Shown here: positions 1 through 30,122 of the stretch, in pieces
Numbering within the stretch: position 1 is the first letter of the stretch
How the letters are laid out: each line of letters begins with the position of its first letter
From: a virus
Virus record (IMG/VR): IMGVR_UViG_3300010151_000006
Span: 1-30,122 of that record
Strand: one strand, 5' to 3'
Length of the DNA stretch: 30,122 nt
Translations under genes and position numbers: made by a program
The notes under the pieces: model-generated
Seen by the model: the letters and a program-made list of their open reading frames with translations, nothing else
The model's database searches: none
Told to the model about the DNA's origin: nothing

Positions 1-123
1 ACAAACGACCAGATCCACAATCCGAAGGACTTCGGAACTGCGGCAAATTCAACAAAATTGACAAAGAACGCATCTGGAAATCTTGAATGGGTTGCCGATT
101 CTGGTGGTGGTTCTGGGGTTTCA
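1..123. repeat. Left copy of the 123-bp contig-end overlap
   Basis: These bases are identical to 30000-30122. The repeat begins and ends inside a coding region with no structure at its edges, and joining the two copies restores one uninterrupted reading frame. This looks like an assembler overlap from a circular or circularly permuted genome, giving a unit length of 29,999 bp, and not a biological terminal repeat. Confidence 0.95.
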
Positions 124-720
124 CAAATTGTTGCTGGAACAAATGTGACAATCGCACCGACTGGTGGAACTGGTGTGGTCACAATCAATTCGTCTGGTGG
201 TGGTGGAACGGACACGAATTTGATTTCACGAAATGTCAAAGCATACGGAAACATTCTTTTCGGATCTGAATTCGGACTAGGGAATGCACAATATAACAAC
301 GAACACAAATTCAGCACAAATTTAGGATCACCAGCAATCACAACGATTTCACCGAAAAACATGGTCAATTCATCGATCTGGGTTTGTCCGAAAAGTGGTT
401 CTGGTTTGCGATCTTGGAATGGGTGGTGTTTCGGTGCAAGTGGTCAAAAGGTTGTTTTGTCTTTGTTGCGTGTGATCATGCCATGTCCAGTTCCATCGGA
501 AGAATATCCATCAACAATTGATGTGTGTCGTGCGGCATCGGTTTCACTGACTATGACTGGAAACAACACACCACTTTGTTTTGACATTGAAAGTTTCACA
601 ACATGTGAAGGGTGGTCGGAAACATTGACAAAGAATGAAGTTCTTCTTTTGTCGGCATATTGTCCAGAAGGAAAAGATTCATCATTCATGTTGAATTGTC
701 AAATTCTTCTTGAACATTAA
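1..720 (+). CDS. Tail fibre / receptor-binding-like protein (3' part; 5' end lies at 29976)
   Basis: The frame is open from base 1 and continues the gene that starts with ATG at 29976, so the complete protein is 247 aa. Residues 1-40 hold an HNPKDFGTA segment followed by STKLTKNASGNLEW, a pattern I recognise from N-terminal parts of Bacteroidota phage fibres. A glycine-rich stretch with VAGTNVTIAPTGGTG follows, typical of the shaft of trimeric phage fibres. The C-terminal ~150 residues are Cys-containing and show no domain I can name; they are the probable receptor-binding part. The gene lies between the head module and the lysis genes. The TTG at 58 is internal and not the start. The fibre role is inferred from these patterns and from position. 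Confidence 0.7.
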   Translation, partial: TNDQIHNPKDFGTAANSTKLTKNASGNLEWVADSGGGSGVSQIVAGTNVTIAPTGGTGVVTINSSGGGGTDTNLISRNVKAYGNILFGSEFGLGNAQYNNEHKFSTNLGSPAITTISPKNMVNSSIWVCPKSGSGLRSWNGWCFGASGQKVVLSLLRVIMPCPVPSEEYPSTIDVCRAASVSLTMTGNNTPLCFDIESFTTCEGWSETLTKNEVLLLSAYCPEGKDSSFMLNCQILLEH

Positions 721-755
721 AATAATAATATAATAAAAAAAAAGTGACTACAAAA

Positions 756-938
756 ATGAATGAAATGATTGAAAGAATTTGTCCGTTGACAATAATGTTG
801 AACGTTGGTGCAGTTGGAATTTCATTGACTGATCTTGAAATGGGTTTGAAGTTGCTATCTTATACCGCAGCAATAGTGTGGACGATCGTGAAGACCACAA
901 AAGAAATCAGATTCTGGAACGATAAAAGAAAAAGTTGA
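756..938 (+). CDS. Small membrane protein, possible holin or antiholin
   Basis: The product has 60 aa. A moderately hydrophobic N-terminal stretch (about residues 8-24) is followed by a clear membrane segment around residues 31-48 (LLSYTAAIVWTIVKT) and a basic tail ending NDKRKS. Small proteins of this form commonly precede the amidase in Bacteroidota phages and are often annotated as holins, but that role is not shown here. ATG 756 is preferred over GTG 744, because it follows an A-rich leader like the other genes. A second holin candidate lies at 1601, so this could be its partner. Confidence 0.6.
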   Translation: MNEMIERICPLTIMLNVGAVGISLTDLEMGLKLLSYTAAIVWTIVKTTKEIRFWNDKRKS

Positions 939-941
939 AAG

Positions 942-1076
942 ATGGCAAAAATGGCATCATTTGTCTTTCGCAAAAACAAATCAAAAAAAAGAAGGGGTGT
1001 TCATGCGAAATCAAAGACATCAAAAACAAAAGGTTCTGACAATTATGTCAAAAAATACAATGGACAAGGAAGATGA
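942..1076 (+). CDS. Small basic protein (GVHAKSKTSKTKGS type), function unknown
   Basis: This 44-aa, strongly basic protein starts three bases after the previous stop and overlaps the endolysin start by ATGA. Residues 19-44 contain GVHAKSKTSKTKGSDNY followed by VKKYNGQGR. I recognise this signature as recurring in small proteins of many Bacteroidota phages, next to lysis or structural genes. No enzymatic motif or membrane segment is visible. Nucleic-acid binding or a minor virion role is possible from the charge alone. The conserved signature and tight coupling to its neighbours make it a real gene despite its length. Confidence 0.75.
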   Translation: MAKMASFVFRKNKSKKRRGVHAKSKTSKTKGSDNYVKKYNGQGR

Positions 1077-1597
1077 AAAAACAAAAATTTCTGATCATTC
1101 ATTGTTCTGCGACTTATGAAGGTGACGACATTCGTCCAGAAACAATCAAGAAATGGCACATGGGAAAATCTGGTCGTGGTTGGTCAAGGGTTGGATATTC
1201 TGATTTGATCACAATTGATGGTGTTCTTCACAATCTTCATTTTGCAAAAGGTTCAAATCCTTATGATGGTTTCATTGAAAGTTCTGAAATGACGTGGGGT
1301 GTCAAAGGTGAAAATTCACATTCAAAGCATGTTTGCTACATTGGCGGACTTGACAAAGAAACAAAAGAACCGAAAAACACACTGAACAAAGAACAAAAAG
1401 AAACGCTTGAAATTTACATCAAACATGAAATCTTGCGAAATCCAGATCTGAAGGTTGCTGGACACAATCAGTTTTCAAACAAAGCATGTCCATCATTCAA
1501 TGTTGCGAACTTTTGTTGTGAAATTGGTTTGAAACTTGGAAATCTTTACATGGAAAATGACAACTACAAAGAAAATAATAATCAAAAAAAAAAATAA
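1073..1597 (+). CDS. N-acetylmuramoyl-L-alanine amidase (endolysin, T7-lysozyme-like)
   Basis: The 174-aa enzyme would cut the amide bond between N-acetylmuramic acid and the peptide stem and so degrade the host cell wall. The amidase_2 layout is visible: FLIIHCSAT with the first zinc ligand His10, GYSD with Tyr42 where T7 lysozyme has its catalytic tyrosine, CYIGG near 88-92, and AGHNQFSNKACPSF with His131, Lys137 and Cys139. These match the T7 lysozyme zinc triad (His, His, Cys) and catalytic Lys. No signal peptide or cell-wall binding domain is present, so release depends on a holin. The start overlaps the preceding stop as ATGA. The tail after residue 155 is Asn/Lys-rich and probably disordered. 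Confidence 0.93.
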   Translation: MKKQKFLIIHCSATYEGDDIRPETIKKWHMGKSGRGWSRVGYSDLITIDGVLHNLHFAKGSNPYDGFIESSEMTWGVKGENSHSKHVCYIGGLDKETKEPKNTLNKEQKETLEIYIKHEILRNPDLKVAGHNQFSNKACPSFNVANFCCEIGLKLGNLYMENDNYKENNNQKKK

Positions 1598-1600
1598 AAT

Positions 1601-1831
1601 ATGAAACTTTTTTCAAATATCTTTCAAATGTTAAAATCAAAACGATTTCTGGTGACTTTGTTCATGATGTTGTCATGGCTTGTCTTCGGTTTTTTAGGAA
1701 TCAAAAGTGACACAAACATGTCAGAATTTGCAGCGTATTTTGCCGCACTTTCACCATTTGTGATCGGTTACATCTACGGAGAAACAAAAAGATCGTCTGG
1801 ATCAAAAACATTTTGTGAATGCAAAAAATAG
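1601..1831 (+). CDS. Holin-like protein with two membrane segments
   Basis: The product has 76 aa with two predicted membrane helices, near residues 16-34 (FLVTLFMMLSWLVFGFLGI) and 42-60 (AAYFAALSPFVIGYIYG), joined by a short polar loop, and a basic, Ser-rich C-terminus. It starts four bases after the amidase ends and its last codons overlap the spanin gene. Size, topology and position between endolysin and spanin fit a holin that forms lesions in the inner membrane. There is no sequence motif specific to holins, so the call rests on context. Confidence 0.65.
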   Translation: MKLFSNIFQMLKSKRFLVTLFMMLSWLVFGFLGIKSDTNMSEFAAYFAALSPFVIGYIYGETKRSSGSKTFCECKK

Positions 1832-2292
1832 TTTTTTTCTTGATCTTCGGACTTCTAGTTTCTAGTTGTTGCACAACTAGATTGTGCAAAATAGAACGTG
1901 CGGAAAAAAAGATCTTGAAACTGACTGATAAATTTCCAGAACTTCTTCAGAACAATGACACAATTGTTTTGAAAGACACGATCAAAATTGATCCAGTAAT
2001 TGTTGACACATCTTTTGTTGATGGTTCAAGTGACACGATCATTGTGATCAAAGACAAAATCACGATCAAATATGTGAAACAAGATTCCATCATCTTCTTG
2101 ACTGGTGAATGTGAAGGTGACACAATATTCATCACACATGAAGTTCCAGTTGAAAAGATTGTGATCAGAAATCCGACATTTGCAGAACGTGCAAAAGAAT
2201 GGACATATTTTTGTTTTGCAATTGCTGCGTTGTTGCTGGTTGCAAGAATCTTTTTCAAAGACATTTTCAAGATCTTCAACATCTTCAAATGA
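1819..2292 (+). CDS. Probable one-piece spanin (u-spanin): lipoprotein with C-terminal membrane helix
   Basis: The 157-aa protein begins with a lipoprotein signal peptide: hydrophobic residues 4-14, then LVSSC with the acceptor Cys17 (Cys18 follows). Residues 128-146 (WTYFCFAIAALLLVARIFF) form a single C-terminal membrane helix with basic residues after it. The 90 residues between are Val/Ile/Thr-rich and look beta-rich. An outer-membrane lipid anchor at one end and an inner-membrane helix at the other is the topology of the T1 gp11-type spanin, which fuses the two membranes in the last step of lysis of a Gram-negative host. The gene overlaps the holin-like gene by 13 bases. A plain lipoprotein or regulator is the alternative. 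Confidence 0.72.
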   Translation: MQKIVFFLIFGLLVSSCCTTRLCKIERAEKKILKLTDKFPELLQNNDTIVLKDTIKIDPVIVDTSFVDGSSDTIIVIKDKITIKYVKQDSIIFLTGECEGDTIFITHEVPVEKIVIRNPTFAERAKEWTYFCFAIAALLLVARIFFKDIFKIFNIFK

Positions 2293-2298
2293 TGGTTT

Positions 2299-2316
2299 TG
2301 AACAAGGTTTTGTTCA
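2299..2316. other. Perfect inverted repeat (hairpin) between spanin and phosphoesterase genes
   Basis: TGAACAA at 2299-2305 and TTGTTCA at 2310-2316 form a 7-bp stem around the loop GGTT. No T-run follows, so it is not a standard intrinsic terminator. It lies in the 78-base gap before the phosphoesterase and could be an operator or an RNA-processing signal. Confidence 0.4.
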
Positions 2317-2370
2317 TTGTCTTTCAAACAGATAGGTTCATCACAACAAAAAATTCTTTTATTTTGAAGC

Positions 2371-3609
2371 ATGACAAAATTCAAAAAGCAATTCCGTCCA
2401 CATTGGAATGAAGGACTTCAACCACTGATCAACGATCTTCGAAAATTTCCAGAAGGAATCCAGACACAATGTTTGTCGGCTGCGATAAAATATGCAAAAA
2501 AGGGTGGTGAACTTGAAGTTGATCACACCAAAAACAAACAAACAATCACGTCACCGAAATCTTCAAGGATCAAAACACTTGATGATCTGATTCGTGTCTG
2601 TAATATAGACACATCGGTTTGGAATGTTGATCGATATGTTGTCAACAAATGGGAAGTCGGATCACAAGTTGATGGACAAATCATTGTTGAACCACTTTTT
2701 CAGATCAAAGCGTGGTTGAAAAAATCAACTGAAATCTTTGAATTGAAAAGGATCAGACAAGAAATCATTGAAGATGTCAAATCATTTGCACCACAATATG
2801 AAACCATAAAATTCGAAAACAAGAATCATGGACAATTGATGGAAGTCAACATCTTTGATCTTCATTTCGGAAAACTTTGCTGGGGTTTGGAAACTGGTGA
2901 CAACTACGACATCAAAATTGCCACCAGAAGGTTCATTGATGCGATTTCATCGATGATTGAACGATCAAGGGGGTTTGACATCAAACGTGTTGTTTTTCCT
3001 ATTGGAAACGATTTCTTCAATTCAGACACCAGAATGAATCAAACTTCAAACGGAACACCACAAGACGAAGATCTGCGATGGCAAAAAACATATCGTGCTG
3101 GTCGTGAATTACTGATCAAAGGAATTGACATGTTGTCAACCATTGCACCAGTTGATGTGATTGTGGTTCAAGGAAATCACGACTTTGAACGATCCTTTTA
3201 TGTTGGCGATGCAATGGAATGCTGGTATCATAACAACGAAAATGTCAGTGTGAACAATGGTGCGAATCCACGAAAACACTATAAGTTCGGACAATGTCTG
3301 ATCACCTACACACATGGAAACAATGAAAAGGTTGCTGATCTTCCGTTGTTGGTTGCAAGTGAAGAACCGAAATTGTGGTCTGAAACAAAATTTCGTGAAA
3401 TCCATGTCGGACATTTGCACCATAAAAAGGAAATCAAGTTCATGGCAACACAAGAACACAAAGGAATGGTGATCCGATTCATGCGATCTTTGTCTGGAAC
3501 TGATGCATGGCACAATCTAAAAGGTTACAAAGGCGGCATTCAGTCGTGTGAAATGTTTATATGGGACGAAAATGATGGTCTTGTTTGTCAATTTGCACAC
3601 AACATTTGA
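2371..3609 (+). CDS. Calcineurin-like metallophosphoesterase (phage DNA-repair exonuclease-like)
   Basis: The 412-aa protein carries the full set of metal-binding motifs of calcineurin-like phosphoesterases: D163-L-H165 (FDLHFGK), GND at 212-214, GNHD at 268-271, His315 in YTHGNNE and GHLHH at 347-351. This is the SbcD/Mre11-type fold, so nuclease or phosphodiesterase activity is likely; the substrate is unknown. Residues 70-100 hold TLDDLIRVCNID and VVNKWEVG, which I recognise as recurring N-terminal segments in phage phosphoesterases of this type. It is the last gene before a terminator and lies next to the lysis genes, an odd place for a DNA-metabolism enzyme. The stop codon is part of the terminator hairpin. 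Confidence 0.88.
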   Translation: MTKFKKQFRPHWNEGLQPLINDLRKFPEGIQTQCLSAAIKYAKKGGELEVDHTKNKQTITSPKSSRIKTLDDLIRVCNIDTSVWNVDRYVVNKWEVGSQVDGQIIVEPLFQIKAWLKKSTEIFELKRIRQEIIEDVKSFAPQYETIKFENKNHGQLMEVNIFDLHFGKLCWGLETGDNYDIKIATRRFIDAISSMIERSRGFDIKRVVFPIGNDFFNSDTRMNQTSNGTPQDEDLRWQKTYRAGRELLIKGIDMLSTIAPVDVIVVQGNHDFERSFYVGDAMECWYHNNENVSVNNGANPRKHYKFGQCLITYTHGNNEKVADLPLLVASEEPKLWSETKFREIHVGHLHHKKEIKFMATQEHKGMVIRFMRSLSGTDAWHNLKGYKGGIQSCEMFIWDENDGLVCQFAHNI

Positions 3610-3629
3610 TCAAAATCGATGTTTTTTTT
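3601..3629 (+). terminator. Intrinsic terminator after the phosphoesterase gene
   Basis: AACAT (3601-3605) pairs with ATGTT (3619-3623), and GAT (3608-3610) pairs with ATC (3615-3617) around a CAAA loop, with a small internal loop between them. Eight T bases (3622-3629) follow. The left arm contains the gene's stop codon. It would end the late transcript that runs round the circle. Confidence 0.7.
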
Positions 3630-3700
3630 CTTATTTTATACAAAAAACACTGGAAAATCTACGAAAATAAAAGAAATTTTCAACTAATTTTGTGCAATCC

Positions 3701-3774
3701 TTATCTAGTAAACAAAGAAAAATGAAAAAAAGTTTGATTTCTTTGTTGTAGAATGAAAGTTTTTTTTATCTTTA
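3701..3774 (+). promoter_or_regulatory. Early promoter element, copy A
   Basis: The element starts with TTATCTAGTAAA and ends in a -7 box TATCTTTA (3767-3774), one base off the Bacteroidota consensus TAnnTTTG. CTTTG at 3741-3745 could serve as the -33 element. GAATGAAA (3751-3758) ends eight bases before the -7 box. An element of the same layout and roughly 80% identity by eye lies at 8896-8970. The 3630-3825 gap otherwise shows only A/T-rich sequence and no gene. Confidence 0.75.
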
Positions 3775-3825
3775 CATCAGAAATCAAGACAAGAAGTTTT
3801 GATCACACCTAAAAAAAACAGAAAA

Positions 3826-4182
3826 ATGGAAACTATCACAACAATTCAAAAATCAGAAATTTCAGTGAACACAACAATCAAATTTCAAATCACAAAATCA
3901 AGCATGTCAAAAAGACAAATGGACTATTCAAGCACATCAGTTGATTCATTCAAAGTGAATCGTTCAATCATGGCTTGTGATGTCAGAAACTGGTCTGATG
4001 AAGTTCTTCAAAGAAGAATCAATGATGGTGCAGAAACTTATGGTGAATTCATGTCAATCGAAATGGCGACAATTTTTTGTGATGCATTGAATAATAAAAC
4101 ACAACAAGAATTGATTGATCTTTCAATCGCTGATGACTACAAAATGACATTGTCAGAAAACATGATTGTTGAACACTTATAA
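3826..4182 (+). CDS. Unknown early protein, 118 aa (cassette A)
   Basis: I do not recognise this protein. It is soluble with no membrane segment; the N-terminal 45 residues are Ser/Thr/Lys-rich and the rest mixed alpha-like, with a C-terminus (LSENMIVEHL) of hydrophobic and acidic residues. ATG 3826 is chosen because it lies 16 bases after the ACCT of the shared early leader; the frame extends to TTG 3799, which has no support. It stands alone between a strong-looking promoter and a terminator, as the gene at 9020 does, although the two proteins do not look alike. First gene after the promoter suggests early, high expression; a host-takeover or antidefence role is speculation. Confidence 0.8.
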   Translation: METITTIQKSEISVNTTIKFQITKSSMSKRQMDYSSTSVDSFKVNRSIMACDVRNWSDEVLQRRINDGAETYGEFMSIEMATIFCDALNNKTQQELIDLSIADDYKMTLSENMIVEHL

Positions 4183-4194
4183 AAAAAACAACAA

Positions 4195-4224
4195 GATCGG
4201 TCACGAAAGTGATCGGTCTTTTTT
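4195..4224 (+). terminator. Terminator of cassette A, GAAA tetraloop
   Basis: GATCGGTCAC (4195-4204) pairs with GTGATCGGTC (4209-4218), ten pairs with two G-U wobbles, closed by GAAA. Six T bases follow. The two arms are exactly the same as those of the terminator at 9341, which has TTCG as its loop. No promoter is visible before the next gene at 4243, so some read-through is likely. Confidence 0.88.
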
Positions 4225-4242
4225 AATAAAAGAAATATAAAA

Positions 4243-4491
4243 ATGGAAAAAATTACTTTCGAAAAAGATTCAAAAGAACGACAAAAGCACGTCAAAGACA
4301 CGTGCAAAAGAATGGTGTCGTGGGGTTGTGAAATTGTTGAAGTTTACGTTTCACTCTGGACTGGGGTGGTGATCATCACATTCAAACACGAAAAACAGAT
4401 TCTTGACATCATTTCAACCGACATAAAAGAAACGCTTGAAGAAACACTTCAGTGTTATGATCCACAAAACAAACCTAAAAAAAGAAAATAA
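4243..4491 (+). CDS. Unknown small protein, 82 aa
   Basis: No family is recognised. The N-terminal 25 residues are highly charged (Lys/Glu), followed by a hydrophobic, probably beta-stranded core (EVYVSLWTGVVIITF) and a basic end, KPKKRK. It begins 18 bases after the T-run of the cassette A terminator and ends three bases before the next start, so it heads a run of tightly packed small genes to 4928. Expression is probably by read-through of the terminator. Confidence 0.75.
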   Translation: MEKITFEKDSKERQKHVKDTCKRMVSWGCEIVEVYVSLWTGVVIITFKHEKQILDIISTDIKETLEETLQCYDPQNKPKKRK

Positions 4492-4494
4492 AAT

Positions 4495-4650
4495 ATGAAA
4501 AATTTAATTTGCAAAATCAAATCTTTATTCCGACCACAATTTGAAGTGGTTGATCGAATCGTTTTATCAACTGGACTGATCTGCATTCACACGAAAGACA
4601 ATTGTTCTGGTGTGATCACAATTGATGTTCAAAAAAATGACTGGTTATGA
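4495..4650 (+). CDS. Unknown small protein, 51 aa
   Basis: The product is 51 aa, with a basic N-terminus (KNLICKIKSLFRP) and a Val/Ile-rich second half. It starts three bases after the previous stop with the A-rich context AAAATAAAAT before ATG, and its stop overlaps the next start as ATGA. That coupling and the codon use, which resembles the neighbours, support a real gene. Function cannot be assigned. Confidence 0.65.
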   Translation: MKNLICKIKSLFRPQFEVVDRIVLSTGLICIHTKDNCSGVITIDVQKNDWL

Positions 4651-4928
4651 TCAAGAAAAATCAATTCATTTATAAGAACCAGAAAAAAGTTCCATCACGA
4701 TTCGGTGGTTCAATGTATTATCTTTTTTTCAATGATGGTGAAAGATCATTCAGAACGTGTGTGGACACTACATTCAGAAATTTTCACAAATGGGAACGAC
4801 TGATCAAGAATGCAAAAAAAGGTGACATCGTGAATGGTCTTGTTGTCAAATCAAAAGGACTGATCGATGCTGATTCAAATCCACGATGGGGTGGAAATAT
4901 ATATCAAGACGCAGAAAAAAAACAATGA
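4647..4928 (+). CDS. Unknown small protein, 93 aa
   Basis: This basic 93-aa protein contains MYYLFFNDGERSFRTCVDT, a beta-hairpin-like run, then FHKWERLI and a glycine-containing C-terminal half. I recognise no family. It overlaps the preceding gene by ATGA, which suggests translational coupling. Its last codons lie inside an inverted repeat (4924-4940) just before the next promoter. Confidence 0.78.
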   Translation: MIKKNQFIYKNQKKVPSRFGGSMYYLFFNDGERSFRTCVDTTFRNFHKWERLIKNAKKGDIVNGLVVKSKGLIDADSNPRWGGNIYQDAEKKQ

Positions 4929-4940
4929 AAAAGTTTCATT
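4924..4940. promoter_or_regulatory. Inverted repeat next to promoter, possible operator
   Basis: AATGAAA (4924-4930) and TTTCATT (4934-4940) form a perfect 7-bp inverted repeat separated by AAG. The same AATGAAA recurs at 4942-4948 in the promoter motif. It overlaps the stop codon of the upstream gene. An operator for one of the phage HTH proteins is possible. Confidence 0.4.
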
Positions 4941-4964
4941 GAATGAAAAAATTGTTTACTTTTG
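4941..4964 (+). promoter_or_regulatory. Early promoter with AATGAAA box and perfect -7 element
   Basis: TACTTTTG (4957-4964) matches the Bacteroidota -7 consensus TAnnTTTG in full. GAATGAAA (4941-4948) stands eight bases before it, the same spacing as at 3751 and 8947. It would drive the operon that starts at 4989 and runs to 7325. Confidence 0.72.
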
Positions 4965-4988
4965 TGAACACTTAAAAAAACAAACAAA

Positions 4989-5423
4989 ATGGAAAAAATT
5001 GAAAATGCAGTAATTGTCAACGACAATTCAAAAACAAATCGTGAAAGATTAAAAGAATTATATCTTCATTATAATTTGAACGAAGAAGATATTTTCAAAC
5101 ACAAAAAATTCGGATATGTTATGATCACAAGAACTGGAATCGAAAAGATCATGTCGCATGATGGAATCGTTGTCACGTTCAATCCAGAAATGGTCGGACT
5201 TGATGGGTGCATTGTCAAAGCAACTGCAACAAAAGGTGATGTCAAAATTGAAACTTTTGGATCTGCAACAAAATCAAATTGCAATTCAACTTATTACATG
5301 GAAATGGCACAAAAACGTGCGAAATCAAGATGTGTTCTTGAAATTACATCATTCTATTCACTAGGGGTTTATTCAGATGTTGAGGTGGACGAATGGAATC
5401 ACATGCACAAATCAAATCAATAA
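4989..5423 (+). CDS. Conserved phage protein, possibly in recombination/ssDNA handling
   Basis: The 144-aa protein has the order GYVMITRTGIEKI, IVVTFNPEMV, KATATKGDVKIETFG, then YYMEMAQKRAKSRCVLEI and YSLGVYSDVE. I recall this arrangement from conserved phage proteins near recombination and SSB genes, where a central MAEKRAxxR-like helix is the most conserved part. A nucleic-acid role such as annealing or recombination is inference from that memory and from the SSB-like and nuclease genes nearby. The start lies 24 bases after a perfect -7 box and 16 bases after an ACTT version of the early leader. Confidence 0.75.
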   Translation: MEKIENAVIVNDNSKTNRERLKELYLHYNLNEEDIFKHKKFGYVMITRTGIEKIMSHDGIVVTFNPEMVGLDGCIVKATATKGDVKIETFGSATKSNCNSTYYMEMAQKRAKSRCVLEITSFYSLGVYSDVEVDEWNHMHKSNQ

Positions 5424-5424
5424 C

Positions 5425-5796
5425 ATGAAACACACACTTTTTCTTGGTGGCGAATATATCGTGATTTCGTCCGACAATTATTTCTTTGAAAAATATAAAG
5501 AAATAGTTCCGACATTTCAACTGGAAAACACCGCTGATCATGTTCTGGGTTCGAACTGGAAAACAATGAATCGTCCGATCGTGAACGTCTTTCGTGATCG
5601 GTTGTTCAAATCTTTTGATCTTGAACTGGATCAGATCCACAAAGATGATGTTGTTTTGTATGGCAAAGTTTACGAAAACAACAAATCTTTTCGTTTGTCA
5701 GAACTGGTTCTTTTGTCTGAAATTGCATTCAACAAATCGCTTGATCAGTTTGACAAATTAAAAAAAGAAAATAAAATCAAAATACTAACTTTTTAA
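5425..5796 (+). CDS. Unknown protein, 123 aa
   Basis: No family is recognised. The protein is soluble with mixed hydrophobic and charged sequence. Its N-terminus (HTLFLGGEYIVISSDNYFF) suggests a beta-rich start and the C-terminal 50 residues look helical and Lys-rich. ATG 5425 is immediately after the previous stop; the upstream ATG at 5377 would overlap the well-supported neighbour by 47 bases and is not used. It belongs to the 4989-7325 operon. Confidence 0.78.
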   Translation: MKHTLFLGGEYIVISSDNYFFEKYKEIVPTFQLENTADHVLGSNWKTMNRPIVNVFRDRLFKSFDLELDQIHKDDVVLYGKVYENNKSFRLSELVLLSEIAFNKSLDQFDKLKKENKIKILTF

Positions 5797-5807
5797 AAAA
5801 AAAAATT

Positions 5808-6116
5808 ATGTTCTTAAAAATTACACTTGTGATCCTTTTGCTGATCTTCTGGGGTTTGTCTTTGTGGGTTGTCTATGTTGCTGGAATGTCACGTGGATTT
5901 CAAAACTTCATGTCAGATCGTCCAGATCACAAATTTGATCGTCTTGACGCTGCAATTTACGAAAACATCAGTGGAAAAAAACTTGATCACATCAATCCAG
6001 TTGCTGAAATGATAGCAGACAAAAGAATTCAAGATTTCAAAGACAAAAAGAAAATTGAAAAAAGAAATGCAGTGATTTCAAAAATCAAGAAGAAAAGATC
6101 AAAAAAGAAAAAATGA
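5808..6116 (+). CDS. Small membrane-anchored protein, 102 aa
   Basis: Residues 2-27 form one strong membrane helix (LVILLLIFWGLSLWVVYVAG), after which the protein is soluble and ends in a very basic tail (KKRSKKKK). The C-terminal part is probably cytoplasmic. No family is recognised. A small inner-membrane protein made early could act on the host envelope or on superinfection, but this is a guess. The stop overlaps the next start as ATGA. Confidence 0.78.
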   Translation: MFLKITLVILLLIFWGLSLWVVYVAGMSRGFQNFMSDRPDHKFDRLDAAIYENISGKKLDHINPVAEMIADKRIQDFKDKKKIEKRNAVISKIKKKRSKKKK

Positions 6117-6397
6117 TCATGGAAAAAACAGATCAAGAAAAAACACAATGGATTGACGATTTCTTTGATGAAAAAGAAGATCCAGTTGTCACAAACTTCA
6201 ATCTGATCGGAATGATTGAAACTTTGATTGACAATTCGGTCTTTGAACACCGAACAAAAAAAGAACTTCATGACAAGATTGAAACACTGAAAGAATCTGA
6301 AGTCAGTGGACTGATCAATCTTTTGAAAGAAAACAGAATCATTCGTGATCCACGTGATCAGTTTGATGTGATGGCAAAAAACGGACTTTTTAAATAA
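6113..6397 (+). CDS. Unknown acidic protein, 94 aa
   Basis: The protein is acidic and looks all-helical, with a charged N-terminus (EKTDQEKTQWIDDFFDEKED) and a C-terminal segment SEVSGLINLLKENRIIRDP. No family is recognised. Two in-frame ATGs (6113 and 6119) are both usable; 6113 is chosen because it overlaps the preceding stop. Like its neighbours it belongs to the 4989-7325 operon. Confidence 0.75.
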   Translation: MIMEKTDQEKTQWIDDFFDEKEDPVVTNFNLIGMIETLIDNSVFEHRTKKELHDKIETLKESEVSGLINLLKENRIIRDPRDQFDVMAKNGLFK

Positions 6398-6411
6398 TAA
6401 AAAACAAAAAC

Positions 6412-6633
6412 ATGACAAAGAAAAAGGAAAATGATCTTGTGAAAACTTTGCGTTTTCATGGAATTTCAAAAAGAATGCTGGGTTCTGAAATGAACTTGTC
6501 GCAACCGACAATCAAATCTTATTGTGACAATCCACAAAGATTCCGTCTGGATCAACTGCGAACAATCGGAAGATTGACGGATTTGAATATCACTGAAATT
6601 GATGAATTGATTGAAGATGAAAAAACAAAATAA
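6412..6633 (+). CDS. Small HTH protein (Cro/XRE-like)
   Basis: The 73-aa protein has a helix-turn-helix pattern at residues 13-50: GISKRMLGSEMNLSQPTIKSY with the recognition helix around QPTIKSYCDN, then a third helix LDQLRTIGRLTD. This spacing is typical of small Cro/XRE-like DNA-binding proteins. It could control the early promoters, whose shared AATGAAA boxes and inverted repeat are candidate sites. It is not accompanied by a divergent repressor or integrase, so it does not look like a lysogeny switch. Confidence 0.7.
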   Translation: MTKKKENDLVKTLRFHGISKRMLGSEMNLSQPTIKSYCDNPQRFRLDQLRTIGRLTDLNITEIDELIEDEKTK

Positions 6634-6637
6634 AAAA

Positions 6638-6853
6638 ATGACATATAAAAGAAGAACAAGTTTGTCGAAATTTGAAGAACTTTCAGAAGACAAGAAACAA
6701 AAAGTCATTGATCACATCACCAGAATGAATTGTTCTATTGAATCGGCTGCAAAATCATTGAACATGACAAGGGAAACAATCAACAAGATCTTTGCAGAAC
6801 GATTCGGAAAACGTGATCGTGCAATTGACAAAATAAAAGAAACAATCAAATGA
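6638..6853 (+). CDS. Small HTH protein, 71 aa
   Basis: A basic N-terminus (TYKRRTSLSKFEEL) precedes a second helix-turn-helix candidate, CSIESAAKSLNMTRETINKIF (about residues 31-50), and a basic end. It resembles Fis- or resolvase-type HTH segments that recognise DNA with the RETINKIF helix. It follows the XRE-like gene by five bases, so the two probably act together or in sequence. The longer frame from 6611 would overlap the upstream gene and is not used. Confidence 0.65.
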   Translation: MTYKRRTSLSKFEELSEDKKQKVIDHITRMNCSIESAAKSLNMTRETINKIFAERFGKRDRAIDKIKETIK

Positions 6854-7020
6854 TCAGTGTGTTTTTTTTCTTTGTGGGTTTGACTTGTGGTGTGTATATC
6901 ATGACGCAATATGAATTCAGACACTGGTTGAAAGAACGATCAGATCTGAAAAAAGAACTGGAAAAAACAGAACATGAAAGAAACTACTGGAAAAACCAGT
7001 GGAAAAATAAATATGATTAA
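6850..7020 (+). CDS. Small membrane protein with coiled-coil tail, 56 aa
   Basis: This 56-aa product overlaps the preceding stop by ATGA. Residues 3-18 (SVFFFFVGLTCGVYIM) form a membrane helix, followed by a charged region with heptad-like spacing (LKERSDLKKELEKTEHERN) and an aromatic end with two Trp. Short N-anchored coiled-coil proteins are common in phages and have varied roles. No function is assigned. Confidence 0.65.
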   Translation: MISVFFFFVGLTCGVYIMTQYEFRHWLKERSDLKKELEKTEHERNYWKNQWKNKYD

Positions 7021-7037
7021 ATAAAAAAAACAAAAAA

Positions 7038-7325
7038 ATGGAAGACAAAACATTCATCAACGGATTGTTCATTCGTGAAAAAGAATTTGACAATGGCGGT
7101 TCAATCATCAAGATCGACATCAACGTGAACGCACTTCACGATCAACTGGCTGCATTAAAAAACGACAAAGGGTTTGTCAGTATAGAATTGAAAAAAAGAC
7201 GTGAAAAAGCGGAAAATGGAATTTCACACTATGCTGAATTGAACACGTTTGTTCCAAAACAAAAAGATCAAAATTCTAGTGAATCAAGTGAAAAGTTTCA
7301 CACAAGTGATGATGTTCCGTTCTAA
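7038..7325 (+). CDS. SSB-like protein with acidic DDVPF tail
   Basis: The 95-aa protein ends in SDDVPF after a Ser/Gln-rich, disordered-looking linker. A D-D-[IVL]-P-F end is the tip by which bacterial single-stranded DNA-binding proteins recruit repair and replication partners. The N-terminal 70 residues (FINGLFIREKEF, IIKIDINV, FVSIELKKRR) resemble small phage ssDNA-binding proteins of Bacteroidota phages. An OB fold is plausible but cannot be confirmed by eye, and the domain is shorter than that of cellular SSB. It is the last gene before the replication-protein promoter, fitting a role in DNA replication or recombination. Confidence 0.68.
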   Translation: MEDKTFINGLFIREKEFDNGGSIIKIDINVNALHDQLAALKNDKGFVSIELKKRREKAENGISHYAELNTFVPKQKDQNSSESSEKFHTSDDVPF

Positions 7326-7336
7326 AATGAAGGAAA

Positions 7337-7360
7337 AAATGAAAAATATTTTTATCTTTG
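7337..7360 (+). promoter_or_regulatory. Promoter for the replication genes
   Basis: TATCTTTG (7353-7360) is a perfect TAnnTTTG -7 box. AAATGAAA (7337-7344) sits eight bases before it, a one-base variant of the GAATGAAA seen at the other early promoters. A leader with ACCTAAAAAA (7363-7372) and the ATG at 7384 follow. Confidence 0.72.
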
Positions 7361-7383
7361 CCACCTAAAAAATTGAAGACACA

Positions 7384-8496
7384 ATGGAAAAAAACAAAAA
7401 CAAAGATCGAAACTTTCTGGGTGTTTGGATTCCGAAACACGTATATTTGAACAAACAACTTTCGTGGCTGGAAAAGATTCTTCTGGTCGAAATTGAATCA
7501 CTTGACAATCAAGATGGTTGTTTTGCATCGAACGACTATTTCGCTGAATTTCTGGACGTTACGAAAACAACAATTTCAACTGCAATTTCTAAATTGAAAC
7601 AACTGGGGTTTGTCAGACAAGTGTCTTTTGATGGACGCAGAAGGGTTCTGGAAGTTTGTGATCCAGCATTTAAGAAAACCGAAAGTCAGAGTTCGTCAAA
7701 ACTTGAAGGCAGCATTGATGAAAACTTGAAACATAATAATACAGATATAAAATCAACTAATAATTCAACTAAAATAAAAGAAAAAATATATAAAAAGAAT
7801 TTTTTGAATTTAGAAAAAAAACAACAAAAGAAGATCCACGACATTCAAGATGGATCAGTTTGCATTGAAGTTGATGAATTAAAAAATTCACAAGTTTGGA
7901 TTGAATCAACTGCAAGACATTTGAAAGTTTCAATGTTTTGGATCAACACACTTTTGAAAGAATTCATTTCTGAACAAAAATTGAAAGACGATTCATTCAA
8001 ATCTTTGCGTGAAACAAAAACACACTTCTTGAACTGGTCAAAAATTCAGATCCAAAAAAATCGAAAAACTGATGATCGGTGGGGACGTGTTGATCCATCA
8101 CACACAAGAACGATCAAAAGAAAAGAAGAAGTGAAACCAGAAATTTCAGAAGAAGAAAAAAAGAAAATTCACAATGATTTCATCAAATCAAATCTGATTG
8201 ATCCGTTCAATCAATTTGTTCAAACAAACAATTTTGTGAAGATCAGTGACTTCGGATCACTGGTTTCAAATGAATTGAAGAAACATGGGTTCTGGTTTGA
8301 ACACGACAATCATGTTGTTGAATATATGAAAACAATGAAAAAACCAAAACCAAAAAAGAAACAAAACACAAATGGAATCGGATCACTGATGAAAAAAGAT
8401 CGATCATCAGAAATGATCAAAGATTTCATCATGAAAGTTTCGTTTGAAAAAATGAAAGAAAAAAATGTTGATCTTGAAAAAATAGTGATCAGATGA
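7384..8496 (+). CDS. Replication initiation / helicase-loader-like protein with N-terminal winged helix
   Basis: The 370-aa protein begins with a helix-turn-helix domain (about residues 15-95): LSWLEKILLVEI, FASNDYFAEFLDVTKTTIST with the recognition helix, and KLKQLGFVRQVSFDGRRRVLEV as the wing. This is the layout of phage replisome organisers and DnaD-like loaders. A low-complexity Asn/Lys linker (about 118-150) follows. Residues 160-225 (WIESTARHLKVS, FKSLRETKTHFLNW) resemble the C-terminal domain seen in Bacteroidota phage and plasmid replication proteins. The protein would bind the origin and load host helicase, as the genome has no polymerase or helicase of its own. The start follows a perfect promoter and leader. 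It overlaps the nuclease gene by ATGA. Confidence 0.78.
   Translation: MEKNKNKDRNFLGVWIPKHVYLNKQLSWLEKILLVEIESLDNQDGCFASNDYFAEFLDVTKTTISTAISKLKQLGFVRQVSFDGRRRVLEVCDPAFKKTESQSSSKLEGSIDENLKHNNTDIKSTNNSTKIKEKIYKKNFLNLEKKQQKKIHDIQDGSVCIEVDELKNSQVWIESTARHLKVSMFWINTLLKEFISEQKLKDDSFKSLRETKTHFLNWSKIQIQKNRKTDDRWGRVDPSHTRTIKRKEEVKPEISEEEKKKIHNDFIKSNLIDPFNQFVQTNNFVKISDFGSLVSNELKKHGFWFEHDNHVVEYMKTMKKPKPKKKQNTNGIGSLMKKDRSSEMIKDFIMKVSFEKMKEKNVDLEKIVIR
7733..7822. other. A/T-rich segment inside the replication gene, possible origin
   Basis: This part of the replication gene is markedly richer in A/T and in TpA steps than the rest of the gene and encodes only the disordered linker. It contains TCAACTAA twice (7753-7760 and 7765-7772, a 12-base period) and a run of ATATATAAAAAG. 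In lambda-like phages the origin lies inside the initiator gene in just this position. The origin role is inferred. Confidence 0.4.
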
Positions 8497-8849
8497 AAAA
8501 CAGACAAGACGAACTGAAGATTCAAATTGCAGTGGTGAACTGGATCAAATCAAATTTTCCAGAAATCAGATATTGTGCAAGTGCTGGTGGAATGCGAACA
8601 TCACTTTCAGTTGCAAAGAAAATGAAGGCATCTGGATATGTCAAAGGGTTTCCAGATCTTTTTTTGTATCACTGCACAATGAAACACAACGGACTTGCAA
8701 TTGAATTGAAAACAAAAACTGGAAGATTGTCACCACATCAAAAACAATGGCTGGAAGATCTGAATGCACGTGGATATTGTGCAAAATGCACACATTCTTT
8801 TGAAGAAACAATCGATTTGATCACTGAATATTTGAACGAAAACGTGTAA
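8493..8849 (+). CDS. VRR-NUC domain nuclease
   Basis: The 118-aa protein is a single PD-(D/E)xK nuclease domain of the VRR-NUC type. Glu7 lies in the first helix, KGFPDLFLY supplies Asp55, and LAIELKTKTGRLSPHQ gives Glu71-x-Lys73 and Gln84; WLEDLNARGY completes the family pattern. Stand-alone phage versions probably process branched or damaged DNA. It overlaps the replication gene by ATGA, so the two are translated together. Length and motif spacing agree with other stand-alone phage members. Confidence 0.9.
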   Translation: MKNRQDELKIQIAVVNWIKSNFPEIRYCASAGGMRTSLSVAKKMKASGYVKGFPDLFLYHCTMKHNGLAIELKTKTGRLSPHQKQWLEDLNARGYCAKCTHSFEETIDLITEYLNENV

Positions 8850-8895
8850 AATGAAAGAAATTTTGACGAAATATCAAGAAATTTTTGTTGTGTTC

Positions 8896-8970
8896 TTATC
8901 TAGTAAAGTGAAGAAAAGTGAAAAAAACTTTGATTTGTCCATTGTCGAATGAAAAATTGTTTTATCTTTA
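8896..8970 (+). promoter_or_regulatory. Early promoter element, copy B
   Basis: TTATCTAGTAAA opens the element, followed by an A-rich stretch, TTTGATTT, GAATGAAA (8947-8954) and the -7 box TATCTTTA (8963-8970). The same parts occur in the same order at 3701-3774, with only a one-base difference in length. A 34-codon open frame from 8851 runs through it but is not conserved in copy A, so the gap 8850-9019 is read as regulatory. Confidence 0.75.
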
Positions 8971-9019
8971 CACCATGAAAGAAACACAATGTTTCGGACA
9001 ACCTAAAAAAATCAATCAC

Positions 9020-9328
9020 ATGGAAACAAAAGAAACAATCAACAACACATTCAAAACAAATGCAAGACACTTTGTTCTTGACACTATCAATGAAGTTCAA
9101 AGATTCAAAACATTTCACAATTTAGATCTTGACAACACGATCAATGCACTTTTCGGTCTTTTTGACACACACCGATTTGACATGAATGTTTGGAACAAAG
9201 AACTGGAAAAAATTACAAAAAACGGAAGAACATTTCCATCACACAAAAACATTCTTTGCATTGCTGCTTTATGCAACAAAATCAACATTTGTGGATCGGC
9301 TGCAACTGGAATGGCATTGTCAAGATAA
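9020..9328 (+). CDS. Unknown early protein, 102 aa (cassette B)
   Basis: No family is recognised. The protein looks all-helical (VLDTINEVQRFKTF, DLDNTINALFGLFD, VWNKELEKITK) with a C-terminal part that has Cys residues (CIAALCNKINICGSAATG). ATG 9020 is 16 bases after the ACCT of the leader, exactly as in cassette A; an upstream in-frame ATG at 8975 would sit at the predicted transcription start and is less likely. The gene is alone between a promoter copy and the twin terminator. It shares this setting, but no obvious sequence, with the gene at 3826. Confidence 0.8.
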   Translation: METKETINNTFKTNARHFVLDTINEVQRFKTFHNLDLDNTINALFGLFDTHRFDMNVWNKELEKITKNGRTFPSHKNILCIAALCNKINICGSAATGMALSR

Positions 9329-9340
9329 AAAACAAAACAT

Positions 9341-9369
9341 GATCGGTCACTTCGGTGATCGGTCTTTTT
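9341..9369 (+). terminator. Terminator of cassette B, TTCG tetraloop
   Basis: GATCGGTCAC (9341-9350) and GTGATCGGTC (9355-9364) are the same two arms as at 4195, here closed by TTCG in place of GAAA. Five T bases follow. Both loops are exceptionally stable tetraloop classes. No promoter is visible before the next gene at 9392, so read-through probably feeds it. Confidence 0.88.
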
Positions 9370-9391
9370 CTAATACCTAAAAAAAACAAAG

Positions 9392-9826
9392 ATGGAACAA
9401 ACATTGAAAATCAAGATCAAAGACGATCAGATCACACTTCTTCAAGTTGTAGATCAAAAAGAACATGAACTTGCAAACAGATCATTTCATGATGGTGAAT
9501 GGAACAAAATGGTCGATGCGTTCAGATCCACATTCGTTCAACCGAAAACATTTGCATTCACTGAAATTGACTGGTGGGTTGCAGTTGATGAACATGGTCG
9601 TGGAAACTGGAAAAAAAACTTTTACAAATTAGTTGTGAAATACAAAAACGGATTCACATATAAAATCAAATCATTCAATGAATTCAACAACGTGTTCGGA
9701 ATGAAGTTTCAAAGGGACACAACATTTGATCAGTTCAAAGAAACCATGAAAAGAATTCATGATGAATTGAAAACAGATCAAGATCCAGAATTCAACATTG
9801 TTCAATCTGAATTTGATGTGTCATGA
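9392..9826 (+). CDS. Unknown protein, 144 aa
   Basis: I recognise no family. The sequence is mixed alpha/beta with several Trp and Phe residues (FAFTEIDWWVAVDEHGRGNW) and a C-terminal acidic region. The start lies 14 bases after the ACCT of a leader that matches those at 3826, 7384 and 9020, although here it follows a terminator and no promoter box. It overlaps the next gene by ATGA and heads the operon to 10874. Confidence 0.78.
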   Translation: MEQTLKIKIKDDQITLLQVVDQKEHELANRSFHDGEWNKMVDAFRSTFVQPKTFAFTEIDWWVAVDEHGRGNWKKNFYKLVVKYKNGFTYKIKSFNEFNNVFGMKFQRDTTFDQFKETMKRIHDELKTDQDPEFNIVQSEFDVS

Positions 9827-10233
9827 TGTCAGAAACTTTCAAATCAACAAACACAAGTGAAAAATTTGATGTCGATCTTTTCGGTTTCAATGACTGGTTC
9901 ACGAACGAAATGAATCTTTCACCAGAAGTTCAAATTGATGACACTGAATTGACAATTGAAGTGGAATGGACGTTCTTCATGGAAATGCGATCGTGGGGTG
10001 TCAAATCAATCGGTGCGTATGCATCAAAGGTTTCATTCACTGATTCAATGGTTGTGACTTATTACGATCTTGAAGATCAGCATCATGAAGTTGAAATCAA
10101 AGAAGATCAGTTGAACAAATTGATTTCAGAATTTGAAATTGACACAAACGATCAAAGAACAATTGACACAATGTTTCATGTGGACAATGTTGAAATTGAC
10201 ATCGAAGAAAAAACAATTGAAGTTCAATTTTAA
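9823..10233 (+). CDS. Unknown highly acidic protein, 136 aa
   Basis: The protein is strongly acidic from end to end, with many Asp/Glu (for example DDTELTIEVEWTF and EVEIKEDQ) and an ending that alternates charged and hydrophobic residues (VEIDIEEKTIEVQF), which suggests beta strands. I recognise no family. Small acidic early phage proteins include DNA mimics that block host DNA-binding proteins, so this is a candidate, by charge only. Two ATGs (9823, 9826) adjoin; the first overlaps the previous stop. Confidence 0.75.
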   Translation: MMSETFKSTNTSEKFDVDLFGFNDWFTNEMNLSPEVQIDDTELTIEVEWTFFMEMRSWGVKSIGAYASKVSFTDSMVVTYYDLEDQHHEVEIKEDQLNKLISEFEIDTNDQRTIDTMFHVDNVEIDIEEKTIEVQF

Positions 10234-10244
10234 AAAATAAAAAA

Positions 10245-10436
10245 ATGGAAAAAGAAATCGACAAAAATGAAACATGTGAATCGTGTGATGGTGAAGGAAA
10301 AGTCAACATGACTTGTTGTGGAATCAATATTCATGGAAACGACATTGATCTTTGTCCAGAATGCGGTGAACATTGTGGTGATGAATCAGAAACATGTGAA
10401 ACTTGTGATGGATCTGGTGAAATAAAACAAATATAA
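10245..10436 (+). CDS. Small zinc-finger protein (DnaJ central-domain-like)
   Basis: The 63-aa protein has CESCDGEGK (CxxCxGxG), CC at 24-25, CPECGEHCG and CETCDGSG, an arrangement like the cysteine-rich zinc-binding repeats of DnaJ without the rest of that chaperone. Two zinc sites could form from the paired CxxC motifs. Similar stand-alone CxxCxGxG proteins are found in phages with no known role. It lies ten bases after the acidic protein gene and could act with it. Confidence 0.78.
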   Translation: MEKEIDKNETCESCDGEGKVNMTCCGINIHGNDIDLCPECGEHCGDESETCETCDGSGEIKQI

Positions 10437-10460
10437 AATCAATAATAAATAAATAAAAAA

Positions 10461-10874
10461 ATGGCAAAAAATCAAAATCAAAAATTGATGGACAACATCA
10501 AAACTTTAGAAACAAAAACAACAAACAGATCACCACTGAAATGTGCGATCAGTGCAGAAGACGAATGTTTCAAGATCATTCAAACAATCTGGTCGTGTCA
10601 AAACGATGAACAAAAAGAAGGTTGTGAAAACATGTTGAAAACATATATCAAGAAACATGGCAATGACAATCTGGGAATCACATTCATCAAACTTGAATTG
10701 AAACGTCTTGACAAGATCATTGAAATGTCAAAGATCAGAAACAAGAAAATGAAAGAAATGCAAGATGCACTTGCAAAACAACAACCAGAACAACCATCAC
10801 AAGAAACACTGAAACAATCAGTGAAAGATGGTTCAATTGAAAAACTTCCAAAAATATCGAAGTCAAAAGAATAA
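10461..10874 (+). CDS. Unknown helical protein, 137 aa
   Basis: The protein is rich in Lys, Gln and Glu and looks helical, with a probable coiled coil around residues 74-112 (FIKLELKRLDKIIEMSKIR and following) and a polar, Gln/Pro-containing tail. No family is recognised. It is the last gene of the early block, followed by a region with three hairpins. A start just after an A-rich leader is clear. Confidence 0.75.
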   Translation: MAKNQNQKLMDNIKTLETKTTNRSPLKCAISAEDECFKIIQTIWSCQNDEQKEGCENMLKTYIKKHGNDNLGITFIKLELKRLDKIIEMSKIRNKKMKEMQDALAKQQPEQPSQETLKQSVKDGSIEKLPKISKSKE

Positions 10875-10880
10875 AAAAAC

Positions 10881-10924
10881 ACAATCTTTGTGATTGTTTT
10901 CCATTATCTGATTGATTGTCAGAT
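10881..10924. other. Two hairpins after the early block, possible weak terminator or small RNA
   Basis: ACAATC (10881-10886) pairs with GATTGT (10892-10897) and is followed by TTT. ATCTGA (10906-10911) pairs with TCAGAT (10919-10924), with a T-rich run shortly after. With the terminator at 10941 this gives three hairpins in under 100 bases. They may act together to end transcription or shape a small RNA. Confidence 0.45.
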
Positions 10925-10940
10925 CTTGGTTTTTTAGGTG

Positions 10941-10975
10941 GGACGGATTGCAGAAATGTGATCCGTTCTTTTTTT
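10941..10975 (+). terminator. Strong terminator between early and late regions
   Basis: GGACGGAT (10941-10948) pairs with ATCCGTTC (10961-10968), eight pairs with one G-U, around a 12-base loop. Seven T bases (10969-10975) follow. The next promoter box starts two bases later, so the site both ends early transcription and precedes the terminase genes. Confidence 0.85.
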
Positions 10976-10976
10976 A

Positions 10977-10984
10977 TATATTTG
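10977..10984 (+). promoter_or_regulatory. Promoter box abutting the terminator
   Basis: TATATTTG is a perfect TAnnTTTG -7 box. The ATG of the next gene begins only five bases after its last base, so a transcript that starts at the normal distance would be leaderless or nearly so. No AATGAAA box is present upstream, where the terminator stem lies. Confidence 0.55.
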
Positions 10985-10988
10985 TAAA

Positions 10989-11252
10989 ATGAAAGATCTG
11001 GAAAAATTCAAACCGCTTGTTGATCATCTTAATAAAACAAAAGAACACAAGATCAAAGACATTGAACTGAATGAAACATTTGACAAGGTGATCACGTTGA
11101 AGGTGTCTGAAGAAACATTTGAAGCATGGGAACTACTTTGTGAAAACTGGGGTGATGTTCTTGGTTACGATAACAAATCGAAGATCTTTGAATTCGCAAT
11201 CATTGAAGCATTGAATGTTCCGATCGCATCGCTGGGTGGTTTCAACATCTAG
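10989..11252 (+). CDS. Small protein with ribbon-helix-helix-like region, 87 aa
   Basis: Residues 32-80 read KVITLKVSEETFEAWELL and KSKIFEFAIIEALNVP, a strand followed by two helices with the spacing of ribbon-helix-helix DNA-binding proteins. The N-terminal 30 residues are Lys-rich and helical. It would bind DNA as a dimer and could regulate the adjoining promoters or take part in DNA packaging. The match is by pattern only. It is the first gene after the early terminator. Confidence 0.6.
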   Translation: MKDLEKFKPLVDHLNKTKEHKIKDIELNETFDKVITLKVSEETFEAWELLCENWGDVLGYDNKSKIFEFAIIEALNVPIASLGGFNI

Positions 11253-11300
11253 TGGTTCACAATTACTTTCACACAATCAAAGTTTTTTGAATTAAATTTC

Positions 11301-11308
11301 TATTTTTG
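11301..11308 (+). promoter_or_regulatory. Promoter box upstream of the terminase genes
   Basis: TATTTTTG matches TAnnTTTG fully and lies 20 bases before the small terminase start in the 76-base gap after the RHH-like gene. No convincing -33 element is seen. It would drive terminase and possibly genes beyond. Confidence 0.55.
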
Positions 11309-11328
11309 TGAAAACAAAATGAAACAAT

Positions 11329-11727
11329 ATGGGACACACTAAAAAAAAGGAACAAAAAAGAACTGAAGTCACAAAGGACACGTTGATCGAATCATTGCGT
11401 CAAAACATGGGAAACGTCACACTTGCATGTCACTTCACTGGTTGTTCACGATCTACGTTTTACAGATACATGGAATCTGATGAACAATTCAAAAAAGACG
11501 TTGAAGATATTTCAAGCATGGCAATTGATATTTGTGAAGCGGAATTGTGGAAACTAATCAAAGAAGGAAATTCAACTGCAATCATCTTCTTTTTGAAAAC
11601 AAAAGGAAAAGTTCGTGGATATGTTGAAAGACAAGAACTGACTGGATCAGATGGATCACCAGTCGTGTTTCAAGAAACTAAAACATATTTGAATGCACCT
11701 ATCAGCGAAGCAGACACAAGCAATTGA
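11329..11727 (+). CDS. terS: Terminase small subunit
   Basis: The 132-aa protein would bind viral DNA and start packaging with the large subunit. It has an N-terminal HTH (LIESLRQNMGNVTLACHFTG, then CSRSTFYRYM as recognition helix, residues 22-54), a helical middle (AIDICEAELWKLIKEGNSTA) and FFLKTKGKVRGYVERQE. The last element, together with the HTH, is characteristic of small terminase subunits of Bacteroidota phages. It overlaps the large subunit by 35 bases in another frame. Length agrees with the family. Confidence 0.82.
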   Translation: MGHTKKKEQKRTEVTKDTLIESLRQNMGNVTLACHFTGCSRSTFYRYMESDEQFKKDVEDISSMAIDICEAELWKLIKEGNSTAIIFFLKTKGKVRGYVERQELTGSDGSPVVFQETKTYLNAPISEADTSN

Positions 11728-12997
11728 TCTACTAGAAAACCAGACACACAATGTGATTTGTTATGGTGGCGGTGCTGGTGGTGGAAAATCAATGCTGGGT
11801 TGTTATTTTATTTTGAAACAATGTCTGAAGTTTCCAGACACGAAATGGTGCATCGGAAGATCACGTTTGAAAACTTTGAAGGAAACAACATTGCAATCAC
11901 TTTTTGAAGTTTGCAAAATACAAGGATTGAAAAGCGGAATTGATTTCAACTACAATGAAACGAAATCCACAATCACTTTTTTCAGAACTGGATCAGTGAT
12001 CATCTTGAAAGATCTTTTTGCAATGCCATCAGATCCAAACTTTGACGCACTTGGATCACTTGAAATTTCTGGACTATTCATTGACGAAGCCGCAGAAATC
12101 ACACCGACTGCATTTGCAATCATTCAAAGTCGAATCCGTTACAAACTGGACGAAAATGATTTGATTCCAAAAACATTGATCACGTGCAATCCGTCAAAAG
12201 GGTGGGTATTTTCACAATTCTGGAAACCTTATTCAAACGGAACACTTGATCCGAACAAAGCATTCATTCAATCACTTGTCACTGACAATCCACACATTTC
12301 AAAACATTACATCAAACAACTTGAAGGACTTGATCAACTGAATAAGAAACGATTGTTGTTCGGTGACTGGAACTATTCTGATGACGATGCAAATCTTTTT
12401 TCAATAGATCATTTGAATGATATGTTCACAAATGAATTTGTTCCAGATGGTGACAAATACATGTCCATTGACGTTGCAAGATTCGGTCGTGATCAAAGTG
12501 TGATCTGCATTTTCAGTGGGTGGAAACTGATCAAGATCAAGACATGGAAGAAAAACACATTGTCAGAACTTGCTGATCATGTGAAAGAATATGCAAAGAA
12601 ATACAACATTTCAAGATCAAACATTGTTTGTGATTCTGATGGTGTTGGTGGTTCTATTCCAGATTACATCAAAGGAATCAAAAGTTTTGTGAATGGATCA
12701 AAAGCAATCAATGGTCAAAATTATAAGAATTTGAAGACACAATGTTTTTATCATCTTGCGTCTATTGTTTCAAAGGGACAAATCTTCATTGATGAAAAGA
12801 ATCCAGAAGTCAGACACCAGATCATTTCAGAACTTGAACTGATCAAACAACATGACATCAACAAAGACAACAAAATTTCAATGACACCGAAGGATCAGAT
12901 CAAGCAAATGCTGGGACGATCACCAGACATTTCCGATGCACTTGCAATGCGATCGTTGTTTGATTTAAGCAAATCAAGAATCGTTTATTTCGGTTGA
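11693..12997 (+). CDS. terL: Terminase large subunit (ATPase and nuclease)
   Basis: The 434-aa motor protein has Walker A GGGAGGGKS at 25-33, Walker B LFIDEA at 128-133 with catalytic Glu132, the coupling motif TCNPS at 164-168, and a RNase H-like nuclease domain from residue 255 with acidic residues at Asp260 (SIDVARFG), Asp314 (VCDSDGVG) and Asp412/Asp415 (SPDISDALAMR). It pumps DNA into the procapsid and cuts it. The start lies inside the small-subunit gene. All key residues are present, and the length is normal for the family. Confidence 0.96.
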   Translation: MHLSAKQTQAIDLLENQTHNVICYGGGAGGGKSMLGCYFILKQCLKFPDTKWCIGRSRLKTLKETTLQSLFEVCKIQGLKSGIDFNYNETKSTITFFRTGSVIILKDLFAMPSDPNFDALGSLEISGLFIDEAAEITPTAFAIIQSRIRYKLDENDLIPKTLITCNPSKGWVFSQFWKPYSNGTLDPNKAFIQSLVTDNPHISKHYIKQLEGLDQLNKKRLLFGDWNYSDDDANLFSIDHLNDMFTNEFVPDGDKYMSIDVARFGRDQSVICIFSGWKLIKIKTWKKNTLSELADHVKEYAKKYNISRSNIVCDSDGVGGSIPDYIKGIKSFVNGSKAINGQNYKNLKTQCFYHLASIVSKGQIFIDEKNPEVRHQIISELELIKQHDINKDNKISMTPKDQIKQMLGRSPDISDALAMRSLFDLSKSRIVYFG

Positions 12998-13041
12998 TGA
13001 TCTATAAACAAAAACTTCGACATGACTTCGAAAATAAAAGG

Positions 13042-13049
13042 TATTTTTG
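13042..13049 (+). promoter_or_regulatory. Promoter box before the tail module
   Basis: TATTTTTG is a perfect -7 box in the 70-base gap after terL, 18 bases before ATG 13068. Two ACTTCGA copies (13014-13020 and 13025-13031) lie upstream. A TTCG 22 bases before the box is also seen at the promoter at 25048. Confidence 0.6.
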
Positions 13050-13067
13050 CAAATTACAGAAAAGAAC

Positions 13068-13505
13068 ATGAAAACACTGAATCAAAAACATCATAAGATC
13101 TTGAAGGAATTCACGAAAGATGTGGATCGTTTCATCTACGATGTGACGGAAGATCAGACAATCAACACATTCATGAATTTCATTCCGTTGAAAAGAAAAG
13201 CGGAAATGATTCACAACAAACTTGGTGAAGATATTGAAAACAATGAAATTTCAAAAACTGAATGGGTGTTCATGTTGCCAAACTTTTTGATGTTCGGTGC
13301 AGTTGGTTTTGCAAGTGCATTGAAAACAGAAGAAAACACAATTGAAATTGAAGACAAGATCCATGATCTTTTTTCTGAAATGACATTGACAATCGGTGAT
13401 CTGGACGAAATGTTGTCAGAACATCTTTTGACAATTGAAGCAATGGACATCATTGATGACATCGCTGGAATAAAACAAACAACAACAAAAACAAACAAAC
13501 AATGA
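13068..13505 (+). CDS. Unknown protein in tail module, 145 aa
   Basis: No family is recognised. It has a short hydrophobic stretch at about residues 72-88 (WVFMLPNFLMFGAVGFA) in a mostly charged, helical protein with acidic second half (IEIEDKIHDLFSEMTL). The frame extends to TTG 13047, but that lies within the -7 box, so ATG 13068 is used. It overlaps the chaperone start by four bases. Position suggests a morphogenesis role. Confidence 0.72.
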   Translation: MKTLNQKHHKILKEFTKDVDRFIYDVTEDQTINTFMNFIPLKRKAEMIHNKLGEDIENNEISKTEWVFMLPNFLMFGAVGFASALKTEENTIEIEDKIHDLFSEMTLTIGDLDEMLSEHLLTIEAMDIIDDIAGIKQTTTKTNKQ

Positions 13506-14188
13506 TCAATCTGAAAGTAGGAAAACACAAGTGTTCGATTCCAAACAAATGGAATGAAATGAATGTTTCTGAATATGCAAAAATCGTCAAAATTTTATCG
13601 GACTTTGACATCAAGAAAATTGAAGATCTTGAAGACGAACATGAAAAAGAACAACAAAAACTGATCAACATCAAAGCGAATCGTGATGTGTTCAAGTTCT
13701 TGTCTGGACTTGAAGACGATGTGATTCAACAATGTAATTTGACACAAATGAATCAGTGTCTGGATCTGATGAATCAATTTCTGAATTCAGAAGTGGACAA
13801 AGGAATCATTGAAGAAAACAAACAACAATCTTTCAAATGGAAAAATAAAAAATATTTGTTTCCATTTCCGAACATGAAGGAATCAACGTTCGGTGATTAC
13901 ATTGAAGCGGAACAAGTGACGATCAACGCACATGAAATGGAAGGTGGTCGATTTGGATTGATCGCAAGACAAATGGCGATTCTTTGCAAAGAAGAAGGTG
14001 AAAAAACAAATGATGATCTGATCGAAAAGAAAACAAGATTGTTTGAAAAGTTGCCGATGGACATTGTCTGGAAGTTCGTTTTTTTTTTGATGGAACAAAC
14101 GAATTCATTTCAGAAAAATATTCAAACATCTTCAAAGACGGAAATCGATCTGGAAACAGACATGCAGACGAAAACTGGGACATCATGA
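13502..14188 (+). CDS. Tail assembly chaperone, short form
   Basis: The 228-aa protein has LFPFPNMKESTFGDYIEAEQ, LIARQMAILCKEEGE and TRLFEKLPMDIVWKFVFFLM, the order found in tail assembly chaperones of Bacteroidota phages, which bind the tape measure during tail assembly. Ten T bases at 14079-14088 lie in the WKFVFFL codons. A -1 shift there continues the frame into the next ORF without a stop (see frameshift site). In the normal frame the last 35 residues are polar and Thr/Ser-rich, as expected of a segment under weaker constraint. The final codons overlap the next ATG. Confidence 0.68.
   Translation: MINLKVGKHKCSIPNKWNEMNVSEYAKIVKILSDFDIKKIEDLEDEHEKEQQKLINIKANRDVFKFLSGLEDDVIQQCNLTQMNQCLDLMNQFLNSEVDKGIIEENKQQSFKWKNKKYLFPFPNMKESTFGDYIEAEQVTINAHEMEGGRFGLIARQMAILCKEEGEKTNDDLIEKKTRLFEKLPMDIVWKFVFFLMEQTNSFQKNIQTSSKTEIDLETDMQTKTGTS
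14079..14088 (+). other. Likely -1 programmed frameshift site (T10)
   Basis: Ten T bases stand where the zero frame reads GTT TTT TTT TTG, so T TTT TTT is placed correctly for tandem -1 slippage. The -1 frame opens after a TGA at 14044-14046 and is free of stops to 14398, joining in frame with the ORF that begins at ATG 14185. The fused product would be about 299 aa. Lambda G/GT and many phages make a long chaperone in this way. Confidence 0.68.
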
Positions 14189-14400
14189 AGGGGTTCGGCT
14201 GGTTGAACACATTGTATGATCTTGCAATTGATGGTGTGTTCACAAGGACACCACACAACGCAATTGAAAGTGTGGAAAAAACAAACTTGTTTGAAGTGTT
14301 GACATTTCTTTCATGGAAGTCGGCAAAAAATGAATATGAAAACGAAGTTCGTGCATCAATGGAATCTGAAGCCGAATCAAGACAAAGATCAAAAAAATAA
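14185..14400 (+). CDS. Tail assembly chaperone, downstream (T-like) part
   Basis: Seventy-one residues follow ATG 14185, with GFGWLNTLYDLAIDG and LFEVLTFLSWKSAKNEYENE, a layout that fits the C-terminal extension of long tail chaperones. The open frame extends upstream to 14047, and its first codons before the ATG (for example NEFISEKYSNIF and HADENWDIM) are well-formed protein sequence, so the part is most likely made as a -1 fusion to the 13502 gene. Separate initiation at 14185 cannot be ruled out because ATGA overlaps the upstream stop. Confidence 0.65.
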   Translation: MKGFGWLNTLYDLAIDGVFTRTPHNAIESVEKTNLFEVLTFLSWKSAKNEYENEVRASMESEAESRQRSKK

Positions 14401-14412
14401 AAAAATAAAGAC

Positions 14413-14907
14413 ATGGCACAATTTACATCAATGAACAATATTGTCGGAACAATGGAAGCAGCATGGACAAGTTTCCGATGTGGCAAAGAAGGAAGCCCGA
14501 TGAACACGTTTCATTTCGGCTGGGAACAAGAAATTGACAATCTTCACAACACACGTGGAACAACAATGGTTGTGAATCCACCGATTTCTTCAACTGGAAA
14601 AATCAGCATTGATCGTGAAGTGGTGAAAACAAACACATCATTCACGTTGCAAATTTATTCAAATGTTCCATCAGAAACTTTCGGTCAACAAAATTTCGCT
14701 GCATATTCAACGATATGGGACGGAATGGAGCATTGTTTTTATCAATGGCTTGAAACCACATTGAACGTTCTGGGATCAAGGGTTCAAATGGGAACTGGTT
14801 CTGTAAGTATAACAAGAAGAAATCAATCATCAAATGATCAGATGTTTCAAATTGAATGTCGATTCGATCTTGATTATTTCTTCAGATGTTTTGAATTTAA
14901 TCAATAG
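14413..14907 (+). CDS. Tail or neck protein, possible tail terminator
   Basis: The 164-aa protein has PMNTFHFGWEQEIDN near residue 30, a beta-rich centre (FTLQIYSNVPSETFGQQ) and IWDGMEHCFYQWLETTLNVL before GSVSITRRNQSSNDQMFQ. I recall a similar arrangement in conserved ~160-aa proteins of Bacteroidota phages that lie next to gp10-like neck proteins; the tail-terminator reading is inference. It has one of the cleaner start contexts of the module (ATG after AAATAAAGAC) and lies three bases before the next gene. Confidence 0.6.
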   Translation: MAQFTSMNNIVGTMEAAWTSFRCGKEGSPMNTFHFGWEQEIDNLHNTRGTTMVVNPPISSTGKISIDREVVKTNTSFTLQIYSNVPSETFGQQNFAAYSTIWDGMEHCFYQWLETTLNVLGSRVQMGTGSVSITRRNQSSNDQMFQIECRFDLDYFFRCFEFNQ

Positions 14908-14909
14908 AA

Positions 14910-15449
14910 ATGAACGCACCACTGGACATCAATACAATCAGAAAAATTGCAACCGAAATTCAAGTGATTCTGGGTTTGAAGTTGATTCAATTGAAAAGAC
15001 GTGCGTCTGGATCATTGATCAATTCTTTCACACACAAAATTTCACTTGTCAATGAATTTGATCTTTCAATTCAAATCAAAGGGTTGAACTATTGGAAGGT
15101 TGTTGAATATGGTGTCAATCCAGCCGCAGTTCCTTATTCACCAGACGAACCAGCACGAAAAGCAACTTCACTTTACATTGAAGGACTTATGAAGTGGATC
15201 AGAATCAAAGGAATCGCAAGTCAGAATGATGTTGTTCGTGGAATTGCATTTGCGATCGCAAGAAAAGCAACTGGAAAAAAGGGTGGTGGATCAAAAGGAA
15301 TTCCATTTGACAAAAGCAAACTGGGGTTCATAAGAAAAACAAGATCCGAACGTGATCATGAAGTGAAAAAAATCGCTGACGTTTACAATAAAACAATCAC
15401 AACTGCAATCAAATCTTTGACTGGTGACATTGAACTTGTGATCAAATAA
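14910..15449 (+). CDS. HK97 gp10-like head-tail joining / tail completion protein
   Basis: The 179-aa protein carries the family's central features: SGSLINSFTHKI, a beta segment, YWKVVEYGVNP, then WIRIKGIA, IAFAIARKATG and GIPFDKSKLGFI. These match the HK97 gp10-like proteins that join or terminate the tail tube. A basic glycine-containing loop (GKKGGGSKG) lies before the end. It is two bases after the preceding gene, as expected for neck genes expressed together. The exact place in the neck is not decided by sequence. Confidence 0.72.
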   Translation: MNAPLDINTIRKIATEIQVILGLKLIQLKRRASGSLINSFTHKISLVNEFDLSIQIKGLNYWKVVEYGVNPAAVPYSPDEPARKATSLYIEGLMKWIRIKGIASQNDVVRGIAFAIARKATGKKGGGSKGIPFDKSKLGFIRKTRSERDHEVKKIADVYNKTITTAIKSLTGDIELVIK

Positions 15450-15469
15450 AAAAATAAAAGAATAAAAAA

Positions 15470-16906
15470 ATGGCATTTCCGACAATAACAATTCAACCGA
15501 AAAACGAATCGATCAATTCATCGCTTTATCCGATCAATTTCACAATAGTAGAATCAACACCAGACACATTGAACATTTTGTCACAAGTGGAATACTGGAA
15601 CGGATCAGCATGGACAACGTGGGGTGGACAAATGAGGTGTTCACCGAATCTGGACTTCGCTGGATATTATGATTTGAACATTGCCGATCTTGTGAATTCA
15701 CTTCCGAAATCTGATGCGTCTGGATTCCGTTCACTTGGTGATGGTGGGTGTTTTGGCGGTGCAATAGGTCAACTAGAACAAATCGACTGGGAATCGGTTT
15801 CAAACTGGAAGGTTCGAATTCAAACACAACGTGAATATCTTGACACTGGAACTGGATTCATTGAAGTTGATTCAGACATCACACAATCAAATTCATTTTA
15901 TATTCATGAAGGTGCTGCACCATTTATTCAATTTTCGCATGGTAGTTCTGGAATTCAAGAATCTTTGACTTTTGGATCTTATCTGATGCAACAAAACACA
16001 ACTGATGCTGCAAACTCTTGGTTGTGGTTGACTGACAACATCTATCAAGCAAACAATCCACAACATCGATGGGACTACACAACAAAAATTCGTAAAACAG
16101 AACAATTTTATCTGCACACATTCAATGGACGATTGTTGACTGGAATCACACTGGACAACAAATTGCAGATCACAACATTTCACCGAAATGGGACACCACT
16201 GGGAATCAGAAATGTCACATGGAATTTTCCACCAAACAATGACGGAATGCAATCAATTGATGTGGGGTTTCGGTCAATTATGGGTGCTTATGTGCCGAAT
16301 GGTGCTGAAGGACCAAACTTTGACTATGTTGCATCTTATGAAGTAGTGAACAAAGTTGCAAACGCAGCAAACACATCACTGGGGTGTTCGTCACTGACGT
16401 GGGTGTTTAAAATCGACCGAACATGTCGTCCGAAATCTTATCAGCGTTTTATGTGGAAAAATCAACTGGGTGGTTTTGACATGTTTTCTTCAGAAGGAAA
16501 ACTTGAAAGTCGAAGAAAAATCAAACGATCACGTTTTGAAAGAAGACGAACACGACTTGACTGGAAGAATGTTGAATCCTATGGAAAAAACAACTGGTTG
16601 AACAAAGAAGAAAAAACATTCAAAATTGAAACACAAAATCTTCGTGCAAAAGAAGCAAAATGGTTTTCAAAAATCGGTGCGTCTGCACTTGTTTATTTGC
16701 GTGTTGATCTGGTTTCGAAAGACAATCCAGTTGCGTTCGGAAATTTCACTTCATGGGAAAATCTTCGTGATTCTGGTCAGTGCAATTCCTATGTTCCGAT
16801 CATTATCAATTCAAATTCAATCAAAATCAGAAACACATCAAAACAATTTTCAAAAGTTTCTTTTGAATATCAATTCGCAGTTTCTGATCTTTATCCTAGA
16901 ATGTAA
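15470..16906 (+). CDS. Tail protein, probably distal tail or baseplate, 478 aa
   Basis: The N-terminal 100 residues look like a beta-sandwich (ITIQPKNESINSS, LYPINFTIVE, NILSQVEYWNGSAWTTW). Later, WKNQLGGFDMFSSEGKLES followed by RRKIKRSRFERRRTR (about residues 328-365) recalls the LGGYDTFTF-type segment and basic stretch of Bacteroidota phage tail proteins. The C-terminal 90 residues are again beta-like. There is no enzyme motif. It lies between the neck genes and a larger tail protein; a role at the tail tip is inferred from order. Confidence 0.62.
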   Translation: MAFPTITIQPKNESINSSLYPINFTIVESTPDTLNILSQVEYWNGSAWTTWGGQMRCSPNLDFAGYYDLNIADLVNSLPKSDASGFRSLGDGGCFGGAIGQLEQIDWESVSNWKVRIQTQREYLDTGTGFIEVDSDITQSNSFYIHEGAAPFIQFSHGSSGIQESLTFGSYLMQQNTTDAANSWLWLTDNIYQANNPQHRWDYTTKIRKTEQFYLHTFNGRLLTGITLDNKLQITTFHRNGTPLGIRNVTWNFPPNNDGMQSIDVGFRSIMGAYVPNGAEGPNFDYVASYEVVNKVANAANTSLGCSSLTWVFKIDRTCRPKSYQRFMWKNQLGGFDMFSSEGKLESRRKIKRSRFERRRTRLDWKNVESYGKNNWLNKEEKTFKIETQNLRAKEAKWFSKIGASALVYLRVDLVSKDNPVAFGNFTSWENLRDSGQCNSYVPIIINSNSIKIRNTSKQFSKVSFEYQFAVSDLYPRM

Positions 16907-16920
16907 AAAAACAAAACAAA

Positions 16921-19900
16921 ATGGCAAATCAAGTTCCAGACATACTTTTTCAAATCATTGACAACACGACTTCAAATGTTGAAGGGGTTCTTGACATTGA
17001 CAATCCGACTGACTTCCCACTTGCATTGACATATTCAATCAAAGATGTTCAAGACATCACGAAATCAAAAGGATCGTTTTCAAAGACGTTCAAAATTCCA
17101 GCAACACAAAACAACAATGACATTTTGAAATCATTGTTCAGTGATTCATTCTACAATTCCTTTTTGTTTGTCGAAGATAAAAAAGCAAGAATCTGGTGTG
17201 ATGGATCTTTGATCATGGAAGGACAATTCAAAATTCAAGCAACAACACAAGACAAAGTTCCACTTCATTATCAATGCGTGATCTTCGGTGAAAATTATGA
17301 ATGGGTGAATGCACTTGAAAGTGTGAATTTGTGTGATCTTGACTTTGATGCTGGAAATCTTTTTCCAGACACACCATCAATCATTCCTTATGAACGTGAA
17401 GACATTGAAGCAACATGGGAACACAACTTTTCTGGACACATCGTGTCTGGTGTTGGAACACATGTTGTTTATCCACTTGTGAACACTGGGAAATGGACAC
17501 ATGGAAACTTCGCACATGTTGATGACATGTTTGCGGCAATATGGGTTCGAAACATTCTTTTGACTGCATTTGCTGGAATTGGTTATCAAGTAGAATCAGA
17601 ATTTTTTGAATCTGACTGGTTCAAAAAACTGATCACATTGTCACCACGTCAAATGTGGGAAATCACTGAAGATTCTGATGTTGCAACACCTTATTCATGG
17701 GAATATTGCACTGATCCAGACACTGAATCTGGCTGGAAGATTCCAGCAAATTATCGAAATCTTTCACAACCGACAAACACATTTGATGGTGCGATCGGCT
17801 TTCTTCCGACACCATGTTGCACTGGTTGTGATCCAGACAACGTGATCACCGCTGGTGTCACATTTCCAGATGTTAAATTTCAACTTCTTCCACATATTGA
17901 TGAAATGAATGAACAACGCACGTGGTGTGGTTGGTGGTGGGGTTCTTTTGGTTCTGGTGCAAATTATATGAACGGATATGGTGCTTGTCTGAACACACTT
18001 GACATGAATGGATCATATTGTGACACTGGATTGTGGATCTGGGGTTCTGAATGGAATTGTGTCTGGACTGATCCACAAGGGCTTGTGACACCGACACAAC
18101 CACCGACATCATTTCACGTTGAACCGATCAACAATGTTTCTGTATTTCAAACAACACAAACTGGTGAATATAGTTTCAACATTGAAGCACTTGTTGAAAT
18201 GGACAATCAATACACGATCACAAATGTTCCAGAACCAGTTGATCCGTTCAACATGTTATCTGGGACATATTTGGAAAATGAAGGTTTTTTCTATGACACT
18301 GCATTCGGAAATTCGTGGGGACAAGTGAATCCACAATCTGGATATGATGAATTCGAAGATTTCGGAACACAATATTCTTGCAATTTATGGTTGATCAGAA
18401 TCAACGGAAGCACTGGATTTCATGAACCGACATTTCTGGATCGAAAAACAAAGAATTCAACTGATAATGGTTGGCACAATTTATTCAATGCAAGTCGTGC
18501 ATCACAAGGTGGTGCATTGCCATCAACAAACTTGGAATTCAAAGTTGAAGCAACAAACATTCTGGTTGATATTGTTGACACTGATGACAAATACTATTTT
18601 TATACTGAAGTATTTGAAACACTTGTCAACGTCTGGTCTGAAAACGCAAATGGTGGTGTGAAATATGAAGCATTTTGTCAGTGCAAATACAGAATCAAAG
18701 ACGCAAAAACGTGGGGTGGTTTGACAAACGCACTGATTGATGGTGGACAAATTTCAATCAATTCACTTCTTCCATGTGACACAACACAACTTGAATGGAT
18801 CAATGGGTTGACTGGACTTTTCAATCTTTACTGGTTTGCAGATGAAGGTGCGAAAGTGATATATTGTGAACCACGTGACAACTTCTTTTTGAACACTGGT
18901 GAAGCAATTGACTGGTCTGACAAAATAAACATGGGACAACCATCTGAATCAAAATTTGTTTATGACACTTTGAATCGTGATCTTTGTTTCACTTATGAAG
19001 ACGATGGATCAGATGGATTTGTTGAAGAACGAAATGATCGTGTTCAACAACAATGTTCTTTGAATTCTTATTCAATGGATCTGGGAAATCTTTACAAAAA
19101 TGACGAAACACAAATCGGATCTGAATTCTATTGTCCGACATACATGTTCAACGACAAAGTGATTGCAACAAATTCTGGAAAAGCACCATATATTCCAGTG
19201 ATTCATTCTGAATATACTTCAATCTGGACAACGACTTCGAATTCCGACTATCCAGACAAAATTGAAGAATTCGGTGCAAGAATCTTGTTGTGGGGTGGTT
19301 TGACACCAGTATTTCAAGCGGACGGATCAATTTCTGGAAACGCATGGCGGTGGGGAAAAACAAATCCATCATCAACACCTTATGAATTGAATGACTATCC
19401 GTTCGCAGCAACATTCAACAATCAAAATGAGGACTTTTTCGGTTCTTTGATTCTGGGTGGAATCACTTATTTTCCGACACTTCCTTTTCAAGATGCTGAA
19501 GCAAACGATCAGAATCCAGCGGCATCACCACCACTTTATCCATTTTGCGATGGACTTTTCAAAGTGTTCTGGGAAAAAAACATCAACACAATTCTGGAAC
19601 GTCCACGAATCAAAACTGCATTGTTCAATTTGAATGCAAAAGACATCAGTGAATTTGACTTCAGACGTTTGGTTTATCTTGATGCTGGAATCGGTGAAGG
19701 TGCAACCTATTGGATCGTGAACAAAATTGTTGATTATAAACCAGCAAAAAACCAGTTGACAAAAGTTGAACTTTTTCAATGGAATGTTGCAAAACCACAC
19801 AAACCACCAAAAGCACCACGACACAAGCGGTCAAATTTTGGTCAATCACGTGATGTTCCAAACGGAAAAAATTATCAATTCATGATCCGACTTGAAAACA

Positions 19901-20394
19901 ATGCAAACGCACTGGGTGTTTCTGGTGTTGATCTGATTCAATCATCAACAACACCGAACTTGACATTGAACAATGCAGTTCCACGAAATCCAGTCGGAAC
20001 ACCAGATCCATCAAGAACACCACTTCAACCGAACGATGGAAGGATCAGAACAAGAACAAACAAAACTGGAAAATCTTTCAATGTAGGAAACAACAATGAA
20101 GTTCTTTCAGATTCAAACACAATTGTGATCGGAAACAATGCAAGAACTGGATCACATGGTGGAATTCATATCATCAACGGATCAAACACAATCAGAAATC
20201 AAAATGATCCGATCGTTGTTTCTTCTGGAAACAATAAGAATCCAGCGTTTGTTGTGAATCACAAAGGTGAATTCATGGAAGGTGGTGGCGGTGCGATTGT
20301 ATATCAAGACGCATCTGGAAACTTTCTTGAAGTATATGTGGAAACAAGAAATGCGTTTTCTATAAATTATAAAAAACTTTTAAAATCAAGATAA
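16921..20394 (+). CDS. Large tail-tip/baseplate protein with C-terminal fibre-like repeats, 1157 aa
   Basis: Residues 1-125 contain TYSIKDVQDITKSKGSFSK and TFKIPAT, a signature I know from large tail proteins of Bacteroidota phages, and EGQFKIQATTQDK. The middle is Trp- and Tyr-rich with little recognisable. Residues 585-860 include an LPCDTTQLEWINGLTGLFN segment of the same protein type. From about residue 1054 the sequence becomes NVGNNNEVLSDSNTIVIGNN and GGIHIINGSNTI, repeats like the beta-roll head of trimeric YadA-type adhesins, then a Gly-rich linker and a polar end. It is followed at four bases by the tape measure. A hub/tip function with an added fibre is inferred. Confidence 0.68.
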   Translation: MANQVPDILFQIIDNTTSNVEGVLDIDNPTDFPLALTYSIKDVQDITKSKGSFSKTFKIPATQNNNDILKSLFSDSFYNSFLFVEDKKARIWCDGSLIMEGQFKIQATTQDKVPLHYQCVIFGENYEWVNALESVNLCDLDFDAGNLFPDTPSIIPYEREDIEATWEHNFSGHIVSGVGTHVVYPLVNTGKWTHGNFAHVDDMFAAIWVRNILLTAFAGIGYQVESEFFESDWFKKLITLSPRQMWEITEDSDVATPYSWEYCTDPDTESGWKIPANYRNLSQPTNTFDGAIGFLPTPCCTGCDPDNVITAGVTFPDVKFQLLPHIDEMNEQRTWCGWWWGSFGSGANYMNGYGACLNTLDMNGSYCDTGLWIWGSEWNCVWTDPQGLVTPTQPPTSFHVEPINNVSVFQTTQTGEYSFNIEALVEMDNQYTITNVPEPVDPFNMLSGTYLENEGFFYDTAFGNSWGQVNPQSGYDEFEDFGTQYSCNLWLIRINGSTGFHEPTFLDRKTKNSTDNGWHNLFNASRASQGGALPSTNLEFKVEATNILVDIVDTDDKYYFYTEVFETLVNVWSENANGGVKYEAFCQCKYRIKDAKTWGGLTNALIDGGQISINSLLPCDTTQLEWINGLTGLFNLYWFADEGAKVIYCEPRDNFFLNTGEAIDWSDKINMGQPSESKFVYDTLNRDLCFTYEDDGSDGFVEERNDRVQQQCSLNSYSMDLGNLYKNDETQIGSEFYCPTYMFNDKVIATNSGKAPYIPVIHSEYTSIWTTTSNSDYPDKIEEFGARILLWGGLTPVFQADGSISGNAWRWGKTNPSSTPYELNDYPFAATFNNQNEDFFGSLILGGITYFPTLPFQDAEANDQNPAASPPLYPFCDGLFKVFWEKNINTILERPRIKTALFNLNAKDISEFDFRRLVYLDAGIGEGATYWIVNKIVDYKPAKNQLTKVELFQWNVAKPHKPPKAPRHKRSNFGQSRDVPNGKNYQFMIRLENNANALGVSGVDLIQSSTTPNLTLNNAVPRNPVGTPDPSRTPLQPNDGRIRTRTNKTGKSFNVGNNNEVLSDSNTIVIGNNARTGSHGGIHIINGSNTIRNQNDPIVVSSGNNKNPAFVVNHKGEFMEGGGGAIVYQDASGNFLEVYVETRNAFSINYKKLLKSR

Positions 20395-20398
20395 AAAA

Positions 20399-23300
20399 AT
20401 GGCAAATTTAGAAACGATTCTGAACATTCGTGTTGAAGGAACTTCCGACATGGTAAAATTCAAAGATGCAATTGACAAAACGTCTGAAGAATTAAAGCAA
20501 TTGAAAAAAGCACAAAAAGATGCTGGTGCTGATGGTGCAAAATACAATCGACAAATTGTGGAATCGGAAACGAAATTGAAATCAATGCGAAAACAATTGA
20601 ACGGACAAAAGAATGATCTGATCAAAACAAACAACGCATTGAAGGCGACTGGCAAATCTTATAATGATTTGACAAAACAAAACGCAAAACTTTCAATGGA
20701 ACTTCGAAAACTTGCCGATCCACTTGGAAAAGATCGAAAAGAATTTGAAAAACTATCTGGTCAAATAAATAAGAACACCGCACAAATGTCAAAGATGGAC
20801 AAAGCGATGGGACGATCACATCGAAATGTCGGAAACTATGGGGGTGCGATCAAAGGAATGGCATTTCAGATCGGTGCTGCGGTGATGGCATTCAAAACAC
20901 TGGAACGTGTGATCGGTGTGTTTGTTGACTTTGAATTCCAGATCAAACAAGTGGGTGTGATTTCTGGTGCGACCGCTGGTGAAATGAAAGAACTTGAAAA
21001 ACAAGCGAAAGATCTTGGATCGTCAACTGCGTTCACCGCTGGTGAAGTTGCTGGACTACAAAAAGAACTTGCAAAACTTGGTTTTGATCCGACTGAAATT
21101 CAAAACATGACAAGTTCAATTCTTGATCTTGCATTTGCATTCGGTGAAGATCTGTCAACAACAACCGCACTGGTTGGTTCAACACTTCGACAATTCAATC
21201 TTGATTCCGCAGAAACAAGTCGTGTCACTGATGTGATGGCGGCTGGGTTTGCGAATTCAGCACTGGATCTTTCAAAGTTTGAAACTGCAATGTCAAAAGT
21301 TGGACCAGTTGCATCGGCAATGGGTTTCACACTTGAAGACACAACGTCAATTCTTGGTGTTCTTGCGAATTCTGGAATGGACGCATCAACAATGGGAACG
21401 TCTTTGAAAAATATATTTTTGAAACTTGCTGATCCAGCAGGTGATCTTGCACAATCACTTGGAAGAAATGTGACTTCAGTTGAAGAACTTGTTCCAGCAA
21501 TGAAAGAACTTCAAGCAAAAGGAATTGATGTTGCTGGAATGTTGGAAATCACTGACAAAAGATCGGTGACTGCATTTGCGTCAATGTTAAAAAATGCCGA
21601 TTCCATTGACGAATTAAGTGCAAAACTTGCGAATGCAGAAGGGACAACACAAAGGTTTGCAGAAGTGATGCGTGACACACTAAAAGGACAACTTGATGAA
21701 ACAAAAAGTGCAGCCGAAGGATTTGCAATTGCATTGATCGAATCACTTGAACCAGTTCTTTCAATTGTGATTGATCTGATCAGTGGAATGTTCAAAGTGT
21801 TGAAGAAACTTTCACCAGTGATTGTCGGTTTGACAACTGCATTTGTTTCATATAAGGCAGTGATGTTGTTGTCAATGGCTGCAACACGTTTGTGGTCAAT
21901 TGCAACCACTGCAATGCGAATCGTTGCGATCGCAACAAGTGGTGGTGTGACTGGTTTGACACGTGCGTTGAAATTGTTAAATATTGCAATCAAGGCAAAT
22001 CCGATCGGTCTTCTGGTCGGTGCGTTGGCTGGTGGAATTGCACTTTTTTCATCAATGTCAGATGAAACCGAAGAAGTTTCGGATTCAATGAAGAAGATCA
22101 ATGAAGAAACGGAACGAATGAAACAAGTCAAAGAAGGTCTTGATGATAGTCAAACGAAAGAACTGGCAAATGTCAAGCAATTGATTTCAAAAATAAAAGA
22201 TGAAAATGTTGAACGAAAAGATCGATTGAAGGCGGTCAAAGAATTGAATGAAATTGCTGGAACTAATATCACAAATTTAAGTGATGAAAAGAAACTTGCA
22301 GATCAACTTTCAACTGCATACAAAAACGCAGTCAACAACATAAAAGCAAAATATATTCTTCAACTTTCAGAAGAAAAAGTCATCGGAATGGTGAAAGAAG
22401 AACTGGAACTTCAAGAAAAACTGCAAAAAGCACTTGACGCAGAAAATCTTGCATTAAGGGAAAGAAATGAAGTTGCGGAAATCAATGCGTCAAATTCGAA
22501 ATCAGAAAACGAACTGAAGTATGGAACAATTCAAATGATTGATGCAGAAGGGAACGCAATCAGTCAAAATCTTGATGTGAAGAAAAGGGACGCAAACAGA
22601 ACAAAACAAAACACCAGACACGAAGAATTTTATCAAGAACAAAAAACAAAAAGGATCAACATTGAAAAACAGATCAACAATCTTCAAAACAAGCAAAATG
22701 ATGAAATGAAGGACGCACAATCAATCATTGATGGTTTGATCACAACAACACAAACATCAAACAAAACAAAAATTGAAGAACGAACGGAATATCAACTTTT
22801 GCAAGATGACGTTGCACTTTACACAACACAATTGAAAGAAGCGATCACAACTGGTGGTGATGTGGTCACTGCAACAAACAATCTGAAAGAAGCAAAAAGA
22901 AAATTGATCAAAGTTGACAAACAAGTTGCGAAAGTCAACAAAGAATTGAATGAAGAATTCAAAGAAAACAATGATGGTATTGAAACGAAGGTTGACAAAA
23001 TAAACGAAGCAATTGACGCAGACAAAAAGCAACTTGAATCGATGAAACTTCTTGAATCTGAAGGTGCAAGAATAACAAAAGAACGAATTCAACAAGCAAT
23101 GAAAATTGCAAAAGCACAACTGGATCTTGCATTGATAACAATTCAAAGTTCTGATGATTCAACTGAAACACAAATCAAGAACATCAACGATTTGAAAAGA
23201 GAAATCGAAGGATATGAACAAGATCTTGAATCTTTTGGTTCAGATCAACCGACAACTGGGTGGTTGAAAAAATCATTGTTCGGATCAAAAGAAGATGGAA

Positions 23301-24127
23301 CGGATTTCACTGGTGAAGAACTTGTTGAATCAATTTCAATGGCGGTCGGTCAAGTGATGGAAATCATGTCTGCAATGAATCAACTTCAACACACACAAAT
23401 GGACGCAGAAATTCAAGGAATTGAAGGGACAAAGAACAAAGAAATTGAAGCACTGAAAGAAACGACAAAATACAAACAAGCAACTTCCGAAGAACAAGCG
23501 AAAATGGAAGAAACGATCACAAAGAAACATGACAAAAAGATTCTTGATCTAAAAATTGCACAATTCGATCGTGACAAGAAAATGATGAAGGCACAAGCAT
23601 TGATGGCTGGTGCAATGGCGGTCATGCAAATCTGGTCTTCTTCTGCAACTGGAAACGCAATTGCTGATGCGATCATCAAAGGTGTCATGACTGCGGCAAT
23701 GGTTGCATTGACTGGAATTCAAATTTCAACGATCAACGCACAAGCACCACCGACTGCGGAACTGGGTGGAATTGAAGGTGAATCATTTGCGATGGGTGGA
23801 ATGGTTCATGGAAGATCACACAAACAAGGTGGTGAAAAATTTGCGGTGGGTGGTCGTGTTGTTGAACTTGAAGGTGGTGAAGCGGTGATCAATAAGAAAT
23901 CAACTGCAATGTTTCGACCGATGTTGTCTTCAATGAATGTTGCTGGTGGTGGACGAAAATTTGCTGATGGTGGAATGGTGATGGCGACTGACATGATGGA
24001 ACAACAATCACTTGCAATGTCAAACGCACTGACTGAAAGATCTGATCAAAGGGTTTATCTTGTTGAAGCGGACGTGACGGATTCACAACTTGCAGTGAAA
24101 AACATTGAAGCACATGCGACATTCTAA
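20399..24127 (+). CDS. Tail tape measure protein, TP901 type, 1242 aa
   Basis: Residues 10-135 form a Lys/Glu-rich coiled coil. Residues ~150-460 are the TP901 core: VGVISGATAGEMKELEKQA, GEVAGLQKELAKLGFD, LVGSTLRQFNLDSAETSRVT and SILGVLANSGMDASTMGTSL. Hydrophobic segments near 475-500 and 530-555 (LLVGALAGGIALF) are the usual membrane-inserting parts. A second long coiled-coil region and a glycine-rich end (MGGMVHGRSHKQGGEKFAVG) complete the protein. It sets tail length; at roughly 0.15 nm per residue this would be near 185 nm. No sheath protein is recognised, so the tail is probably non-contractile. Confidence 0.93.
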   Translation: MANLETILNIRVEGTSDMVKFKDAIDKTSEELKQLKKAQKDAGADGAKYNRQIVESETKLKSMRKQLNGQKNDLIKTNNALKATGKSYNDLTKQNAKLSMELRKLADPLGKDRKEFEKLSGQINKNTAQMSKMDKAMGRSHRNVGNYGGAIKGMAFQIGAAVMAFKTLERVIGVFVDFEFQIKQVGVISGATAGEMKELEKQAKDLGSSTAFTAGEVAGLQKELAKLGFDPTEIQNMTSSILDLAFAFGEDLSTTTALVGSTLRQFNLDSAETSRVTDVMAAGFANSALDLSKFETAMSKVGPVASAMGFTLEDTTSILGVLANSGMDASTMGTSLKNIFLKLADPAGDLAQSLGRNVTSVEELVPAMKELQAKGIDVAGMLEITDKRSVTAFASMLKNADSIDELSAKLANAEGTTQRFAEVMRDTLKGQLDETKSAAEGFAIALIESLEPVLSIVIDLISGMFKVLKKLSPVIVGLTTAFVSYKAVMLLSMAATRLWSIATTAMRIVAIATSGGVTGLTRALKLLNIAIKANPIGLLVGALAGGIALFSSMSDETEEVSDSMKKINEETERMKQVKEGLDDSQTKELANVKQLISKIKDENVERKDRLKAVKELNEIAGTNITNLSDEKKLADQLSTAYKNAVNNIKAKYILQLSEEKVIGMVKEELELQEKLQKALDAENLALRERNEVAEINASNSKSENELKYGTIQMIDAEGNAISQNLDVKKRDANRTKQNTRHEEFYQEQKTKRINIEKQINNLQNKQNDEMKDAQSIIDGLITTTQTSNKTKIEERTEYQLLQDDVALYTTQLKEAITTGGDVVTATNNLKEAKRKLIKVDKQVAKVNKELNEEFKENNDGIETKVDKINEAIDADKKQLESMKLLESEGARITKERIQQAMKIAKAQLDLALITIQSSDDSTETQIKNINDLKREIEGYEQDLESFGSDQPTTGWLKKSLFGSKEDGTDFTGEELVESISMAVGQVMEIMSAMNQLQHTQMDAEIQGIEGTKNKEIEALKETTKYKQATSEEQAKMEETITKKHDKKILDLKIAQFDRDKKMMKAQALMAGAMAVMQIWSSSATGNAIADAIIKGVMTAAMVALTGIQISTINAQAPPTAELGGIEGESFAMGGMVHGRSHKQGGEKFAVGGRVVELEGGEAVINKKSTAMFRPMLSSMNVAGGGRKFADGGMVMATDMMEQQSLAMSNALTERSDQRVYLVEADVTDSQLAVKNIEAHATF

Positions 24128-24139
24128 AAAACAAAAAAA

Positions 24140-24328
24140 ATGAAAATCACTGAAACAAAAGAAGTTCAAGATCAAAGATTGAAAATTTGCAGAACATGTG
24201 AAAACAGAAGAAACAAATTTTTGTGGATCTTCAATGCAGATTCATGTTCAATTTGCAAGTGTAATTTAAAAGCAAAGACACTGATGTCAAAAGAAATGGG
24301 TGGTGAATGTCCGATCAAGAAATGGTGA
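24140..24328 (+). CDS. Small zinc-binding protein, 62 aa
   Basis: RLKICRTCENR, DSCSICKCNLKAKT and GGECPIKKW give the order CxxC ... CxxCxC ... C, with a CP-x-KW end. I recognise this as a recurring small zinc-ribbon type in phages of Bacteroidota and in T4-like phages. The role is unknown. It begins 12 bases after the tape measure gene, the first of three small genes before the head module. Confidence 0.75.
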   Translation: MKITETKEVQDQRLKICRTCENRRNKFLWIFNADSCSICKCNLKAKTLMSKEMGGECPIKKW

Positions 24329-24362
24329 CAATGAACAATGTGATGTTAAAAAACAAAAAATC

Positions 24363-24671
24363 ATGATAGTTGTCGGAATAAAAAAACCACGTATTTTTGA
24401 ACAAACAAAACACTTCACAATGAAAGAAATTGCAGACAAAGTTTCAATTGATGATCAGAATGAAATTGACAACTTATTGAAGAAGATCAGAAAAGATGCA
24501 CGTGGTCGTTTTATGTATAATAAAAAAGACGCACTTGCAATTCTTCCGTTTTTCAACAAATATATTGACGCAAAAGTCGGAAAAAACATTTTCGGTTGTG
24601 GTGGGTGTGTGAATAAAATCATGAACAAGATGTTTGAACTTCAAAAAGAATGGCGAAACCTAACAAAGTGA
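24363..24671 (+). CDS. Unknown small protein, 102 aa
   Basis: The protein is basic, with KISGR-free helical sequence and a Cys motif IFGCGGCVNKIMNKM near the end. The N-terminal part (KHFTMKEIADKVSIDDQNE) could hold a helix-turn-helix, but the signal is weak. ATG 24363 follows AAAAAATC and is preferred to the longer frame from 24300, which would overlap the zinc-protein gene. It overlaps the next gene by 22 bases. Confidence 0.68.
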   Translation: MIVVGIKKPRIFEQTKHFTMKEIADKVSIDDQNEIDNLLKKIRKDARGRFMYNKKDALAILPFFNKYIDAKVGKNIFGCGGCVNKIMNKMFELQKEWRNLTK

Positions 24672-25009
24672 CACATGTTGAAGATTTCATTGAAACGATC
24701 TGGAACGAAATCCAGACAAGGTTCGGTGAATATGCGACACCGAAAGACATCGTCTATCATTTGATTGAACGTGGAATTGCAGAACCGACAAGGGTTCGAA
24801 ATTATCTGATCATCAAAGAATTTGATCGTCTTCTTGTGGAAAATGAAGGACATGTGACACACACATTCATGGATCTTTCAATCATTTATGATCTGTCTGA
24901 TCGACAAGTTCAAGGCATTGTCTATAAATACAGAAACAAATTTCGAAAAGATGCAAACATCAAAGCAAAAAAGAAACAAGTTTCCAGATCAAAACTTTTC
25001 AAAAAATAA
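24650..25009 (+). CDS. HTH-containing protein, 119 aa, possible late regulator
   Basis: Residues 75-105 read HTFMDLSIIYDLSDRQVQ then GIVYKYRNKFR, a helix-turn-helix similar to Mor-type transcription activators. The N-terminal half (FIETIWNEIQTRF, PKDIVYHLIERGI) is helical and could form the dimer. The C-terminus is very basic (KAKKKQVSRSKLFKK). It is encoded directly before the head-module promoter at 25048, which it might control; that link is by position only. Confidence 0.62.
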   Translation: MAKPNKVTHVEDFIETIWNEIQTRFGEYATPKDIVYHLIERGIAEPTRVRNYLIIKEFDRLLVENEGHVTHTFMDLSIIYDLSDRQVQGIVYKYRNKFRKDANIKAKKKQVSRSKLFKK

Positions 25010-25047
25010 ACTTCCGTAAATTTCGAAGAACAAAAAGATTGTGTTTG

Positions 25048-25055
25048 TATTTTTG
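25048..25055 (+). promoter_or_regulatory. Promoter box before the head module
   Basis: TATTTTTG is a perfect TAnnTTTG box, seven bases before ATG 25062. TTTCGAAG lies upstream, with TTCG (25022-25025) 22 bases before the box as at the promoter at 13042. The transcript would have a very short leader. Confidence 0.6.
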
Positions 25056-25061
25056 CCACGC

Positions 25062-26102
25062 ATGAAAAATTGGTTCGAAATAAACAACAAAGCAAAAGAA
25101 ACCGCAGAAATCTGGATTTATTCAGAAATCGGTGGGTTCGATGTCAACGCAAAATCTTTCATTGATGAACTTCGTGAAGTAAAAGGAAAAAATCTTGATG
25201 TTCACATCAATTCACTTGGTGGATCGGTGTTTGATGGTCTTGCAATTTACAATGCTTTAAAAAACCACAAAGGAAAAGTCACAACGAAAGTTGAAGGAAT
25301 TGCCGCATCAATTGCATCGGTGATCGCAATGGCTGGTGACGATGTGGAAATGGCAAAGAATTCATTGTTTATGATCCACAATCCTTTCACAATGGCTGGT
25401 GGTGATGCAAATGAACTTCGAAAAACTGCAAATGTTCTTGACAAAATACGTGATGAAATTGCTGAAATTTATGCAACAAAATCTGATCAAGATATTGAAA
25501 CACTTGTCGGACTTATGAATGCAGAAACATGGTTGAATGCTGATGAAACACTTCAAGTTGGTTTTGCAAACATGGTCAGTGATTCAGTTGAAATTGTGAA
25601 CAATTACGATGTTTCAAAATTCAACAATATAACAGAAGAAAAAATCAATTCTATAATATTAAATAATAAAAAAGAAGAAAAAATCATGGCAAACGAAATC
25701 AATGAAGAAAAAGGTTTGATCGAACAAATCAAATCACTTTTCAAAAATCAAAATGAATCAATTCAAAACGCAGAAGGTGATGAAGATGGAAGTGAAGCGG
25801 AAGACACTGACTGGGCAAAAACTTATGAAGAATTGAAAGATCAAGTGAAAAATCTTGAAGATGCAGTTCATAAGATCGAAGAACAACTGGGAATGAAAGA
25901 AGAAGAAATCGCAGACAAGGTTGGTCAATTAGAAACTGCAAATGAAGAAGTTCAAAATCTTTCAAATGAAATTTCAAAACTAAAGGCAACAAAAACAGAT
26001 GTTGTTGCTGATCAAGATCCAAACATCGGAACTGACAAAGTTGTTGATGAAAATTCTGCATTTTACAATGCGATGTTGAAGGGTTTGCAAAGAAAAGCAT
26101 AA
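25062..26102 (+). CDS. Prohead protease (ClpP-like, S14) fused to scaffold domain
   Basis: The 346-aa protein starts with a ClpP-like fold: INSLGGSVFDGLAIYNAL near 50-67, VEGIAASIASVIAM with candidate nucleophile Ser83, and FMIHNPF with His106. The third catalytic residue is not assigned. After residue ~175 come a polar linker and a coiled-coil, acidic C-terminal region that acts as scaffold in such fusions. An independent start at 25686 (residue 209) probably makes the scaffold alone. ATG 25062 is used because the TTG at 25041 lies upstream of the promoter box. The protease matures the procapsid built by the capsid protein encoded next. Confidence 0.85.
   Translation: MKNWFEINNKAKETAEIWIYSEIGGFDVNAKSFIDELREVKGKNLDVHINSLGGSVFDGLAIYNALKNHKGKVTTKVEGIAASIASVIAMAGDDVEMAKNSLFMIHNPFTMAGGDANELRKTANVLDKIRDEIAEIYATKSDQDIETLVGLMNAETWLNADETLQVGFANMVSDSVEIVNNYDVSKFNNITEEKINSIILNNKKEEKIMANEINEEKGLIEQIKSLFKNQNESIQNAEGDEDGSEAEDTDWAKTYEELKDQVKNLEDAVHKIEEQLGMKEEEIADKVGQLETANEEVQNLSNEISKLKATKTDVVADQDPNIGTDKVVDENSAFYNAMLKGLQRKA
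25686..26102 (+). CDS. Nested scaffold protein (internal start in the protease gene)
   Basis: ATG 25686, in frame with the protease, is preceded by an A/T-rich, TpA-rich leader (TATAATATTAAATAATAAAA and following), unlike the coding sequence around it but like the leader of the capsid gene at 26143. It would yield a 138-aa protein: an acidic stretch, then coiled coil (QVKNLEDAVHKIEEQLG) and a C-terminal end for capsid contact. Lambda makes scaffold Nu3 in the same way from inside the protease gene C. The nested product is inferred from the leader and domain boundary. Confidence 0.6.
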   Translation: MANEINEEKGLIEQIKSLFKNQNESIQNAEGDEDGSEAEDTDWAKTYEELKDQVKNLEDAVHKIEEQLGMKEEEIADKVGQLETANEEVQNLSNEISKLKATKTDVVADQDPNIGTDKVVDENSAFYNAMLKGLQRKA

Positions 26103-26142
26103 ATAATAAATATAAAAATAATAACAAAAAAAATCAAAAATT

Positions 26143-27120
26143 ATGGCAAATGTAGCACTTGACAACATTTCGGCAACTTATAGCGGTGCGAATTTCAGCA
26201 CGTTATTTCTTGAACCTATCTTCAGAGATAGTGACATCATGCAATTCAGAGTGATTCCGAACGTAAAACACAAAATGAATCTTTATACTGCGGACGCACT
26301 TTCGTGCATCGTGAAAAAATACACTGGTTGTGGGGACGCAGAATCTGGTGATTTCAACGTGAACGACAAGGTGATCACCGCTGGAAGAATGCGTGTCGCA
26401 GTTTCACAATGTCAAGATGCGTTCTTCGGAACTTATCTTGAAGAATCTTTCAGAAATGGAATCAGCGTCTTTGATCTTCAAGGAACTGATTTGATGAACA
26501 CAATTCTTGCAAATGTCAGACAAGGTATTTCACAAGACGTTGTCAGATTAGCATGGTATGGTGACACTGGATATACTGGAACAAACGAATCGTGTTATGA
26601 TTCCGCAGATGGTTGGTGGAAATTATTGATCGCTGATACAATAGTTGACGGAAACAAAGTGACAATTCCTAATTCTGGTGCATTTGCTGCTGGTGATGGA
26701 ATCGCTGCATTGAGGTCTTTATATTCAACAGCACCATCAGCACTTCAAGGTGTTCCGACAAATGATAAGGCAATTTATGTTTCACCTTTAATTTATAACG
26801 ATTATTTGACAAGCATTGAAGGAACGTCATCAGATGCTGCATATCAAGCACTGAAAAATGGTGGAAATGTAACATTCAGAGGAATCGAAGTTGTTCCGAT
26901 GCACACATGGGACGTTGCAGCAACACAACTTTCATTGACTGATGATGTTCGTGCGTGTTACGTAGCAAAACAAAATCTTTGTGTAGGGACGGACACAACT
27001 GATCCAGAAGGTGAAATGAAAATGTTCTATGATGACTTGACGGAAAAAGTTTATGTCAGATCATATTTCAAACTAGGAATGCAATTTCTTCATGATTCAA
27101 TGGTTGTGATAGGTTACTAA
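26143..27120 (+). CDS. Major capsid protein
   Basis: The 325-aa protein lies directly after the protease/scaffold gene, the usual place of the major capsid protein. Its course fits an HK97-fold shell protein: an N-terminal helix region, a central region with GDTGYTGTNESCYDS and WWKLLIADT, and a long C-terminal beta-rich part (GIEVVPMHTWD, DLTEKVYVRSYFKLGMQF). No cleavage site can be defined by eye. The leader is long and A/T-rich. The fold call is by context and general pattern. Confidence 0.78.
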   Translation: MANVALDNISATYSGANFSTLFLEPIFRDSDIMQFRVIPNVKHKMNLYTADALSCIVKKYTGCGDAESGDFNVNDKVITAGRMRVAVSQCQDAFFGTYLEESFRNGISVFDLQGTDLMNTILANVRQGISQDVVRLAWYGDTGYTGTNESCYDSADGWWKLLIADTIVDGNKVTIPNSGAFAAGDGIAALRSLYSTAPSALQGVPTNDKAIYVSPLIYNDYLTSIEGTSSDAAYQALKNGGNVTFRGIEVVPMHTWDVAATQLSLTDDVRACYVAKQNLCVGTDTTDPEGEMKMFYDDLTEKVYVRSYFKLGMQFLHDSMVVIGY

Positions 27121-27150
27121 TTTAATAAATAACAATAAAAAAATAAAATT

Positions 27151-27699
27151 ATGGGAATTACAAGAGGTCATGACGTTATTTGTTGCGATAGAAACAGACG
27201 TGGTGGAATAAAAAAAATCTGGTTGGTTGACACTGACAAAATTTCATCGTTGACTGCTGGATCTGCACACGATTACACTGCAATCACAATGGTGAATCCA
27301 GGAACAGATGTGTTTTATGTGTGGGAATTTGAAAGAGGTTCGGCTGGTTTCACTTCAAACGCATCAAGGGAAAACGGATCAACATTGATGGAAGTTTCAC
27401 TTGAATTTTACATTCCGAAAATCACTGGTGTTGTGAACGAAGATTTGATGATGTTGGCAACAAGTTGTGGAATCACTGCGATCATTGAAACTTATGCAGA
27501 CGATTGTGCAACACCAGCGGAAACATACAGATTCATTTTAGGGTGGGACGAAATCTTTGAAGAAACTGCATACATGGAATTCACTTCTGGTGAACAAGGA
27601 ACTGGAACTGGACTTCAAACTGCAAATGGAACTGCGATTTCATTGACAACACAACAAGGTGAATATCCACGTGAGGTGGACTTCGTGATTCCAGTATAA
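27151..27699 (+). CDS. Probable major tail tube protein
   Basis: The 182-aa protein begins GITRGHDVICCDRNRRGGIKKIWL and contains MEVSLEFYIPKITGVVNEDL and a Gly/Thr-rich C-terminal part with GTGTGLQTANGTAISL. A pattern of a GIK-x-IWL start and an LEFYIPK strand is known to me from tail tube or other abundant structural proteins of Bacteroidota phages. It has the same strong-looking AAAATAAAATTATG start as other head-module genes and precedes a terminator, as fits a protein needed in high copy. A head decoration role is the alternative. Confidence 0.6.
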   Translation: MGITRGHDVICCDRNRRGGIKKIWLVDTDKISSLTAGSAHDYTAITMVNPGTDVFYVWEFERGSAGFTSNASRENGSTLMEVSLEFYIPKITGVVNEDLMMLATSCGITAIIETYADDCATPAETYRFILGWDEIFEETAYMEFTSGEQGTGTGLQTANGTAISLTTQQGEYPREVDFVIPV

Positions 27700-27751
27700 T
27701 AGGAAGAAAAATTTGTTTGTGGGTGTTGTGTGTGAAGATATGAACATTCAG

Positions 27752-27787
27752 ATGGTGACATTTCGTGAAGGGGTGTCACCATTTTTG
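27752..27787 (+). terminator. Terminator after the capsid / tail tube genes
   Basis: ATGGTGACA (27752-27760) and TGTCACCAT (27774-27782) form a perfect 9-bp stem with a 13-base loop, followed by TTTT and G. It splits the head module into a capsid part and a portal part, which would lower expression of the latter. Confidence 0.83.
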
Positions 27788-27799
27788 TTTCAAAATTAT

Positions 27800-27807
27800 T
27801 AAATTTG
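27800..27807 (+). promoter_or_regulatory. Promoter box before the portal genes
   Basis: TAAATTTG is a perfect TAnnTTTG box 14 bases before ATG 27822 and 18 bases after the terminator stem. It allows the portal, connector and fibre genes to be started separately from the capsid. Confidence 0.55.
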
Positions 27808-27821
27808 TAAAAAATAAAATT

Positions 27822-28046
27822 ATGGCAAAATATAAATTGAAAAAAGAAGTTGCAAATTCAAAATCATTTCGTTTCGGTGGTGTAAAATATGAAACAAGAA
27901 TTGTTTCACAAAAACAATTGAAATCACTTCATGACAATGAATGTCACTTTGTGGTTGAAGAAAAAGCAAAAGCACCAAAAGCACCAAAACCATCAAAAAA
28001 GAAATCAAATGAAGAAGAAGAAACAACTGGATCAGACGATCAATAA
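27822..28046 (+). CDS. Unknown small protein, 74 aa, Lys/Pro-rich tail
   Basis: The 74-aa protein starts with MAKYKLKKEV and a short beta-like core (FGGVKYETRIVS), then a low-complexity tail KAKAPKAPKPSKKK and an acidic end EEEETTGSDDQ. I recognise no family. ATG 27822 with the AAAATAAAATT context is clear; the frame runs on to GTG 27765, but that lies in the terminator. It overlaps the portal gene by 38 bases. A head accessory or scaffold-like role is possible. Confidence 0.7.
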   Translation: MAKYKLKKEVANSKSFRFGGVKYETRIVSQKQLKSLHDNECHFVVEEKAKAPKAPKPSKKKSNEEEETTGSDDQ

Positions 28047-29253
28047 AATTGTTGAAACAACTGGTTTTGCAAAGTTTGATGTGATCAATCTTGCAGTTCC
28101 AGAACGGATCGAAGAAATGAGTGGAAACACTGGTGTTCCGACACCTTATGTTCCTTTCGGTGCAAACAATTTGTTTCCGAACTATCTTTCAGAAGTTTCC
28201 AGACAATCACCGACACATCGTTCAATTCTTGGTCAAAAGAAAATCTTGTCAGTTGGAAAAGAATTTCAAAGTGAATCAGAATCATTGATGTCTTTTGTTG
28301 ACAATGTCAACACTGGTGAATCATTGCGTGAAGTTTACGGACGACTAATTTCGGACTATTACACTTTCGGAAATGCTTATTTGCAAATTGTTCGTCACAA
28401 AAGTGGTGTGAATTTTTATCATATTGATGCGACAAAATGTCGAATCGGAAAAGACAAAAAAAACATTTACATTCATTCTGACTGGGCAAATTACAATGCA
28501 ACAAAAAAAGATCAAGTGATTGTTCCTATATATCCAGAATTTAAGAACAACACTTCGATTGTTCATTTCAAGGACTACGAACCGACTTTCACTTATTACG
28601 GAATGCCAGATTTCATTGCGGCACTTCGATGGTTGTCAATTGATCATCTTCTTCAATCTTATAACAACACAAAACTGGAAAACAATTTCATGCCATCAGC
28701 AATTGTTGAAATCAATGGTGACATGGGTGAAGAAGAAGCGGAAACGCTGGTGAAGGACGCACAAGCAAAATGGACTGGAAAAAACAACAATTCAAAGATC
28801 TTGTTTCTTGTGAAAAATGGTGACACAAAACCAGCAAACATCACAATGTTGAAAGACACAAATGATGGATCTTTCATGGATTTGCAAAAACTAACAAGTC
28901 AAAACATCATCACTTCACATCGATGGCAACCAGCAATGTCTGGAATTGTTTCATCTGGAAATCTTGGAAACACTGGAAATGAAATTCGTGTTGCATGGGA
29001 AATGGTGATGGGAACAATCATCAAAGATGTTGAAGGATTGATCTTTGCAAAAATCAAAAGAATCATCAATGATCAAACACCTTTAAGTGCTGATGATCTT
29101 CAAATTGTTTATGAACCACCGATTTCATATTTGTCAGACATCAATCCATCAGAAGTGTTGACATTGAACGAACAACGTGTGATGCTGGGGTTTGATCCAC
29201 TGGACAATGGAAATGGACTGATCAAAAAAGAATCATCAACATCAAAAAAATAA
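28009..29253 (+). CDS. Portal protein
   Basis: The 414-aa protein would form the ring through which DNA enters and leaves the head. HK97-type portal features are present: YTFGNAYLQIVRHKSG, FKDYEPTFTYYGMPDFIAAL, LQSYNNTKLENNFMPSAIVE (the helical core around the channel) and LTSQNIITSHRWQPAMSGI. ATG 28009 is chosen within the tail of the previous gene; a start further upstream at 27931 would add a Lys/His/Gln-rich segment that is clearly a shadow of that gene. It lies after the capsid gene and far from the terminase, which is unusual. Confidence 0.87.
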   Translation: MKKKKQLDQTINKIVETTGFAKFDVINLAVPERIEEMSGNTGVPTPYVPFGANNLFPNYLSEVSRQSPTHRSILGQKKILSVGKEFQSESESLMSFVDNVNTGESLREVYGRLISDYYTFGNAYLQIVRHKSGVNFYHIDATKCRIGKDKKNIYIHSDWANYNATKKDQVIVPIYPEFKNNTSIVHFKDYEPTFTYYGMPDFIAALRWLSIDHLLQSYNNTKLENNFMPSAIVEINGDMGEEEAETLVKDAQAKWTGKNNNSKILFLVKNGDTKPANITMLKDTNDGSFMDLQKLTSQNIITSHRWQPAMSGIVSSGNLGNTGNEIRVAWEMVMGTIIKDVEGLIFAKIKRIINDQTPLSADDLQIVYEPPISYLSDINPSEVLTLNEQRVMLGFDPLDNGNGLIKKESSTSKK

Positions 29254-29257
29254 AATT

Positions 29258-29788
29258 ATGGCATTGACAAACAACTACATGGCGGACGCACCTTTTTTGA
29301 CTGGTGCACAAGTGATCAACTTTGCGTTCACAAATCAAAACACTGATGTCAGTTTGATTTCACTTGAAATTCGTGTTCTTGCAGAAATCGCACATTTGAA
29401 AGAATCAATCGGTTCTGACTTTTACATTCATTTGAAAGACGCATTTCAGAACGGAACTGAAACCGCAGACGAAATAATTTTGATGAACGACTGGATCATG
29501 CCGACACTAGCATGGTTCACACGATTCGAATTGATTGTTGAAATTCAACATCAATCAACGTCTTCTGGAATCGTTTCAAACATTCCAGAATTTGCAAGTG
29601 CGGTGTCTTCAACGGAATTGAATGTTTATAAACAAGACACATATCGAAAAGGAAAAGTGATGTTGAAAGAACTGATCGTTTTTCTTGACGAAAATTCATC
29701 TGAATTTCCAGAATATGGATCAGAAACTTCTTCACTTTGTTCAAGTGGATCAAGTGTGTCAAAACAACATGGAATGATCATTTACTAA
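29258..29788 (+). CDS. Probable head-tail connector (adaptor) protein
   Basis: The 176-aa protein is mostly helical with SLISLEIRVLAEIAHLKESI, a Trp-containing centre DWIMPTLAWFTRFELIVEI and a long helix before YRKGKVMLKELIVFL. This and its place directly after the portal suggest the adaptor ring between portal and tail, as for gp6-like proteins. Similar proteins lie at this place in Bacteroidota phages. The C-terminus is Ser-rich and disordered. The call rests on position and general form. Confidence 0.6.
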   Translation: MALTNNYMADAPFLTGAQVINFAFTNQNTDVSLISLEIRVLAEIAHLKESIGSDFYIHLKDAFQNGTETADEIILMNDWIMPTLAWFTRFELIVEIQHQSTSSGIVSNIPEFASAVSSTELNVYKQDTYRKGKVMLKELIVFLDENSSEFPEYGSETSSLCSSGSSVSKQHGMIIY

Positions 29789-29800
29789 AAAAATAAAATT

Positions 29801-29971
29801 ATGCCATTGCCATTTCCAGAAAAAGAAGAAAAAAAATCAGAATTCATTTCACGATGTGTTTCTGACAAAGTGATGATCACTGAATTTCCAAACGTAGCAC
29901 AAAGAATTGCAGTTTGTCAAACACAATTTGCAAAACCAAAAAAAGAAAAAAACAAACAACCAAAAAAATAA
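29801..29971 (+). CDS. Small conserved phage protein with FISRCxSD motif, 56 aa
   Basis: This 56-aa frame follows AAAATAAAATT and has PLPFPEKEEKK, FISRCVSDKVMITEF and QRIAVCQTQF. I recognise the F-x-x-R-C-x-S-D ... EFP ... QR-x-AVC pattern as a small helical element found in phage head proteins, sometimes within prohead proteases. Here it stands alone and ends in a Lys-rich tail. The conserved motif and the shared start context support a real gene. Its role is unknown but probably in the virion. Confidence 0.68.
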   Translation: MPLPFPEKEEKKSEFISRCVSDKVMITEFPNVAQRIAVCQTQFAKPKKEKNKQPKK

Positions 29972-29975
29972 AAAA

Positions 29976-30122
29976 ATGTCAAATCTTCACAAAGATCTTA
30001 CAAACGACCAGATCCACAATCCGAAGGACTTCGGAACTGCGGCAAATTCAACAAAATTGACAAAGAACGCATCTGGAAATCTTGAATGGGTTGCCGATTC
30101 TGGTGGTGGTTCTGGGGTTTCA
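29976..30122 (+). CDS. Tail fibre gene, 5' part (continues at 1)
   Basis: ATG 29976 follows an A-rich leader. The first eight codons (MSNLHKDL) are unique to this end; the rest repeats bases 1-123. On the circle the gene runs 29976-29999 then 1-720. The window end cuts it, so it is listed in two parts. Confidence 0.85.
   Translation, partial: MSNLHKDLTNDQIHNPKDFGTAANSTKLTKNASGNLEWVADSGGGSGVS
30000..30122. repeat. Right copy of the 123-bp contig-end overlap
   Basis: Exact copy of 1-123. Removing one copy gives the circular genome. The odd length and arbitrary position inside the fibre gene fit an assembly overlap. Confidence 0.95.

Follow-up and report, generated by a model that had tools for sequence, protein, structure and literature searches.

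Probable swappable gene slots framed by a shared promoter, leader hairpin, and terminator in small Bacteroidota phages

Two stretches of a viral genome, positions 3701 to 4224 (slot A) and 8896 to 9369 (slot B), are built on one plan, consisting of an extended promoter, a leader with a hairpin, one short gene, and a terminator hairpin. Both lie on the plus strand of the window, by which we mean the whole 30,122-nucleotide stretch that was analyzed (IMG/VR record IMGVR_UViG_3300010151_000006). An earlier note on this DNA had proposed the common plan, and the parts are indeed repeated at these positions. Slot A follows a "DNA repair exonuclease" gene (2371 to 3609, plus strand; phrog_704, E = 7e-76) and slot B follows a VRR-NUC gene (8493 to 8849, plus strand; PF08774, E = 2e-10); each of these neighbors has a homolog in all nine full-length relatives. 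The slots hold one gene each, encoding 118 amino acids in slot A (3826 to 4182, plus strand) and 102 amino acids in slot B (9020 to 9328, plus strand), which agrees with the 102 to 118 codons given earlier. The two proteins had been described as not alike, and BLASTP found no similarity between them even at an E value of 100. The first gene behind slot B (9392 to 9826, plus strand) is common to the near clade of relatives (G001, G002, G004, G008, and G011).

The promoter half of the frame opens with TTATCTAGTAAA. The window has two exact copies of this sequence, at 3701 and 8896, and no other site comes closer than two mismatches. In slot A, the extended upstream part (3701 to 3766) runs from TTATCTAGTAAA (3701 to 3712) through an A-rich stretch, TTTGATTT (3733 to 3740), a TTG (3746 to 3748), and GAATGAAA (3751 to 3758) up to the -7 box TATCTTTA (3767 to 3774), which lies 18 nt past the TTG. 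Slot B repeats this order on the same strand (8896 to 8962), with TTATCTAGTAAA at 8896 to 8907, TTTGATTT at 8929 to 8936, TTG at 8942 to 8944, GAATGAAA at 8947 to 8954, and TATCTTTA at 8963 to 8970, again 18 nt past the TTG. The box begins 66 bases past the start of TTATCTAGTAAA in slot A and 67 bases past it in slot B, in keeping with the reported agreement in spacing to within one base. Over 65 bases (3715 to 3779 against 8911 to 8975), the two copies are 83% identical. A self-search with positions 3690 to 4230 recovered the second terminator (E = 1.2e-9) as well as the second promoter (E = 5.9e-23, 78% identity); repetition of this order does not arise by chance.

Promoters of the Bacteroidota primary sigma factor, sigma ABfr, have a -33 TTTG and a -7 TAHHTTTG (PMC6847099, PMC2483708). 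The window boxes match the form TAHHTTT[G/A] of this consensus (PMC6847099), and their TTG, 18 nt upstream, falls in the expected range of ~18 to 21 nt for TTG or TTTG. Shared with this class are the -7 boxes TATCTTTA, TACTTTTA, and TATCTTTG (the last found in G008, G014, and G016), the TTG 18 nt upstream, and an A-rich TAAAA start context. Unlike the consensus, the -7 boxes of the window end in A and not in G (position -5), and a conserved extension (TTATCTAGTAAA ... TTTGATTT ... GAATGAAA) reaches 66 nt above the box. At 4957 and 7353 there are two shorter promoters of this class that do not have the extended upstream part; added to those of slots A and B, they bring the class to at least four members in the window, two of them in the long form. 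A search of 84,980 bacterial and archaeal genomes with the extended pattern returned 13 matches, mostly due to chance, indicating that it is not a common host promoter.

The sole plausible cellular instance found is in a Flavobacteriales metagenome-assembled genome (L168, 3843 to 3934), where the extended pattern precedes a gene with a signal-peptide-like start. Matches in L015, L017, L019 to L023, L025, and L027 were rejected as chance occurrences in unrelated contigs. In two more distant phage contigs, probably from Bacteroidota (L013, 3300044305_003120; L016, 3300030451_000228), TTATCTAGTAAA ... TATCTTTAC precedes small single genes; the L016 instance sits between terminase and portal genes and has a terminator behind its gene. 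The motif AATGAAA recurs above the -7 box, at ~32 bp in the window clade or at 20 to 22 bp (G014, G016, G019, and G023 slot A). These spacings are multiples of a helical turn and could reflect phased A-tracts or an activator site.

Each leader contains a hairpin that was absent from the earlier note: ATCAAGAC-AAGAA-GTTTTGAT in slot A (3783 to 3803, plus strand; fold z of -3.6) and GAAAC-ACAAT-GTTTC in slot B (8981 to 8995, plus strand; fold z of -2.4). In most occupied slots, the leader is 49 to 53 nt long and has a 7- to 9-bp hairpin at a constant position with a loop like ACAAA. The stems vary in sequence, with changes on both sides in seven of eight pairs. Across the leaders, we counted 18 both-side cells against 4.7 expected, none of 500 shuffles reached the observed score, and control structures that had been slid scored far below the hairpin. 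As judged by this covariation, compensatory changes have preserved the leader hairpin, which is selected for its structure. Rfam contained no family near the leader. An A-rich start context beginning with ACCTAAAAAA leads up to the ATG in both slots (3807 to 3825 and 9001 to 9019, plus strand), so that ACCTAAAAAA stands 19 bases before both ATGs and not 16 as first reported. It is present in both leaders but is not specific to the cassettes: further copies, at 4473, 7363, and 9375, lie ahead of or close to the starts of other genes. ACCTAAAAAA includes TAAAA, a Flavobacterium start context (PMC2483708).

On the 3' side, the predicted terminator of slot A (4193 to 4224, plus strand) consists of AAGATCGGTCAC-GAAA-GTGATCGGTCTT (4193 to 4220), a 12-bp stem with a GAAA loop, and a T run; that of slot B (9341 to 9369, plus strand) consists of GATCGGTCAC-TTCG-GTGATCGGTC (9341 to 9364), a 10-bp stem with a TTCG loop, and a T run. 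The ten-base arms are identical, as had been observed, the tetraloops differ, and there is no third copy in the window. A GC-rich hairpin 3' of the cargo gene was found in about 21 of 32 slots, and some of these hairpins are without a T run. About eleven of the 32 slots have no clear 3' hairpin, and some "cassettes" are therefore simply the first genes of operons. The plan of a single gene and a terminator fits the window, but some slots in relatives hold two genes or are without a hairpin. Slots that belong to the same genome, or to the same near clade, tend to have hairpins of like sequence (GATCGGTCAC; CCCCGTCAT...GTCGGGG; GGGCGGGTGAAATTCCCGCCC). Elsewhere in the window, a strong terminator with a 13-bp stem (10940 to 10969, in the region 10940 to 10984) precedes the late region, and TATATTTG at 10977, 12 nt upstream of gene 10989, possibly marks the start of the late operon.

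Self-comparison of the window revealed an exact 123-nt direct terminal repeat (bases 1 to 123 and 30000 to 30122), which indicates a complete, closed phage genome of about 30.0 kb; relative G001 likewise has a 123-nt repeat. All main genes are carried on the plus strand. The TerL protein is 80 to 86% identical to TerL in several viral contigs, and the closest cultured phage by this protein is Flavobacterium phage 11b (46% identity), in which the promoter model had no significant match and the slot neighbor genes are absent. A near-identity search of the window against 50,697 phage records gave no match. Neither a tyrosine integrase (PF00589) nor a serine recombinase (PF00239) was found in the window and nine full-length relatives in searches whose controls worked, making lysogeny doubtful. 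Gene 4989 was considered as a single-strand annealing recombinase, and the test lent this no support.

Relatives, all of them metagenome contigs, were gathered from IMG/VR by searches with TerL, VRR-NUC, and the exonuclease (G001 to G029). On sequence grounds, they and the window make up a clade of ~31-kb Bacteroidota phages with the gene order exonuclease - slot A - ... - replication protein - VRR-NUC - slot B - ... - terminase. The frame is present at slot A, behind the exonuclease, and at slot B, behind VRR-NUC, in 27 related viral contigs. In L012/G008 (1 to 735), a PAPS-reductase-like gene lies directly before slot B, at the position of VRR-NUC in other genomes. The end of contig G024 (3300030104_000169, 30445 to 32332) matches the slot A region of G021, and G024 has its own slot A at 400 to 1111; this contig end, at least, is probably chimeric, or else the product of a very recent exchange.

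To ask, as the earlier note had suggested, whether the flanks are conserved in relatives, we built a promoter HMM from 11 copies and ran it on both strands of 27 contigs (574 kb, E ≤ 0.01). They are: 28 of the 32 matches fell in slots A, B, or C (slot C is described below), four at other forward promoters, and none on the reverse strand. The likeness between promoters is a feature of the near clade, because in the distant members G020 and G021 a genome's own two promoters are only 0.67 alike, against 0.63 for shuffled sequence. Strikingly, three promoter copies of G001 share TTTACTTTTAC. We do not claim concerted evolution of the promoters, as identity within genomes (0.75) was hardly above that at the same slot over all genome pairs (0.73).

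The genes inside the frame turn over while their neighbors on the left and right stay. In pairwise comparisons of genomes, whose counts are not independent of each other, the exonuclease was homologous in 78 of 78 pairs, VRR-NUC in 136 of 136, and g9823 in 136 of 136; the first gene behind the promoter was homologous in four of 78 pairs for slot A and four of 153 for slot B. The two places are not always occupied by the same gene families, which sets aside simple gene duplication, the outcome that the earlier note had named as contrary to its proposal. Of the 47 window genes, just three have homologs in no more than one of the nine full-length relatives, namely, those at 3826 and 9020 and a 56-amino-acid open reading frame at 6850. 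Nearly all of the others are common to seven to nine of the nine, and the exceptions lie mostly close behind the slots. The reading frame at 6850 to 7020, which is hydrophobic and has a homolog in none of the nine, marks a further accessory position without the frame.

Turnover is not universal, since G001 and G008 retain the window's slot A gene. This family is limited to slot A of those two genomes, belongs to no known family, and yielded just the same two relatives in a search of viral contigs. The slot B gene had no relative in any collection searched, and neither cargo had one outside the clade in these collections. A PDB sequence search returned nothing for either protein, and their AlphaFold2 models (pLDDT of 44 and 46) were not interpretable.

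Comparisons between genomes place the limits of the exchanged material at the borders of the frame. Identity between the window and G004 at slot B extends to 9029 (ATG at 9020) and resumes at 9326 (the stop codon ends at 9328), and identity with G009 at slot A extends to 3832 (ATG at 3826). The sister contigs G020 and G021 are 88 to 94% identical over ~16 kb, with just two breaks of more than 100 bp, at slots A and B. G021 has 314 additional bp in slot A, a gene and a hairpin that immediately follow the leader and are bracketed by copies of a 23-nt leader repeat. In slot B, identity between the two contigs stops at the start codon. A similar insertion, with a 31-nt repeat, distinguishes G006 from G005 at another promoter, which constitutes a further slot in this pair.

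Material is also shared across slots. Between G014 and G016 the exchange is reciprocal: the slot A promoter and leader of G014 correspond to slot B of G016 (85.5%), and the slot B promoter and gene of G014 correspond to slot A of G016 (78%). A family that we call "RFDRHEIY" occurs in slot A of G002 and slot B of G011 (72%), a "TNVF" family in slot B of G014 and G018 and slot A of G016 and G023 (up to 75%, E = 4e-100), and a C5 methyltransferase in slot B of G001 and in the slot A operon of G020 and G021 (60%). G001 has tandem complete cassettes in slot A, and G019 has tandem promoter-gene units in slot B. A third place, slot C, lies between homologs of window positions 24650 to 25009 and 25041 to 26102; it holds a cassette of promoter, gene, and hairpin in G019 and in G023, where the flanks are alike and the genes differ. 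Eleven genomes, the window among them (25010 to 25040, plus strand), have this site empty. By these comparisons, the places of the frame stay constant while cargo is replaced, gained, and lost, and both gene families and parts of promoters pass from slot to slot. The breakpoints at the frame borders and the exchange across slots fit recombination between copies as a putative mechanism.

We therefore favor, as the probable account of the architecture and the exchange, swappable slots in which a fixed frame holds exchanged, unrelated genes. The frame comprises a promoter of the host's sigma ABfr type whose extended upstream part is phage-specific, a hairpin leader of ~50 nt with an A-rich start context, and a 3' hairpin terminator; unrelated short genes occupy the stretch from the start codon to the terminator. 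On the left side, the breakpoints fall at the start codon, and on the right side they fall at either the stop codon or the terminator. Cargo may be swapped when two phages co-infect and undergo homologous or short-homology recombination, with the shared promoter/leader and terminator/next-leader sequences as the likely sites. Host polymerase would read the slot promoter soon after DNA entry, and the leader hairpin might stabilize, protect, or tune the mRNA. The terminator would cap cargo expression, with some readthrough feeding the operon behind it; we infer readthrough because there is no promoter between the terminator and the next gene. The paired reusable slot for different small genes that had been proposed earlier survives in its central part, slots with changing genes, but there are more than two of them.

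A more specific version, speculative yet conceivable, is that the leader, through its hairpin and ACC-A8 start context, serves as a landing site, forming an integrase-free, integron-like capture platform for changing anti-host genes. Units of a gene and a hairpin, each followed by a leader copy, would then be gained or lost singly behind a resident promoter, and capture would leave the 23- to 31-nt leader repeat on both sides. Another, unlikely view takes the frames as the promoters of two ordinary early operons, with the first gene as a place of accessory turnover; there would be no mobile unit, and the flanks would appear conserved because the operon behind needs them. That each frame heads an operon, that its terminator is not directly followed by another promoter, that several relatives have no terminator behind the first gene, and that the same-class promoters at 4957 and 7353 have no cassette all suit this view. 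It is harder to square with slot C, where a full promoter-gene-hairpin unit separates two genes that 11 relatives have next to each other, with the travel of promoter and leader between slots in G014 and G016, with the tandem arrangements in G001 and G019, and with the gene-hairpin units inserted behind a leader.

The remaining explanations are less credible still. Strict prophage morons, expressed in lysogeny to the benefit of the host, would also be single genes with their own promoter and terminator that are missing from relatives; we consider them quite improbable here, given the result for PF00589 and PF00239. The succession of promoter, small gene, terminator, and operon remainder at two places recalls PL-N-tL1 and PR-cro-tR1 of lambda, in which case the first gene would be an antiterminator like N and the terminator would attenuate transcription of the operon genes that follow. 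A regulator of its own operon should be conserved, however, and unrelated proteins, a C5 methyltransferase among them, fill the place; some relatives, moreover, are without the terminator, making this reading very improbable. Least credible of all is that one promoter-gene-terminator unit was duplicated and its genes then diverged beyond recognition. The same architecture and the 83% identical 65-bp core in one genome could be taken that way, but noncoding parts that remain 78 to 83% identical alongside proteins without similarity, and many unrelated cargo families, each well conserved internally, at the same places in relatives, argue against it.

Swappable slots resemble several known systems. 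Promoter-early stem-loops (PeSLs) of T4-type phages (Arbiol et al. 2010; Comeau et al. 2014; summarized in PMC4503421), with PeSL-like motifs also in haloarchaeal virus HGTV-1 (PMC3950731), combine an early promoter and a stem-loop repeated in the genome among small accessory genes, and recombination between copies has been proposed to shuffle these genes, as far as that summary describes it. In the phages studied here, copies of a promoter and a stem-loop likewise recur within a genome, at places where accessory genes are shuffled. PeSLs, by contrast, belong to T4-type myoviruses with sigma70-like early promoters, whereas here TerL is, among cultured phages, nearest that of phage 11b (46%) and the promoter is of the Bacteroidota type. 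PeSL copies are reportedly dense in shuffled regions, and the present clade of ~31-kb phages differs in its few fixed slots, its covarying 5' leader hairpin, and the placement of the promoter before and the hairpin after the gene.

The morons of lambdoid phages, as outlined by way of PMC7067206 (Juhala et al. 2000), are single genes, each with a promoter and terminator of its own, that separate genes found side by side in relatives, and slot C is an exact fit to that outline. One gene with its own predicted promoter and terminator is what the sequence features of the slots indicate. Insertion between adjacent genes is seen in slot C (two filled, 11 empty), in G021 against G020, and in G006 against G005, and the window cargos, missing from nearly all relatives, show it as well. 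Morons are known for prophage expression; here no integration gene was found, and many unrelated genes reuse the same regulatory frame. In archaeal viruses, early anti-defense regulons share a regulatory sequence that predicted 354 anti-defense genes, the function of some of which was tested, according to the portion of PMC11065993 drawn on here (Bhoobalan-Chitty et al. 2024). That portion describes unrelated small single genes behind one conserved regulatory sequence with a strong promoter, and a shared regulatory sequence before unrelated small genes is also what we find; it differs in having archaeal promoters and does not describe a terminator frame or exchange at fixed slots. On present comparisons, the slots are moron- or PeSL-like exchangeable cassettes, more than two in number, which we set apart from PeSLs by phage group and promoter type, and from morons in that these are defined by expression during lysogeny and by being dispensable in the lytic cycle. 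The earlier note knew of no such paired cassette in Bacteroidota phages; in principle, morons, PeSLs, and archaeal regulons are similar.

Among 26 representative cargos, one had a clear functional match, a DNA C5-cytosine methyltransferase (phrog_757, E = 1e-30; PF00145, E = 8e-10). C5 methyltransferases are a type of protein that phages deploy against restriction. This one cargo, the pattern of turnover, and the analogy with archaeal viruses lead us to propose that the slots may carry changing early anti-host or anti-defense genes, an assignment of anti-host function that we regard as evenly balanced. If it is true, the frame would provide a sequence handle for a function-blind search, in which any gene behind it becomes a candidate early anti-host or anti-defense gene; the 26 candidate cargos collected here are almost all without known relatives. 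The covarying leader hairpin could be tried as an expression element in the genetics of Flavobacterium and its relatives. The idea of shuffling by promoters and stem-loops, put forward for T4-type phages and haloarchaeal viruses, would then cover small Bacteroidota phages too, with fixed genomic slots and exchange between them, and the swapping of single host-directed genes by phages would become testable by co-infection.
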